The notes below the pieces were generated by a model that was not told the DNA's origin, did not search any database, and worked only from the letters and a program-made list of their open reading frames with translations. A stretch of 64,000 nt of DNA, taken from Acidimicrobiia bacterium. Its GTDB lineage: Bacteria > Actinomycetota > Acidimicrobiia > Spongiisociales > JAHEDJ01. Of this stretch, positions 1-64,000 are shown piece by piece. The DNA lies in assembly GCA_035471805.1 (NCBI GenBank), contig DATIPS010000063.1, positions 1-64,000 on the forward strand, in the 5' to 3' direction. Position 1 is the stretch's first letter; the number at the start of each line of letters is the position of its first letter. Both the position numbers and the translations under genes were made by a program.

Positions 1-160
1 CCTCTGATACCCTGCCGGGCGCGAGCGAGAAAGGGGAAGTCGAATGAGATTCAAGACTTCGCCTTTGCAGCACCGCGTTGGTCGGGTGCTCCGCTCGTTC
101 ACAGCCGCCTAGCCGGCGGGCACCCGGCCGGAGCACGGTTACCTCTAGGAGTGCTCACGC

Positions 161-1246
161 ATGCCGACACCACCGTCCGACATACCCATCGACTCACTCG
201 TTTCATTCGGTTGGAACGAGAACGTCTCCGCGCTGTACGCGACGTTCGCACAACCCGGCCGATACCCGGGGAGGGTGTTGCGCGTCGATCGGGGGAGCTC
301 CCTGGTCGCCACCAGTGAAGGAACAACGAGGGCAGCGATGGCGCGCGGCGCGGCGCCTCCCGGCGCTGAAACGGGTGCCCCCACGACCGGCGACTGGGTG
401 GTCGTTCGACCCGACCCGGATCACGGCGAGGTAATCGAGGCGGTACTCCCGAGACGGACCGCGATCGAACGGCTTGACCCGTCCGCCTCCGAAGCACGGC
501 CGGCCGTGCAAGTTCTCGCCGCCAACGTCGACCGGGTGTTCGTGGTGCATGGTCTCGATCATCCCCCTCATCCGGGGCGACTCGAGCGGTTGCTGGTCGT
601 GGCGTGGGAGAGCGGCGCCACGCCAACCCTCGTCCTCACCAAGACGGACCTGCTCGACCAAGCCGCGGTGGAGGCGACCGTTCGAGACGTCGAACTCCTG
701 GCGCCGGGTGTCGAGGTCCTCGCCGTGAGCAACAAGAGCAGCAACGGGATCGACGCCCTGAGACCCTTCGTTGGAGCGGGGGTGACCATCGTCCTGATCG
801 GGGCGTCGGGTACCGGCAAGTCCAGCCTGGTCAACCAGCTGGCGGGAACGGACATCCAATCGACGGGAGACACCCGGCGCGCGGATGGGAAAGGCAGGCA
901 TACGACCACGTCCAGGGATCTCGTTCAGCTTGCCTCGGGGGCAGTGCTCATAGACACCCCCGGGTTGCGGGAGATCGGCTTGTGGAACTCCAGAGAAGGT
1001 CTGGAAACCGCTTTCGAAGACATCGTCATCCTCAGCGGTTCCTGCAAGTTTCGTGACTGCATCCACGAATCGGAACCAGGATGCGCGGTCAACGCCGCCA
1101 TCGCCGACGGTCGCCTGGACCGGCGCCGACTCAACAGTTTTCGAAAACTCGAAGAGGAGTTGGCCCGGCAAGAGCAGCAAGCGGAACGGCAGCGGAACCG
1201 CGAATCGTCGCGCCCCCGACCGCCGCCGACCGCGGATGAGTGGTAG
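161..1246 (+). CDS. rsgA: Ribosome small subunit-dependent GTPase RsgA
   Basis: This is a 361-residue circularly permuted GTPase that acts in late 30S ribosomal subunit maturation in the cytoplasm. The permuted motif order is visible: G4 TKTD at 160-163 precedes the P-loop GASGTGKS at 214-221, then HTTTSR near 247-252 and G3 DTPGL at 265-269. A C-terminal zinc knuckle follows with C295, C300, H302 and C308. Residues 35-110 should form the OB fold. The start is supported by TAGGAG about 9 nt upstream of the ATG. The length is normal for the family. It is not obviously operonic with the next gene, since an 80-bp gap with a short tandem repeat separates them. Confidence 0.95.
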   Translation: MPTPPSDIPIDSLVSFGWNENVSALYATFAQPGRYPGRVLRVDRGSSLVATSEGTTRAAMARGAAPPGAETGAPTTGDWVVVRPDPDHGEVIEAVLPRRTAIERLDPSASEARPAVQVLAANVDRVFVVHGLDHPPHPGRLERLLVVAWESGATPTLVLTKTDLLDQAAVEATVRDVELLAPGVEVLAVSNKSSNGIDALRPFVGAGVTIVLIGASGTGKSSLVNQLAGTDIQSTGDTRRADGKGRHTTTSRDLVQLASGAVLIDTPGLREIGLWNSREGLETAFEDIVILSGSCKFRDCIHESEPGCAVNAAIADGRLDRRRLNSFRKLEEELARQEQQAERQRNRESSRPRPPPTADEW

Positions 1247-1289
1247 TGCGGCGCTATCGGTTGATTCACAATTCGCGATCTGCCGCGCA

Positions 1290-1310
1290 ACTCGCGACTC
1301 GCGACTCGCG
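1290..1310. repeat. Three perfect tandem copies of ACTCGCG
   Basis: The 7-bp unit ACTCGCG is repeated three times without a mismatch in the short gap between rsgA and the radical SAM gene. It lies 16 bp before the downstream start codon, so it would be in the promoter or 5' leader of that gene. Function is unknown; it may be simple slippage. Confidence 0.8.
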
Positions 1311-1326
1311 GGCGTACGATTGACCC

Positions 1327-2427
1327 ATGGAACCGGTTTCACTGGCTCCACGCGGATCGATCGTGGCAACCAAATACTGGACCGTGCTCGACGACGGGCG
1401 CATCCGGTGCGATCTCTGTCCGCGCGAGTGCAAGTTGCGGGAAGGTCAGAGAGGCCTTTGTTACGTCCGGGCCCGGCAGAACAACCAGGTCGTGCTCACT
1501 ACCTACGGACGTTCGTCCGGCTTCTGCGTCGACCCGATCGAGAAGAAGCCGCTCAACCACTTCCTGCCCGGGACCCCCGTTCTGTCGTTCGGTACGGCCG
1601 GCTGCAATCTCGCTTGCCGGTTCTGTCAGAACTGGGATATCTCGAAGGCCAAACAGTACGACGTTCTCGCCGACCAGGCATCGCCGGACACGATCGCGCA
1701 GGCGGCCGCCGATCTGAACTGCAGCAGTGTGGCTTTCACCTACAACGACCCGGTCGTCTTTCACGAGTACGCAATCGACGTTGCGCTGGCGTGCCATGCA
1801 CGAGGCATCAAGACGGTGGCAGTTACGGCCGGATACGTGAGCCCCGAACCCAGACGGGAGTTCTATTCGCACATCGATGCCGCCAACATCGACCTCAAGG
1901 CGTTCACCGAAGACTTCTACCACCGCACTTGTGCCGGGAGTCTCGGTCCGGTCCTCGAGACGCTCGAATACGTCCGCCATGAAACCGATGTGTGGTTCGA
2001 GATCACGACGCTGCTCATACCGGGCCTGAACGACTCGGACGAGGAACTCGACAGGATGACTCGCTGGATCGTCGGGAATCTGGGGCCGGACATCCCGCAC
2101 CACTTCACCGCTTTCCACCCCGACTTCAAGATGTTCGATCGGCCCACGACTCCGACCTCCACTTTGCGCAGAGCACGCCGGATCGCCGTAGACAACGGAG
2201 AACGCTACGTGTACACGGGGAACGTCCACGACCCTTCCGGCCAATCCACCTTCTGCCATCAGTGCGGCGCAACGCTCATCGAACGCGACTGGTACCGGCT
2301 GGGCAGGTGGGGGCTGTACGGCAAGGGCCGATGTGAGATCTGTGGTACCGCCTGTGCCGGCGTCTTCGATGCGGAACCCGGTTCCTGGGGATCCCGCCGT
2401 CGGCCGGTCCGGCTCGCCGGCCGGTGA
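1327..2427 (+). CDS. amrS: AmmeMemoRadiSam system radical SAM enzyme
   Basis: This 366-residue radical SAM protein matches the AmrS type that travels with MEMO1 and AMMECR1 homologues. The [4Fe-4S]/SAM motif is CNLACRFC with C93, C97 and C100. An N-terminal CDLCP pair lies at 28-32, and two C-terminal Cys pairs (FCHQCG and CEICG) look like a rubredoxin or zinc-ribbon knuckle. The reaction carried out by this family is not established. The next gene converges on it with a 4-bp gap, and the third member lies just beyond, so the whole trio is here. No clear Shine-Dalgarno precedes the ATG, so initiation may be leaderless. Confidence 0.93.
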   Translation: MEPVSLAPRGSIVATKYWTVLDDGRIRCDLCPRECKLREGQRGLCYVRARQNNQVVLTTYGRSSGFCVDPIEKKPLNHFLPGTPVLSFGTAGCNLACRFCQNWDISKAKQYDVLADQASPDTIAQAAADLNCSSVAFTYNDPVVFHEYAIDVALACHARGIKTVAVTAGYVSPEPRREFYSHIDAANIDLKAFTEDFYHRTCAGSLGPVLETLEYVRHETDVWFEITTLLIPGLNDSDEELDRMTRWIVGNLGPDIPHHFTAFHPDFKMFDRPTTPTSTLRRARRIAVDNGERYVYTGNVHDPSGQSTFCHQCGATLIERDWYRLGRWGLYGKGRCEICGTACAGVFDAEPGSWGSRRRPVRLAGR

Positions 2428-2431
2428 ACCC

Positions 2432-3229
2432 TCACGATGACGGAGAGGGGCCGAGGGCGAATGCCCCGTAGCCGACCACGCGATCGCGCGGACCGGCAGT
2501 ATCTCCCGACGTGCGGAGGTCGAGCAGCTCACAACCCCACCCGCGGTCGGCCGCCACGCGTAGAGCCGAACGAACGGCAGTACGCCCGCAGGCGCTGTAG
2601 CGATCCAGTTCTGCCTCGCGCAAGCCGACAATGAGTTCGGCAGTTGCGGCATCGAGGCTCGAGGCGGTGTCGTGGTCGTGATAGTGCGAGAGGTCCGAGC
2701 TGACGACGACGAACAACCCGGCATCCAACATGTGGGCAAGCGCCTGTGCAGCCGGCCCGGGATCTTCGTCGCCGGTCAGCAGCGGCGCAACGGTGAACGT
2801 GTCGAGCGCCGTCTGCAGGAAGGGCAGCTGGACCTCCAGGGAGTGTTCACGACGATGTGCGGTTTCCGACCTGCGTACCAGACCGGCCTTCTCGAGTTCC
2901 TCGATCACGGGATCGACGGCAACCGTACCGAGCGGTGTGGCCAGCATCTCATGATCGGGTACTGCCAGCCCATCGAAAGCAACGAAGTGAGACGGACCGA
3001 TCAGCGCGATCCGCGCCGGTGACTCGGCCGCGACGATCCGATACGCGACGGCGGCAACAGGTCCCGAGTAGATGTGCCCGGCGTGCGGCACGATCACCAT
3101 GCGAGTGGAGACAGAAGGGCTCACTTCGGGCGCCGACGCCAACAACTCGCGGACCGCGCTGCGCAATCGCGGAGCGCTTCCACGGTAGAAGGATCCGGCT
3201 ACCGCCGGCGGCCGCGCGGTGGTGGTCAT
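2432..3229 (-). CDS. amrB: AmmeMemoRadiSam system protein B (MEMO1 family)
   Basis: This 265-residue protein belongs to the MEMO1 family, structurally related to extradiol dioxygenases. Family landmarks are visible: VPHAGHIYSG near residue 49, HSLEVQLPFL in the middle and SSDLSHY further on. These carry the His residues expected around a metal centre. Its role is unknown; co-occurrence with the radical SAM and AMMECR1 proteins implies a shared pathway. It is convergent with amrS and divergent from the AMMECR1 gene, whose start codon is only 33 bp from its own. Both promoters therefore have to fit in or overlap that gap. Confidence 0.92.
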   Translation of the reverse strand: MTTTARPPAVAGSFYRGSAPRLRSAVRELLASAPEVSPSVSTRMVIVPHAGHIYSGPVAAVAYRIVAAESPARIALIGPSHFVAFDGLAVPDHEMLATPLGTVAVDPVIEELEKAGLVRRSETAHRREHSLEVQLPFLQTALDTFTVAPLLTGDEDPGPAAQALAHMLDAGLFVVVSSDLSHYHDHDTASSLDAATAELIVGLREAELDRYSACGRTAVRSALRVAADRGWGCELLDLRTSGDTAGPRDRVVGYGAFALGPSPSS

Positions 3230-3262
3230 GTGTTCAGAATACGCCTATGGCATGATTCAGGG

Positions 3263-3781
3263 ATGGCCCATCCGCTCGTTGAAGCAGCCGTCGAAGCGAT
3301 AAGGAATCATCTGGAAGGCAACGAGGTTCTGCCGGATGAGTGGACAGAGGCGCGGCCGTGGGGAATCTTCGTTTCGTTGCATGAGGCCGGGACCGGCGAC
3401 CGGGAAGGGCCGCTGAGAGGGTGCATCGGGAGCCTCAACCTGCGGGAAACCTCAGTGGCGCAGGAGGTTGGTCGAGTTGCAGTTTCGGCGGCAACGACCG
3501 ATCCCCGCTTCCCCCCTTTGCGGCGGGACGAAGTCGAGGACCTCGACGTTGCCGTCTATCTCCTGGAGGAGCCCGAGATCGTCGACGAAACGGCCGACCT
3601 CGATCCGGAAAAGTACGGCGTCATAGTCACCGGGCCCGGAGGTCGGAGCGGACTGCTGTTGCCGGCCATTCCCGGCATCGATAGCCCGGAGCAGCAACTC
3701 GAGCTCGCCACTCGCAAAGCCGGACTGAGCCCGGGAACCAAGGTGACCATCGAGCGTTTCACGGCCACAATCCTCCGCTGA
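3263..3781 (+). CDS. amrA: AmmeMemoRadiSam system protein A (AMMECR1 domain)
   Basis: This 172-residue AMMECR1-domain protein carries the family's hallmark LRGCIG hexapeptide (in GPLRGCIGSL). The conserved Cys and Arg there are thought to form the core of a catalytic or binding pocket. The reading frame stays open far upstream, but homology starts at MAHPLVEAA, so the ATG at 3263 was chosen. It is cytoplasmic with no signal peptide. It completes the AmmeMemoRadiSam trio with the two preceding genes. A metallohydrolase gene follows 16 bp downstream on the same strand and may be co-transcribed. Confidence 0.92.
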   Translation: MAHPLVEAAVEAIRNHLEGNEVLPDEWTEARPWGIFVSLHEAGTGDREGPLRGCIGSLNLRETSVAQEVGRVAVSAATTDPRFPPLRRDEVEDLDVAVYLLEEPEIVDETADLDPEKYGVIVTGPGGRSGLLLPAIPGIDSPEQQLELATRKAGLSPGTKVTIERFTATILR

Positions 3782-3797
3782 CCGGTAGGGTCAGACT

Positions 3798-4427
3798 ATG
3801 ACCACCATTCGACGCCTCACCGACTCCTGTCTCACCGTCACGACGGATGCAGGCACCACTCTGTTCGACCCCGGGTTTCATACATTCGACACCGGGGAGT
3901 TCGATCTCGCAACGATCGGCGATGTTCAACGGGTGCTGATCACCCACGAACACGGCGACCATGTGAAACCGGAGTTCGTGGCCTGGCTCATCGACCGTGG
4001 CTCGGACGTCACGGTGTACTCCAACCAATCCGTGGCCGACCTGCTTGCCCCCCACGACATCACGGTGCTCACAGCGAATCCGACCGGTGTGACTTCCGAG
4101 GATGTCCTTCACGAAACAACTCCGATGGGAACCGCACCTCCGAACCGGGCCTTCACGGTAGACGGTGTGCTCACGCACCCCGGGGACAGCTACCAGCTCA
4201 CCTCTTCGGCACCGGTTCTGGCATTGCCCCTGATGATCCCATGGGGCTCCACGACCGCGTCGATGGAATTCGCACGGAGACTGGCCCCCCAGCAGGCGAT
4301 CCCGGTCCATGACTTCGCGCTCAGCGCCCTCGGTCGCAACTGGATAAACGGCATGGCGAAGAACGTGCTGGCGAAATCCGGTATCGAGTTCGTCCCACTG
4401 GGCTGGGGCGAGAGCTTCACGGTGTAG
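3798..4427 (+). CDS. Metallo-beta-lactamase-fold hydrolase, UlaG-like
   Basis: This 209-residue cytoplasmic protein has the HxHxDH zinc motif as HEHGDH around residues 50-55. Later metal-ligand candidates occur in HPGDSY and PVHDF, consistent with the compact UlaG/YfkN-type beta-lactamase-fold hydrolases. The substrate cannot be read from sequence. It lies 16 bp after the AMMECR1 gene on the same strand, so it may belong to the same transcript. That would make it a candidate accessory of the AmmeMemoRadiSam module, though this is inference from position only. Confidence 0.85.
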   Translation: MTTIRRLTDSCLTVTTDAGTTLFDPGFHTFDTGEFDLATIGDVQRVLITHEHGDHVKPEFVAWLIDRGSDVTVYSNQSVADLLAPHDITVLTANPTGVTSEDVLHETTPMGTAPPNRAFTVDGVLTHPGDSYQLTSSAPVLALPLMIPWGSTTASMEFARRLAPQQAIPVHDFALSALGRNWINGMAKNVLAKSGIEFVPLGWGESFTV

Positions 4428-4469
4428 CAGGTCCGCGGCCGGCTGCCGGTTGCGCAGTCTCGGGCCGCC

Positions 4470-5864
4470 TCAGAAACCAACGTTCCTCGGCGTCCTCGGG
4501 AAGGGAATCACGTCGCGTATGTTCTGCATTCCGGTGGTGAACTGCACGACCCGTTCCAGTCCGAGACCAAAACCGGCGTGGGGGGCGCTACCGAAGCGTC
4601 GCAGATCTAGATACCACCAGTAGTGGTCCCGATCCATGCCCTTGATGTCCATGCTCTCGGCCAGCACGTCGAGGCGCTCCTCACGCTGGCTGCCGCCGAC
4701 GATCTCACCGACCTGCGGCACGAGGACGTCCATGGCCGCCACCGTCTTGCCGTCGTCGTTTCGGCGCATGTAGAACGCCTTGAAGTCGAACGGGAAGTCG
4801 GTCACGATCACCGGCTTCTTGACGGCGACTTCCGTCAGGTAGCGCTCGTGCTCGGACTGGAGATCCGACCCCCATTCGGCGGGGAACTCGAACGTCTCAC
4901 CGGACGCCGTGAGAATGTCGACCGCCTCCGTATAGGTAATGCGTTCGAAGTCGCCCTCGACGACGCCGGCGAGCGTGTCCAGCAGTCCCTCCTGGACCCA
5001 CTTGTTGAAGAACTCGAGGTCGTCGCCGCAGTTGTCGAGAACGTACTGCACCAGATACTTCACATAGTCCTCGGCCAGGTCGGAGTTGTCGTTGAGGTCG
5101 GCAAATGCCATCTCGGGTTCGATCATCCAGAACTCGGCCAGGTGGCGGCGAGTATTCGAGTTCTCGGCCCTGAAGGTCGGCCCGAATGTGTAGACACGAT
5201 CGAGCGCCAGCGCATAGGCCTCAGCGTTCAGTTGGCCGCTCACTGCCAGGAAGGCGGGGCGGCCAAAGAAGTCTCGGGTGTAATCGACCGCTCCTCCTTC
5301 GGCTCGCGGCGGTTCCGCCGGATTGAAGTTCGTCACCCGGAACATCTCGCCGGCGCCCTCGGCGTCGCTGGCGGTGATCAGCGGGGTGTGCACGTAGAGG
5401 AAGTCGCGTTCCTGGAAGAACCGGTGGGTTGCATAGGACAACGCGTTGCGAACCCGGGCGACCGCCCCGAGCGTGTTGGTACGCGGACGAAGGTGGGCGA
5501 TGTCCCGCAGGTGCTCGAACGACACGCGCTTCTTCTGCAACGGGTATTCATCGGGGTCGGCAAACCCGAATACCTCGATCTGCGCAGCCTTGATCTCAAC
5601 GGCCTGACCCTGGCCGGGCGATTCGGTCAGAACTCCCGTGATCATCGCTGCAGACCCGATCGTCAGCCGCAGGACGTCCGCCTCGTAGTTCGGCAACTCG
5701 CCATCTGCGATGACCTGAAGACCGCTGAAACTCGACCCATCGTGAAGTTCGATGAACGAGAACCCGCCCTTCGAGTCCCGGCGCGTGCGGACCCAACCGG
5801 CAACCGTTACTTCGGTGCCGAAGTCGGTCCGTTCCAGGACGTGCTTGATGAGTTGCCGTTGCAT
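4470..5864 (-). CDS. asnS: Asparagine--tRNA ligase
   Basis: This 464-residue class II aminoacyl-tRNA synthetase charges tRNA-Asn. The N-terminal OB-fold anticodon-binding domain ([11 protein letters not shown]) is followed by the catalytic core. Class II motif 2 ([15 protein letters not shown]) and motif 3 ([10 protein letters not shown]) are followed by the C-terminal [10 protein letters not shown] typical of AsnRS. The frame is open 50 codons further upstream, but family homology begins at [10 protein letters not shown], so the ATG at 5864 is used. Presence of asnS suggests that direct Asn charging operates. A large ORF on the opposite strand is an antisense shadow. Confidence 0.95.
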
Positions 5865-6061
5865 GTACGACTCCCGTTGGAATAGCCTCCGCAGGCGGCC
5901 CGATGATAAGGCAATGAGTCGGACCCGGCCAGACGGAGCGCCGGCGGCCACCGCGGCGACCGGGTAGTCGGCCCGTTCCGGCTGCGAATAGCCTTTGGGG
6001 TTGTTGCTTCGCACCCGGCCGTCGGGCTGAGACCAATGGCCGGCGATCGACAGACAACAGG

Positions 6062-6091
6062 AAACCCCCGGGGGAAGGTTCCCGGGGGTTT
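6062..6091. terminator. Bidirectional hairpin terminator
   Basis: AAACCCCCGGG (6062-6072) and CCCGGGGGTTT (6081-6091) form a perfect 11-bp stem with an 8-nt loop. It sits 23 bp beyond the stop codon of the first S8 peptidase gene and should terminate it. T residues flank both sides, so it could also act on the + strand. Confidence 0.8.
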
Positions 6092-6113
6092 CCCCGAACG
6101 CCTGACCGGGCGC

Positions 6114-7865
6114 TCAGTTGTAACGAGGCACGGGTCCGTCCCAACTCACTCCGGACCACGCTCCGGCGCTCCAGGACACACCGGACCACGACACACCCGA
6201 CCACGACACACCCGACCACGACACACCCGACCACGACACACCCGACCAGGACACACCCGACCAGGACACACCGGACCAGGACACACCGTTCCAGTCACCA
6301 CCGGACCAGGACACACCCATGGCACTCAACTCTGCGTGTGCGTCACCGTCCCAGGCCCGGCCGAAGATGTCCTGCTCGCCGTTGAGCTCGACTCCATCCA
6401 TCGAGATCCGGTAGGAACCCCGCGCTGCGTCGAGCGAGCCGTTGCCCTTGGAAGGAGTGGCGTTCTGATCCGCATCCCAGGGAACCCATTGACGGAGTGC
6501 TCCGGCCACGTCGAGCATGCCTGATCCCTGGCACTTGGAGTCGACTCCCCAGAAGCGGCGCGCCGACTCCATCAGCAGGGATTTGACCTCGTCGGGCTCG
6601 AGATAGGGCTTGGCATCGAGTATCTGCGCAACGGCGCCCGAGACAACCGCAGCGGCCTGAGACGTGCCGCTACCAACGAAGAATCGTTCCTGAACAACGG
6701 CATCCGGATTGTTGACATCGGCATAGGAACCGGGAGTGCGGAGGCTGACGATGGACCGGCCGGGTGCCACGATGTCAACGTGCCGGCTCCTGTCCCCGCA
6801 GTTGCTGAAGGAGGCAACCGAGTTCCCGTCGGCTGCTCCGACCGCGATCACAAACGGGTCGTAGGCAGGGTTGCGGAGGAGTGCCGAGTTTCCGTCATTC
6901 CCGGCCGCCACCACGACAACGATGCCCGCTTTCCACGCCTGCTCAACCGCGTACGCCAGCGGATCGAGGAGGTAGTCCTGAGTGCCGTCGGTACCGAACG
7001 ACAGGTTCAGCACTCTGACGTTCATTCCGTTGTCGTTGCGATGTTGAACCACCCAGTCGATGGCCGCAATGATCTGCGACACGTCGGTCGCTCCGTTGCG
7101 ACCCGCCGTCCTGACCGAGAGAACATCGGCATCGGGAGCCATCCCGGTGAACTCATCGTCGTGGTTGTAGCTGTACCCGTAGGCTCGAGTTGCCCTGTCA
7201 CGGCCGGCGATGATCCCGGCCAGGTGGGTCCCATGTCCGAAGGTGTCAACATACTGCTCACCAGTCTGCGACTCGAATGAGAGATCTGGGCCGTTGATGA
7301 GCCGCCCGTCCGACAGTCCGGCAACCGGAGTGACACCCGAATCGATGATCGCGACAGTCACGTCATCGCCCGTCGCCTGATACCAGGACCATGCATCATC
7401 GGCGCGGGTCTTCTCCGTGACCTCGTACATCGATCCGGGGCCAGTGAGAGCGTCCATCTGCTGGGATGTGCCCTCCCACTGGCGGAAATGGCCCCATAGA
7501 TAATCGACTGAGGAATCGGGTGTGACTTTGGCTACCTCCGGATGCTGGAGCAGAACGGTCGCAGCACTCGCCGGGATGTCGGCGACGAAGGCATCGATGA
7601 TGCCCAGTTCGAGGACAACCACTCCCCCCAGCTCACCGACCAGCAACTCGGGACCGTCGCCGGCGGTTGCAGTCTCCTGCACGATGAAACGCTCAAACTG
7701 TCCAGCGGAGCCGGCTGCATCCTCAACAGCAGACTGCAACAGCGGCAAGTCGGCGGAGGCAGACGTCCCCGGCGCCAGCAAGGCCGCGATCATCGCCACT
7801 ATCAGCACAACGGTCGAATACCAGCGGCGCTTCTCTTCCCATTTGACCGAATACGCTGCGTTCAT
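6114..7865 (-). CDS. Secreted S8 (subtilisin-like) serine peptidase with WSG repeat tail, copy 1
   Basis: This 583-residue exported subtilase starts with a basic N-terminus and a hydrophobic signal segment (about residues 15-40). An inhibitor-I9-like propeptide ends near PEVAKVTPDS. The triad is intact: Asp in AIIDSGV, His in GHGTHLAG and Ser in GTSQAAAVVSG, with the oxyanion Asn in AAGNDGN. After the catalytic domain a GNGSLDAARGS...DIFGR segment leads into about eight consecutive GVSWS pentapeptides and a conserved end, SWDGPVPRYN. The ATG at 7865 has GGGAGG about 8 nt upstream, better than an in-frame ATG 21 nt earlier. Its neighbour is a paralogue sharing domain order and leader. It is probably exported; targets are unknown. 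Confidence 0.93.
   Translation of the reverse strand: MNAAYSVKWEEKRRWYSTVVLIVAMIAALLAPGTSASADLPLLQSAVEDAAGSAGQFERFIVQETATAGDGPELLVGELGGVVVLELGIIDAFVADIPASAATVLLQHPEVAKVTPDSSVDYLWGHFRQWEGTSQQMDALTGPGSMYEVTEKTRADDAWSWYQATGDDVTVAIIDSGVTPVAGLSDGRLINGPDLSFESQTGEQYVDTFGHGTHLAGIIAGRDRATRAYGYSYNHDDEFTGMAPDADVLSVRTAGRNGATDVSQIIAAIDWVVQHRNDNGMNVRVLNLSFGTDGTQDYLLDPLAYAVEQAWKAGIVVVVAAGNDGNSALLRNPAYDPFVIAVGAADGNSVASFSNCGDRSRHVDIVAPGRSIVSLRTPGSYADVNNPDAVVQERFFVGSGTSQAAAVVSGAVAQILDAKPYLEPDEVKSLLMESARRFWGVDSKCQGSGMLDVAGALRQWVPWDADQNATPSKGNGSLDAARGSYRISMDGVELNGEQDIFGRAWDGDAHAELSAMGVSWSGGDWNGVSWSGVSWSGVSWSGVSWSGVSWSGVSWSGVSWSGVSWSAGAWSGVSWDGPVPRYN
6130..6310. repeat. 15-bp tandem repeat coding the GVSWS pentapeptides
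   Basis: Variants of the 15-bp unit GACCACGACACACCC (plus strand) run in tandem through the 3' end of the first S8 peptidase gene, mostly differing at one or two positions. Each unit encodes one GVSWS or closely related pentapeptide, so the array length sets the length of the tail and could vary by slippage. Confidence 0.9.
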
Positions 7866-7956
7866 CTTCAAACCTCCCAGATTCATGAGAGAAATATCGG
7901 GAGACGGTTGAAAAACTCGCGAACCGTTGCCTGTCCACGCGAGATGACTAGTTATC
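7866..7956 (-). promoter_or_regulatory. Conserved 5' leader of S8 peptidase copy 1
   Basis: About 90 bp upstream of the start are nearly identical to the leader of the second S8 gene, and similarity stops abruptly beyond the ACTAGTTAT block at 7947-7955. Shared elements, read toward the gene, are ACTAGT, an inverted repeat CTCGCG...CGCGAG and the GGGAGG ribosome-binding site. It may hold a promoter plus an operator or structured RNA. I do not recognise it as a known riboswitch. Confidence 0.55.
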
Positions 7957-7989
7957 TATGGATGCGACTGGCACCGGCTCAGACCTGAC

Positions 7990-8011
7990 CCCCCGGGGAG
8001 GGTTCCGGGGG
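7990..8011. terminator. Hairpin terminator after S8 peptidase copy 2
   Basis: CCCCCGG (7990-7996) and CCGGGGG (8005-8011) form a 7-bp GC stem 26 bp downstream of the stop codon of the second S8 gene on the minus strand. It lies between the two paralogues and suggests they are separate transcripts, each with its own leader. Confidence 0.6.
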
Positions 8012-8036
8012 CTTCTTCGCCGGCCGTGAAGGAGGA

Positions 8037-9887
8037 TCAGTTGAAGCGGGGTTTGGGTCCGTCCCAGCTGACGCCGGACCAGACTCCTGCACTCCAGGAC
8101 AACCCCGACCAGGACGAGCCCGACCACGAGACACCGGACCAGGAGAGTCCGTTCCAGGTCATGTCGGACCAGGAAAAGCCGGACCAGGAAAGGCCGGACC
8201 AGGAGACACCGGACCACGACACGCCGCTCCATGAGACACCGGACCACGACACGCCGCTCCATGAGACACCGGACCATTCCGACCCGTTCCAGCTACCGCC
8301 GTCCCACGCAGACTCGGACCGGGCGTCCGCGGCATGTTCACTGCTGTCGAACGGCCGGCCGAAGATGTCGATCTCGCCTTCGAGAACCGAGCCGTTGGGA
8401 TCCTGCAGGTGGAACGAACCACGCGCCGCGTCGAGAGATCCGTTTCCCGCCGACCAGGTGTACGGCGCGACCCCGGAGGATTTCCTACGCTGTTTCACGG
8501 CTGCGCCGACATCGATCAGGCCCGCACCCTGGCAGCGGGGATGCGCGCCGGTCAGCTCGACCGCCGTATCCACCAACAGGTTCTTGACTTGAAAGGCATT
8601 GAGATTGGGTTTGGAACTGAGGATGACTGCGGCGGCACCGGAGACAATCGCGGCGGCCTGAGAGGTGCCGGTCCCGCGGAACAGGCGGTCGTTGACCGCG
8701 GCACTCGGGTGCTTGGTGTCGACGTAGGACCCCGGATTCCGCAGACTGACGATCGACACACCCGGCGCAACGACATCCACAGAACGGCCGCTCGTCCCGC
8801 AGTTGGAGAAATCGGGTACAAAGTCGTCGGTACCGTCTGCAGTGCCGTTGGTATTGGCTGCTCCGACCGCGATCACGTAGGGGTCCAGGGCCGGGTTGCG
8901 CAGGGGGTCGACGTTGCCGTCGTTGCCGGCTGCCACGACGACAACGATCCCGTTCCACACAGCCTGCTCTACGGCATGGGCCAACGGGTCGAGCAGGTAA
9001 CTCTGAGTGCTGTCGGTCCCGAACGAGAGGTTGATGACCCGCACGTTCATCCCGTTGTCATCACGATGCTGCACCACCCAGTCGAGCGCGGCGATCACCT
9101 GGGAAACGTCAACGGAACCTTCGTGGTCGGCGACCTTGATACTGAGAATCGATGCCCCGGGGGCAATCCCATAGAAGTCGGACTTGCTGGCAGCCTTCGG
9201 GTTCGATACGCCGGTGTCATTGCCGGCAATGATGCCGGCCATGTGGGTGCCGTGGCCGAACGTATCCAGGTAGCGGAGGCCGGGATCTTGCGACTCGAAT
9301 GAGAGGTCCGGACCATTGATGATCTTGCCTGCACCGGTCAGACCCTGCACGGGAACCACACCCGAATCGATCAGCGCTACCGTAACGCCCTCACCGCCCG
9401 CACCCTGCGACCACGCCGCCTCAGCGCCGACCGCCTCCTTGACGACGTGGTACATCGAGCCGTCCATCGAAGACGCATATTTCATCTCGCCGAAAGTGAC
9501 CGTACCGTCACCGGTCGGTGAGGAATCGGTTGTCGTGCCGCCGTTGTTCTTGCGCGGTTTGCCCATGAGTTGGACGGCGCTGTCGGGGGTGACCGCACTC
9601 ACACCGGGCATCGCCTTCAGAGCAGCCATCGCCGACTGCGGCAACTCGGCGGTGAAACCGTCGATGATCGGAAGGTCGGTGAGGACCGTTCCACCCAGCA
9701 TCTCCACGAACTGCTCAACCGAACCATCGGTACCGATCGTCTTCTCGACAATCACCGTCAGCAGAGGCGAATCGTCCACGGAAGAAGCGACCGGTGCCGG
9801 CAGAGCTGCGATCATCATCACTACCAGCAAAACGGCCGGAAGCCGGCGGAGCTGCTCTTCCCATCTGAACGATTGCGCTGCCTTCAT
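8037..9887 (-). CDS. Secreted S8 (subtilisin-like) serine peptidase with WSG repeat tail, copy 2
   Basis: This 616-residue paralogue of the preceding gene has the same layout. A signal segment (LLVVMMIAALPAP) and an I9-like propeptide come first. The catalytic domain carries Asp in ALIDSGV, His in GHGTHMAG, Ser in GTSQAAAIVSG and Asn in AAGNDGN. The tail has GVSWS/GLSWS-type pentapeptides, more degenerate than in copy 1, and ends SWDGPKPRFN. The frame is open upstream, but the ATG at 9887 follows GGGAGG and matches the start of copy 1. Insertions relative to copy 1 fall in the propeptide and before the active-site Ser. Probably extracellular; substrate unknown. Confidence 0.93.
   Translation of the reverse strand: MKAAQSFRWEEQLRRLPAVLLVVMMIAALPAPVASSVDDSPLLTVIVEKTIGTDGSVEQFVEMLGGTVLTDLPIIDGFTAELPQSAMAALKAMPGVSAVTPDSAVQLMGKPRKNNGGTTTDSSPTGDGTVTFGEMKYASSMDGSMYHVVKEAVGAEAAWSQGAGGEGVTVALIDSGVVPVQGLTGAGKIINGPDLSFESQDPGLRYLDTFGHGTHMAGIIAGNDTGVSNPKAASKSDFYGIAPGASILSIKVADHEGSVDVSQVIAALDWVVQHRDDNGMNVRVINLSFGTDSTQSYLLDPLAHAVEQAVWNGIVVVVAAGNDGNVDPLRNPALDPYVIAVGAANTNGTADGTDDFVPDFSNCGTSGRSVDVVAPGVSIVSLRNPGSYVDTKHPSAAVNDRLFRGTGTSQAAAIVSGAAAVILSSKPNLNAFQVKNLLVDTAVELTGAHPRCQGAGLIDVGAAVKQRRKSSGVAPYTWSAGNGSLDAARGSFHLQDPNGSVLEGEIDIFGRPFDSSEHAADARSESAWDGGSWNGSEWSGVSWSGVSWSGVSWSGVSWSGVSWSGLSWSGFSWSDMTWNGLSWSGVSWSGSSWSGLSWSAGVWSGVSWDGPKPRFN
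8060..8310. repeat. Degenerate 15-bp tandem repeats in S8 peptidase copy 2
   Basis: The 3' end of the gene carries 15-bp periodic repeats coding WSG-type pentapeptides. Two 30-bp blocks (GACACGCCGCTCCATGAGAC type) near 8218-8270 are repeated exactly, evidence of recent duplication within the array. Confidence 0.85.
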
Positions 9888-9978
9888 ACTCCAACCTCCC
9901 AGCTCCATGAGAGGGATATCGGGAAACAGGTCGAAAACTCGCGAACGATTGCCGATGCACGCGAGATAACTAGTTATG
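9888..9978 (-). promoter_or_regulatory. Conserved 5' leader of S8 peptidase copy 2
   Basis: This is the counterpart of the leader at 7866-7956. It carries the perfect 12-bp palindrome ATAACTAGTTAT at 9966-9977, then CTCGCG...CGCGAG with a 16-nt loop, then GGGAGG. The palindrome sits about where a promoter or operator would be expected. Outside this block the two upstream regions are unrelated, which argues for selection rather than simple recent duplication of the whole region. Confidence 0.55.
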
Positions 9979-10135
9979 AATCGGTTGCGGGTTCCGGGGG
10001 CGATGAGCAGGGGTCGCACCGGACAAGGCCTCGGAGATTCAACTCATTCAGCAGCCGGGCAACAGGCCGCCGGTCGATAGGCGAACGACACAGCGCGGCA
10101 TCCCTGATGCTTTCTCGCCTATCCTCCCATCAACT

Positions 10136-12385
10136 GTGGCTCGCTTGACCCCCATCACGCAAAGGTTCCGCCGCACGCAACCGCGTCCCGAGAAGCTCGG
10201 AACTTTCCTCGGCGTCTTCACCCCTTCGATACTGACGATCCTCGGCGTGATTCTGTTCCTGCGGACCGGGTGGGTAGTTGGAAACGTTGGGTTGATCGGG
10301 GCAGTCACGATCGTGATAATTGCCAACGCCGTGACTTTCGCGACGGCGCTGTCGGTGAGCACCGTGGCCACCAACATGCGGGTCGGAGCCGGCGGCGCCT
10401 ACTTCATAATCTCCCGCAGCCTCGGAGTGGAGATCGGAGCCGCCATCGGAATCCCGCTGTTCCTGGCGCAGGCTTTCAGCGTCACTCTGTACGCCTTCGG
10501 CCTGGCTGAGAGCCTGCAGCTGATCTGGCCGGACCTCCCGCTGCGGCCGACTGCGACCATCACCGTTCTCGTCGTCGCCTTGCTGGCTGCGCGGGGCGCC
10601 GATCTGGCGCTACGCCTGCAGTTGCCGATCATGGCAGGAATCTTGCTGGCGCTTGTCGCGCTGGGAGTCGGCGTAGTCCGCAACATGCCGGAAACGGTGG
10701 ATCTCACAGGGTCGTCCACGGGCCTGGGTTTCTGGCCCGTGTTCGCCGTCTTCTTCCCGGCCGTCACAGGGATCATGGCGGGCGTATCTCTGTCCGGCGA
10801 CCTCGAGCGCCCCGAACGCTCCATTCCGCGCGGGTCGATCGCTGCGGTCCTGGTCGGGTTCGTCGTGTATCTGGGAACGGTGATCGCACTCGGTCTCGCC
10901 GCCAGTCCGGAAGAACTGATAAACGACAACCTGCTGTGGTTCACGCTGGCTGGCGGTATCGGCTTCCTCATCTTCCCCGGATTGTGGGGTGCCATCTTTT
11001 CGTCGGCGGTGGGCAGCATCCTCGGCGCGCCGCGCACACTCGAGGCGATGGTCGATGATCGCGTGCTGCCCCGGTTCATCGGCAAGAAGCTCCCCCGTAT
11101 CGACGGTCCCGGCATGCCGCTCGTGGTATCGATCGCGGTTGCACTGGGTGCCGTGCTTCTCGGTGATCTCAACGCCGTGGCCCCCGTACTGACGATGTTC
11201 TTCCTGACGACCTACGGCATGGTCAATCTCGTCGCAGGAGTCGAACGGCTCACCGGAGATCCTTCCTTCCGGCCGTCGATGAAAGTCCCCTCCTGGATCT
11301 CGCTGGCCGGGGCCTTTGGCTGTTTCTGGGTCATGTTCCTCATCAATCCCCTGGCACTGGCGGTTGCCGTTGTGGTCGAAGTCGGCGTCTATCTCATAAT
11401 GCGCCGACGCGCCATGGCGGCTCCATGGGGCGACCTGCGCCGTGGAGCGCTCATGGCGCTGGTGCGTTCGACGGTCCTCCAGCTTCGCCGTCTCCCCGAG
11501 GATCCCCGCAACTGGCGACCGAACATCCTGCTGTTCGCAGGCGACGCGAGGAAACGAATGGCCCTCGTTCAGTTCGCCGCCTGGCTGGTGCAAGACCGCG
11601 GCATCTTGACCGTGAGCGATCTGCAGGTGGGATCTCTCGAGGAGCTCGGGCCGTCGGTCCAGGAACGAACCGAATCCCTCAACCGTGACCTCGACGAGAT
11701 GGGAGTAGTTGCGTTCGGAGAAGTCGACGTCGTGGAGGACTTCACCACCGGGGTCATCGATGTGGCCCAGGCCAACGGTATTGCGGGTATCGCCTCAAAC
11801 ACGGTGATGTTCGGCTGGAGCGACAAGACCGACCGGCAGGCAGAGGTGCTTCGGATCATCGAACGGCTCGCGACAATCGGCATGTCGGCGGTGATATGCA
11901 ACGCCCGGCCGTTCTCGACCCGCAAACGAAGGAACATAATCGTCTGGTGGGGCGGGTTGCAGAACAACGGCGACATGCTGGCGCTTTTCGCACACCTGAT
12001 GTCGCTCAACCCCGAATGGCGCGACGCCCAGATCACACTCAAGAGCATCGCAACTTCCGACATGATGATGGAGAGGAACCGTGTGCTCCTCGAAAAGGTC
12101 ATCGGTGCGGCCCGGATCGACGCCCGCATAGACATCCTGCAGAGGTCGGAGGACGTCCCGATCAGCAGGCAGATCTTCCAGGAGTCCCAGAGCGGCGACG
12201 TCGTGTTGATGGGGCTGCGGGCGACGGCAAGAGGCGATGAGGAGTCCTACGCCCGCCGACTCGAAGAGCTGGCCGAAGGCCTGCCAACCGTGTTGTTCAT
12301 CCGCTCGGCCGGCACGTTCCGCGGCCGTCTCCTCGGCGAGCAACCGGACGAAATGAACGGCCGAAGCCTCGGCGCCAAATCATGA
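10136..12385 (+). CDS. Amino acid permease / cation-chloride cotransporter-like (SLC12-type) transporter
   Basis: This 749-residue integral membrane protein belongs to the APC superfamily. The N-terminal region (LGTFLGVFTPSILTILGVIL) and a twelve-helix core resemble bacterial homologues of Na-K-Cl and K-Cl cotransporters. It is followed by a large soluble C-terminal domain of about 270 residues, as in that family. The transported ion or solute cannot be decided from sequence. The start is a GTG with no visible Shine-Dalgarno and no nearby in-frame ATG; the first internal Met is near residue 82, too far in. It is transcribed away from the S8 genes. Confidence 0.85.
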   Translation: MARLTPITQRFRRTQPRPEKLGTFLGVFTPSILTILGVILFLRTGWVVGNVGLIGAVTIVIIANAVTFATALSVSTVATNMRVGAGGAYFIISRSLGVEIGAAIGIPLFLAQAFSVTLYAFGLAESLQLIWPDLPLRPTATITVLVVALLAARGADLALRLQLPIMAGILLALVALGVGVVRNMPETVDLTGSSTGLGFWPVFAVFFPAVTGIMAGVSLSGDLERPERSIPRGSIAAVLVGFVVYLGTVIALGLAASPEELINDNLLWFTLAGGIGFLIFPGLWGAIFSSAVGSILGAPRTLEAMVDDRVLPRFIGKKLPRIDGPGMPLVVSIAVALGAVLLGDLNAVAPVLTMFFLTTYGMVNLVAGVERLTGDPSFRPSMKVPSWISLAGAFGCFWVMFLINPLALAVAVVVEVGVYLIMRRRAMAAPWGDLRRGALMALVRSTVLQLRRLPEDPRNWRPNILLFAGDARKRMALVQFAAWLVQDRGILTVSDLQVGSLEELGPSVQERTESLNRDLDEMGVVAFGEVDVVEDFTTGVIDVAQANGIAGIASNTVMFGWSDKTDRQAEVLRIIERLATIGMSAVICNARPFSTRKRRNIIVWWGGLQNNGDMLALFAHLMSLNPEWRDAQITLKSIATSDMMMERNRVLLEKVIGAARIDARIDILQRSEDVPISRQIFQESQSGDVVLMGLRATARGDEESYARRLEELAEGLPTVLFIRSAGTFRGRLLGEQPDEMNGRSLGAKS

Positions 12386-12393
12386 ACGCAGAC

Positions 12394-12442
12394 TTTTCTC
12401 AGCAATACTGTTGCGCGTGACGCGCATCTACATTGCCGAGAA
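12394..12442. repeat. Palindromic repeat element, unit 1
   Basis: This unit has outer arms TTCTCAGCAAT and ATTGCCGAGAA (10 of 11 complementary) and an inner GCGCGT/ACGCGC stem, so it can fold into a long hairpin. A second unit follows 60 bp away. It begins directly after the permease stop codon and could serve as its terminator. Confidence 0.75.
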
Positions 12443-12453
12443 TCCGCGTGGCG

Positions 12454-12504
12454 TTTTCTCAGCAATACTGTTGCGCGTGGCGCGTGATTGCATTGCCGAG
12501 AAAA
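12454..12504. repeat. Palindromic repeat element, unit 2
   Basis: This is a near copy of unit 1 in the same orientation: 28 bp including TTTTCTCAGCAATACTG are identical, and the CATTGCCGAGAA right arm is kept. It ends 13 bp before the rarD start codon, so the hairpin lies in the rarD leader. It is a REP-like or MITE-like element of unknown type. Confidence 0.75.
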
Positions 12505-12517
12505 CAAGAAGAATCTG

Positions 12518-13405
12518 ATGAAGCGCGGCATTGCCTTCGGTGTCGGGGCGTACTTCCTCTGGGGAATCCTTCCGATCTACTGGAAGGCGATCGAGTCGGT
12601 CGACTCTTTCGAGATTCTCGCTCATCGGATCGTGTGGTCGATGGTCTTGCTTACGGGCATCATCGGCATCCGGCGCTCCTGGGCGCAGATTCGAAGACTC
12701 AAGGCGAGCTCAGTGGTTCGCCTGCTGATCGCAGGCGGGTTGCTGACCGTCAACTGGGCCACTTACATCTGGGCCGTCAACAATGGACACATTGTCGAGT
12801 CGAGCCTCGGCTATTTCATCAACCCACTGCTGAACGTTGCGCTCGGGGTAATAGTGCTGCGCGAACGACTGGACGCCGCCCAGTGGACGGCAATCGGTGT
12901 AGCCGCGGCCGGTGTCTCCTACATGGCAATCACCGTCGGCACGGTTCCGTGGATAGCATTGGTACTGGCAACCAGTTTCGCCACCTATGCGCTGTTGAAG
13001 AAGCAGATGGTGGCGCTCGGTCCGTTTGAAAGCCTCACCGTCGAAATAGCCCTGGTTCTCGTGCCGGCCTTTGCCCTCCTGGCCATTCTCGGCTCCAAAG
13101 GTGAGGGTTCGTTTGGAATTGCCGGTCCCCGCATCACGCTCCTGCTGATCCTGACGGGCCTCGCCACAGCACTGCCTCTCTTGCTCTTCGGCGCGGCAGC
13201 CACCCGGATTCCGCTGTCGACTATCGGGCTCCTCCAATACATAGCCCCATCGATGCAGTTCCTGATCGGAGTCGTCGTCTACGGTGAGGTCGTCGGCTCG
13301 GACCGGATGGTCGGCTTCATCCTGGTGTGGACCGCACTGGCGATCTACACGATCAGCGGCCTGTTCCGCCGGAGGCGAACGGTGACACAGCCGCTGGCCG
13401 CGTGA
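12518..13405 (+). CDS. rarD: EamA/RarD family transporter
   Basis: This 295-residue inner-membrane protein of the drug/metabolite transporter superfamily has about ten hydrophobic segments. The N-terminus GIAFGVGAYFLWGILPIYWK is characteristic of RarD, as are the central VNNGHIVESSLGYFINPL and the C-terminal LQYIAPSMQFLIGV. The substrate is unknown; the family exports small molecules. The ATG at 12518 was chosen over an upstream in-frame ATG because homology begins at MKRGIAFG. Only a weak purine stretch precedes it. Its leader contains a palindromic repeat unit. Confidence 0.9.
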   Translation: MKRGIAFGVGAYFLWGILPIYWKAIESVDSFEILAHRIVWSMVLLTGIIGIRRSWAQIRRLKASSVVRLLIAGGLLTVNWATYIWAVNNGHIVESSLGYFINPLLNVALGVIVLRERLDAAQWTAIGVAAAGVSYMAITVGTVPWIALVLATSFATYALLKKQMVALGPFESLTVEIALVLVPAFALLAILGSKGEGSFGIAGPRITLLLILTGLATALPLLLFGAAATRIPLSTIGLLQYIAPSMQFLIGVVVYGEVVGSDRMVGFILVWTALAIYTISGLFRRRRTVTQPLAA

Positions 13406-13464
13406 CGCGGACCAAAGTCGCCGGCCGGGGCAGCAAACAGAGGTCCGGCCGGTTACGGTATCGC

Positions 13465-13490
13465 GCTACCCGGAAGGCGTTCCGGGTAGC
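13465..13490. terminator. Perfect 11-bp hairpin between rarD and the cupredoxin gene
   Basis: GCTACCCGGAA and TTCCGGGTAGC are separated by GGCG. There is no T-run after the stem on the + strand, so it could be a weak terminator of rarD, an mRNA stabiliser or an operator for the cupredoxin gene that starts 22 bp later. Confidence 0.5.
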
Positions 13491-13512
13491 ACCAACTGGA
13501 GGCAAGAGATCC

Positions 13513-13971
13513 ATGAAACGACTAGCCATCGCAGTAGCCGTCCTGGCTCTCGTCGTGGCCGCCTGCGGCGACTCGGCCGGAACGACCGACAACCCGCGCA
13601 AGATCGAGATCGATGCCGGGGATTTCGCCTTCAACCCCGGCGACATCGACATCTCTCCGGGGGAGACGGTCGAGTTCATCGTCACCAACACGGGGGTCGT
13701 CGCCCATGAGTTCGTCGTCACGAATCAATCCGAGATCGACGAGCACCTCGAAGCCGGCCACGCCACGGGCCATGGGGACGAAGACGTGGCGAACATGGAT
13801 GAGATGGACGGCATGGAGGGAATGGCTGCCCGGGAGGTCCAAGTCGAACCCGGAGAGACGAAGTCCCTGACCATCACCTTCGACGACGCCGGCGACCTGG
13901 CTCGCTTCGCTTGCCTGATAGAGGGCCACTACGAAGCCGGCATGGTGGGTGACTTCAACTTCGAGGGCTAG
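13513..13971 (+). CDS. Cupredoxin (blue-copper-like) lipoprotein
   Basis: This 152-residue lipoprotein has the lipobox LVVAAC (C18), anchoring it to the outer face of the membrane. The mature part is one cupredoxin domain with an intact type 1 copper set: His in VVAHEFV, then C-x4-H-x4-M in FACLIEGHYEAGM. A Met/Asp/His-rich insertion (GHGDEDVANMDEMDGMEGM) precedes the last strands and may bind extra metal. It is likely a periplasmic-face electron or copper carrier. GGAGGC lies about 11 nt before the ATG. An ACR3 gene follows 98 bp downstream on the same strand, so the two could share a metal-related regulon. Confidence 0.88.
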   Translation: MKRLAIAVAVLALVVAACGDSAGTTDNPRKIEIDAGDFAFNPGDIDISPGETVEFIVTNTGVVAHEFVVTNQSEIDEHLEAGHATGHGDEDVANMDEMDGMEGMAAREVQVEPGETKSLTITFDDAGDLARFACLIEGHYEAGMVGDFNFEG

Positions 13972-14069
13972 GAGCCGGTGGAGCAGCCTCCGGAACACAG
14001 AGCCGACCGGGCCGCCGGAGGGGACCTGCGACTCTATCCTCTCCAACAATCCGAAACGAGACTTCTCTC

Positions 14070-15155
14070 ATGAGGTCTTCGAATGTCGCGCCCGAAGGTC
14101 GCGCCGGCGATGAGCCCCTCACTAGCCTCTCCCTGATCGATCGGTTCCTGCCGGTATGGATCATCCTGGCAATGGGACTGGGACTGGGTTTGGGACGATT
14201 GTTCCCGGACCTGAACGACTGGCTCGATACCGTCAAGATCGGGACCGTGTCGTTGCCCATCGCGCTCGGATTGCTGGTGATGATGTATCCGGTGCTGGCC
14301 AAGGTCCGCTATTCGAAGATCGGTGAGGTCGCAGCAGATCGCAAACTGATGGGAGCGTCGCTGGTCCTCAACTGGATCGTCGGCCCGGCGCTGATGTTTG
14401 CCCTCGCCTGGCTGTTCCTGTCGGACCTGCCCGAGTACCGCACCGGGCTGATCATCATCGGCCTGGCTCGCTGCATCGCCATGGTGCTGATCTGGAACGA
14501 TCTCGCCTGCGGCGACCGCGAAGCCGCAGCCGTTCTGGTCGCGCTCAACTCCGTCTTTCAGATCGTCGCCTACTCAGTGCTCGGCTACTTCTACCTCGAG
14601 CTTCTCCCCCGCTGGCTGGGCCTAGATACCGCCTCGCTGGACGTTTCCATGTGGGACATCGCCAAGATCGTGCTCGTCTTCCTGGGCATTCCCCTGGCCG
14701 CCGGTTACCTGACCCGCCGGTGGGGCGAACGAGCCCGCGGCGTCGCCTGGTACGAGGACCGTTTTCTACCCAAGCTCGCCCCGTGGGCGCTCTACGGGCT
14801 CCTGTTCACGATCGTCATCCTCTTCGCTCTACAGGGCGAAACGATCACCTCGCAGCCTGTCGATGTCGCCCGGATCGCACTCCCCCTCCTCGTCTACTTC
14901 GGGCTGATGTGGGTGATCTCGTTCGTGCTCGGCCTCTGGTTGAAGCTGTCCTACGAGAAGAACACCACCGTCGCTTTCACCGCGGCGAGCAACAACTTCG
15001 AACTGGCCATCGCCGTGGCAATCGGCGTGTTCGGTGTCACGTCGGGAGAGGCCCTTGCGGGAGTGGTCGGGCCCCTCATCGAGGTCCCGGTGCTCGTCGG
15101 ACTGGTGTACGTGGCCCTATGGGCGAGGCGCAGGTTCTACCCGGTCGGTTCGTAG
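14070..15155 (+). CDS. arsB: ACR3 family arsenite efflux transporter
   Basis: This 361-residue polytopic membrane protein has the Acr3 pattern, including DRFLPVWIILAMGLG at the first helix, MMYPVLAKVRY, the ARCIAMVLIWNDLACGD motif with the conserved Cys, and AASNNFELAIAVAIGVFG. Acr3 extrudes arsenite, and sometimes antimonite, using the proton gradient. No ArsR repressor or ArsC reductase is adjacent, which is unusual for ars loci. The cupredoxin gene upstream is the only metal-related neighbour. The start has only a weak purine-rich leader. Confidence 0.93.
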   Translation: MRSSNVAPEGRAGDEPLTSLSLIDRFLPVWIILAMGLGLGLGRLFPDLNDWLDTVKIGTVSLPIALGLLVMMYPVLAKVRYSKIGEVAADRKLMGASLVLNWIVGPALMFALAWLFLSDLPEYRTGLIIIGLARCIAMVLIWNDLACGDREAAAVLVALNSVFQIVAYSVLGYFYLELLPRWLGLDTASLDVSMWDIAKIVLVFLGIPLAAGYLTRRWGERARGVAWYEDRFLPKLAPWALYGLLFTIVILFALQGETITSQPVDVARIALPLLVYFGLMWVISFVLGLWLKLSYEKNTTVAFTAASNNFELAIAVAIGVFGVTSGEALAGVVGPLIEVPVLVGLVYVALWARRRFYPVGS

Positions 15156-15188
15156 AAGCCCGGCTATCGCAACACCCGAGACAGATCC

Positions 15189-15263
15189 GTTTTCGCGCGA
15201 CTTTCGGTACCTATAGGGTCGGAATGTCGCGCGAAAATGGGCAGAATCGCGCCGCTCGCGGCG
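15189..15263. repeat. 75-bp dispersed palindromic repeat, copy A
   Basis: This copy is identical to the element at 26136-26210 except for about four bases. Its core is an inverted repeat, TTTTCGCGCGAC ... GTCGCGCGAAAA, around CCTATAGG. It sits between the convergent ends of the ACR3 gene and the ABC-2 operon and could fold as a hairpin on either strand. No ORF is associated. Confidence 0.85.
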
Positions 15264-15265
15264 CG

Positions 15266-15805
15266 CTATGCCTTCCGGCCCCTTCTGAGGGCCGACGATC
15301 TCCTCAGATTGAGAATCAGCAGTGTTCCGACGACCAACGGCGAGGCTACTGCTACCGGCAGGATCCCCTCAGGGTTCAGAGTCCTCTTGGACGCAACCCG
15401 AACCGTGACGGCGTTCGAAACTGCGATGTCGACTGATCCGGACACCAGAGCCACCGCGTACATCGAGAAGGTGCCGTTCGAGATCGGCTGAACGCTCCAG
15501 ATCACGCTCTTCGACTCTCCCGGCTCCAATCCCCCCACCTCCCGGGTCAGCGTCGGCGTCCAATCTTCGGGGTCGACCGACGACTCGCCGTCCGGGTCGG
15601 TGATGTCGATATGGACCGCCAGCGTCCCGACCGACTCCGAGGACGTATTGGTCACGACCACTTCGACGCGCTCCGTCCGGCCGAGGGTGGTGTCTATCGA
15701 ACCGGGATTGACCTCTATCTCTAGCGCCGTCGGCTCCTGCGCAGCGATGGGGACGGGTTCGAGCAAGACGATCGCCAGGCCGGCGAGGATCGCACGAACG
15801 ATCAT
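15266..15805 (-). CDS. Secreted membrane-anchored protein with a NEW3/CARDB-like domain
   Basis: This 179-residue protein has an N-terminal signal peptide (cleavage near IAAQ). One Ig-like beta-sandwich domain resembles NEW3/CARDB modules (VEVVVTNTSSESVGTLAVHI, LEPGESKSVIW). A C-terminal transmembrane helix (VAVASPLVVGTLLIL) and a basic tail (RRSSALRRGRKA) follow. The sandwich therefore faces outward. It is the last gene of a three-gene operon: its ATG overlaps the stop of the permease gene as ATGA. It may be an extracytoplasmic accessory of that transporter, which is inferred from position. Confidence 0.75.
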   Translation of the reverse strand: MIVRAILAGLAIVLLEPVPIAAQEPTALEIEVNPGSIDTTLGRTERVEVVVTNTSSESVGTLAVHIDITDPDGESSVDPEDWTPTLTREVGGLEPGESKSVIWSVQPISNGTFSMYAVALVSGSVDIAVSNAVTVRVASKRTLNPEGILPVAVASPLVVGTLLILNLRRSSALRRGRKA

Positions 15806-16587
15806 CGCGCACCTCCGAGTCGAACGCGGCTGCTCAATCGAATCGCCACAAAACTGAGGACGATTGCCGCCACTGCCGGTGAAATCAGCAAGGTCCAGTG
15901 AGATGCCAGCGATTCTTGGTCGATCAACACCAGGCCCGCCAGCTTCAAGCCGGCGCTCACTGGATTAGCGGCAATGAGAAACGACCCGAGCACTCCATTG
16001 GCGGTTACCGCAGGCAACTGACTCGGAGCGGCGAACACGAGCAGCAATCCCACGGCGGCGGCGAGGCTCACCCGGTTGCTCATCGCAACCGCGCTTATGG
16101 CCATACCAACGGCCGTGAGCGAAACGCCCACCAGTGACCCGGCGACAACGAGTACGAACATTGCGTCTGCGGCAACGCCGGGGCCCCGAGCCATCGCTAT
16201 CACATACGGCAAGGCGACCGTGATCCCGGCCATCCACATCGATGAGGCCCCCGCCATCTTCCCGATGACGAGAGCGCGCCGGGATACCGGTGTCACAAGC
16301 AGCGCTTCGAGAGTGTCGCGCTCTCTTTCTCCGGATATCGCGTCGGCGCTCACCACCAGGGCGGCCAGTGTGCCGAGACCGATGGCCATCTGGACGACGA
16401 TTCCAACCGACTCCCGGGCATCGAGCAGATTCAACTGGGCTTCGGAAGCGGCCACGAAGGCCATGATCGACAGGAGCAGGGTGTATCCAAAAAGGACGGT
16501 GAGTCCCCTCGCGCTCAACCACAGCACCCGCAACTCGTGGACGGCAATGACGACCCAAGAAACTTGGGGGCGGGAACCAACGGTCAT
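15802..16587 (-). CDS. ABC-2 type transporter permease (NatB-like)
   Basis: This 261-residue protein has about six hydrophobic helices. The N-terminal ELRVLWLSARGLTVLFGYTLL and the ISGERERDTLEALLVTPVSR motif are typical of NatB/ABC-2 export permeases (Ser-Gly-Glu-Arg-Glu followed by LLxTP). It pairs with the ATPase gene immediately upstream, whose stop codon overlaps this start (ATGA), and with the NEW3-domain gene downstream (also ATGA). Substrate unknown. Confidence 0.88.
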   Translation of the reverse strand: MTVGSRPQVSWVVIAVHELRVLWLSARGLTVLFGYTLLLSIMAFVAASEAQLNLLDARESVGIVVQMAIGLGTLAALVVSADAISGERERDTLEALLVTPVSRRALVIGKMAGASSMWMAGITVALPYVIAMARGPGVAADAMFVLVVAGSLVGVSLTAVGMAISAVAMSNRVSLAAAVGLLLVFAAPSQLPAVTANGVLGSFLIAANPVSAGLKLAGLVLIDQESLASHWTLLISPAVAAIVLSFVAIRLSSRVRLGGAR

Positions 16588-17543
16588 TGCCCGAGCTCCC
16601 TATTTGTGAGCGTGAGGAATGCTTCGCTGAGCCGTGCCCCCTGCAACTCCACGCCGCGGACCTCGATTCCGGCTCCTACAAGGAGAGACAGGATCTGATT
16701 GGCGTGAGGCTCCGGCTCAACCAGATCGACGTGTATCTCTCCGGGCCTGCTCAGATTCGACTCGGCTCGTGCCACCTGCGGCAGCTTCAGCAATCGGCCG
16801 AGAGCCTGCCCGGTCCCGTCCGGAGCCACGGCGATCCTCATCCGGCTGCCGATCCCGGCCGTCTCGATTACGTCGGACACGGTCCCCAGAGCCACCACAC
16901 TGCCCCGGTCGAGAATAGCGACGCGGTCGCAGACTCTCTCGACGTCGTCCAAGTGGTGGCTGCACAAGACAACGCCTGCGCCGTTGGTCGCGACGGCCGA
17001 GGTGAGATGAGAGAGGACATCCTCCCTTCCAGCCGGATCCAATCCAAGGGTCGGCTCGTCTAGAAACAACACTTGAGGGTCGTTGACCAAAGCCCGGGCA
17101 ATCCCGAGCCGCTGTCTCATTCCGCGACTGAACGTTGATATCAGCTGGTTCGTGTTTGCGGCGAGCCCGAACTGCCGCAGAAGCGACTCGCCGCGCTCAG
17201 CCGATTCGGCCGCACGCATGCCGAACAGTTGCCCGTAGAAACGGAGGTAGTCCAGGGCCGTCTCCGCACCCGGATATCCGTTGCTTTCCGGTAGTACGCC
17301 GATCCGGCCTCGCACGGCACCCGGACGATCGAGTGGAATGCCGGCTACCTCCGCACGGCCGGCGGATGGGTCGAGGATGGTAGTGAGCGCTCTCACCACC
17401 GAGGTCTTGCCGGCTCCATTTGGTCCGAGGAGTCCGAAGACCTCCCCAGGCTGAACATCAAAGGTCACACGGTCGACGGCAGTGAAGGAGCCGTATTTGA
17501 CAGTCAGGCCTTCGCAGAGCACCGCCGGGCCAATCCTGCTCAT
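16584..17543 (-). CDS. ABC transporter ATP-binding protein (ABC-2 exporter)
   Basis: This 319-residue ATPase has Walker A GPNGAGKTS, a signature variant FSRGMRQRLGIARAL, Walker B VLFLDEPTLGLDP and a switch His in SHHLDDVE. A regulatory C-terminal region of about 90 residues follows, as in the CcmA/NatA group. The long upstream open frame is ignored because homology begins at the ATG at 17543, which follows AAAGGGTGGG. It is the first gene of a three-gene operon coupled by ATGA overlaps. It is transcribed divergently from the lipoprotein gene at 17798. Confidence 0.9.
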   Translation of the reverse strand: MSRIGPAVLCEGLTVKYGSFTAVDRVTFDVQPGEVFGLLGPNGAGKTSVVRALTTILDPSAGRAEVAGIPLDRPGAVRGRIGVLPESNGYPGAETALDYLRFYGQLFGMRAAESAERGESLLRQFGLAANTNQLISTFSRGMRQRLGIARALVNDPQVLFLDEPTLGLDPAGREDVLSHLTSAVATNGAGVVLCSHHLDDVERVCDRVAILDRGSVVALGTVSDVIETAGIGSRMRIAVAPDGTGQALGRLLKLPQVARAESNLSRPGEIHVDLVEPEPHANQILSLLVGAGIEVRGVELQGARLSEAFLTLTNRELGQ

Positions 17544-17797
17544 CCGCCCACCCTTTCGACTCGTGGCCAGACCCTTCCCGCTCGAGAGCAGGGAGTGCCG
17601 GACTTGCCTCCAGCCGCAGAGCCTACGCCTGAAACCGCCGGAAGAGTCATGCAGGCGAAGTTTTTCTCTTGCGTTGCGGTCTTCCCGCCAGATCGCCGGG
17701 CAGAACCCTGATCTGCCCGGCACGCCCGGTCGCTAACACGTAGAGTGGTGGCAGTGGAGCGGCCGGCTCTCCAATCGAGAGCCAAGGAGGTAACGGA

Positions 17798-18730
17798 ATG
17801 CGACGTCGTACCGCAGCCCTGCTTGGAGGCGTGTTGGTATTGATAATCTCGGCGTGTGCCGGTGATTCGACACCATTGACAACCGCCCCACCATCGGAGG
17901 CCGTACGGCTGGTAGCCAGCAGCCCCTCGACGACTTCTGTCCCTGCTTTACCGGATCCTGGGCCGGTGCGGTCGGACTACGAGGTCTTTGACCCAGACGA
18001 TTTCGACAACCCCACCGTCATAGACAATGTCTACTTGCCTTGGGTTCCCTGGACACGGCTCGTCTACAAGGGCTTCACCAACGAGGGCGAGCTGATAGAA
18101 CATCGGGTGGTATACACGGTCACGGATATGACGAAAGTCATCGACGGAATCGAGACACTGGTCATCTGGGCGCGCGACTACAGCGCCGGCGAGTTGGCCG
18201 AGACCGAACTGGCGTTCTTCGCTCAGGACAACAACGGCAACGTATGGAGGATGGGCGAACACCCCGAGGAATACGACGACGGCGCTTTGGTCGATGCGCC
18301 GACCTGGCTTTCCGGCCTCGCAGGCGCCCGGGCCGGCATTGCCATGCAGGGAGACCCGCAAGAGGGATCAATCAGCTACTCACAGGGGTGGGGCCCGGCC
18401 GTCGAGTTCATAGATAGAGCTGCCGTCGGAGGGTTCAGCAACGAGATGTGCGTGGCCGCCGGGTGTTATGAAGACGTTCTGATCATCGATGAGTTCAACG
18501 TCGAGGAGCCGGGCGCGTTTCAGCACAAGTACTTCGCTCCGGGAATCGGGAACATTGCCGTCGGTTGGAGTGGATCCGACGAAGGACGCGAGGAACTCGA
18601 ACTCGTCTCCATTACCAAGCTGAGCGGCGCCGACGTGATCGCGACGCGAGCCGCAGTACTGGAACTCGAAGCCCATGCATACGAGATCAGCCCCGACGTC
18701 TACGGCTTGACCCAACCGATCAGCCAGTAG
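17798..18730 (+). CDS. Lipoprotein of unknown function
   Basis: This 310-residue protein has a lipoprotein signal (LIISAC, C20), a Thr/Ser/Pro-rich linker to about residue 55 and one globular domain. It contains VYLPWVPWTRLVYKGFTNEG and W-rich segments and is rich in Asp and Glu. I recognise no catalytic motif; there are two Cys (MCVAAGC) that could pair. The start is very well supported by AAGGAGGT eight nt upstream. It is divergent from the ABC-2 operon with about 250 bp between. Function cannot be assigned. Confidence 0.8.
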   Translation: MRRRTAALLGGVLVLIISACAGDSTPLTTAPPSEAVRLVASSPSTTSVPALPDPGPVRSDYEVFDPDDFDNPTVIDNVYLPWVPWTRLVYKGFTNEGELIEHRVVYTVTDMTKVIDGIETLVIWARDYSAGELAETELAFFAQDNNGNVWRMGEHPEEYDDGALVDAPTWLSGLAGARAGIAMQGDPQEGSISYSQGWGPAVEFIDRAAVGGFSNEMCVAAGCYEDVLIIDEFNVEEPGAFQHKYFAPGIGNIAVGWSGSDEGREELELVSITKLSGADVIATRAAVLELEAHAYEISPDVYGLTQPISQ

Positions 18731-19042
18731 CAGATCTCGCCGGCAGAAACAGGCTTGCGCCCGGACGACTTGCCTCGGGCAACCCGCCGGAGCAGGCTCG
18801 GGAATGCCGCTATGGCACGATGCTCCTCCGGTTCGGTGGTCATATGCCCGCGACGCCGCAAGGAGTGTCGGTCACGGTGACACTCTGGGCTCATACTCCA
18901 CCAGAAGAAGCTGCTGATCCTGGACGCACCACGCCGGCGAGCGTGGGTCGTGAATGCGCGTTCGGCGATCTTCGGAGCGGGCTGCTCTTGGTTCCTCAGA
19001 TAATGGAGAGCAGAACGGCCGGCGCGGGCCCCAGCAGGTGCT
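18731..19042. other. 312-bp gap with no supported gene
   Basis: Between the convergent lipoprotein and RND genes I see no ORF with recognisable homology, no repeat shared with the rest of the window and no strong terminator hairpin. Confidence 0.5.
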
Positions 19043-22000
19043 TCAGATCGTCGCCTCGGGTACCACCGTACCGGCGTCTCCCACTCGGGCAGCGCTCTTC
19101 GCAAAACGCAGGTACAGACTCGGCACAACGAACAGGTTGAGGAGAGTGGCGGTGATCAACCCCCCGAGAATCACGATAGCCATCGGATACTCGACCTCCT
19201 GGCCGGGAATGTTGCCGCTCACGATCAGAGGGATGAGCGCGAGGCCCGTCGTGAGGACCGTCATGATGATGGGAACGAAGCGCTCGCTTGCCCCTTGAAG
19301 TATCAACCCAACGCCGAACTCAACACCCTCCTCGCGCTCCAGGTGTTGATAGTGGCTTATCAACATTATTCCGTTTCGAGCGACGATTCCCAGCACCGTG
19401 AAGAACCCAACGAGCGACCCCAATGAGATGACGCCGCCCGCCATATAGGCAGCGATAACTCCACCCACCAGAGCGATCGGCAGTGTGAGGAACGACAGCA
19501 AAGCGAGTCGTCCGGAACCGTACGACGCGTACAGAAGCAAGAAGACACCGACTGCCGCAATGACGGCGGTCGTCATCATCCGTCGCGAGGCGTCCTGCCG
19601 CTCACTGAACTCACCCAGGAGTTCGGCGCGGTACTCGATTGGCCATTGGAAAGACTCCAACTCATCTTCGAGGTCATCGACTACGGAACCAAGATCGCGA
19701 GTCCCATCGAGGTTTGCCCCGATGTCGATACTTCTTGACAGGTCTTGGTGATGGATCTTGTTCGGTACGGCGGCGATCCCCACTTTCGCGACGTCGCTGA
19801 GCAGCACGTACTGCCCGCTCGGAGTGTCGAGAAGGAGATTGCGCACGTCGGTGAGGCTTTGCCGCGTCTCAGGCGTGCTCCAGACCTGCACATCGTAGGC
19901 CTTGCCCTGCCAGAACACGTCCCCTGCTTCCTCCCCAGAGATCAATCGTGCAGCGGCCCGCCGGACGTCTCCGGGTTTGATGCCATAGGCCTTCGCTGCC
20001 TCTAGATCGACCTCAACGCGTATCTGGGGTATGTCCTCCTGGAACGAAACGTGGTTCTCCTTCACACCGGCGATGCCACCAAGGATCTCATTCACCTCGG
20101 CGGCCGTATCGCGCAACACCTGGAGATCAGGTCCAAACACGCGAATCGTGATCGGCTCACTCGAACCGGTCAACACTTCCCGAATCCGCTCTTTCAGATA
20201 GGTCTGGACATCCCGATAGAGCCCGGGATATCCGTCGACGGTCTCCTGGATCTTCGCCAACGTCTCGTCGTAGTCGACGGCCGGATCGACGCTGACCCAG
20301 TTCTCGCCGAAGTCGATGCCCACAACTTCGTCCATCAGAAGCGCTTGCCCGATGTGGGATCCAGCATTTCGCACGCCGGGAATGCTTAGTAGTTCGCGAT
20401 TGACTTCCTCGGTGATTCTCACCATCTCAATTTGACCCGTTCCCGGCTTTGTCAGCCAGTGCATCAAGAAATCCCGTTCTTTGAACGACGGAAGCAACGA
20501 TTGTCCGAGAAGCGGGACCAGTGCCACACCGACCATCGTGACGGTCGCGACCGTCGCGTAGGCACCCCTCGGATTGGCGACGAGAGGACGGAGAGAGTTC
20601 ACGTAGAGCTTCTTGAGGAACGGCACGAAAGGTGATTCACGGTGGCGCAGAGATTCCGGATTCCTGAAGAAGACCAGACTCAGTGCCGGCGTTAGCGTCA
20701 GTGCAACAACCATCGACGCGAGCAATGCCAAGGCATACGAAGTGACCAACGGACGGAAGAAGGCTCCCGACAAGCCCTCCAGCATGAAGATCGGCGCTAC
20801 GGCAACGATCTCGAGAAGGGTCGCGTAGACGATCGCACTTCGCACCTCGATAGATGCATCGAGAATAACTCTGGCGGTCGAGCGCGTACCACCCTGCGCG
20901 CGGTGCTCTCTGAGACGGCGTACGACATTCTCAATGTCGATGATCGCATCGTCGACGATGTCACCAAGTGCTATCACCATCCCAGCCAGGATCATCGTGT
21001 TGATCGTCGCGCCGCGCAGGTGCAACACCAGACCAGCGGCCACCAGCGACAACGGGATGGCGACGACGCTGATCAGCGCCGTTCTCCACTCGTAGAGGAA
21101 CAGGCTGAGCATGAGAATCATGAGGACTGCGCCGAACAAGATCGCGGTCGACAGATTCTTTATCGACTCCTCGATGAAGGTGGCAGGGCGGAAGATCTCG
21201 GCATCGATTTCGATACCGGGCAGACCGGGTTCCAGCTGCGCAAGCGCCTCCTCGACGCCGCGCGTGACTTCCAGGGTATTGGCCCACGGGAGTTTCTCGA
21301 CGATGAGCATCAACCCAGGACCGTCGTTGATGACTGCGTCGCCGTTCAGTAGCTGATGGTCTCGAACGAGTTCTGCAACTTCACCCAGTTGGAGTGTTTC
21401 ACCTGTCGTCGTCTGAACCGGAATAGAGGCAAGATCATCAGCTGTGATGATCGGAGCCAAATGCCTAACGCTGAGGCGTTGATCCTCCGACTCGATCCAT
21501 CCACCCTTGCCGATGATGTGACCCTCGGAATACCGAAAGAGCCCAGCCGCAAGCGCATCCGATGTGCTGGTGGATACGCTTTCAAGCGTTACCTGGTTCT
21601 CGCGGAGCCGTTCGGGGTCTACCTGCACCTGCAGCATCTCCAGACGCTCGCCCCAGATAGGCACATTGGCAACGCCCGGAACCTGAAGGAGGCGTGTGCG
21701 AATAGTCCAGTAAGAGACCATCGACATATCGATCAGATCGAGCTCCGGGTCGACCGAGGTCAAGCCAATCTTCATCACGCGGCTCGTGGATGAGAGTGGC
21801 TGGATCAACACCGGCGGAGATGCCCAGGTCGGCAGAGTTGGTCCGACGACCGCTATACGTTCGTTCACCAACTGGCGAGCGTCCAGCAAGTCGGTGCCAC
21901 GCTCGAAGATCATCAGGATCGAGGAGAGTTGCTCCACCGAGTTCGACCGGATCTCGTCGAGACCAGGTATGCCGGCGAGCGATTGCTCGAGAGGGATGGT

Positions 22001-22195
22001 GACCAGCGCCTCGACCTCCGAGGCGGACAACCCGAGCGAAGGTGTCTGCACCTCGACACGCGGCGGGGCGAACTCGGGGAACACATCGATCTGTGTGTTC
22101 TGCAGTTGTTGCACTCCGAAGAACATGAGCCCGGAGGCAAAGGTCATGACTATGAACCGGTACTTCAAGCTCGAGCCAACAATCCAACGCAGCAT
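19043..22195 (-). CDS. RND efflux pump inner-membrane subunit, HME (CusA/CzcA-like), pump 1
   Basis: This 1050-residue RND permease has twelve expected helices and two large extracytoplasmic loops. The N-terminus [16 protein letters not shown] and [15 protein letters not shown] match heavy-metal-efflux RND proteins. In helix 4 the sequence [18 protein letters not shown] keeps the Asp and the Glu-Asn pair seven residues later that are used in proton relay in CzcA. It is the third gene of an operon: the adaptor fragment gene ends 9 bp upstream and a second RND gene precedes that. Metal specificity cannot be set. No outer-membrane channel gene is present. Confidence 0.92.
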
Positions 22196-22204
22196 CCCGA
22201 TTGC

Positions 22205-22642
22205 CTACTTTCCGATTCCGAACTCGGCGCCGTAGAGCTCAGGCACCCCGGTCACAACGACGGCCGTTCCCACCGGCGGGCCCTCCACGAAGAAGGCCTG
22301 ATGATCGACCTCCACCACGTCGGTGATCTCATGACGAAGGAAATCCAGACCTTCAGGATTCGTGTACACCCAATGCTTCCCGTCGGGAGTGATTATCAAA
22401 GCGGCGCTCGGAACGACAGAGGTGCCCTCTGCGCCCGTCCCAACGCTCGCAATCTGGATGTCGAGGCGCTCTGCGGCCGACGCGGTCAACGTGATCCGCA
22501 AGAGATCGGAGCCTTCCACTGGTGCATATGTCGCCGGCTCGTCATGCGATGAGCCCTCGTCCGGCTCTGTTCCGGAAGCCTGCGCAAAGATCAGAGACAG
22601 CGCAACCGCCGCCAAGAGCCCGTACCCGAGTTTCCTAGGCAT
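22205..22642 (-). CDS. Truncated periplasmic adaptor-like protein of RND pump
   Basis: This 145-residue secreted protein has a signal peptide (LLAAVALSLIFAQASG). Its C-terminus, GPPVGTAVVVTGVPELYGAEFGIGK, is typical of the last domain of CusB/HlyD-like adaptor subunits. Canonical adaptors are 300-400 residues, with lipoyl and alpha-hairpin domains that are absent here. Only the beta-barrel/membrane-proximal part seems to remain. Its start lies 3 nt after the stop of RND pump 2, and pump 1 starts 9 nt after its own stop. The intact frame and tight coupling suggest a functional mini-adaptor rather than a decayed gene. Confidence 0.75.
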   Translation of the reverse strand: MPRKLGYGLLAAVALSLIFAQASGTEPDEGSSHDEPATYAPVEGSDLLRITLTASAAERLDIQIASVGTGAEGTSVVPSAALIITPDGKHWVYTNPEGLDFLRHEITDVVEVDHQAFFVEGPPVGTAVVVTGVPELYGAEFGIGK

Positions 22643-22645
22643 CGC

Positions 22646-25600
22646 TCAATCACCCGCCACCGGCACCCGGAGAAAGCCGTCGTCGAACAAGTCGTCGGCG
22701 GTCGTATCGGGTGTCTCGATGTTTCCCCACCTCAGATAGGCCGCCGGAACAACCACGAGCGTCATTAGGAGTGTTGTGATCAAACCTCCAATCACCACGA
22801 AAGCCATAGGACCCACTACCTCTAGGCCTGCCATCCGACTCGTGGCCGCAAGTGGAATGAACACGGCTGCCAGCCCGGCGAGGGGAACGACCGTGGGGAC
22901 CAGGAGTTCGGCAGTACCCGCGACGACCAACTCCTCGCCAAACGCCTCACCGCGCCTTTCACGCCCCTCGTAGTTCCTTATTAGCAACACCGTTCCGCGT
23001 GCAGCCAGACCGATTATTGCCACCAGGCCGGCAATGGATCCAAGCGTTGCCTCAAGACCCGTCAGGGCGATGGCGAGCACGCCTCCGGATAGGGCCAGCG
23101 GCAGGGTGGCAAACACCAGGATGGCCAGCCGCCAGCTGGCGAACGCGGCTTGAAGGAACACGAAGATCCCGATCAACGCGGCAACGACGACGGCGATAAC
23201 CCGCGAAGTTGCAGCACGGTCGACGGCGAATCCTCCGAGCACCTCTGCGTGATACTCGAGCGGAAAGACTGTGTTCGATAGAGACTCATCGATCTCTGCG
23301 GCCACGTCGGCGATGTCGCGGTTGCCGATGTCGGCGATGATGTCCAGGTAGGACTCGACCGACTCATGCCGTATCACCGTGGCGTTGGGAACGACTCTCA
23401 CGTCGGCGACATCGGCCAAAGTCACGGTCAATCCGCTGGGAGTCGGGATCAGAATGCCTTCAACGTCGTCCACCGTTTGCCGTATAGCCGGAGCACCCCA
23501 AACGACGACGTCGAAGACTTTCTGTTCTTCGAACAGATTGCCGACGACGATTCCGGACAACAGGGTTGCCGCCCGACGCCGGATATCGCCCGGCTTGAGG
23601 CCGACGGCCTGGGCGCGATCGAGGTCAACGTCGATTTCGATAGTCGGCTGCTCGAGCGGAAGGTCGATCTTCGAGTCGGCCACCCCTTCCACGTTCTCGA
23701 CCAGCCCAACTACCCGCTCGGCGACCTCACCAAGAACGACAGAGTTGTCTCCGTACACGCGGACGATCAACGCATCGGCAGATCTGCCGAGGATCTCCGA
23801 AACCTGTTGCTCTGAATAGGTCTGGACCTGACTGCTGATATCGGGTCGAGAACCAACGGCGTTCTCGATGCCGGCGAGCGTCGACTCGTAGTCGGCCGCC
23901 GGGTCGATCTTGGCCCAGATTTCTGCCGAGTTGACGTTTACCACCTGATCGGAGGTGATTGCCCTTCCAACGTGCGCCGTCACATTGGAGATGCCGTCGA
24001 GCGAGCCGACGTCGTAAACCACCTGCGCGGCGATCTCGTCCATTCGAATCAGCGAGGTTCCCGGTGGAGCGTCCAGGTGCACGAGCACGTCACGCTGCTT
24101 CAACTCGGGTCGCAGAGCCTGATCGATGAAGGGAACCAGGATCAGGGCGGCCCCTACGAATACGACGAACGTGGCTATGGCGACTCCGGGCCCGGCGATC
24201 AGCCGCGATCCAAATCTCGAGAATGAAGAACGTACCGACCGAATGAGCCTCGAAGGCGAGGGCTCGCGAGGCTCGCTCGGTAGCACGAGCGCGCTCAAGG
24301 CCGGCGTTACGGTGAGGCTGACGAGAAGCGATGCACCGATGGCAAGGAGATAGGCGCCGGCGATAGGCGGAAGGAAGGCGCCCCCTTCACCTTCCAGGAA
24401 GAAGAACACCGATACTGCGGCACCGGCGATGACGGTCGCATATAGGGCCGCACCCCGCGTCCGTAGAGTGGCCGTACGGATCCGCTCCAACAGTGAAGTC
24501 TGTCGTGCTCCGCCTTCCGAAGCGATCGATTGGCTCCACGCACCGACGATCGCGTCGTCGACAATCGCCACAAGCGCCATGACCAGACCCGCCAGGATCA
24601 TGACGTTTGTCGTAGTTCCGGTCAGGTACAGGACGACCAATGCCGCGACCATCGAAACAACGATCGAAGCCCCACCGATCAGGACGATCCTCCAATCGAG
24701 CAGGAAAATCCAGATCACCAGCAGCAAAAGGACCGCCCCGATGAGAACCATCATCCCCAGATTGCTGAATGCGGTTGTCACGTAGGAAGCCGGCCGATAG
24801 ACCGAACTGTCGATCTGAATGCCGGGAAGCCCCGGACTCAACGCCCGCAGCGCCGCGTCCAGCTCTTTGGTGACTTCGGGCGTGTTCGCCTCTGGAAACT
24901 TCTCGATGACCAGAAGGACGCACGGGCCGGAGCTGCAGCGAGCGTCACCGATCAGAGGCTGGTGACCCGTCTCAATCTGCGCAACTTCGCCAAGCGTGAG
25001 GGGGCGCCCATCAACATATACCGCCTCGCCCTCATCTCCCTCAACGGTGACCTGAGCGAGCTCCTCCGGCGTGGAAATCGCTTGCTCGTGAAACACGTGC
25101 AGTCTCTGGTTCACGGTGTCGATGAACCCGCCCGTCCCCGGACTCGACGCCTCGAGGAAGGTCAGCGGTGATACTTCCAGAGCGTTCCCTGCGGTCCGGA
25201 TCACTTGATTCAGAGTGACATCCTGGGCGATGAGTCTCTCGGGATCGACGAGAACCTGGAGTTGCCGGTCGCGGAACCCCCATATCGAGATATTCGCAAC
25301 GCCTTTTACTCCGAGAAGCCGCGGCACTACGACCCAACGTGCGAGGACCGACGTCTCGATCGGTGTCAGCTCGTCGGATGACAGCGAAACCATGGCAACG
25401 CGACCCGTTGACGAGAGTGGCTGGATCATCAGAGGCGGGTCGGCTACCTGGGGCAGGCCGGCCGCCTGGGCCAGGCGCTCGGCTACAACCTGGCGGGCGT
25501 CGAGAAGGGCGGTGCCGGGCTCGAATGTCATGACGACCGAGGACAACCCGGGCAGCGAAACCGACTCGATACTCTCGAGGAAAGCGACGCCGCTGAGCAA

Positions 25601-25816
25601 GTCCTGCTCGAGGGGAATGGTCATCAACCGCTCGACTTCGGCTGCCGACAATCCGAGCGCCTCTGTTTGGACCTCCACCGTGACCGGGCTGAACTCGGGA
25701 AGCGCGTCTCTCTTGATGTCGTCGAGTTGCACGATGCCGAAGACCAGCAGCCCAACGGCAAGAGCCACCACGATTCTGCGGAACTTGAGACTCCAGTCAA
25801 CCAGCCACCGCATCAT
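22646..25816 (-). CDS. RND efflux pump inner-membrane subunit, HME-like, pump 2 (divergent helix 4)
   Basis: This 1056-residue RND permease is a paralogue of pump 1, with matching DALPEFSPVTVEVQT and helix organisation. Helix 4 reads LVAIVDDAIVGAWSQS: the Asp pair is kept, but the Glu-Asn of CzcA and pump 1 is replaced by Trp-Ser, so the proton relay is incomplete. The upstream open frame was rejected; the ATG at 25816 starts at MMRWLVDWSLKF and follows GGAGG. It is the first gene of the operon. It may form a mixed complex with pump 1, as MdtB and MdtC do, or be a non-transporting partner (inference). Confidence 0.9.
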   Translation of the reverse strand: MMRWLVDWSLKFRRIVVALAVGLLVFGIVQLDDIKRDALPEFSPVTVEVQTEALGLSAAEVERLMTIPLEQDLLSGVAFLESIESVSLPGLSSVVMTFEPGTALLDARQVVAERLAQAAGLPQVADPPLMIQPLSSTGRVAMVSLSSDELTPIETSVLARWVVVPRLLGVKGVANISIWGFRDRQLQVLVDPERLIAQDVTLNQVIRTAGNALEVSPLTFLEASSPGTGGFIDTVNQRLHVFHEQAISTPEELAQVTVEGDEGEAVYVDGRPLTLGEVAQIETGHQPLIGDARCSSGPCVLLVIEKFPEANTPEVTKELDAALRALSPGLPGIQIDSSVYRPASYVTTAFSNLGMMVLIGAVLLLLVIWIFLLDWRIVLIGGASIVVSMVAALVVLYLTGTTTNVMILAGLVMALVAIVDDAIVGAWSQSIASEGGARQTSLLERIRTATLRTRGAALYATVIAGAAVSVFFFLEGEGGAFLPPIAGAYLLAIGASLLVSLTVTPALSALVLPSEPREPSPSRLIRSVRSSFSRFGSRLIAGPGVAIATFVVFVGAALILVPFIDQALRPELKQRDVLVHLDAPPGTSLIRMDEIAAQVVYDVGSLDGISNVTAHVGRAITSDQVVNVNSAEIWAKIDPAADYESTLAGIENAVGSRPDISSQVQTYSEQQVSEILGRSADALIVRVYGDNSVVLGEVAERVVGLVENVEGVADSKIDLPLEQPTIEIDVDLDRAQAVGLKPGDIRRRAATLLSGIVVGNLFEEQKVFDVVVWGAPAIRQTVDDVEGILIPTPSGLTVTLADVADVRVVPNATVIRHESVESYLDIIADIGNRDIADVAAEIDESLSNTVFPLEYHAEVLGGFAVDRAATSRVIAVVVAALIGIFVFLQAAFASWRLAILVFATLPLALSGGVLAIALTGLEATLGSIAGLVAIIGLAARGTVLLIRNYEGRERRGEAFGEELVVAGTAELLVPTVVPLAGLAAVFIPLAATSRMAGLEVVGPMAFVVIGGLITTLLMTLVVVPAAYLRWGNIETPDTTADDLFDDGFLRVPVAGD

Positions 25817-26228
25817 CACGATCGGCCTCCAGTTCTGCCCGTCGGGATCGAGATCAGAAGCTGATCTCCAAGTGAGCCGCGACGGCCGCCTGCACCGGAC
25901 GGAGCCGCACCGATTCTTGGTCGGCAACCCTGTGGAGGCCTCCCATGCAACAGCGCCCCTGGACGGTTCCTGCGGTTTACGCCTCCCATGCGATACCCCT
26001 TGTCCCAAGTCGGAATCCAGATGTTGCCATCTCGATTCTCAACAGCCTAGAAGTAACCTACACAGCCTGACCGCTCAGTGTGAGATATCTGGGGGGGGTT
26101 TTCCCCGAGAAACGCGAAGCTCTCCCCTGAAATGACCGTTTTCGCGCGACTTTCGGTACCTATAGGGTCGGAATGTCGCGCGAAAACGGGTCTAATCGCG
26201 CCGCTCGCGGGCACGAAGGAACCGGCGG
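25817..26228. other. 412-bp intergenic region upstream of the RND operon
   Basis: No gene is supported here. The region must hold the promoter of the RND operon. It contains one copy of the 75-bp palindromic repeat and a weak GGGG-TTTT-CCCC hairpin at 26095-26106, which may help end pgi transcription. Confidence 0.6.
26136..26210. repeat. 75-bp dispersed palindromic repeat, copy B
   Basis: This is the second copy of the element at 15189-15263, in the same orientation and of the same length, with about four substitutions. The complementary arms TTTTCGCGCGAC and GTCGCGCGAAAA are fully conserved. It lies 19 bp from the 3' end of pgi. Confidence 0.85.
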
Positions 26229-27857
26229 TCACGCCCTGCCGCGCTGGCGGCGGTAGTGACGGATCAGGGCGTTTGTCGAAGCATCGTGCGTCAACTCAAG
26301 CGGTTGCCCGGCGGTCAGTTCCTCGATGATCGTCCCTGCCAGTTCCTTGCCGAGTTCGACTCCCCACTGATCGAAAGAGTTGATACCCCAGACGACTCCC
26401 TGGGTGAAGACCTTGTGCTCGTAGAGAGCGATTAGCTGACCCAGGACGGATGGTGTGAGTTTCGGAGCGAGGATCACGGAGGTGGGTCGATTGCCGGGGA
26501 ACGTTCGATGCGGAACCAGGTCTGCTCGCACGCCGGCCGCCGCCACCTCGTCTGCGGGCTTGCCGAACGCCAGTGCTTCGGCCTGTGCAAACAGGTTGCC
26601 CATGAGCAGATCGTGTTGGCCCCCCTGATCTTCTGCGGGCTCGACGAACCCGATCAGGTCGGCCGGGACCACCGTCGTGCCCTGATGCAGCAACTGGTAG
26701 AAGGCGTGCTGGCCGTTCGTACCCGGTTCACCCCACACGATTGGTCCGGTGTCCATGTCGACCAACGTCCCGTCGAGGCGTACCCGCTTGCCGTTGGATT
26801 CCATTTCGAGTTGCTGCAGATACGCGGCGAATCGATCGAGATCCTGGCTGTACGGCAAGACGGCGTAGGTCGGGTAACGGAGCAGATTGCGATACCAGAT
26901 GCCGATCATGCCGAGCAGGGCCGGCACGTTGTGCTCCAGCGGCGTCGTCCGAAAGTGAAGGTCCATGGCCCGGAATCCCGCCAGCATGTCCCGGAAGGCG
27001 TCCGGGCCGACCGAAATCATCAAGCTCAGTCCGATCGCCGAATCCAGCGAGTATCTGCCTCCAACCCAATCCCAGAGTTCGAACATGTTGGCAGTGTCGA
27101 TCCCGAAAGCGGCGACCTCGTCGCCGTTGGTGGAGACGGCTACGAAGTGCTTCGACACGGCCGCATCGTCTCCCAGAGAATCGACCAACCAGGCACGGGC
27201 GGCGCGAGCGTTGGACAGCGTCTCCAGAGTGGTGAACGTCTTGGAGGCGACCACGAACAGCGTGGAAGCAGGATCGACCACGTCGAGAACACCCGCCAGA
27301 TTCGCCGGATCGACGTTCGACACGAAGTGCGCTTCGATATCGGTATCCCTGTACGAACGGAGAGCCCGGTACGCCATCGCCGGACCGAGGTCTGATCCCC
27401 CGATGCCGATGTTAACGATGTGGCGAATCCGCTTCCCGGTGTGACCGAGCCATTCACCGGCTCGCACACGGTCGGCGAAGTCCGTCATCCGGTCGAGTAC
27501 GCGTTGAACATCACGGACTACGTCTCGACCATCCACGAAGAAGGTTTCCCCCACCCGGGCACGGAGGGCCGGGTGCAGGACGGCTCGGTCTTCCGTCACG
27601 TTGATGTGCTCCCCGCCGAACATCGCCTCGATCCGCTCCGGGACACCTGCACGACGGGCGACGCCGACCAACGCCGCAAGTACCTCATCGGTGACCAGGT
27701 GCTTGGAGAAGTCGACCATCAGATCGCCGGCGCCGAAGGTCAGGCGCTCTGCCCGGCCCGGGTCTACTACGAACTCCCGTCGCAGATCGAGATCACCCAG
27801 TCGTCGCTCGAGCTCCTCGAGTTCCTTCCACTCCTGTGTCGAGTTGATTGGTATCAA
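26229..27857 (-). CDS. pgi: Glucose-6-phosphate isomerase
   Basis: This 542-residue cytoplasmic enzyme interconverts glucose-6-phosphate and fructose-6-phosphate in glycolysis and gluconeogenesis. PGI signatures are plain: [16 protein letters not shown], the second signature in [16 protein letters not shown], then [17 protein letters not shown], and the C-terminal [14 protein letters not shown]. The start is a TTG: the GGAGG at 27864-27868 is 6 nt from it, whereas an ATG at 27862 is only 1 nt from GGAGG and runs into TGA after one codon. The length is standard. Confidence 0.95.
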
Positions 27858-28249
27858 ACCATTCCTCCAGATCCGCCATCGTCCTGCAACCCAACCAGAC
27901 AGGTCACAGTACGGGCAGTCATCGAGTGATCCAGGCCCAGTCTGGTCCGAGCAGAGCGTCGGCTTCCGTCGGCGTTGGGTTGTTCTCTCAAGACGGCGCG
28001 CCCTTCTCCCGGCGTATCTCGAGGGCCGCGGCGCTCATACAGACAGTCAAACCCATTGGGTCTCCCTCACTGGTACCGATGATTCTGGTACGTCTCGACG
28101 ACCAAAGCCGGAATCTGCATTTCCGAGGGACTCGTGACCGGCGAAGCAGCCGGCCGTCGCAATGCCAAAGGGAGTGGGACGCCCGACCAAGCGTCCGGAT
28201 AGTCCATTGAAGCGGTAGCTCGATTGCCGGGCGCCGGATTATCGAAAGA
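27858..28249. other. 392-bp gap with no supported gene
   Basis: It lies between pgi and the DUF2237 gene, both on the minus strand. Several overlapping short frames exist, none with recognisable domains or codon pattern. It includes the pgi ribosome-binding site and presumably its promoter. Confidence 0.5.
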
Positions 28250-28639
28250 TCAGGGTCCCAGCATGCCCGGATCCGGTGGCACGTCGACTGAGTATCGACG
28301 CAACACTTCGAGCGGCACAAACTCGAGCGCCGACTCATCCGTCGCCGCCAGCACGACGGGCGCGGCAGCGCCATCTTGATGAGCGCGCAACCAATTGACG
28401 GCGGTCACGCACCAGCGGTCCCCGGGCACCAAACCCGGAAAGCGGAACTGTGGGACGGGGGTGATGAGGTCGTTGCCGATGGCCAGCTGGTGATCGAGAA
28501 ACTCCCTGGTGACCACCGCACAGATCGTGTGGCTTCCCCGGTCGCTCGCATCTGTGGCGCAAGAACCATCGCGGTACCACCCGGTGAGCGGGTCGGTACC
28601 GCAGGCTTCGAGTACCCCGCCGAGAACGTTGTGCTCCAT
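28250..28639 (-). CDS. DUF2237 family protein
   Basis: This 129-residue cytoplasmic protein matches the DUF2237 (COG3651) pattern: NVLGG.LE.C..DPLTGWYRDG at the N-terminus, GSHTICAVVT, GNDLITPVP.F.FPGL.PGDRWC in the middle, then a WLRAH..G.A.PV region. Members are small, widespread and of unknown function. Conserved Cys residues are present (C13, C27, C40 region and C94 region). GGAGG precedes the ATG. It stands between an intergenic gap and an MFS gene on the same strand, 45 bp apart. Confidence 0.88.
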   Translation of the reverse strand: MEHNVLGGVLEACGTDPLTGWYRDGSCATDASDRGSHTICAVVTREFLDHQLAIGNDLITPVPQFRFPGLVPGDRWCVTAVNWLRAHQDGAAAPVVLAATDESALEFVPLEVLRRYSVDVPPDPGMLGP

Positions 28640-28684
28640 GAGCCTCCAGTATGGCCGTCCCTGCCTCCCCGCGCTGAATGTGGC

Positions 28685-29947
28685 TCACATATCGTCTGCA
28701 GGCCGCGTTTCGGCCAGGGTGGCCGCCACCACAGACGTTCTCGGGGGGAGGCTCACGAAACTCTGTTGGCCGGGTCTGGCCTTCGTCGCCAACCTATAGA
28801 GGGAGTACGCGGCGACGGGAGCGAAGAACCCGGACAGGCTCCACAGATACCCGGCCGGTCCGAAAAGAGTCATCAGGACTGAAGTGATGATCGGCCCAAC
28901 GATCGAACCTGCCCCGTAGACGAACAACACTCCCGCCGCGGTCGAGACCAGCTGATCGTCCCTGACTATGTCGTTGATGTGGCTGACGGCCAGCGAGTAC
29001 ATCGGAAAGGCAAGACTGCCGTACAGCGCGGCAACGACGAAGAGCAGGGGGCTGTGCCGATCGACCGTCGTTCCGAGCAAGGCAACACCGACTGCGGCGG
29101 TTGCGGCGATGAAGATGACACGGCGCCGCGGAAATCGATCGGACAGATGTCCGAGCGGGTACTGCGTGATGACGGCACCGACCACCGACGCTCCCACGAA
29201 CAATCCGGCCCGACCCGGGCTCATACCTATGCGGGTGGCATAGACGGCACCCAATCCGAATATCGCACCGTTGGAGGCGCCGACCAGCGCGCCGGTGACT
29301 ACTCCCAGAGGAGCCACCCGGAGAAGGGCTCGAATCGAGACCCCGGAAGGCGGGTCGAGGGCCGGCGCAGGTATCTGAGATAGGGCAAGAGGGACGATCG
29401 CCAGCGAGATCAGAATGGAGGCGGTGATGAAGAGGCGCGGACCGGATGGGTCGGCGGCGCCCAGGAGCAGCTGTCCGCATCCGACGGAAACGGTGACGAC
29501 GACCATGTAGACGGCAAGCAGGCGGCCCCTGGTCGCATTCGAGGCCCGGTCGTTGAGCCAGCTCTCGATCGTCACGTAGAGTCCCGAGAGACACAATCCG
29601 GTGATGAACCGCAACAGCGACCAGGTGACCTCATCCACAACCAGGTAGTGGATCAAGGCAACCGAAGACGTGAGGGACGCCAGCCCGGCGAACACCCGTA
29701 TGTGCCCGACGCTGGCCAGCCGCGCCGGAATCGTCAGCGACCCGACGAGAAACCCGGCGTAATAGGACGCCATCACGATGCCGATGGCCGGGGTGGCAAA
29801 CCCCTCGATATCCGAACGGATACCGAGTAGTGAACCCTGCAGGCCATTGCCTGCCATCAGGAGGGCAGTGCCGAGGAACAGCACCCAGACCGACACCACG
29901 ACGGCACCGGTACCAGAAGTCTCAGTTCTTGATGACACCGCGTTCAA
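28685..29947 (-). CDS. MFS transporter (YcaD-like)
   Basis: This 420-residue permease of the major facilitator superfamily has about twelve helices. The N-terminal half includes GIVMASYYAGFLVGSL, the GLCLSGLYVTIESWLND segment and a loop ASNATRGRLLAVYM. The pattern resembles YcaD-type sugar or drug MFS proteins; the substrate is unknown. The annotated start is a TTG with no strong ribosome-binding site; a GTG three codons later is an alternative. The downstream DUF2237 gene, 45 bp away, may be co-transcribed. Confidence 0.88.
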   Translation of the reverse strand: MNAVSSRTETSGTGAVVVSVWVLFLGTALLMAGNGLQGSLLGIRSDIEGFATPAIGIVMASYYAGFLVGSLTIPARLASVGHIRVFAGLASLTSSVALIHYLVVDEVTWSLLRFITGLCLSGLYVTIESWLNDRASNATRGRLLAVYMVVVTVSVGCGQLLLGAADPSGPRLFITASILISLAIVPLALSQIPAPALDPPSGVSIRALLRVAPLGVVTGALVGASNGAIFGLGAVYATRIGMSPGRAGLFVGASVVGAVITQYPLGHLSDRFPRRRVIFIAATAAVGVALLGTTVDRHSPLLFVVAALYGSLAFPMYSLAVSHINDIVRDDQLVSTAAGVLFVYGAGSIVGPIITSVLMTLFGPAGYLWSLSGFFAPVAAYSLYRLATKARPGQQSFVSLPPRTSVVAATLAETRPADDM

Positions 29948-30032
29948 CCAACTGCGTAGGGTGCGCAGATGCTAACGCTGCCGGTGCCCGGTCAACCCCG
30001 ACGGGACGCTGACGGCGACCTGTCGTCTACGC

Positions 30033-30290
30033 CTAGACGCCTTTCTCCATCTCGCGGCGGATGTCATCCTCCGATATCGGTTTCTGGAAGTAGGCGGTCC
30101 AGGCATTCAAGGCCAGTCCGATACCCCAGCCGAGGATCGGCCAGATAGGCCAGAAATAACCCTGACCGGATACTGCCCAAATGACCACGAGCAGGGCGTT
30201 CACGATCAGGTAGGTGGCCGCGTGATTCTTGAAATCCCGCTTGTCCTTCAGGCGTTTGAGAGCGGCCTCTCGGCCATTCTCCGCATCCAT
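30033..30290 (-). CDS. 2TM domain-containing small membrane protein
   Basis: This 85-residue protein consists of a charged N-terminal helix (RLKDKRDFKNHAATYL) followed by two transmembrane segments with WPIWPILGWGIGLALN between them and a short acidic tail. This is the Pfam 2TM domain arrangement often seen in Actinobacteria, sometimes attached to sensor kinases. Here it stands alone. GGGAGGAG lies about 9 nt before the ATG at 30290, which was preferred over a longer upstream frame. A second such gene is at 36717. Confidence 0.85.
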   Translation of the reverse strand: MDAENGREAALKRLKDKRDFKNHAATYLIVNALLVVIWAVSGQGYFWPIWPILGWGIGLALNAWTAYFQKPISEDDIRREMEKGV

Positions 30291-30612
30291 GCCGGCACTC
30301 CTCCCTAGACGCTTGAGCTGTTTCCGCTCGAGCGCACACCGTCTGGCGCGGTCCACATACTCGGCCAACGCCGACTCGGATCACGCTCGTCGCGATTGAG
30401 CCCGAAGCCTACCGATTAGGTCGACAGGATGTCGGCAGGGTCGCCACGCCGGGGCGCTGCCAATTTTCGGTTTTTCGGAGGCGTCGCCGGCTTGCGCGCG
30501 CCTATATTTCCCTGATGCTGGCGTCGTCAGATCTCTTCCCCCCAATGAGTGCCGATGATGTCGACGCGCCGGCAGCACACATCCGCGATTGCTGGTTGTG
30601 AGGGAGCCGGAT
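30291..30612. other. About 320-bp intergenic region, probable promoter region of the pot operon
   Basis: No gene is supported here. It separates the divergent 2TM gene and the ABC importer operon and should hold both promoters. I could not identify -35/-10 boxes with confidence. TATATTTCCC near 30511 is the most AT-rich stretch. Confidence 0.4.
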
Positions 30613-31695
30613 TTGACGGTCGCCGTTGAGTTCGAGGGGGTTTCCAAAGCGTTCGGTGATGTGCGCGCCGTGAATGAAGTCGACCTGGCGATTCACGACG
30701 GCGAGTTCTTTGCAATGCTCGGCCCATCGGGGTCGGGCAAGACCACCTGCCTGCGCATGCTCGCCGGCTTCGAGATCCCGACCGCCGGGCGCATCCTCCT
30801 CGACGGCATCGACGTCTCCGGCCTTCCGCCGTACGATCGCGACGTCAACACGGTCTTCCAGGACTATGCGCTGTTTCCACACATGACGGTGGCCGAGAAC
30901 ATTGCCTATGGGCTGATGGTGAAGAAAGTCGGCGGAAACGAGCAGCGTACCCGGGTTGAGGAAGCGCTGGCCCTCGTTCACCTCGACGCTCTCGGTGGCC
31001 GCAAGCCTGCTCAGTTGTCGGGGGGGCAGCGACAAAGGGTCGCCCTGGCCCGGGCGCTGGTCAACCGTCCTTCGGTCCTGTTGCTCGACGAACCCCTCGG
31101 AGCGCTCGATCTCAAACTGCGTCAGGCGATGCAGATCGAGCTGAAATCACTCCAACGTGAGGTAGGTATCACGTTCATCTATGTCACGCACGATCAAGAG
31201 GAAGCACTGACCATGAGCGATCGGCTCGCCGTGTTCAACCACGGGCGGGTCGAGCAAGTAGGTACTCCGGCCCAGGTATACGAGAGCCCACGGAATCCGT
31301 TCGTTGCGGGATTCGTCGGCGTGTCGAACGTCGTCGACGGCCTCCTCGCCACCAAGCTGCGAGGCACACCCGCTGCGTTCACGGTGAGGCCGGAGAAGAT
31401 CACTTTGAGCGACCCTTCCATCCCGGCTCCGGATGGATCCATCTCCATCGACGGCACGGTGGTCGAGGCGACCTACCTGGGCATGTACAGCCGCTACCGA
31501 GTCACCGTTGAAGGCGGCGAACTGCTGGTGACCAACCAGAACCTGGACGTGAATCACGGCGATGTTGGCGCCACGCATGGAAAGCAGGTGCGTCTCCACT
31601 GGAAGTCGGGGGCGTGCCGTCCGCTGGCGGAAGCTACTCAGGACGAGAACACAGACCCGGCTGCATTCGCAGCCGTTCGAGAAACACACCAATAG
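30613..31695 (+). CDS. potA: Spermidine/putrescine-type ABC transporter ATP-binding protein
   Basis: This 360-residue ATPase energises an importer with the three genes that follow. Walker [10 protein letters not shown], signature [15 protein letters not shown] and Walker [13 protein letters not shown] are intact, and a TOBE-like domain occupies the C-terminal 110 residues, as in PotA. The start is uncertain: a TTG at 30613 is 6 nt from GGGAG, while a GTG at 30598 and TTG at 30589 are in frame but lack a site. Gene order is ATPase, binding protein, then two permeases. Substrate is polyamine-like by family, not proven. Confidence 0.9.
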
Positions 31696-31713
31696 ACCAT
31701 CGAGAGGAACGAC

Positions 31714-32895
31714 ATGAGACGAATAGTGAGCCTGGTGGCCGTCCTGGCTCTCGTCATCGCTGCTTGCGGCGGCGATGGCGAGGCCACCTCGGGCGGCCCT
31801 CTCCAGGAGATCGGCGACTCCGAAGACAAGGTCGTCATCGTCGCCTGGGCCGGGTACATCGAGCGCGGGGAGACCGACTCGGCCTTCGACTGGGTTACCC
31901 AGTTTGAAGAAGACACAGGTTGTGCGGTAGAGGTCAAGACGGCGGGCACGTCGGACGAGATGGTTGCGCTGATGACCGGATCGGATGAGTTCGATCTCGT
32001 GACGGCTTCCGGCGACGCCAGCCTTCGTCTGATCGCAGGTGGAACGGTGCAGGAAGTCAACACCGACCTCATACCGAGCTGGGACACGGTCGACGAACGG
32101 CTGCAGAATGCTCCATGGCACACAGTGGACGGCAAGCACTTCGGAGCGCCCTACCAGTGGGGCGCCAACGTGCTCGCGTACAACACTGAGGTATTCGGAG
32201 GCTCCGCCCCCACGTCGTGGAGCGTGATCTTTGAACCGACCGACTTGCCGGACGGCGAGGCGAATGCCGGACGGGTGCAGGCGTACGACGGTCCCATCTA
32301 TGTTGCCGACGCCGCCCTCTACCTCAAACACACGCGACCCGACCTCGGAATCGACGACCCCTACCAGCTCAACGAGGAGCAGTACGCCGCTGCACTCGAT
32401 GTTCTCCGGACGCAACGGTCGCTGGTTGGCCGCTACTGGCACGATGCCTTCATCCAGATCGACGACTTCACCAACGAGGGTGTGGCCGCGTCGGCCAGCT
32501 GGCCATTCCAGGTGAACATCTTGCAGGCCGGCGGCGAGCCAATAGCGTCCACGATTCCCGTGGAAGGTGCAACCGGCTGGGCGGACACGACCATGATGCA
32601 CGTCAACGCGCCGCATCCCAACTGCGCCTACAAGTGGCTCGACTGGTCGCTCAATCCCAAGGTCCAGGGTGACCTGGCCGCCTGGTTCGGCTCCGTGCCT
32701 TCGGTTCCTGCCGCCTGTGACGGCAACGATCTCCTGGGCCCGGACGGATGCACTGTCAACGGGTTCGACAGTTTCGAGCGGATCTCATTCTGGAAGACCC
32801 CAACGGATGACTGTAACGGCACCTCAACAGCCGGGGCTTGCGTTCCCTATTACCGATGGGTGACCGATTACCTGGCCGTCATCGGCGGACGTTGA
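31714..32895 (+). CDS. potD: Polyamine-type ABC transporter substrate-binding lipoprotein
   Basis: This 393-residue solute-binding lipoprotein has the lipobox LVIAAC (C18). The mature protein has the PotD/PotF pattern: VVIVAWAGYIERG near the start, a TSDEMVALM segment, APYQWGANVLAYNT, and a C-terminal HPNCAYKWLDW typical of polyamine or opine binders. Several Cys could form disulfides. It lies 18 bp after the ATPase gene and ahead of the permease genes. A strong hairpin immediately downstream could raise its level over the permeases. Confidence 0.9.
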   Translation: MRRIVSLVAVLALVIAACGGDGEATSGGPLQEIGDSEDKVVIVAWAGYIERGETDSAFDWVTQFEEDTGCAVEVKTAGTSDEMVALMTGSDEFDLVTASGDASLRLIAGGTVQEVNTDLIPSWDTVDERLQNAPWHTVDGKHFGAPYQWGANVLAYNTEVFGGSAPTSWSVIFEPTDLPDGEANAGRVQAYDGPIYVADAALYLKHTRPDLGIDDPYQLNEEQYAAALDVLRTQRSLVGRYWHDAFIQIDDFTNEGVAASASWPFQVNILQAGGEPIASTIPVEGATGWADTTMMHVNAPHPNCAYKWLDWSLNPKVQGDLAAWFGSVPSVPAACDGNDLLGPDGCTVNGFDSFERISFWKTPTDDCNGTSTAGACVPYYRWVTDYLAVIGGR

Positions 32896-32901
32896 CATGA
32901 C

Positions 32902-32935
32902 GGTGGGTGGGAGTGCTCCGGCACTCCCACCCACC
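32902..32935 (+). terminator. Intercistronic 15-bp perfect hairpin
   Basis: GGTGGGTGGGAGTGC pairs perfectly with GCACTCCCACCCACC around a TCCG loop, between potD and the first permease. With only CTGTCC following the stem it is more likely a partial terminator or an mRNA-3'-end stabiliser, giving excess binding protein over membrane subunits. Confidence 0.8.
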
Positions 32936-32942
32936 CTGTCCC

Positions 32943-33863
32943 ATGAGCTCTTCACCGACCTGGCACCGGATCGCATCGGCTCTCTATCGCAGGCCGCGGC
33001 TGCGCCTCGCCCTCCTGCTCGGAGTTCCGTTGTTATGGATGGTCGGCGTCTACGGGGGAAGCATCGTCGCTCTGCTGGTGCAGAGCTTCTTCCGTCTCGA
33101 CAGCTTCGCAGGCACCATCGACCGGTCACCGACTCTCGACACGTGGCGTGATCTGTTCACAGACGCCAACATGTCGGTGGCCGGCAGGACTATAGGGATG
33201 GCGGCCGCGGTGACTCTCGCCTCGATCATGATCGCTCTGCCGCTCGCCTACTACATTGCCCGCCACGCATCGCGGCGCACGAAGGCCGTACTGATCATGG
33301 CGGTGCTGATCCCGTTGTGGTCCTCGTATCTCGTTCGCGTGTATTCGTGGAAGCTGATCCTCGCCGCCGACGGCATCATCAACTGGTTCTTCGAACGGCT
33401 GGGAATCGGCGGTCTTCTCGATGCGATTCTGCGGACCCCTGGGATCGGTGGGCCGTCCCTCTCCGTCTCGTACATCGGTCAGTTCCTGGTCTTCGTCTAC
33501 ATCTGGCTGCCGTACATGGTGCTGCCGATCCAGGCGGCGCTGGAGCGCGTTCCCCGCTCGTTCGTCGAAGCATCTGCCGACCTGGGAGCTCACCCGCCTA
33601 CTACCTTTCGCAAGGTGGTCTGGCCTCTCGCCATCCCCGGTGTGGCGGCGGGATCGATCTTCACCTTCTCGTTGACGCTCGGCGATTACATCATTCCGAC
33701 CGTCATCGGTGATTCTTCACCATTCATCGGGCTGGCCATCTACAGCTACCAGGGCGTGGCAGGCAACCTCCCGCTCGCCGCCGCATTCGCCTTCGTGCCA
33801 ATAGCGGTGATGGGTCTCTACCTGTTCGGCGCCAAACGGCTCGGCGCCTTCGAGGCGCTATGA
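32943..33863 (+). CDS. potB: Polyamine-type ABC transporter permease, first subunit
   Basis: This 306-residue inner-membrane permease has about six helices. The EAA loop of binding-protein-dependent importers is visible as [25 protein letters not shown], contacting the ATPase. ATG 32943 (MSSSPTW) was preferred to an in-frame ATG 12 codons earlier that would lie inside the intercistronic hairpin. Its stop overlaps the start of the second permease (ATGA). Confidence 0.9.
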
Positions 33864-34648
33864 GAACCGCCGGTTGGGGCCTGAAAGCGGCGGCGCTGGG
33901 TGCCGTTCTCTATCTCCATGTGCCTATCGCCATTCTGTTTCTGTACGCATTCACAACCGAGGACTCGAGTTTCCAATTTCCGCCTCCGGGCCTGACGACC
34001 CGGTGGTTCGAGGTTGCCTGGAACAACGGTGACATCCGGGCTGCCCTCGGATTGTCGCTGCGCGTGGCGTTCGTGGCGATGATCGTGGCGCTCGTACTCG
34101 GAACGCTCACAGCCGGAGCAGTCTGGCGAACCAAGTTCTTCGGGCGGGAGACGCTGTCACTGTTCATCGTCTTACCGATCGCATTACCCGGGATCATCAC
34201 CGGGATAGCGTTACGTTCGGCGATAAACCTCGCGGATCTGTCCTTCTCGTTCTGGACGCTCGTCATCGGCCACGCGACTTTCTGCGTGGCCGTCGCCTAT
34301 AACAACGTGATCGCGCGATTACGCAGGACTTCGCCGTCGTTGATCGAGGCATCAATGGACCTGGGAGCGCGCGGCTGGCAGACCTTCAGGCATGTCCTCC
34401 TACCCCAGATGTCTTCCGCGCTGGTGACGGGCGGCATGCTCGCCTTCGCGTTGTCCTTCGATGAAATCATCGTGACGACATTCACGGCCGGCAATCAGCA
34501 GACCCTGCCAATCTGGATCTTCTCATCGCTCGTGCGGCCGAGGAACCGCCCCGTCACCAACGTGGTGGCACTGGCGGTTGTGGTGTTGACATTCGTCCCG
34601 ATAATCCTCGCCCAGCGCTTCTCGCGCCGGGCCGAGGAATCGACCTGA
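33860..34648 (+). CDS. potC: Polyamine-type ABC transporter permease, second subunit
   Basis: This 262-residue partner permease has six hydrophobic segments. Its EAA loop reads [22 protein letters not shown], and the [11 protein letters not shown]-like segment ([14 protein letters not shown]) is typical of PotC. The ATGA overlap with the preceding gene indicates translational coupling. It is the last gene of the four-gene importer operon. Confidence 0.9.
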
Positions 34649-34696
34649 ATCCCCCCAACCCCCTGGACGTGTTTCGATCGATCGAGGACTCCTGTG

Positions 34697-34837
34697 TCAG
34701 CGGCCCAGGGTCCGATCGACCGACTGGTTTCCGCTCCCGTGCGAGGCCTTTTTCGCCTTCTTGTCGAGGCGTTTCTCTTTGAGGCCTTTGGCGGCCACCT
34801 TCTTGGCGCTTCTGCCGCCCTTGTCCTTGCTAGCCAT
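34697..34837 (-). CDS. Short lysine-rich basic protein (46 residues)
   Basis: This 46-codon ORF starts at an ATG preceded by GGAGG with 6-nt spacing and encodes [18 protein letters not shown] followed by [14 protein letters not shown] and a short [11 protein letters not shown] tail. About a third of the residues are Lys or Arg. Similar tiny basic proteins occur in other actinobacterial genomes as uncharacterised hypotheticals; nucleic-acid or ribosome binding is a reasonable guess, not shown. It is convergent with potC. Confidence 0.65.
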
Positions 34838-34929
34838 CAGTGCCTCCAGGCCGGCCACCAAAGATGGTGGCCATGGACCATTGTCTCACAGGGAGGGTGC
34901 CGGCCACGGGTCATCTTGCCGTGGCGGCC

Positions 34930-35110
34930 CTGCCGACGGAGCGGACCAGCTTCGTGATCGCCCACCGCCTCTCGACGATCCGCGCCGCCGACCTGATTCT
35001 GGTCATGGAAAACGGCCGCATCGTTGAGCAAGGTAGCCGCGACGAACTCATCGCCTTCGACGGCGCCTACGCCGACCTCTACAACGCCCAGTTCACCGGA
35101 CCCGAAGTCG
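34930..35110 (+). pseudogene. Remnant of an ABC exporter (MsbA-like) C-terminus
   Basis: In one + frame the sequence reads [20 protein letters not shown], then [12 protein letters not shown] and [10 protein letters not shown]. This is the end of a half-size ABC exporter nucleotide-binding domain, including the H-loop His. Nothing of the Walker motifs, signature or membrane domain is present upstream, so it is a decayed 60-codon relic. Confidence 0.8.
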
Positions 35111-35187
35111 TGCCGGCCCGGCCGGCGGCGGTTTGCCCGGGCCGGCAGAATCCCCACGGACCTAACCCCCGATCGCCGGGCTCAACG

Positions 35188-36408
35188 TCAACCGCTCGCG
35201 AAAGCGAAGAACGCGTCGGTCCACTCGGCGCTCGGGATGCCGAACTCGGTGCCGTTGCGCACGATGATCATGTCGGCTACCGGGGATACGTACACGTACT
35301 GACCGTGATCGCCGGCCGCATAGAAGTCGTACTCCCCCGCGTCTCGAAGCGCCCCATACCACATGTACTTGTAGTACCCGCCGCCGTCTGCGTAGACGAT
35401 CTGTCCCCAATGATCCGGGTAGTAGTCCGCGTGGTGGGTCGACGGATCCAGTACGGTCGACTCGCCAACCCATCCGTCCGACACGACCTGCTCGCCGTTC
35501 CAGACCCCACGCTCGAGAAATAGCCGGCCCAGTTTGACGTAATCGATCGCCCGGGCGTTCAAACCTGCCTCCATCTTCTCGAAGCGACTGGTCTCACCGT
35601 CCAGTGCCCAGGCACCATCGAACTCCATGCCCACCTTGTCCCACAACCGGGTCTGCGTGTATTCAGTCACCGACATGCCGGTGGCCCGTTCGAGGATCAT
35701 CCCCAACAGCTGGGGATGGTATTTGTTGTAGCTGAAATACTCGCCGGGCTGGTCGATGACTGTGGTGTTGTCCAGCGCCAGCTGCCGCTGGTCGAGGGCA
35801 TAAGTAGTCAGCGGGTCGTCGCCGTTGAACAGACCCCAGCGGATCGCCTGGTAGTCGAGCCCGGAGGCCATGAGCAGGAGGTCCCGGATCGTGATCGCCG
35901 CGAAACGCGCGTCTCGTTGCGCCAGCTCCGGCAGATAGTCGGTGATCGGATCGTCCACGCCGCCGATGAAACCCTCCTCGAGGGCGATGCCGATCAGCAC
36001 AGAGTCGAACGACTTCGCCACCGAGAACGACGTGAGCATCGAGTCGCGGGCGGCGCCGTTGAAGTAACGCTCGTAGAGGATTCGGTCGTTCTCGATGACG
36101 ATGAAAGCCTGTGTGCCCGTGGAAGTGAGGAATGCGTCGAAGTCGTCGACCCCGAAGATCGACTCGAAACCTCTCCGGACCCTCTCCTCATCGATAGCCT
36201 TCTCGAACACGAACGGATCGGTGGAAGCTGAAAGCCGGCTGAGGGGAAATCGCTCCAGGTAGTCGAGTTGGCTTGATTTCCTCATCGACACGACCCGCCA
36301 GGCGTACTCCGGCGAGTACACGACCGCGCCTACGACGACCCATACCGTCACGGCCGCGACCAGCATCGCCACAGCTGCCAGCAACCATTTGCCGATTCGC
36401 CGACCCAT
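35188..36408 (-). CDS. Serine hydrolase of the beta-lactamase (class C/penicillin-binding) family
   Basis: This 406-residue protein has an N-terminal membrane anchor (residues 8-30), so the catalytic domain lies outside the membrane. The catalytic SxxK is SVAK (S129-K132) in [10 protein letters not shown] YxN-type motif occurs in YFSYNKYHP, and the third motif region is near [13 protein letters not shown] and GDHGQY. This fits the broad Pfam Beta-lactamase family, which includes esterases and DD-peptidases. True antibiotic hydrolysis cannot be inferred. Confidence 0.88.
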
Positions 36409-36716
36409 GATGTTCTGCCTCCGGTTCTCCGTCGAGCACCACGCTATCGCGTCGGCCAGTCACCAACATCCGTGGTTCCCGGGCATCTGCGATGGGGTCG
36501 ACGCCTTTCATGCTTCGCAGGCTCGCTTGCTCCAACTCGTTGCGGGAAGCACTGCGGTCGGATATCTCATTCTGTCGATTGCCGCCCCGGTGCTGATCCT
36601 CGCGTCACCAAGCCGTTCGACCCTCAGAACAGGTCTTTTCTGAATCTGATCGCCGGCACCCTTGTCGTGCATGCGGATGGACGACGTCACGAATCGGCGA
36701 CAACGGACCTGGTGTT
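36409..36716. other. 308-bp gap with no supported gene
   Basis: Several short overlapping frames exist with no recognisable domains. It should contain the promoter of the minus-strand beta-lactamase-family gene. Confidence 0.45.
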
Positions 36717-36995
36717 CTACGAGTTCCCGCCCCGTTCTCTCTCATACAGCATCTGCGCCCTCTGGTTCCCGAAGAACACGGAGATTGCGTGTCCGACGAC
36801 GCCGAGGCCCCAGAAGAGAGCGGGCCAGTAAGCCCAGTCGAGGCCGAGCACTGCCTGACCTCCCCTGCCGGCACGTACATCGAGAATCACGAGCAGTGCA
36901 TTCACGAACGCGTAGGTCATCAGGTGGTACAGGAAGTTGCGCACGTGCCGGGCGTGCCTCTCAACCCGTTCCAGTCCAGGATCAGTTTGCATCAT
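36717..36995 (-). CDS. 2TM domain-containing small membrane protein, second copy
   Basis: This 92-residue protein has the same plan as the gene at 30033. A charged helix (LERVERHARHVRNFLYHL) is followed by two transmembrane helices joined by LGLDWAYWPALFWGLG, then a charged end (QMLYERERGG). The start is the ATG at 36995, with GGAGG 5-6 nt upstream; a longer frame begins at 37013. Function is unknown. Confidence 0.85.
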   Translation of the reverse strand: MMQTDPGLERVERHARHVRNFLYHLMTYAFVNALLVILDVRAGRGGQAVLGLDWAYWPALFWGLGVVGHAISVFFGNQRAQMLYERERGGNS

Positions 36996-37183
36996 CCAGA
37001 CCTCCTCGTTCATTGGACGAGGAGGGCCGCTCTCCGCGCAAGGGCCAAAGGGCCCGTTGAGGGCGCCAACTTCGGCGACATAGACCGGACCCGAGGCGGC
37101 GACTTCCCCACCCCCGATTGAGGGACCAAGGCCTCTAGAAGTCGTGTCGATGGGGCTGTACAAGGAGGAGGACCCGGGAGTTT

Positions 37184-37642
37184 GTGGAAAGGAACCCTCC
37201 AGGACCGAGCGCGGTTTCGACTCGCCGGCTCTCGACGTCGAACGGGAATGAGACGGTCGATCCTGAGGAGTTGGAAATCGTGGAGGATGTGAGGATCGTC
37301 CTCTCGGGGCTGTGGGTGGCGATGATGCTGACCTATCTCCTGGGAGACGTATTGCGGATATTTGCCGGCGACTTCACCCCCGGGGAAATCGACGGCCGGA
37401 AGGCAAACCAGGCGGTGTGGATCGCCGCAGCCGTGCTGATGCTGATCCCGATCGTCATGGTGGTCCTTTCCCTGACCGTGCCGTATCCGGCCATCCGCTG
37501 GATCAACATCGCCGCCGCTGCGTTTCTCGTCCTCTTCAATCTCGTCGGGATGCCGTACCCGGGAGCGTACGACAACTTCCTGCTCGTGGTCAGCTTCGTC
37601 TTCAACGGAGCGATCATCTGGAACGCTTGGACGTGGACCTGA
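37184..37642 (+). CDS. Four-helix small membrane protein of unknown function
   Basis: This 152-residue protein has a polar N-terminus of about 30 residues and four hydrophobic helices (VLSGLWVAMMLTYLL, AVWIAAAVLMLIPIVM, INIAAAAFLVLFNLVG, NFLLVVSFVFNGAIIW). The pattern resembles DUF6326-type membrane proteins. The GTG start at 37184 follows GGGAG by 3 nt, closer than ideal; a later TTG is possible. No partner gene is obvious. Confidence 0.65.
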   Translation: MERNPPGPSAVSTRRLSTSNGNETVDPEELEIVEDVRIVLSGLWVAMMLTYLLGDVLRIFAGDFTPGEIDGRKANQAVWIAAAVLMLIPIVMVVLSLTVPYPAIRWINIAAAAFLVLFNLVGMPYPGAYDNFLLVVSFVFNGAIIWNAWTWT

Positions 37643-37908
37643 CTCTCGGGCGATTTCCCAGGGGTGTCGGATGGATCGGTGTCGGTCGCCTGTTCGTAAT
37701 CGTGAGAAGCGGCGAGGAAGCGGCCGCACCAGTCGGCAGCCGGTTGGGCTGGGTCGGGTCCGAACCCGCGACCGTCCGACCGGCAGCGTATCAGACGCCT
37801 GTAAGGGGAATCCGCTCCGGTGCCTGCGTAGGTCTTTGTGGGTGAACCGGGACCCGGAAATGTATTCACGGTCCGGCCGCGGCTCCTCAGAGAGCTAGCG
37901 TTCACAGG

Positions 37909-40257
<2,349 letters not shown>

Positions 40258-40350
40258 CTGAGGAGCATGAGACGCCCCGAAGCCCGGATTCGCTCCGGCC
40301 GGCAGGGCGCGGGTCCTCCTATCTCGATGTGGAGATGCGGCCGCTCGAGA

Positions 40351-40872
40351 TCAGAAGTCGAACGGAACCATTTCCCCGTTCTTCTGGATCAACACCACCG
40401 GTTGCGACTCCCAGGTGTCGACATCTCCACCCATGCCGGGTGAATCCGCCGGCATGCCGGGCAGAGCCAGACCTATGGCATCCGGGCGTTCGTCGAGGAG
40501 CTGAAGAATCGCCCCGGCCGGAACGTGTCCCTCGATCACGTACCCATCCAGCAGCGCCGTGTGGCACGATGCGGCACCGGCGGGGACCCCGTGTTCCGAT
40601 TTGAATTCGGCCAACTGTGGATCCTCGGTCAGATCGATGCTGGCTCCCAGTTCTTGCAGGTACCCGACCCACCCAGTGCAGCATCCTCAGCCGGGTTCCT
40701 GATGCACATCCAGACTGAGACCGGACAGTGACAACTCCGTTGCTGTTGCCACAGGGTTCGTCGGCTGAGGTGCCGCGGTTGTCGTGGTGACCGTTGAAGC
40801 GCCGCCGCACGCGGTCGCTCCAAGCACCAGTAACAAAAGCCATATACGGGAACGCAACTCTCGACCTTTCAT
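40351..40872 (-). CDS. DUF411 metal-binding lipoprotein with in-frame TGA: candidate selenoprotein
   Basis: Read through one TGA (40687-40689), the frame encodes 173 residues. It has a lipoprotein signal with GATAC (C22), a Thr/Pro linker and a complete DUF411 domain. DUF411/CopG proteins share a P-x-CGCC-x-x-W motif; here it reads EPG-TGA-GCCTGW, so the stop (codon 62) sits exactly on the first Cys. Downstream homology is uninterrupted: SCHTAL with C103, YVIEGHVPAG, DAIGLALPGMP and a Met-rich SPGM. Other genes in the window end normally at TGA. Selenocysteine insertion is the best reading; a nonsense mutation is the alternative. DUF411 proteins are associated with copper handling. It is divergent from the second TGA-containing gene. 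Confidence 0.8.
40655..40680 (-). promoter_or_regulatory. Candidate SECIS hairpin of the DUF411 gene
   Basis: Read on the minus strand, TGCA starts 6 nt after the TGA and pairs with a second TGCA at the far end. An upper GGT/ACC stem with a G-T closing pair presents a GGTCGGG apical loop about 17 nt from the TGA, with a CTG bulge on one side. Distance and G-rich loop fit bacterial SECIS rules, but the stem is less regular than in the other gene. Confidence 0.5.
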
Positions 40873-41070
40873 CAGGGGCAGACTCTAGCCGCAGTGCAAT
40901 CCTGTGCGGGCGGTGTCGAGGGCGCACCCGCCGCATCTGTTGGCCTCGCAGGGCGCGGTAGAGGCCCGATAGCCGGTCCCGTGCTCAAGAATGCCCACCC
41001 GACAAACGACGGCTTCATCTCCGGTCGCCGCGGTTTGGGACCTTCCCTCCCGGCTTGGGACTTCTGGCGC

Positions 41071-41098
41071 CAGACTAAGTATCAATCTGTCTGATAAT
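41071..41098. promoter_or_regulatory. Palindromic operator candidate and -10 box between the two selenoprotein genes
   Basis: TATCAATCTGTCTGATA (41080-41096) has perfect TATCA/TGATA arms and is nested with CAGAC (41071-41075) and GTCTG (41089-41093). It overlaps TGATAAT (41092-41098), a good -10 candidate for the + strand operon. The region is AT-rich against its surroundings. No regulator gene is adjacent. Confidence 0.4.
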
Positions 41099-41160
41099 TA
41101 GGGATCAAATCAACTTATGCGACCGTTTGAAGAGCAGACGAACGGATCCGGGGAGGAACC

Positions 41161-41649
41161 GTGACCAGGCAAGATCGTTCGACCCGTGGGTACCGCACAC
41201 CGAACGCGGCGCGGACCGTCGCCGCGGTAGCGGGTTTGCTGCTCGTCCTGTTGCTGGTTACTTCGAGATGGGGTGACAGTCCCGAACCGGTCGGGGTGGC
41301 TCTCGACACAATCGGCACACCGATCCTCCAACTCGACCGCGACTTCGTAGATTTCGGAGATGTTCAGTTCAATCAGATGGTCGAGGCGACGTTCGAGGTG
41401 ACCAACACGGGAGATGCCACTCTCCTGTTCACTGAGGAGCCGTTCATCGAACTCGAGGACGGGTGTTGACCGCCTACACCGACCATCGGTTCGATGGTCC
41501 TCAACCCCGGAGAATCAACAATTGTGGCGGTGACCTTCACGATGCACGCCGGAATGGACGGCTTCCACGACTTCCGGTTGCACCTGGCCACAAACGACCC
41601 GGAGAATCCGGCTCGGGAGATCGTGATCCTCTCGAACTGGGTCCAATAG
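41161..41649 (+). CDS. DUF1573-like exported protein with in-frame TGA: candidate selenoprotein
   Basis: Read through the TGA at 41467-41469, the gene encodes 162 residues. An N-terminal membrane anchor (about 17-34) precedes one DUF1573/Hydin-like beta-sandwich (VDFGDVQFNQMVEATFEVTN). The stop falls in EDGC-TGA-PPTPTIGSM, where relatives I recall have GCCPP, so codon 103 replaces the second Cys of a vicinal pair. Homology continues to the TAG at 41649 (LNPGESTIVAVTF, then GFHDFRLHLATNDPE). A perfect 7-bp hairpin follows at SECIS distance. The GTG start has GGGAGG upstream. It heads the redox operon running to 45014; a selenenylsulfide-forming thiol oxidoreductase or metal relay is likely. 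Confidence 0.85.
41481..41499 (+). promoter_or_regulatory. Candidate SECIS hairpin of the DUF1573-like gene
   Basis: GACCATC and GATGGTC form a perfect 7-bp stem closed by the loop GGTTC. The loop starts 19 nt after the TGA. Bacterial SECIS elements have a short apical loop with G in the first two positions, roughly 16-37 nt after the UGA, so this fits closely. Confidence 0.75.
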
Positions 41650-41720
41650 AGAATGACGCCGCACGGGATCGGTGCGTCACACACGTCCGGACGGCACACG
41701 AGAACGAGTAGGGACAACCA

Positions 41721-42176
41721 GTGAGGATTCCGAAAACTGCGCTTCTGATGGCCTTCATAATCATCGCCGGCGGACTCACCGTTTCGGCGTGCGGCACCGG
41801 AGGTGAGAGCCACGGGATGGATCTCGCCGACCCGTCGGTGCTTCCCGACTTCGTACTGACGGCGCCGGACTCCGTCCAGGAGGCGTACCTGTTTGCGGTC
41901 GCCCACCCGGAAGATCTGTCGCATCAGCCCTGTTACTGCGGCTGCGGCACGATGGGCCACGAAAGCAACCTGGGCTGCTTCATATCCGATATGGCCGAAG
42001 GCGGCCCCATCACGTTTGACTCTCATGCGATCGGGTGCGGTATTTGCGTCGACATCGCCCAGGACACCATGCGCATGACGGCCGACGGCAAGTCGCCCCT
42101 GGAGATACGGGAGTTCATCGACGGCCGCTACGGCAGGTTCGGACCTCCGACTCCGACGCCGATGCCCCCGAGTTGA
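41721..42176 (+). CDS. PCYCGC-motif lipoprotein
   Basis: This 151-residue lipoprotein (VSAC, C24) carries the PCYCGC motif at 70-75, followed by H80, SNLGCF (C86) and HAIGCGICVDIAQD (C106, C109). This matches the PCYCGC domain family, exported proteins of unknown function whose clustered Cys/His suggest binding of a metal or cofactor. A Pro/Thr-rich tail ends the protein. It lies 71 bp after the DUF1573-like candidate selenoprotein and 8 bp before the CuA gene, so it belongs to the same operon. All its Cys codons are normal. Confidence 0.88.
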   Translation: MRIPKTALLMAFIIIAGGLTVSACGTGGESHGMDLADPSVLPDFVLTAPDSVQEAYLFAVAHPEDLSHQPCYCGCGTMGHESNLGCFISDMAEGGPITFDSHAIGCGICVDIAQDTMRMTADGKSPLEIREFIDGRYGRFGPPTPTPMPPS

Positions 42177-42184
42177 GATTACGC

Positions 42185-42646
42185 ATGATGAGATGGCGCA
42201 CGATTGTCACGGCTCGCCGCAGCGTGCTGCTGCTGGCGATACTGGCGGTGCTGCTCGTGCCGTTTCCCGCGTTCGGCGAACCGGAGGTCCATCACCTGAC
42301 GATCGACGCCTCACAGTTCGAGTACTCGCCGGCGAGGCTGACCGTTAATCGCGGCGACACGGTACACGTGGAACTCAAAGCCTCCGACGTCGTCCACGGA
42401 CTGTATCTGGACGGCTACGACATCGAGGCTCGGGTCGCACCCGGAGCATCGGAGGAGTTCTCGTTCTTGGCCGACCAGAGCGGCAAGTTCCGGTACCGGT
42501 GTTCGGTAGCCTGCGGACCTTTGCACCCCTTCATGATCGGTGAACTGGTGGTGGGGCCGAACGACCTCCTGTGGCGGTCCGGTGCCCTGGCCCTCCTCGC
42601 GGTGGCGGCCTTGCTCTCCGGCACTCGCGAACGGTGGGCGACATGA
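42185..42646 (+). CDS. CuA-type cupredoxin protein (cytochrome oxidase subunit II-like)
   Basis: This 153-residue exported protein has a signal peptide (residues 12-31, cleavage near AFG). One cupredoxin domain with a binuclear copper site follows: H71 (VVHGLY), then C106-x3-C110-x3-H114-x2-M117 in CSVACGPLHPFM. A C-terminal transmembrane helix (SGALALLAVAALLSG) anchors it. Unlike real oxidase subunit II it has no N-terminal helical hairpin, and no subunit I is nearby. It probably relays electrons between the cytochrome c fusion protein and the membrane polyferredoxin. Its stop overlaps the next start (ATGA). Confidence 0.88.
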   Translation: MMRWRTIVTARRSVLLLAILAVLLVPFPAFGEPEVHHLTIDASQFEYSPARLTVNRGDTVHVELKASDVVHGLYLDGYDIEARVAPGASEEFSFLADQSGKFRYRCSVACGPLHPFMIGELVVGPNDLLWRSGALALLAVAALLSGTRERWAT

Positions 42647-44049
42647 AGGTCGTCGTGCGGGAGCCGGCTTCATCCGGGCGAAGAATCGACCTGCTCGAGT
42701 CGGCTCCGCGACTCAGACGCATTGTGCTCTCCCGCGGGTTTCAGCCGATCCTGATGCTCGTGATGCTGGCGCCGTTCGTCCTGGCGATCGTTGCAGGTCT
42801 GGTCGGAACGTCGGCGGGAAACCGCAACTTCGGAATCGTGTTCGTTTGGATCGTCTGGTGGGCGCTGCTGATGGTGTTCCTGGTACCGGGTCTTGGACGG
42901 GCCTGGTGCACGGTGTGCCCCATACCTGCGCCCGGCGAATGGGTCCAACGGCGCGGCATCGTCGGCGGTTCGAACCGGCTGCGAACGATGGGGCTGCGAT
43001 GGCCGCGCCGGCTGAGGAACATGTGGACCCAGAACACGGGGTTCCTGTTGCTCGCCTTGTTCTCGACGGTGATCCTGACCAGGCCCTCGATATCCGCCGG
43101 GGTGATCCTCGGAATGGCCGGAGTAGCCCTCGGCATGAGCCTGCTCTTCGAGAAACGGGTGTTCTGCAGATATGTGTGCCCGATCGGCGGCTTCATCGGC
43201 CTCTACTCGATGACGGCACCGGTTGAGCTGCGAGTCCGCGACCGGCAGGTATGTGTCGATCATCGCACGAAGGACTGCATCACGGGCAACGAACGCGGCT
43301 ACGGCTGCCCGTGGATGGTCTACCCCGGCAAACTCGACCGTAATCTCGATTGTGGGTTGTGCACCGAATGTCTGAAGACGTGCACGATGGACAACGTGGT
43401 GGTCAACCTGCGCCGGCCGGGAGCGGACCTCGGCCGGCCGGTTCGCAGCAAGAAGGTCGACGAGGCGTTCAAAGCCTTGATCATGCTGGCGTGCTCGATC
43501 ATCTACCCGGCGGTGCTGTTCGGACCTTGGTCGACGATCAAAGAGTGGGCTGCCTTCGAATCGTTCGTTGGCTGGGCGCTCTACGCAGCCGGGTTTCTCG
43601 CAGCCACTCTGCTGGTGGTCCCTGGACTCTTCTGGCTCGCCGCCGCCGCCGCAGCTCGACGGTCATGCGGCGGACTCTCCGTGCGGCAGACGTTCAACGA
43701 ATACGCCCACGCGCTGATCCCTATCGGCCTGGCCGCCTGGATCGCCTTCTCCGTCGGTTTCGCCCTGACCAACGGCAGCTATGCACTGGCGGCAGTCTCA
43801 GACCCCTTGGGTTGGGGCTGGAACTTGTTCGGCACACGCGACGCAGGATGGACCCCCTTCCTCTCAGGGACCGCGCCCGGCATACAGGCAGCCATCATTC
43901 TCAGCGGGCTCGTTTTCAGCCTCCGCACGGGTCTCCGTATAGGGTTCCGTCACGATCCCTCAGGCGCAACGGCTGTGCGGGCAACGGCACCGGTGGCCAT
44001 GTTTCTGCTGGTCTGCACGATGGCGCTGCTCTGGCTGTACCTCGGATGA
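42643..44049 (+). CDS. Polytopic membrane polyferredoxin (NapH/NosR/CcoG-like)
   Basis: This 468-residue protein has many transmembrane helices on both sides of a cytoplasmic ferredoxin part. Membrane-proximal Cys pairs CTVCP (C89, C92) and CRYVCP (C175, C179) are typical of the NapH/NosR/CcoG family. C204, C212 and C222 precede a [4Fe-4S] motif C237-x2-C240-x2-C243-x3-C247. Such proteins move electrons across the membrane or assist copper-enzyme assembly. Start and stop overlap both neighbours (ATGA), so expression is coupled to the CuA and cytochrome genes. No NosZ, NapA or oxidase catalytic gene is present in the window. Confidence 0.88.
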   Translation: MKVVVREPASSGRRIDLLESAPRLRRIVLSRGFQPILMLVMLAPFVLAIVAGLVGTSAGNRNFGIVFVWIVWWALLMVFLVPGLGRAWCTVCPIPAPGEWVQRRGIVGGSNRLRTMGLRWPRRLRNMWTQNTGFLLLALFSTVILTRPSISAGVILGMAGVALGMSLLFEKRVFCRYVCPIGGFIGLYSMTAPVELRVRDRQVCVDHRTKDCITGNERGYGCPWMVYPGKLDRNLDCGLCTECLKTCTMDNVVVNLRRPGADLGRPVRSKKVDEAFKALIMLACSIIYPAVLFGPWSTIKEWAAFESFVGWALYAAGFLAATLLVVPGLFWLAAAAAARRSCGGLSVRQTFNEYAHALIPIGLAAWIAFSVGFALTNGSYALAAVSDPLGWGWNLFGTRDAGWTPFLSGTAPGIQAAIILSGLVFSLRTGLRIGFRHDPSGATAVRATAPVAMFLLVCTMALLWLYLG

Positions 44050-45014
44050 ACCGAACCGCCGGCAACCGTTCCGGCCTCCTGGCGGTGCTGTTGATCGTCG
44101 TCGGCATCCCCGTTGCCGTGCTCGGATACCAGTACGGTCTCCGTCCGATGCTGTCCGAGCACCGGATCATCGACGTCGAAGCCCGCACTCCCGAAGACGG
44201 GGGATTCTCACCGGACACCATCAGGGTCGACGTCGGCGAGACGGTCACCCTCCGGTTCTCCGCCGAGGACGTGACTCACGGTATTGCCATCGGCCCCGGC
44301 CTCGGGATCGACCTCGGGCAGATCGACCCCGGCCACACCGAGAATGTCACCGTAACCTTCGACTCCCCCGGCATCTACACGTACTACTGCAACACCTGGT
44401 GCAGTGCCGATCACTGGAGGATGCGAGGAATCATCGAAGTCGTCGCCGCAGGGTCGGCGACCGCGGATGATCCACCCGACCCCATCATCGACGCGCTCGC
44501 TGCTGCGTCCATCGACATCGATGCCGAACCCCAGACGACGACCGGCATCTCGCCCGATGTGAGCCGGGCCGGGATGAGCATCGAGTCGGTAGTGATTCCG
44601 CCCGAACTCGAAGATCCCGACTGGCTTCTGCAACACTCGCCGGCCGAGGGAGCCGACATCCTCGGCACCGCCAACCCCGATCTCTCCGCTGATCTCCTGA
44701 TCGACGTTGTCGCCTACCTCTGGACTCCTGCCGAACCGGACTCTGCGACCGCCGGCCTGTACACCAAGAACTGCGCCGCCTGCCACGGCGAATCCGGGGA
44801 AGGCGACGGGCCGGCCGCCGAAACGACAATCGAGCGACCTGCCGCGTTCAGCGACGTAGCCTGGCTGCGACGGGGCGACATCTGGTACGCCAAGATCCGG
44901 CGCGGGGGCATGGGGACAGACATGCCGAATTTCGGCACGCTGTTCACTGCGGAGGAAACGCTGGAACTCGTCGGATACCTCTGGTACCTGGCTTTCGACT
45001 CTCCACCCGAGTAG
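44046..45014 (+). CDS. CuA-type cupredoxin fused to cytochrome c
   Basis: This 322-residue exported protein has an N-terminal anchor (10-30) and a cupredoxin domain with H78 and C115-x3-C119-x3-H123-x2-M126 (CNTWCSADHWRM), a binuclear CuA pattern close to those of NosZ and oxidases. A linker of about 100 residues (Asp/Pro-rich) follows, then a class I cytochrome c with CAACH (243-247) and a distal Met in MGTDMPNF. It should shuttle electrons at the outer face of the membrane. It is the last gene of the operon, followed 128 bp later by a terminator. The final acceptor is unknown. Confidence 0.88.
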   Translation: MNRTAGNRSGLLAVLLIVVGIPVAVLGYQYGLRPMLSEHRIIDVEARTPEDGGFSPDTIRVDVGETVTLRFSAEDVTHGIAIGPGLGIDLGQIDPGHTENVTVTFDSPGIYTYYCNTWCSADHWRMRGIIEVVAAGSATADDPPDPIIDALAAASIDIDAEPQTTTGISPDVSRAGMSIESVVIPPELEDPDWLLQHSPAEGADILGTANPDLSADLLIDVVAYLWTPAEPDSATAGLYTKNCAACHGESGEGDGPAAETTIERPAAFSDVAWLRRGDIWYAKIRRGGMGTDMPNFGTLFTAEETLELVGYLWYLAFDSPPE

Positions 45015-45142
45015 CAATGCTCATCGACGCAGCCGCGCTGCGCACCTCGTAGACCTTGGCGGCGTTAGGTCGGATGCCGGCCGGCGGCTGCGACCGGGCC
45101 CACCCCCAAGAGATGCCGGGCCGGAAGAGGAGAGAGAAAGAG

Positions 45143-45174
45143 AACCCCGGCCGGGCGTTCGCCTGACCGGGGTT
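45143..45174. terminator. Terminator of the redox operon, shared with the tRNA gene
   Basis: AACCCCGG (45143-45150) pairs with CCGGGGTT (45167-45174), with additional inner GGGC/GCCT pairing, and TTTTT follows on the + strand. It terminates the operon ending at 45014. It also lies a few bases beyond the 3' end of the minus-strand tRNA. Confidence 0.8.
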
Positions 45175-45179
45175 TTTCG

Positions 45180-45253
<74 letters not shown>

Positions 45254-45371
45254 TCGTGTTGTCCTTCAAGTGTACGGCAGCCCGCCCGGTACCGCAAAGG
45301 CAGCCCGCCGGCCGTTTTCGGCGTCGACTCCTCCCCGTCTCGGGCGGCCGCTTGGGCCGGAACGGCAGGAC

Positions 45372-48242
45372 TCAGCCGCCGTTGCTCAGCAGTTCTATGG
45401 CTTCCCCGATTAGCTGCTGAGCTTCGTCGATCTTGGCCTGGTAGCCGCCGAGATCTCCCGCGCTGAGGGCAGCCTGGGCTTCCGCGAACGCTGCGTCTGC
45501 CTGCCGGAGCAGGTCCGCCACGTCGCTGGGCACGACCAGGTCGTCGCCGGTGCCCGGGGGCGTGACGGTGTCTCCACCCGGAACAACGTACCCCTCGAAA
45601 ATGGCAGACATCGCCTCGTCGAGCGTCTCTCTCATGACGATTCGATCGTCGAACACAACGACCACCCGCTTGAACTCGGGCAACGCCGAAGCCCGGTCCT
45701 CGCCCTGCAGGTAGATCGGCTGAACGTACAGAACCGAATCTTCGATCGGCACGACCAGCATGCTTCCCTGGATCACCACCGAACCTTCTTGACCCAGGAG
45801 AGTGAACTCAGGCGAGATCTCGGGATCCTGGTTGATCCGGACACCTACCTGTCCGGGTCCGTCCACCAAACGATCGCGGGGCAGCTCGTAGTCGATCAAC
45901 TGCCCGTAGTTGTCGGGACCCGATTTGGCCACGAGGAACGAGGACATGTTCGGCCGGTTAGCCGGGGTGAACGGCTGCATGAGGATGAACGACAGTCCCT
46001 CCTCTTCGGGAAGGCGCATCAGCAGGTAGTACGGCAGCATCGGACGGTAGAGAGCGTCGTCGGCATCCCGATAAGCCGATTCGATTCGGATCTGCTCCGG
46101 CACGGTGGTCGACGGGTCGCGGGCAATGGCCCACGGGTCGCCGTTGTTGATGAACACCCGTGGCTCCGTCACGTGGTACAAGGAGTAGACGTCGCTCTGA
46201 ATGCGGAACATGTCCTCCGGATAGCGCAAGTGCGCCACCATTCCGTCCGGCATCTGGTCGAAGTCGGCAAAGAGATCCGGGTAGATCTTCTGGTAGGTCT
46301 GGATGATCGGATCAGACGGATCGACCACGTAGAAAGTCATCGTTCCGTCGAACGCATCGACCGCCACCTTCACCGAGTTGCGCACATAGTTGAGACCGAA
46401 AGGCAGCCGTGCCTCTGCGCCGAGCCGGGCTGTATTGCTCGGTTCCGAGTAGGGGAACCGGTCGGTGACGGTGTACGTGTCGATCATCCAGATCAGGCGA
46501 CCATCCAGGGCAACCATATAGGGGTCACCGTCCGGGATGAGAAACGGTGCTGCAGTTGTGACGCGGTCGGTGATGTTGCGAACCATCAGGACCTTGCTGT
46601 CATTCGTCAACTGCTGGGCGATGAGGGTGTTGAAGTCGCCGAACCGGAGCGCAAAGGCTGCCCTGCGGAAGATGTTCCCGACGCGCACGCCACCTTCCCC
46701 GTCGTACGAGTTGAACTCCACGGCGCTCTCTCCGGCGCCGAGCGGGAAGTCGACTTCCTTCTCGTTGGTGCCCACGATCACGAAGCTTCCTGAGTTCAAG
46801 CCCTCACCGAAATAGATACGCGGCGACGTGACTTCCAGACCTGCCACAGTGGTCTCGGGTGGAATGTCCTTCACGAAGAAATCGGGCTGACCCTCCACCG
46901 TCACCGAGTTGGCCGGGCTGAGCACCGCACCGAAGCCGTGAGTGAATACCAGGTGTTCGTTGACCCAACCGGTCACCTCGAGTCCCTCGAGATCTAACTC
47001 GCGGGCCGACAACATCACCTGTGTGAGTTCCCCGTCGACCTCGTAACGGTCGATGTCGACATCCTCGAACTTGTAGAAAGTGCGCAGTTCCTGCAACTGG
47101 CGGTACGTCGACTCGAGCACAGTCGGATCCCACAATCGCAGGTTGTCGATCGTCGGTCGATTGGCTTCGATCGCGTCGGCATCCAGTTGCTGTGCCGCGG
47201 CGAACGATCGGACTTCGACATCGGCGAGGCCGAAGGCGTTGCGGGTGAACTCGATGGTGCGACCGATGTACGGCAACTCGCGCTCGATCTCATTCGGATC
47301 GACCTGGAATCTTTGCACGGCCGCAGGGATGATGTTGCCGACGATGAGCGAGACCGCCAACCAGCTACCCACCGCGACGGCCGGGAGCATCCAACCCCGG
47401 CGCCGGAGGTTGTAGAGCAGAAGCAGGGCGGCCGCCAGTGAGATCCACACCAACAACTGGAGAGCAGGGATCCGTGCGTTGACATCGGTGTATCCCGCTC
47501 CGAACACGAGACCCCGGCTCGAGTTGAGCAACTCGTAGCCGTCGATTCGGTAGGCGCCGGCCTTGAGAATCGCCAAGAGGGCAAACAGGACGGATAGATG
47601 AGCTCTGACACCCTCGCCGATCTCCGGTGGGCGGCCCTGCCTCAGCCGGATCCCTCCGTTCAGGTAGTGCAGCGCGGTGACCAGGATCGCAGAGGCGACG
47701 ACCAGCTGGAACGTCCAGTTCACCAGTTCGCGCCAGAAGGGCAGCCTGAACACGTAGAAACCAACGTCGATACCGAACTGCGGGTCGGTGACCCCGAAGC
47801 TGGAGGAGTTCAGAAACGCAAGGACCTGATCGAGAAGCGAGGCGGTTCCGACGCCGAGCATGACGCCGAAGACCAACGCCAGCAAGAGGCGCACTCGACG
47901 GATCCGGGGTTCGATCCATTCGCTGAACCTCTCGACGACCTCCTCGTCGTCTCCCAGGTCGATCAACCGGAACCTCGGCGAAAGACGATCGGCCAGGATC
48001 AAGTTGCCGAACAAGAAGCCGAATGCGATGAGCGAAGCCACGACGACGATTGCCGCGGTCGTCCAGAATCTCGTCGACCAGACCGACACCAGATCAATCG
48101 ATTGGAACCACAGGTAGTCGGTCCAGAACCCGGCCAGAGTCCGAAGAGCGAGCAGAACGGCCGCGACGATGACGAGGATCACCCCGAGTCCGCGGCGGCG
48201 GCGGGGGCGAGGCGTGATTTCGGTTGGTTCTCTGTTCAGCAT
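45372..48242 (-). CDS. UPF0182 family membrane protein
   Basis: This 956-residue protein has about seven N-terminal transmembrane helices (to about residue 330) and a large extracytoplasmic part. UPF0182 features include FWTDYLWFQSIDLVSVWSTRFW near the N-terminus, then NIRLWD-like NLRLWDPTVLESTYRQLQ, YFGE and MQPFTPANRPNMSSFLVAKS. The C-terminal 110 residues carry a Pro/Gly linker and an Ala-rich helical segment. The family is conserved across Actinobacteria and of unknown function. CATAGAAT upstream could be a -10 region. Confidence 0.93.
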   Translation of the reverse strand: MLNREPTEITPRPRRRRGLGVILVIVAAVLLALRTLAGFWTDYLWFQSIDLVSVWSTRFWTTAAIVVVASLIAFGFLFGNLILADRLSPRFRLIDLGDDEEVVERFSEWIEPRIRRVRLLLALVFGVMLGVGTASLLDQVLAFLNSSSFGVTDPQFGIDVGFYVFRLPFWRELVNWTFQLVVASAILVTALHYLNGGIRLRQGRPPEIGEGVRAHLSVLFALLAILKAGAYRIDGYELLNSSRGLVFGAGYTDVNARIPALQLLVWISLAAALLLLYNLRRRGWMLPAVAVGSWLAVSLIVGNIIPAAVQRFQVDPNEIERELPYIGRTIEFTRNAFGLADVEVRSFAAAQQLDADAIEANRPTIDNLRLWDPTVLESTYRQLQELRTFYKFEDVDIDRYEVDGELTQVMLSARELDLEGLEVTGWVNEHLVFTHGFGAVLSPANSVTVEGQPDFFVKDIPPETTVAGLEVTSPRIYFGEGLNSGSFVIVGTNEKEVDFPLGAGESAVEFNSYDGEGGVRVGNIFRRAAFALRFGDFNTLIAQQLTNDSKVLMVRNITDRVTTAAPFLIPDGDPYMVALDGRLIWMIDTYTVTDRFPYSEPSNTARLGAEARLPFGLNYVRNSVKVAVDAFDGTMTFYVVDPSDPIIQTYQKIYPDLFADFDQMPDGMVAHLRYPEDMFRIQSDVYSLYHVTEPRVFINNGDPWAIARDPSTTVPEQIRIESAYRDADDALYRPMLPYYLLMRLPEEEGLSFILMQPFTPANRPNMSSFLVAKSGPDNYGQLIDYELPRDRLVDGPGQVGVRINQDPEISPEFTLLGQEGSVVIQGSMLVVPIEDSVLYVQPIYLQGEDRASALPEFKRVVVVFDDRIVMRETLDEAMSAIFEGYVVPGGDTVTPPGTGDDLVVPSDVADLLRQADAAFAEAQAALSAGDLGGYQAKIDEAQQLIGEAIELLSNGG

Positions 48243-48420
48243 GTGCAGGCCATTCTATGACTAGTTGGAGATTCCAGGGAAAAACCCGTCGATGGGTCCC
48301 TGATCTGACTTCGAGTTCCGGTTTCTGAGTTCGAGTTCCCCCGTCCCAACCCGGTGTGGACGGTGCAGGGGCTTCGACCACCTACAACCTAGGCTCCGGA
48401 GCCCGCACGGCGAAATGCGC

Positions 48421-50400
48421 CTAGCCCGGTACGGGCACGATCGTGCAGCCGCAACCCCCGTGCACCGGCGGGACTCCATCCACGCCCGGGAAGTCGGAAT
48501 CGATCGCGACGGTGCCGACCTTGGCGGCTGCACGGCAACTCGCGCACCCACGGCCCGACATGACCCACCGGATTCGTGCCGCTCCGGCACCCGCGGATCC
48601 GGCCAGCAACCCGCGATGAAAGGCCGTTATCGCGTATTCGCGGAGCCGTCTCTCCGCTTCGTCCGTTCGCCAGGCGCGATACACCCTCGACAGCGAGGCC
48701 GACAAAGCACGCGGGCCCTGCTCTCCGGATCCTGCGACATGATCGAGCGCCTCAGAGAGGGCCGAGGAGAAGTCGACGGAGTGATCGGGGATGTCGAGCT
48801 TCCCGGGCTTGGGCCTTCCCGTCTCCGTCCCCAATATCGACGCGGCTGCTCCCTGGCCCGCCGCGTAGCTCTCTTGCACCAGGACCAACAGATCGCCGCG
48901 GACCCGGTCGGCGAGATCGAAGGCCTCCGGATCCCAAGCCTCTTTGACACGAACATCTTCGAGTGTGAGGTTCTGTGCCTCCGTCAGTTGACGCTTGACG
49001 CTTCTCAACACGCGGTTCGTAATGGGCAGCAGAAGCTGCTCCCGGTCGGCGATCGGGTCGCCGGCTGCGGCCACGGGCTCGGATTCCCGCACTTCCGCAT
49101 CGGGTTCGGGGTCGGGCATTTGTTCGGTAGCCGGTTCGAGTGGATACTCCGGAGCCGCCGCCGGTTCCGTACCCGACGGCTCACTCCGCAGAGTCGCGAA
49201 CAGTGAGTCGAGCGCCCACGGCTTCTCCGGAGGAGCTTCATCGACCGCCGCCGGCGGCGGTTCGGGCTCCGCAACGACTTGCTCGGGTTCGTCGATTTCT
49301 GCAACTTCCTCCGGGACCTCGGCGGCGGGTTCCTCCGGATCGGTCGGCACCTGGACATCCTCGACCTGTTCGGCATCAAACGACTCATCGACGGGGGGTT
49401 CGCTCGCCCGCGGGACTTCGACGCTCTTCCTCTTTGCCGTTCCGGCCAACTTCACGAGAGCGGCTTCTTCCCGCAACCGGCGAACCTCGTCGGCCAGTGA
49501 TGAAGCATCAACTTCGTGATCCAGCTCGATTCTCTTCGTTGCTGCGGGGATGATCCGGATCGTGTCGGCAGGCGACCACCCGGCCGCATCGTCGCGCGCC
49601 TTGCCCTCGCCGGATCCCTCAGCCGGAATCAAACGAACGGACGCCGGCTGCGCCGGATCCGACGGTACGGGCTCCCGTCGATCCTCGATATCCGCCTCCA
49701 TGGCGTGGATCTTCGATCGAACCGTCTCGAGTTCGGCGAGAAGCTCGTCGCGTCGCACCTCCAACGCTCTGGCCCGTTCCTGTGCCGCATCGGCCTGTTT
49801 GCGGGCCGTGTCGATGATCTCGTCGTGCTGGGCACGAGCATCAACGATCAGGCGGTCGGACTCCATTTTGGCCGTGCGGACCAAATCGTCGGCCTCCCGC
49901 CGAGCCGCAGCCTGGGTTCTGTGCGATTCGCGTTCGGCGTGGCCGACCACCGCCAGGGAATCTCTCTCGGCCGCCGCGGCGATCCGCCGGGCTTCTTCCT
50001 GGCTTTGCTCGAGCATCGTCTTGGCGGTCGACCACGCATCGCCTCGCAGATGCTCCGAATCGGATTGCGCCTCGGCGCGCAGCCTGGAGGCTTCCATTTC
50101 GGCGGACCGCCGCCATTCGGCAGTTTCGGCAGCTGCGCGATCGCGCATACCCTCGGCTGCTACCCGCGCCGCCTCCAGCAACTCGCCGATCTCTGCTGTG
50201 ACTCTCTGGAACTCCGTCTGGAGGTCCCCGTCGACTTGCTCGGCCGCCGATGTAGCGACACGGGCCCGTTCACGGTCAAGAAACTCAATCGTGCTGCTGA
50301 TCCTCTCGAGGAAATCGGCAACCTCGGACTGGTCGAACCCACGGAACGCAGTCCGAAAGGTCTTACTGCGGATCTGATCGGGGGAAACGAGGTCGGCCAT
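48421..50400 (-). CDS. DivIVA-type coiled-coil protein fused to a MuF-like Cys/His domain
   Basis: This 659-residue protein begins with a DivIVA-like domain (IRSKTFRTAFRGFDQSEVADFL), then about 180 residues of Ala/Glu/Arg coiled coil, then an acidic Pro/Glu-rich linker (about 310-470). A helical domain and a C-terminal RGCASCRAAAKVG...PPVHGGCGC follow, with C-x2-C and H-x2-C-x-C ligands. That end resembles the phage Mu F/head-morphogenesis domain, a combination I do not know as a described family. The DivIVA part suggests a polar or septal location; the role of the end domain is open. It is followed by the UPF0182 gene. Confidence 0.8.
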   Translation of the reverse strand: MADLVSPDQIRSKTFRTAFRGFDQSEVADFLERISSTIEFLDRERARVATSAAEQVDGDLQTEFQRVTAEIGELLEAARVAAEGMRDRAAAETAEWRRSAEMEASRLRAEAQSDSEHLRGDAWSTAKTMLEQSQEEARRIAAAAERDSLAVVGHAERESHRTQAAARREADDLVRTAKMESDRLIVDARAQHDEIIDTARKQADAAQERARALEVRRDELLAELETVRSKIHAMEADIEDRREPVPSDPAQPASVRLIPAEGSGEGKARDDAAGWSPADTIRIIPAATKRIELDHEVDASSLADEVRRLREEAALVKLAGTAKRKSVEVPRASEPPVDESFDAEQVEDVQVPTDPEEPAAEVPEEVAEIDEPEQVVAEPEPPPAAVDEAPPEKPWALDSLFATLRSEPSGTEPAAAPEYPLEPATEQMPDPEPDAEVRESEPVAAAGDPIADREQLLLPITNRVLRSVKRQLTEAQNLTLEDVRVKEAWDPEAFDLADRVRGDLLVLVQESYAAGQGAAASILGTETGRPKPGKLDIPDHSVDFSSALSEALDHVAGSGEQGPRALSASLSRVYRAWRTDEAERRLREYAITAFHRGLLAGSAGAGAARIRWVMSGRGCASCRAAAKVGTVAIDSDFPGVDGVPPVHGGCGCTIVPVPG

Positions 50401-50447
50401 TGCCGAAACGATACCCGCTCATTCACGAGAATCAGGGGTTTGAGCCG

Positions 50448-51506
50448 TCAAGCGTGGGGCAAACCGCTCAAGAAGTCCAGAGCGTCGTCGACGCTCTCAA
50501 CGGCGATCAGTTCTACTTCATCGTCGACCACCGTTGCGGCCGCCTCGAAGTTGGACACGGGCACGAAGACATACTGGGCTCCGGCCTCTTGAGCAGCGAC
50601 TACCTTCTGCTTGATCCCCCCGATGGCGCCCACCGTCCCGTCCGACCGGATCGTTCCGGTCCCGGCGATGCGCCACCCCCTTGTCAGATCTTCATCGCTC
50701 AGAACGTCCATGACGGCCAGCGTGTACATGAGACCGGCGGAAGGGCCACCAATGTTCTGCGAATCGATATCGATCTCCATGGGGAACACGTAGGACGGGT
50801 TGTAGGTCTCGGCGAGGAAGCCGACCATCGGCCTATCGGCAAACTCTGTGTGTTCGATCAGCAACACATCCACATCCAGGACTTCGCCGTCGCGTCGAAC
50901 GGTCAGGGTGATGGTGTCCCCGATGTCGTAACTCGTTATCTCCGCTACACCGTCGGGGGCGATCGTCACTTCGACGCCCTCGACGGCAATGATCACGTCA
51001 TCCTGTTGGAGAACCTCAGCGGCGGGGACACCTTCGAGAAGCGACGCGACTCTCAATCCCTCACCCGATATTGTCGCTTCGTATCCGAGTCTCTCGAGCG
51101 CAACGAGGATGGCGGTGGTCTTTGATTCGTTCATCGAACGAAGGTTGATCTCTCTTTGCTGCTCACGGGACACGTCGTCCGGGCGGATCTTCTGACGTTC
51201 GACGAGATCGACCGCCGGATCGAGTGCCCCGAGGACGTATTCGAAGATGTTCACTTCCTGCAGCACGACCGTGAGCATGTAGAGATCGCCCTCCGAAGGC
51301 TGCGGGTCGCCCTCACCGAGAATCACGAAGTCGGTGACGTCGTAGAGGGGGCCCGGCGACATGGCGAAGTACGGCAGGCTGACGTTCCAGGCCGTCACGG
51401 TGAGACCGATCAACAGCAAGAACGCTGCGATCACGGCCCAAGGCCAGCGCGGCATCCGGCGCGTGGTCCCGGGATCAGTCTCGGAGTGTTCCCATTCGGT
51501 CTTCAT
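50448..51506 (-). CDS. Membrane-anchored PDZ and Lon-type (S16) protease
   Basis: This 352-residue YlbL-like protein has one N-terminal transmembrane helix (WPWAVIAAFLLLIGLTV). A central PDZ domain (LLEGVPAAEVLQQDDVIIAVEG) is followed by a C-terminal Lon proteolytic domain with the Ser-Lys dyad: Ser in GGPSAGLMYTL and Lys in GGIKQKVVAA. The protease domain faces outward. The ATG at 51506 was chosen; a GTG 21 codons upstream is in frame. It lies between the DivIVA-like gene and the sortase gene on the same strand. Substrates are unknown. Confidence 0.88.
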   Translation of the reverse strand: MKTEWEHSETDPGTTRRMPRWPWAVIAAFLLLIGLTVTAWNVSLPYFAMSPGPLYDVTDFVILGEGDPQPSEGDLYMLTVVLQEVNIFEYVLGALDPAVDLVERQKIRPDDVSREQQREINLRSMNESKTTAILVALERLGYEATISGEGLRVASLLEGVPAAEVLQQDDVIIAVEGVEVTIAPDGVAEITSYDIGDTITLTVRRDGEVLDVDVLLIEHTEFADRPMVGFLAETYNPSYVFPMEIDIDSQNIGGPSAGLMYTLAVMDVLSDEDLTRGWRIAGTGTIRSDGTVGAIGGIKQKVVAAQEAGAQYVFVPVSNFEAAATVVDDEVELIAVESVDDALDFLSGLPHA

Positions 51507-51634
51507 TTCGGCTGCGATGGTACTGGCCGGTGGTGGGTAAGGAACCGGGAGCGGCCGGCTGCGGGCCACCGAATCACAGGCACCGGATGGTGGATCGGGA
51601 GGCGCGAAGTTCGTCTCTCAACGCCCTCAGACGG

Positions 51635-52180
51635 TCAGGGAAACTGCACGACCGGCTGATCGGCCAGTTCCGCCCTCACGACGATCCGATGGGTTGCCGA
51701 CCCCTTCGGATGGCAGGCGAACATGGTGAGCATCGGCGACTCGGTCTGATCGACGATCCACATCTCATCCGGAGTGACAATGACGGTCTCGATCACCGCG
51801 TAGTCGGCGACACGTCCATCGACGCCGGTAATCGTGACGGCGTCGCCGGGGGCGAGTTGATCGAGATCGACGAACGGCGCCGTCTCGGTGGTTCGATGAC
51901 CGGCCAGCACCATGTTGCCGATTGCCCCTGGGCCTGCAGTACCGGACCAGTGCGCCACCCCCTTGTCGATCACCGAGAGGTCGACACCCTGGCGGACGAT
52001 CTCATCGAGACCGATCGCCGGGATCTCCAGTCTGGCGATGTACACACCGAGACTCTGCGTGAATGCATCTACCCTTGCCCGCTCCGGAAGCAGGGTTGTT
52101 CGCTCTGCCGACGCAGGAGCCGGCATCGTTCCGAGGACGATGGCGACTATCGCGACAAGTGCGAAACCGGAGCGGCGCAT
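51635..52180 (-). CDS. Sortase (class D/E-like)
   Basis: This 181-residue exported transpeptidase has a signal peptide (cleavage near PASA). The catalytic triad is visible as H95 in AGHRTT, C156 in LTMFACHP and R165 in ATHRIVV. The short form without a C-terminal anchor is typical of class D/E sortases. Sortases attach secreted proteins to the cell wall or to each other at LPxTG-like signals. I found no protein with an obvious sorting signal in this window. Confidence 0.9.
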   Translation of the reverse strand: MRRSGFALVAIVAIVLGTMPAPASAERTTLLPERARVDAFTQSLGVYIARLEIPAIGLDEIVRQGVDLSVIDKGVAHWSGTAGPGAIGNMVLAGHRTTETAPFVDLDQLAPGDAVTITGVDGRVADYAVIETVIVTPDEMWIVDQTESPMLTMFACHPKGSATHRIVVRAELADQPVVQFP

Positions 52181-52227
52181 ACGAACGCATCGGCGCGGCT
52201 CTGCCTCGTCTTGAGTTGAAACGGTTC

Positions 52228-53508
52228 CTACGGGACGGCGAACACGGAGGTGAAGTAGGGCTCGGTGGCCGGGATCCCGAACGGCGCGGTGATGGTGTCC
52301 AGGTCGATACGCCCCACGGCGGCAGCCTCCACCGGAGCCGGCCGGACCAGTGACGAGAGCGGTCCGTCGAGGCCGAGGTCTATGCCGTCCAACCGGGCCG
52401 CGGCCTCCCGCAAGCCTGCTCTGGTCAGATCGGAGGATTCGAAGGCCTCCTCGAGGATCAGATGAAAGGTGGCCGCCTGGCTGTACCCGAACAAGGTGTA
52501 CCAGTCCGTCGCGTCACTGCCCTCGAACACGGAGCGCATGAGACTCGCAGCAGGGGCCCCGTCCGGCGGGCCGGCTCCCATCACACCGACTCGGCCCAGC
52601 CTGGCAATCCCCGCTTCGACGCCTTCGTCTCCTCCCAGCGCCGTTGCTACCCCAGCGTCGAAAGACTGCGCCGCCACGAGCCAGTTTGGATTGAACCCAA
52701 GCGAGTCTGCGGTGGCGACGATTCGCACCAGCGCGTCGGCCGTCGTGCAAACCACGACGAGATCCGGCTCCGAGGCGCGCAACTGCTCGACGACATCTCC
52801 GAAGTCCGTCGAGGCGGGAGCATGGGCGACGCGCCCGGCACTTGCCAGCCGCAGGTCGGAAACGGCGGCGTCGTAGCCGCGCAGGCAGTCCTCCCCGTAG
52901 CTGCCCTCCTGGTAGAGGATGGCGGTTTCACCCGCCAGGCCTCCATCCGCCGCCCACACCAACCCCGAGGCCACCTGATCCCGATAGGTCGGAAGCATGA
53001 GATTCGGCACGAGCGCGGAGTGGCCGATCCACTCTGATGAGAGGCTTCCCGCCATCATCAGCATTCCGCTCTCTTCGAGGAGCGGAGCCAGGGCCTCATC
53101 GATCGGCGATCCGAGAGCTCCGGCAAACCCGACGACCCGACCGGACAAGTCGTTGAATCCGCCGGTCGCATCATCGACGTCGTACCGGTGATCGAAGACC
53201 GTCACCTCCACTTCGTATTCACCGCCGACACCCCCGAGGGTTTCATTGACGTAGGTCCAGAAGGCCGTGTGGCCGTCCACAACGGACTCGCCGAATACTG
53301 CGGCGGGCCCGCTGAGCGGAACCAACACGCCAACCCTTATCACGCCGTCGTCTACTCCGATGCCGGTCCGGATCGGTGGCTCGGTGGTGGGAGTCTCGAC
53401 GGTCGTCGTCGCCGAAGCCGCGGCAGTCGTGGTCGTCTCCGAGGTCGGAGTACACGAAACTGCCACAATGGCTGCTGCCAGCGCGGTAACCAGCATCCGG
53501 CGCTTCAA
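52228..53508 (-). CDS. Branched-chain-amino-acid-type ABC substrate-binding lipoprotein
   Basis: This 426-residue lipoprotein (VAVSC) has a Thr-rich linker and a type I periplasmic binding fold of the LivJ/LivK family: IRVGVLVPLSGPAAVFGES, ILYQEGSYGEDCLRGYD and WYTLFGYSQAATFHLIL. No permease or ATPase is adjacent, so it is an orphan binding protein or serves the liv operon at 54-61 kb. A TTG start at 53508, 8 nt after GAGG, gives MKRRMLVTAL; the ATG at 53496 is the alternative. It is divergent from bioY, 35 bp away. Confidence 0.88.
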   Translation of the reverse strand: MKRRMLVTALAAAIVAVSCTPTSETTTTAAASATTTVETPTTEPPIRTGIGVDDGVIRVGVLVPLSGPAAVFGESVVDGHTAFWTYVNETLGGVGGEYEVEVTVFDHRYDVDDATGGFNDLSGRVVGFAGALGSPIDEALAPLLEESGMLMMAGSLSSEWIGHSALVPNLMLPTYRDQVASGLVWAADGGLAGETAILYQEGSYGEDCLRGYDAAVSDLRLASAGRVAHAPASTDFGDVVEQLRASEPDLVVVCTTADALVRIVATADSLGFNPNWLVAAQSFDAGVATALGGDEGVEAGIARLGRVGVMGAGPPDGAPAASLMRSVFEGSDATDWYTLFGYSQAATFHLILEEAFESSDLTRAGLREAAARLDGIDLGLDGPLSSLVRPAPVEAAAVGRIDLDTITAPFGIPATEPYFTSVFAVP

Positions 53509-53543
53509 GTCGATAACCTCAGATCGGTCGAGAGGAGACATTC

Positions 53544-54119
53544 TTGCAAGCCCAAGCCCCCGTACTGTCAACACGCATCCTGCCACGCACCCGCGTTTCG
53601 ATCGCGGTTCTCGTGGTCGGGTTCGCCGCGCTGACGGCCCTCGCCGCGCAGATCCGGATCCCTCTCGGGTTCACGCCGGTGCCGCTGACAGGCCAAACCT
53701 TTGCGGTCTTGCTGAGCGGGGCGGTCCTCGGGCTTCGGGCGGGAGCTGCTGCACAGGCGTTGTATGTGGCGGCCGGGCTCGCCGGCTTCCCGGTCTTTCA
53801 GGGCGGAGAAGGCGGATGGAGTTACGCCACCGGCGCCACTGCCGGCTACCTCCTCGGCTTCATCGTCTCGGCCGCCGCAGTCGGATACCTGGCCGAGCAG
53901 CAGCAGGATCGCCGGGTCACCACCGCAATCCCGGCGATGCTCGCCGGGAACACGCTGATCTATCTCTGCGGCGTGCCCTGGCTGATGCACGTGCTCGGCA
54001 CCGATCTCGCCGGGGGCCTCACTGCAGGATTCGCCCCGTTCGTCGTCGGCGACCTGCTCAAGATCGCGGCTGCGGGATTGTTCCTTCCTGCGGTGTGGAG
54101 GCTGTTCGGCGAGAGGTGA
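53544..54119 (+). CDS. bioY: BioY family biotin transporter
   Basis: This 191-residue S-component of an energy-coupling factor transporter has about six helices. BioY signatures include IRIPLGFTPVPLTGQTFAVL and the GGxxGWSYATGATAGYLLGF segment. BioY binds biotin and works with the EcfA/EcfT module, or alone. No biotin gene is adjacent. The TTG start is supported by AGGAG upstream. Confidence 0.92.
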   Translation: MQAQAPVLSTRILPRTRVSIAVLVVGFAALTALAAQIRIPLGFTPVPLTGQTFAVLLSGAVLGLRAGAAAQALYVAAGLAGFPVFQGGEGGWSYATGATAGYLLGFIVSAAAVGYLAEQQQDRRVTTAIPAMLAGNTLIYLCGVPWLMHVLGTDLAGGLTAGFAPFVVGDLLKIAAAGLFLPAVWRLFGER

Positions 54120-54196
54120 AGCGGGAGGCCGAGGCCATGAGCAACCGGCCACGAGCAGCTCCGCGGACTGTCACTCCTGGGTGAGGCGAGCAGCCT

Positions 54197-54310
54197 ATGC
54201 GAACCTTCGAGAACCTCGACATCTGGTCACCGGCTCGAGAATGTGCGCTCGATATCTGCCCTGTTTCCTGGTCGTTCCCTCTGTCAGAGAGATACCGGCT
54301 GCAACGCCAA
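54197..54310 (+). pseudogene. Fragment of a four-helix-bundle protein (23S rRNA intervening-sequence type)
   Basis: The frame MRTFENLDIWSPARECALDI, then SWSFPLSERYRLQRQ, matches the start of the small four-helix bundle family (F..L..W..A.....I....FP..ERY.L..Q). The usual continuation (RRAA.SIP.NIAEG) is absent and the frame degenerates afterward, so only about 38 codons remain. Confidence 0.6.
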
Positions 54311-54370
54311 AGGATCGACCCGGACTCCAGAACCTCAGCGCCGAACCCGGAGACTCGGGGTCTCTCGCGC

Positions 54371-54394
54371 CTCGGGGGCCTTGCGGCCCCCGAG
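54371..54394. terminator. Perfect 10-bp hairpin downstream of the liv operon
   Basis: CTCGGGGGCC and GGCCCCCGAG flank a TTGC loop, 28 bp beyond the stop of the last gene of the liv operon on the minus strand. There is no strong T-run on either side, but the position fits a terminator or 3'-end stabiliser. Confidence 0.6.
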
Positions 54395-54422
54395 AACGTC
54401 TCAATTGTCTCTTCTTGCAGTT

Positions 54423-55847
54423 CTAGCCGGCGCAGGCTTCGGTGAAGTCGTAGCTGGCCGCCGATGGTCCCACGAAGAAGTCCTGAACGGTGGCCATACC
54501 CGTCGTGGCATCTGCCGAGTAGCCGCCGATGACTCCGTCACGCGGGAAGACGTCGTTGGGATCTCCGGCGAATGACCGGGCGGGCATCATGCCCTCGTAG
54601 TCGACATCGGTCAACGCAAAGGCGGCAGCCTGGATTCCATCATGCGAGAGATCGCCGGACTCATAGGCAGCTTCGAGAGCGGCCTTGAGACCATACTGCG
54701 AAACCCATCCGGAGATGAAGAAGTCGTTCGCCGGGAATCCGGCCGCGATCACTGCAGTCCTCATCTTCTCATGGCCGACGGAGTCGTAGTCCCAGCCACC
54801 CACGAACGAGGACTGGAAGTAGATGCCGAGCTCGAATGCCGGTGCGGCTGCCGAAGCCAGCAGTGCAGAGTTCCACGAAGGGGCAGCACCGATGAACAGC
54901 GGCACGTTTGCACCGAGTTGCTGAGCAGCACCACCGACGATGGCGGCCGTCTCAGACGGGCCCGTCACCAGGATGACGAGGTCGGTCGGGTCTGCGACGA
55001 TCTTGGCAACTGCCTCAGTCTGAGCAGGGTCGCCACCGGCCGAGACCGGGATGACCATCTCTTCCCACGCAACGGTGAGGCCGTTGGCCTCTGCGGCATA
55101 CTTGACGCCCTCTGCGTAGTCGAAGCCGTAGTCGGTCGGGAACTCGAGAATGCCGATGGTTTCGAATGTCCGGCCGGCAGCAGGAATCGCCTGCGTGGCC
55201 CAGTCGATGGCGTTCATCGCTTCGAAGCAGTAGCCCGTGCCGAACTCGATCACGTTGTCGACGAACGCCCAACCAGACCACCACGACATCGGGGCCGCGA
55301 TCGTGCTGTCCCGCTGGTAATCCGGCAGCGCGGCAATCGTCTGCGGCGTACCGAGCGACTGGGCGATGGCGGCGACGTCCTCTGCGATCGTGTTGTAGTC
55401 GGCGACCAGCTTCTCAGCCTGATAGGCGGTGTCCTTCTTCAGGTCCGCCGGGAGCACCACATCGAAAGCACCGCCGATACCGCCTTCGGCATTGACCGTC
55501 GCCCAGAACAGGCTCTGGCCGCCGTAGAGGCCGGCAGAAGCGCCGGCGAACGGACCGGACTCGTCGGTCAAGACGCCGAGATAGATACAGCCGTTATCGG
55601 GATTGCCTCCCTCGCAAGGCTCTTCGGTCACGCCGGCTCCCAGCGTGAGCATCGGCTCGGCAACTGTGGTCTCGGTCGGGGTCGTGTCGGCAACCGTGGT
55701 TTCGGTCGGGGTCGTATCGGCCACCGTTGTTGCGGTGGGTGCCTCCGTATCGGCCGTCGTATCGTCGGTCTCCTGCGAGCAGGCAGCTACCACAAGGGCA
55801 AACACTGCCAGCAAAGCGAGAGCTCTCCACCTTCCTAGTCGTCTCAT
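54423..55847 (-). CDS. livK: Branched-chain-amino-acid-type ABC substrate-binding lipoprotein
   Basis: This 474-residue lipoprotein has the signal LVVAAC and a low-complexity linker holding two copies of VADTTPTETT encoded by an exact 30-bp repeat. The LivK-like binding fold follows (YLGVLTDESGPFAG, FAVDNVIEFG-like region, ILEFPTDYGFDYAEG). A Trp-rich stretch (MSWWSGWAF) may line the ligand site. GGAGGAAC precedes the ATG at 55847. It is the last gene of the liv operon. Ligand unknown; the embedded acyl-CoA synthetase makes a carboxylic acid possible. Confidence 0.9.
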   Translation of the reverse strand: MRRLGRWRALALLAVFALVVAACSQETDDTTADTEAPTATTVADTTPTETTVADTTPTETTVAEPMLTLGAGVTEEPCEGGNPDNGCIYLGVLTDESGPFAGASAGLYGGQSLFWATVNAEGGIGGAFDVVLPADLKKDTAYQAEKLVADYNTIAEDVAAIAQSLGTPQTIAALPDYQRDSTIAAPMSWWSGWAFVDNVIEFGTGYCFEAMNAIDWATQAIPAAGRTFETIGILEFPTDYGFDYAEGVKYAAEANGLTVAWEEMVIPVSAGGDPAQTEAVAKIVADPTDLVILVTGPSETAAIVGGAAQQLGANVPLFIGAAPSWNSALLASAAAPAFELGIYFQSSFVGGWDYDSVGHEKMRTAVIAAGFPANDFFISGWVSQYGLKAALEAAYESGDLSHDGIQAAAFALTDVDYEGMMPARSFAGDPNDVFPRDGVIGGYSADATTGMATVQDFFVGPSAASYDFTEACAG

Positions 55848-55889
55848 GTTCCTCCTCCTCCTCATGTCAATCCGGGTGACCCGGAATCC

Positions 55890-56999
55890 TCAATACGAGA
55901 AAGGCCATGCCTTCCAATAGTTGCGAACGCGAATCCAGATGCCATACAAACCCATCGGTTCGAATATCAAGAAAGCAATGATCAGTATGCCGAAGATTAC
56001 GCGCTCGAGTTGCGAAGTGCTCAAGAGGCCGGACGAACCCACCTCGAGGAAAGGAAGCACATCGCCTGCCGCGTCGATCATGCGAGGCAACAACGTGAGA
56101 AACGCCGCTCCCATGATCGACCCGGCGATGCTGGCCGCTCCCCCGATGACGACCATCGCCACATAGTTGATCGAAAGCAACAGATTGAACGAGGCCGTTG
56201 TGACGAACCCGGTGACGGTGAACAGGAGCGCACCGGCCACGCCCGCGTAGAAGGAAGAGACGGCGAAGGCGAGCACCTTGTAGCGGGTCAGACCGATGCC
56301 CATGACCTCGGCGGCGATGTCCCGGTCGCGGATGGCCGCGAATGCACGACCGATCCGCGAGCGGACGATGTTCTTGGCCAGGAATCCCATGATGATCAGC
56401 ACCACCAGCCCGACCCAGTAGATCTGTTGCTCACGCGTGACATCGAATCCGCCGATGCTGCCGTCGATGTCGAACCGCCAGCCGAAGAGGCTCAGCTGGG
56501 CAGGTTCCCGGCCGATACCCGGCCCTCCGGTGACCGAGTCCCATTCACGGAAGATGTGTTCACCCAGGAAAACCAGACCGAGTGTCAGAAACGCCAGATA
56601 GAGGCCTTTGAGGCGCACGGCCACGGGGGCGATGATCGCCCCGACCAGCCCGGCGGTCACACCGGCGGCCGGAAGCCAGATGAGGATGTCGAGGCCGAAG
56701 CCCGTGAGTTTGTCGGTGGCGGCTCCTCCGAAAGCAGCCCCGGCGTAGGCGCCGATGCCGAGGAAGAAGGCATGACCCAGCGAAACCTGCCCTGCGTAGC
56801 CGGTGATCAGGTTGAGCCCGATGACACCGACCGACGCGATGAATGCGGTGGCGATGAGGATCATCCAATCCCGGGGAAGCCAGATCGGCAGAACTGCAAC
56901 TGCAATCAAACCGACGACAAACCAGAGCCGCTGGGCATTGCTGGGGAAGATCGCCCCATCCGCCTCATATCTGGTGAACAGGGAGGGGCGGCCTCTCAT
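55890..56999 (-). CDS. livM: Liv-type ABC transporter permease LivM
   Basis: This 369-residue permease has nine to ten helices and the LivM pattern NLITGYAGQVSLGHAFFLGIGAY, the EAA-like loop KNIVRSRIGRAFAAIRDRDIAAEVMGI and a C-terminal RMIDAAGDVLPFLE region. Its ATG overlaps the livH stop (ATGA), so the long upstream frame belongs to livH in another frame and is ignored. It works with LivH, LivF, LivG and the binding lipoprotein. Confidence 0.92.
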   Translation of the reverse strand: MRGRPSLFTRYEADGAIFPSNAQRLWFVVGLIAVAVLPIWLPRDWMILIATAFIASVGVIGLNLITGYAGQVSLGHAFFLGIGAYAGAAFGGAATDKLTGFGLDILIWLPAAGVTAGLVGAIIAPVAVRLKGLYLAFLTLGLVFLGEHIFREWDSVTGGPGIGREPAQLSLFGWRFDIDGSIGGFDVTREQQIYWVGLVVLIIMGFLAKNIVRSRIGRAFAAIRDRDIAAEVMGIGLTRYKVLAFAVSSFYAGVAGALLFTVTGFVTTASFNLLLSINYVAMVVIGGAASIAGSIMGAAFLTLLPRMIDAAGDVLPFLEVGSSGLLSTSQLERVIFGILIIAFLIFEPMGLYGIWIRVRNYWKAWPFSY

Positions 57000-57892
57000 A
57001 CCCGTTCTACCTCCTCGGTTCCGAACAAGCCGTACGGCTTGATCAACAGAACGATCAGCAGGACCAGATACGGGACGACCTGGCTGAAGTTGCCTCCGAG
57101 GAAGCTCAGGTGCTGGCTCTGGTAGGTGGCCGTGTATGCCTCGGCGAGACCGATGATCAGAGCTCCCGCCACCGCCCCACCGATCGAGTCGAGGCCGCCG
57201 ACCACTATGGCAGGCAATGCCTTCAGCGCCACGATATAGGTGCTCTGCGTCAAGCCGCTCAAGTCGGATGAGGCGAAGGTACCGGCCAGGGCCGCCATGC
57301 CGCCGGCCATGATCCAGGCCAGCGAGAAGATCCGCCCAACGGAGATGCCTTGGGCCAGGGCGACTTCCTGATCGATGGCGGTAGCCCTCATCGCCAGGCC
57401 GACCCGCGAGAATCGGAAGAACGCAAACAACAGGCTCCCGACGATGAAGGCGGTAACGACCATCGCGATCGACCGGTGCTGAATGACGACGTCGCCGAGC
57501 TGCCAGGTTCCGAAACCCCAGGGATCTCCGACGGATCGAATGTTGACCCCGATCAAGTTGTTGACCGGGGTGCGGATGGCGATGTCCAAACCGATCGTCA
57601 GAATGGCGATGGCGAATAGCGGCTTGCCGATCATCGGCCGAACCGCCACCCGTTCCGCCAACCACCCCATCACACCGGCCGCCGCCACGCCCAGCCCAAG
57701 AGCCAGCCAGAAGTTCAGCTGCTTGTCGATCGCCATCCACGAAACCATGTAGGCGGCAAAGAGCATGATCGCCGGATGGGCAAAGCTGAGCACCTGCATC
57801 GACTTGTAGATGATGACGAACCCGAGGGCCAGCAGCATGTAGATCGAGGCGAGTGAGAGCCCCGCAACTGTGGCCTGCAGGAATGTCGTCAC
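56996..57892 (-). CDS. livH: Liv-type ABC transporter permease LivH
   Basis: This 298-residue permease with about eight helices carries LivH hallmarks: GLSLASIYMLLALGFVIIYK, FAHPAIMLFAAY, and the EAA loop RFSRVGLAMRATAIDQEVALAQGI. The start is a GTG overlapping the stop of the acyl-CoA synthetase gene (GTGA), the only arrangement that fits homology. Its own stop overlaps livM. Confidence 0.92.
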   Translation of the reverse strand: MTTFLQATVAGLSLASIYMLLALGFVIIYKSMQVLSFAHPAIMLFAAYMVSWMAIDKQLNFWLALGLGVAAAGVMGWLAERVAVRPMIGKPLFAIAILTIGLDIAIRTPVNNLIGVNIRSVGDPWGFGTWQLGDVVIQHRSIAMVVTAFIVGSLLFAFFRFSRVGLAMRATAIDQEVALAQGISVGRIFSLAWIMAGGMAALAGTFASSDLSGLTQSTYIVALKALPAIVVGGLDSIGGAVAGALIIGLAEAYTATYQSQHLSFLGGNFSQVVPYLVLLIVLLIKPYGLFGTEEVERV

Positions 57893-59742
57893 GCGTACAT
57901 CTCCTCGATCATGTCGGAGAACTGGTCGGCGAGCACCCGGCGCTTGATCTTCTGGGTGGCGGTCAACTCGCCTTCCTCGTGGTCGAGTTCCTTCGGTATC
58001 AGCGCGAACTTCTTGATGGTCTCTACTCTTGCGAAATGCTGGTTGGCCTCGTCGACCGCCTTCTGTATCAGCCCGACGACCTCCGGCTTCTCGGACAAGT
58101 CCCGGTAGGTCGTGAACGTGATGTTCTTTCGCTGAGCCCAGTTGGCCACGGTATCGAACTCGATCCCGATCAGGGCTGATAGGAACTTGCGTCGGTCGCC
58201 AATGACCATCGCCTCCTTGACGAACGGAGACACCTTCAGCTTGTTCTCGATCTCCGACGGCGAGATGTTCTTCCCTCCGGCGGTGATGATGATGTCCTTT
58301 TTGCGGTCGACGATTCGCAGAAACCCGTCCTCGGTCCACTCGGCGACATCCCCGGTGTGCATCCACCCGTCCGGTTCGATGGTCTCGGCGGTAGCTTCGG
58401 GGTTCTTGAAGTAGCCCTTGAAGATCCCCGGTGAGCGCACCAGGATCTCGCCGTCGTCGGCCAGTTCGATCTCGACATCGTCGATTGGTTTACCAATGGT
58501 GCCGAGTTTCATGTCTCCGAGAGAGTTGACCGTGCCCACCGCGGTCGTTTCCGTCATGCCCCATCCCTCGAAAATCGGGATGCCCAGCGCCATGAAGAAC
58601 TTGAGTACCTCGGGAGCGATCGGCGCCGACCCGCTGATGGCCTGCCGGCAGCGTTGCATTCCCAGTTTCTTCTTGAGCGACCGATACACGAGGGCGTTGC
58701 CAACCAGGTGAAGCAATCCACCCCAGAGTCCACGTGAGCCGCGCTCCAGCATCCGGTCGGCGTTCCGCATGCCGGCGCCCAGGAAGATCTTGTAAAGCAC
58801 TTTCTTGGCCACCGAAGCGTCGGCCATCCTTATCTGCACGCTGGCGTGCATCTTCTCCCAGATCCGCGGTGGGGCGGGGAAATACGTCGGCTGGATCTCG
58901 CCCAGGTCGGAAACCACGGTCTCGATCGACTCGGCGAAGTTGACGGTAGCTCGCATCGCCAGCGCCCCTGCCAGGTCGTAGAGACGCCCGAACACGTGGC
59001 ACAGAGGCAGGTAGGAGAGGTACTGAACAGAGGAAGGTACCGAGTCGCCCGCAATCAGCCGACGGCCGCTCTCGGAGACCCACACCATGTTGTTGTGCGA
59101 GAGCATCGCGCCCTTCGGCGGTCCGGTTGTGCCCGACGTGTATACGAGGGTTCCCACGTCGTCCGGATCGATGGCATCGACCAGTTCGTCAACCCGGCCG
59201 GGTGACTCCGCCAGAGCGGCGCGGCCGATTCCGAGGAAGTCCTCCCAGGACATGAGCATTGGATCTTCGTACGAGCGCACCCCCCTGGGCTCCACATAGA
59301 TGATCTTGGCGAGGTTCGGCAGGCGGTCCTTCACCTCGAGGGCCTTGTCCACCTGTTCCTGGTCTTCTGCAATGAGGATCTTCGCCTCTGAATGGCCGAG
59401 CAGATACTCGACTTCTGCCGACGGATTGGTCGGGTAGAGCCCCACCGAAGCGGCTTGAATCGACTGGGCGGCGATGTCGGACACAACCCATGCGATGCGG
59501 TTCTCAGACTGTATGGCGACCTTGTCGCCCGGCCGGATCCCGAGCGTCCACATTCCCATGGCGGCCGCTTGAACGAGGTCCCAGTAACCGGCGTAGGTCG
59601 TCTCTTGCCAGATGCCGAACTCTTTCTCGCGCAGGGCAACCTTGTCCGGCTCCTCTCTGGCGATACTCCTCAGTAGTTCCGGGATCGATTTGACTCCGAG
59701 CCACTGGGCACCGGGCCGGGATCGTTCGAGTGTGCTGGTCAT
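57889..59742 (-). CDS. fadD: Long-chain acyl-CoA synthetase (AMP-forming) within the liv operon
   Basis: This 617-residue ANL-superfamily ligase activates a carboxylic acid to its CoA thioester through an acyl-adenylate. The P-loop-like motif is TLVYTSGTTGPPKGAM, the A5 region is GWGMTET, and YFKNPEATAETIEPDGWMHTGD and DRKKDIIITAGGKNISPSEIE complete the family signature. The length matches the FadD15-type actinobacterial enzymes. It overlaps livG (ATGA) upstream and livH (GTGA) downstream, so it is an integral operon member. Import and activation of an acid substrate would explain this (inference). Confidence 0.93.
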   Translation of the reverse strand: MTSTLERSRPGAQWLGVKSIPELLRSIAREEPDKVALREKEFGIWQETTYAGYWDLVQAAAMGMWTLGIRPGDKVAIQSENRIAWVVSDIAAQSIQAASVGLYPTNPSAEVEYLLGHSEAKILIAEDQEQVDKALEVKDRLPNLAKIIYVEPRGVRSYEDPMLMSWEDFLGIGRAALAESPGRVDELVDAIDPDDVGTLVYTSGTTGPPKGAMLSHNNMVWVSESGRRLIAGDSVPSSVQYLSYLPLCHVFGRLYDLAGALAMRATVNFAESIETVVSDLGEIQPTYFPAPPRIWEKMHASVQIRMADASVAKKVLYKIFLGAGMRNADRMLERGSRGLWGGLLHLVGNALVYRSLKKKLGMQRCRQAISGSAPIAPEVLKFFMALGIPIFEGWGMTETTAVGTVNSLGDMKLGTIGKPIDDVEIELADDGEILVRSPGIFKGYFKNPEATAETIEPDGWMHTGDVAEWTEDGFLRIVDRKKDIIITAGGKNISPSEIENKLKVSPFVKEAMVIGDRRKFLSALIGIEFDTVANWAQRKNITFTTYRDLSEKPEVVGLIQKAVDEANQHFARVETIKKFALIPKELDHEEGELTATQKIKRRVLADQFSDMIEEMYA

Positions 59743-60566
59743 GGTGATTCCCCCGTATCTGCGACGAACGCCTCCTCGCCGGGCAGTTCGAACTCTTCTC
59801 CCAGATATGCCTTGATCACATCCGGGTTACGTTGCACGTCTGCGGGTGCTCCTTCGGCGATCTTCTCACCGAAGTCGAGGACCATGACCCGATCGGCGAT
59901 GTCCATCACGAGACCCATGTCGTGCTCCACGAGGATCAAGGCGATACCGAGCTCTTCCTGGATGTCGAGGATGAACCGGGCCATGTCCTCTGTCTCCTCG
60001 AGGTTCATTCCGGCGGCCGGTTCATCGAGCAACAGCAGTTTGGGATCCATCGCCAGAGCTCTCCCGAGCTCCACTCGCTTCTGGATCCCGTACGGCAGCA
60101 TTCCCACCAGGCTCTTGCGATATGCCTCGATCTCGAGGAAGTCGATGATTTCTTCTGCACGCCGCCGGTGTTCGGTCTCCTCGCGCTGGGCCCGTCCCCA
60201 GAAGAGGGCGGAAGCCAGCACGCCGGACTTCATTCGCAGGTTGCGGCCCAGCAGGATGTTGTCCAGGACCGTCAGGTTGGTGAACAGCTCGATGTTCTGG
60301 AATGTGCGCGCAATGCCGAGCTCGGCGATGCGGTGGGGTTTCATCCCGACAATCTCTGCTCCATCGAAGAGGATCGAGCCTTCCTGGGGCAGGTACACGC
60401 CGTTGAGACAGTTGAAGATGGAGGTCTTGCCGGCTCCGTTGGGGCCGATGATGGCGAACAGTTCACCTTCGTCGACGTGGAATCCCACACCGTCGATGGC
60501 GGTGACCCCCGCGAACGAGAGTCGCACCTCTTTGAAATGCAGCAGATGGTCGCTCAAGACAACCAC
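59739..60566 (-). CDS. livG: Liv-type ABC transporter ATP-binding protein LivG
   Basis: This 275-residue ATPase has Walker A GPNGAGKTS, Q-loop ARTFQNIELF, a modified signature LPYGIQKRVELGRAL and Walker B LLLLDEPAAGMN. The LivG-type C-terminal IAEGAPADVQRNPDVIKAYLGEE is present. The GTG start overlaps the livF stop by 13 bp; a TTG three codons later would give a TTGA overlap. The stop overlaps the synthetase start. Confidence 0.93.
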   Translation of the reverse strand: MVVLSDHLLHFKEVRLSFAGVTAIDGVGFHVDEGELFAIIGPNGAGKTSIFNCLNGVYLPQEGSILFDGAEIVGMKPHRIAELGIARTFQNIELFTNLTVLDNILLGRNLRMKSGVLASALFWGRAQREETEHRRRAEEIIDFLEIEAYRKSLVGMLPYGIQKRVELGRALAMDPKLLLLDEPAAGMNLEETEDMARFILDIQEELGIALILVEHDMGLVMDIADRVMVLDFGEKIAEGAPADVQRNPDVIKAYLGEEFELPGEEAFVADTGESP

Positions 60567-61342
60567 CGCTTGCGCCGTTTGTAGTGTTTCACATCGCGAA
60601 ACGACTTGCGTTCGCCTCCACCGGCGTGGAGGCCAAGGTAGAACTCCTGAACGTCTTCGTCGCGCATGAGTTCGGCGGACGGCTTGTCCATCACGATCTT
60701 GCCCGTCTCCATGATGTAGCCGTGTTCGGATATCGACAGAGCCATGTTGGCGTTCTGCTCGACGAGGAGGACTCCCGTCCCTTGCTCGTTGATCTCGACG
60801 ATTATGTCCCGGATCTGCTGCACGAGCAGCGGGGCGAGCCCCAGGCTGGGCTCATCGAGGAGCAGGTACTTGGGATCCGACATCATCGCCCGCCCGATGG
60901 CGAGCATCTGCTGCTCACCGCCGGAGAGGTATCCGGCCAGCGATTTTCTGCGTTCCTTCAAGAGCGGGAACAGATCGTAAACGCGCGTCGCGTGCGCCTC
61001 CGTGTCGCCTTTGCTCGTGTGCGCACCCACCCTCAGGTTTTCCTCCACGGTGAACTCACCGAAAACCCGCCTGCCTTCGAGAACCTGGGTGACTCCGCGG
61101 GAGACGATCTCAGATGGACGAGCCTTGGTGGTGTTCTCCCCGTCGACGCTTATCTCGCCCTTGGTTATGTCACCGTTCTGAATGTCCAGGAGCCCAGTTA
61201 TGGCGCGAAGTACCGTGGTCTTGCCGGCTCCGTTGGCGCCGAGCAGAGCGACGATCTTGCCTTCCGGAAGCTGGAAGGAGATTCCTCGCAAGACGAGGAT
61301 CACATCGTGGTAGACGACCTCCAGGTTGGCCACTTCGAGCAA
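60554..61342 (-). CDS. livF: Liv-type ABC transporter ATP-binding protein LivF
   Basis: This 262-residue ATPase has Walker A GANGAGKTT, signature LSGGEQQMLAIGRAM and Walker B LLLDEPSLGLAP, with the LivF feature VEENLRVGA. It is the first gene of the six-gene operon livF-livG-fadD-livH-livM-livK. The start is a TTG preceded by GGAGGAA about 9 nt upstream. A C-terminal basic extension (KSFRDVKHYKRRKRWLS) is longer than usual. Confidence 0.92.
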   Translation of the reverse strand: MLEVANLEVVYHDVILVLRGISFQLPEGKIVALLGANGAGKTTVLRAITGLLDIQNGDITKGEISVDGENTTKARPSEIVSRGVTQVLEGRRVFGEFTVEENLRVGAHTSKGDTEAHATRVYDLFPLLKERRKSLAGYLSGGEQQMLAIGRAMMSDPKYLLLDEPSLGLAPLLVQQIRDIIVEINEQGTGVLLVEQNANMALSISEHGYIMETGKIVMDKPSAELMRDEDVQEFYLGLHAGGGERKSFRDVKHYKRRKRWLS

Positions 61343-61565
61343 CGCTCTATTCCTCCACTGCGTCGGCCAGGTGAGGGCATCCTATTCACGATCACGCATT
61401 CGCGTCGGACTGCGAGGGGATTTCCGGGGCCCTTGTTCTTGGGCCTTTAGGCCGTAGGACGCAGGCTACGGACCGTCGGACGCAGGCAGTGAAGCGCCTC
61501 TGGGCCAGTCTCCCGGGAGTCGAGGGAACGTGGCGCCGCCCGGCGCGCGCAGTGCCGGCGGACTC

Positions 61566-62000
61566 CTACGCTCCCTCTACCCACTCGGCACCGCCGGGCC
61601 AATGCTCCTTCTTCCAGATCGGTGCTCGCTCTTTCAGTTCGTCGATGATGTAGCGGGCTGCGTCGAACGCATCGCCGCGATGTGCCGACGAAACGGCAAC
61701 CACCACCGAGGGTTCTCCCACTGGAACCCGTCCGGTTCGATGGGCCACGGTGACGTGCATGATCGGCCAGCGCTCCCTGGCCTCTACGACGACTTCGGAG
61801 ATCTTTCCCTCCACCTGCTCGGGATACGCCTCGTAGTCGAGATGCGTGACTCCGGTCTTGCCCGGCGAGTGATCGCGGGCCGTTCCGGAGAATACAACCG
61901 ATGCGCCGCTCCGAGTGTCACCGATGGTCGCGGCAAGATCCGCGACATCCAGCGGGTCTGCGCTGATGACAAGCTTCGTCCTTACCGGGGTTTCATTCAT
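61566..62000 (-). CDS. moaE: Molybdopterin synthase catalytic subunit MoaE
   Basis: This 144-residue cytoplasmic protein is the large subunit of MPT synthase, which inserts two sulfurs into precursor Z in molybdenum cofactor biosynthesis. Family features include GASVVFSGTARDHS, LDYEAYPE, VTVAHRTGRVPVGEPSVVVAVSS and the catalytic-region Lys in LKERAPIWKKEHW. MoaD and other moa genes are not in the window. The ATG at 62000 has no ribosome-binding site and lies 3 bp from the divergent protease start, suggesting leaderless mRNA. Confidence 0.93.
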   Translation of the reverse strand: MNETPVRTKLVISADPLDVADLAATIGDTRSGASVVFSGTARDHSPGKTGVTHLDYEAYPEQVEGKISEVVVEARERWPIMHVTVAHRTGRVPVGEPSVVVAVSSAHRGDAFDAARYIIDELKERAPIWKKEHWPGGAEWVEGA

Positions 62001-62003
62001 ACA

Positions 62004-63293
62004 ATGCAGTCTATGAGCCAGCCCGAGCTTCCACCGTTCCCAAGGCAACGGACGGCGCCGACCACTGCCCCACCTCCGCCCGCCCAGCATGAGCGACCGC
62101 TCGACGAAGATGCGAAACCCGTCGATGCGGCAAAGCCGCGCCGGGCCGGCGGGCTCGTGCCGGCGATCGTCGGAGGGCTTATCGGCAGCGCTATCACGGT
62201 CGGAGCACTCTGGATGGGCGGGGTGTTCGAAGCCGAGCCGGCGATAGAACTCACCACAGGCACCACCCAGATCGTCGAGACGAGCGACCCCGTAAACGAT
62301 GGCCCTGCCGGCGCCGTGACGATCACACCGTTGGACGGCGGATCACGTGTTGCCGCCGTCGCCGCCAAGGCGATCCCGTCGATCGTGACGGTCGAGGTAG
62401 GAGACAACGTGAGCGTTCCGTCGGGTGGCGGAACAACGTTGGTCTTTCGTGTTTTCGCGACCGGTTCGGGAGTCGTCTTTCGACCCGACGGCTACATCCT
62501 GACCAACAACCACGTGGTCGAGGACTCGGTCATCACCAAGGTCGTCTTCTCCGATGGACGCAAATTCGAAGCCAACCTGGTTGGAACCGACCCGCTGACG
62601 GATATCGCCGTTCTCCGGATCGAAGCGACCAACCTCCCTGCGATCGATTTCGCCGACATCACCGAACTCGACATCGGTGACGAGGCCATTGCGGTGGGAA
62701 GTCCGCTCGGGTTGGAAGGCGGACCATCGGTCACGGCGGGAGTCGTTTCCGCCTTCAACCGGCAGCTCAACACGGGACCCGGTCAAAACGACGCGCTCTA
62801 CGGTCTGCTCCAAACAGATGCGCCCATCACATTGGGGTCGAGCGGAGGGGCCCTTCTCAACGGCCAGGCCCAGTTGATCGGCATCACAACAGCCATCGGG
62901 GTGAGCGATGTTGGGGCTGAGGGCCTCGGATTCGCTGTTCCGGTCGATATGGTCGAGAGGCTGGCGGCGGATCTGATCGAAACCGGGCGGGTCCGCCACG
63001 CCTACCTGGGAATCGGGGTCGATGACGCGATGACCGAGAACCCCGATGGGGCAGAAGTCCCCGCCGGCGCCGCCATCACCGGGTTCGCATCAGGATCGGC
63101 GATACAGCAGGCGGGAGCAGAGGTCGGCGACATCATCATCAAGCTCGACGGCACATCCATCGCCACGAAGTTCGACCTGCTGTCCCTTCTCCGCACGTAC
63201 CGTGCCGGTGATCGGATAGACATAGTCGTGTCGCGTTCCGGCGAAGAGATCGACCTGAACCTGGAGCTGGGCCTCCGCCCCGATGACCTATGA
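62004..63293 (+). CDS. HtrA/DegP-like membrane-anchored serine protease with PDZ domain
   Basis: This 429-residue trypsin-like protease has a Pro-rich cytoplasmic N-terminus, one transmembrane helix (GLVPAIVGGLIGSAITVGAL) and a protease domain outside the membrane. The triad is His in TNNHVVED, Asp in DPLTDIAVLRI and Ser in GSSGGALLN. A C-terminal PDZ domain carries HAYLGIGVDD and GDIIIKLDG. It likely serves in envelope protein quality control. The start could be the ATG at 62004 or 62013; neither has a ribosome-binding site. The stop overlaps the next gene (ATGA). Confidence 0.9.
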   Translation: MQSMSQPELPPFPRQRTAPTTAPPPPAQHERPLDEDAKPVDAAKPRRAGGLVPAIVGGLIGSAITVGALWMGGVFEAEPAIELTTGTTQIVETSDPVNDGPAGAVTITPLDGGSRVAAVAAKAIPSIVTVEVGDNVSVPSGGGTTLVFRVFATGSGVVFRPDGYILTNNHVVEDSVITKVVFSDGRKFEANLVGTDPLTDIAVLRIEATNLPAIDFADITELDIGDEAIAVGSPLGLEGGPSVTAGVVSAFNRQLNTGPGQNDALYGLLQTDAPITLGSSGGALLNGQAQLIGITTAIGVSDVGAEGLGFAVPVDMVERLAADLIETGRVRHAYLGIGVDDAMTENPDGAEVPAGAAITGFASGSAIQQAGAEVGDIIIKLDGTSIATKFDLLSLLRTYRAGDRIDIVVSRSGEEIDLNLELGLRPDDL

Positions 63294-64000
63294 GCGAGGA
63301 TCTCTTTTCACAGCTATTCGAGTTGTTCAACCAACCGGGCCCGATCAACTGGCGGCTCGCCCGGGAGGTGGCAGATCATCTCACCGGAGATCCTGAACCG
63401 ATCGACCCCTGGTTGGCCGACGAGTACCAGCAGCTGACCCGACTCGCTCAACTGCAGATATCCGAAGCCACTCCCCTCGAAGTCCGCTCCGCCCTATCCG
63501 GGTCACCGGTGGACCGCGCCACGTGGGCCAGGGAGAACCTCCAGAGTTTCCGCTATCTCGTCGAACCGATCGGGACCAAGCTCGACGCAACCACCGGTAC
63601 AGGGCCTCTCGACGCCATCCTCAAGCCCCTCGGGCCCGCTCTGCTGGGCATGCAGATGGGGGTGATGGTCGGGTTCCTCAGCCATCGGGTCCTCGGCCAG
63701 TTCGATATCGGCTTGCCGACCTCAGAAGTCGAGGACATCTACTACGTCGTACCGAACGTCGAAGCCTTCGCGGTAGACCATGGGCTCGAGCCCCAGCAGG
63801 TGCGCCTCTGGGTGGCGCTCCACGAGGTCACCCACCAGGCGGAGTTCTCCGTGCCGTGGGTGAGACAGCACTTCTTCGATCTGGTGGAGTTCTACATAGG
63901 GAGCATCGAAGTCGACGTATCGGGAATCACCGACCGCCTCCAGCAGATGCAGGATCCATCGCAGCTGGAGAAGATGATGGAGGACCCAACCGGCCTCGGC
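63290..64000 (+). CDS. Zinc-dependent metalloprotease, DUF2342 / F420-associated family (partial, cut by the window end)
   Basis: The first 237 codons are present and the frame is open to the last base. HEVTH with a following Glu-Phe (HEVTHQAEF) gives a zincin HExxH motif. Flanking GFLSHRVLGQFDIGLP and YYVVPNVEAFAVDHGL match the DUF2342 family, annotated as coenzyme F420 biosynthesis-associated in Actinobacteria although its real function is unproven. It overlaps the HtrA-like gene (ATGA), so the two are co-translated. Confidence 0.9.
   Translation, partial: MSEDLFSQLFELFNQPGPINWRLAREVADHLTGDPEPIDPWLADEYQQLTRLAQLQISEATPLEVRSALSGSPVDRATWARENLQSFRYLVEPIGTKLDATTGTGPLDAILKPLGPALLGMQMGVMVGFLSHRVLGQFDIGLPTSEVEDIYYVVPNVEAFAVDHGLEPQQVRLWVALHEVTHQAEFSVPWVRQHFFDLVEFYIGSIEVDVSGITDRLQQMQDPSQLEKMMEDPTGLG

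Follow-up and report, generated by a model that had tools for sequence, protein, structure and literature searches.

A predicted DUF1573 selenoprotein with a vicinal Cys-Sec pair, encoded beside a likely DUF411 selenoprotein in Acidimicrobiia

Known selenoproteins related to the locus

Sec-containing DUF1573 proteins have already been catalogued as OS_HP2 (NF041425), from an Olavius algarvensis symbiont, with the motif UGC (PMC13188914; PMC9312934). OS_HP2 and the protein described here are both bacterial, share the PF07610 domain and have a single Sec near a conserved Cys motif. The motif UGC of OS_HP2 is however replaced by GC-U, which places the Sec one residue further to the C-terminus, a shift that rests on the printed OS_HP2 motif and the present alignment. 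The protein studied here scored 17.2 bits and a second locus (L029) 43 bits against NF041425, of which the cut-off is 100 bits. According to the reviewed convention, different Sec positions in one domain denote distinct subfamilies. Since this convention separates subfamilies by Sec position, the C-U protein represents a new Sec-position subfamily of DUF1573, within a family already known.

Adjacent Cys and Sec residues are also found in the vicinal ('CU') selenoproteins MbdU, SaoC and KCU-star, several of which have been tied to metal handling. These proteins sit under other domains, however, and the Ig-like DUF1573 is not among the listed CU domains (PMC13188914). Two further families are represented by neighbours of the gene. 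Sec-containing members of the PCYCGC family (PF13798), the CYCXC / PCYCGC selenoproteins (NF041379), are known elsewhere (PMC13188914); the neighbour belongs to the same Pfam family but, unlike these selenoproteins, has Cys only and scores below the NF041379 cut-off. DUF411 (PF04214) comprises metal-associated proteins, among which PA4714 of Pseudomonas responds to copper (PMC6444534). The second neighbour is a clear member of this family, but a predicted Sec replaces the first Cys of its CGCC motif.

The Sec-DUF1573 gene and its in-frame UGA

The window is the whole stretch of 64,000 nucleotides that was analysed, and it harbours the following features:

41161-41649, plus strand: Sec-DUF1573-type gene with GTG start and TAG stop (41647-41649), 162 amino acids, Sec103
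41467-41469, plus strand: in-frame TGA (UGA), codon 103, predicted selenocysteine in D-G-C-U-P-P
41481-41499, plus strand: bacterial SECIS hairpin with 5' arm 41481-41487, loop GGTTC 41488-41492 and 3' arm 41493-41499

The TGA at 41467-41469 is the single interruption of the frame that starts at GTG 41161, and read-through translation places Sec103 in ELEDGCUPPTPTIGS. The PF07610 (DUF1573) match spans the TGA (residues 57-134, E 4.6e-8, 33.4 bits against a gathering threshold of 26.1), as does a match to the related Ig-like family PF22544. An earlier note on this DNA had described a frame continuing from the TGA to a TAG in clearly homologous sequence, and both statements were borne out apart from differences in counting. 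To our knowledge, DUF1573 has no known biochemical function.

The protein consists of an N-terminal hydrophobic helix (~16-34) followed by an Ig-like domain (~50-162). An AlphaFold2 model, built from 5 aligned sequences, showed helix 16-34 and an Ig-like beta sandwich with a mean pLDDT of 73 (mostly 86-93 in the domain); within the domain, the model is least certain in the loop with the Cys-Sec pair (~99-110). Foldseek matches were to ASH/PapD-like Ig domains. Matches to PDB sequences and folds yielded Ig/ASH/PapD-like domains only and were uninformative on function. The thioredoxin fold is typical of selenoproteins, and the Ig-like fold found here differs from it.

Homologues and the residue at codon 103

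Homologues from the same order were found in 5 further genomes, the named records of which are Acidimicrobiia metagenome-assembled genomes, with 61-71% identity and TGA at the same codon in 5/5. Another family of the phylum (f39) contributed 12 loci in 11 genomes, ~30-38% identical, in all of which (12/12) this codon is again TGA and is preceded by EGC. TGA thus occupies codon 103 in all 17 subtype homologues found, and in 18/18 members when the window gene is included. Distant actinobacterial relatives (L031 and L032) carry Cys at the TGA column in a GCCPG motif, and the fragments L033 and L039 read C-C-P there. In the homologue search, which had been set beforehand as a refuting test, no homologue lacked both Sec and Cys at this position. 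Searches of viral contigs and plasmids yielded no relatives.

The earlier note had placed the TGA where homologues have the second Cys of a vicinal pair. This reading was supported, with the refinement that Sec103 does not fall on a Cys of the canonical C-G-C motif of DUF1573. This motif is absent from the present subtype, which has D/E-G-C-U. When aligned by hhalign to a canonical CGC-type DUF1573 (L108), Cys102 matches the first Cys of that motif, Sec103 its Gly and Pro104 its second Cys, and a MAFFT alignment agrees. L108 was the one higher-scoring locus in an NF041425 search of the phylum. It was rejected as a Sec-DUF1573, having a plain CGC and a TGA outside the motif (the residue before DFG), and was kept only as canonical alignment reference; L113 and L115, without a CGC motif, were left unused. 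Codon 103 is assigned to Sec because every Sec/Cys comparison points there.

The TGA could be a true stop codon or have arisen by nonsense mutation, leaving a truncated protein of 102 amino acids or a pseudogene. TGA is indeed a common stop in the window, where it ends 26 of the 37 plausible genes, as had been noted earlier. Against such a reading, the TGA is retained in 17 homologues down to ~30% identity, the DUF1573 match crosses it, and the hairpin behind it covaries (see below). Purifying selection also acts downstream of the TGA, where pN/pS in six Acidimicrobiia sequences was 0.23, and is the same as upstream of it (0.20). A stop or nonsense mutation is therefore considered very improbable. 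Translation reinitiation after the TGA was set aside, as the conserved domain runs through the TGA without a change of frame.

The SECIS hairpin

The hairpin GACCATC-GGTTC-GATGGTC has a stem of 7 bp, or 8 when the loop-closing G-C is included. Counting from the first nucleotide behind the TGA, the stem begins at position 12 and the loop at position 19, with 18 nt between TGA and loop. These are, but for the way of counting, the distances given in the earlier note, and they fit the published model of bacterial SECIS elements. That model demands a loop of 3-9 nt, a stem of 4-16 bp, a G as first or second base of the loop, a spacing of 16-37 nt and an MFE <= -7.5 (PMC13188914); the hairpin agrees with it on all points, with an MFE of -14.3 for the first 50 nt. 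The two strands of the window together hold 1780 TGAs, and only 0.45% of these are followed by a perfect stem of at least 8 bp with SECIS-like spacing and a loop G.

Covariation was analyzed in 18 DNA segments, which align without gaps from the TGA onwards. The stem register is identical in all 18, nucleotides 15-21 pairing with 27-33 as counted from the T of TGA, and 96.8% of cells are paired. Compensatory double changes occur at 5 of the 7 pairs. The covariation score is 0.579, compared to 0.237 +/- 0.033 for shuffled alignments, and does not exceed 0.260 when the partners are slid. RNAalifold independently recovers the same helix. The proposal that the hairpin arms should covary among relatives is thus strongly supported. 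Stem changes are found not just between the two lineages but also within them (L022, L045, L046, L060); in L022 a change from A-U to G-C retains the pair and replaces two residues of the protein, T by A and V by A. Sixteen of the 18 segments have the loop GGTTC, the others the variants GGTGC and AGTTC. The hairpin lies across codons 4-10 after the TGA. None of these codons varies in a purely synonymous way, as most of the others do.

In its own genome a covariance model of the element scored this site at 56.1 bits and the next at 16.2, a measure of specificity and not an independent discovery, as the site belonged to the training set. No other strong sites for the model were found in this genome, which is expected of a gene-specific element and does not amount to a list of other selenoproteins. 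An Rfam scan of the window returned tRNA only. Bacterial SECIS elements are gene-specific and matches in Rfam are not expected.

The neighbouring DUF411 gene

A second gene of this kind, announced in the earlier note, was indeed found alongside:

40351-40872, minus strand: divergent gene for a second, likely selenoprotein, DUF411 (PF04214), PG-U-GCC, with internal TGA 40687-40689 and a terminal TGA stop
40656-40672, minus strand: SECIS-like hairpin of the DUF411 gene, GUGGGU-CGGGU-ACCUGC, with an invariant core and little covariation

Its lipoprotein-like product matches PF04214 with E 1.3e-24 and has the internal TGA in EPG-U-GCC. TGA has both meanings within this one gene, as internal codon and as stop. 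About 20 DUF411 relatives in the order have the TGA, and one (L071, genome G057) has TGT, coding for Cys. The 6-bp hairpin GUGGGU-CGGGU-ACCURC is in register and paired in 16/16 sequences (100% of cells) and is nearly invariant. In another genome (G088) Sec-DUF1573 and a DUF411 TGA frame lie ~3.3 kb apart on one contig. The table of the 2026 selenoprotein catalogue has no DUF411 entry, and none of the papers searched links DUF411 or COG3019 with selenoproteins. The neighbouring DUF411 protein is therefore likely a selenoprotein family new to the catalogue.

Further DUF411 copies were observed. The host genome harbours a second C-terminal copy (G000:C19:58718-58942), 84% identical over residues 100-174, the matched part being without TGA. 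Two Sec-DUF411 copies lie close together on one contig of another genome (G019:C57:5761-6276 and 8307-8789).

Selenocysteine machinery

The earlier note had made the presence of sel genes in the genome a point to be checked. The host assembly (2.85 Mb, 97% complete) contains them all: selB, above its curated cut-off, lies directly behind selA on contig C49, and contig C31 carries tRNA-Sec with anticodon TCA (Rfam and ARAGORN) and selD (L093; 401 bits). This selD has one in-frame TGA, and SelD of the host genome is likely itself a selenoprotein. Of ten other genomes searched, nine likewise have an in-frame TGA in selD. Among the 138 genomes of the order, 113 have SelB. Neither SelB nor tRNA-Sec was found over threshold in the Acidimicrobiia carriers G053 (77% complete) and G006 (68% complete), nor tRNA-Sec in the f39 carriers G589 and G553; these gaps may reflect incomplete assemblies.

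An intact downstream frame would likewise be seen if a variant genetic code or leaky suppression placed Trp or some other standard amino acid at the UGA, with no selenium involved. TGA is however an ordinary stop elsewhere, including the end of the neighbouring DUF411 gene, and relatives of the Sec-DUF1573 protein carry Cys and not Trp at the column. The TGA to TGT pair that the DUF411 gene shows in L071, the covarying SECIS element and the full Sec machinery also argue against this reading, which we regard as highly improbable. The gene very probably encodes a bacterial selenoprotein with UGA103 read as selenocysteine, a prediction from sequence made because of the conserved UGA, the Sec/Cys replacement, the covarying SECIS element in fixed register, the purifying selection after the UGA and the complete Sec machinery.

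Gene neighbourhood and proposed function

Downstream of the Sec-DUF1573 gene the window contains:

41721-42176, plus strand: PCYCGC-motif protein (PF13798), all Cys
42185-42646, plus strand: cupredoxin / COX2-like protein with a CxxxCxxxHxxM CuA-type motif
42643-44049, plus strand: membrane 4Fe-4S protein (Fer4_5; NapH/NosR-like)
44040-45014, plus strand: cupredoxin (CxxxCxxxHxxM) fused to cytochrome c

In Acidimicrobiia, genes for the PCYCGC protein, the CuA-type cupredoxin and the Fer4_5 4Fe-4S protein lie downstream of the Sec-DUF1573 gene, in the window together with that for the cupredoxin-cytochrome c fusion. In f39 the Sec-DUF1573 gene precedes Fer4_5 and PCYCGC genes, so that both genes occur in both lineages. 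At one locus (L103) a response regulator and a histidine kinase are encoded upstream. The two cupredoxin genes of the window flank that of the NapH/NosR-like 4Fe-4S protein; no nosZ or oxidase gene was noted beside them. Elsewhere in the window, tandem ORFs for subtilisin-like proteases (6114-7886 and 8037-10019, both minus strand) have long C-terminal WSGVSW repeats.

In the proposed mechanism, SelB carrying Sec-tRNA-Sec would bind the hairpin just 3' of UGA103 and insert selenocysteine, to yield a 162-residue protein with an N-terminal helix anchor that would face outward. A loop of the Ig-like DUF1573 domain would display the vicinal pair of Cys and Sec (GC-U). This pair may serve the CuA-type cupredoxins and electron-transfer proteins encoded next to it, either by selenol/thiol redox chemistry or by handling Cu(I), and may do so in concert with the PCYCGC protein and with the Sec-DUF411 protein of the neighbouring gene. 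We infer that the Cys-Sec pair acts as a copper or thiol-redox chaperone, the copper role resting on the gene neighbourhood.

Alternatively, the protein may be a selenoprotein of which the Cys-Sec pair serves general thiol-disulfide or peroxide redox reactions unrelated to copper. A redox function is assumed for most selenoproteins that have not been characterised (PMC13188914), and 4Fe-4S and cytochrome c electron carriers are among the neighbours. Its fold is however Ig/ASH-like and not thioredoxin-like, and the conserved neighbours are cupredoxins, with DUF411 being copper-responsive in Pseudomonas (PMC6444534). A role apart from copper is a serious possibility, to which somewhat less than an even chance is given. 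More speculatively, the locus could encode a selenium-dependent module for the assembly of copper sites. Two outward-facing selenoproteins, the Ig-fold Cys-Sec DUF1573 and the U-GCC DUF411 protein, would then load the CuA-type cupredoxins with Cu(I) by way of selenolate ligands or selenol redox chemistry, the cupredoxins being part of a 4Fe-4S/cytochrome c electron-transfer chain that is uncharacterised. This full model is tentative, and we consider it rather unlikely as a whole.

Implications

With the predicted protein, the Sec-DUF1573 family gains a new Sec position, on a non-thioredoxin (Ig-like) scaffold and with unusually strong SECIS covariation. Beside it is placed a likely selenoprotein of the DUF411 family, which is missing from the current catalogue. 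Standard annotation would cut both proteins short at the UGA. The adjoining copper and electron-transfer genes suggest a use of selenium in periplasmic-type metal handling in these little-studied actinobacteria.
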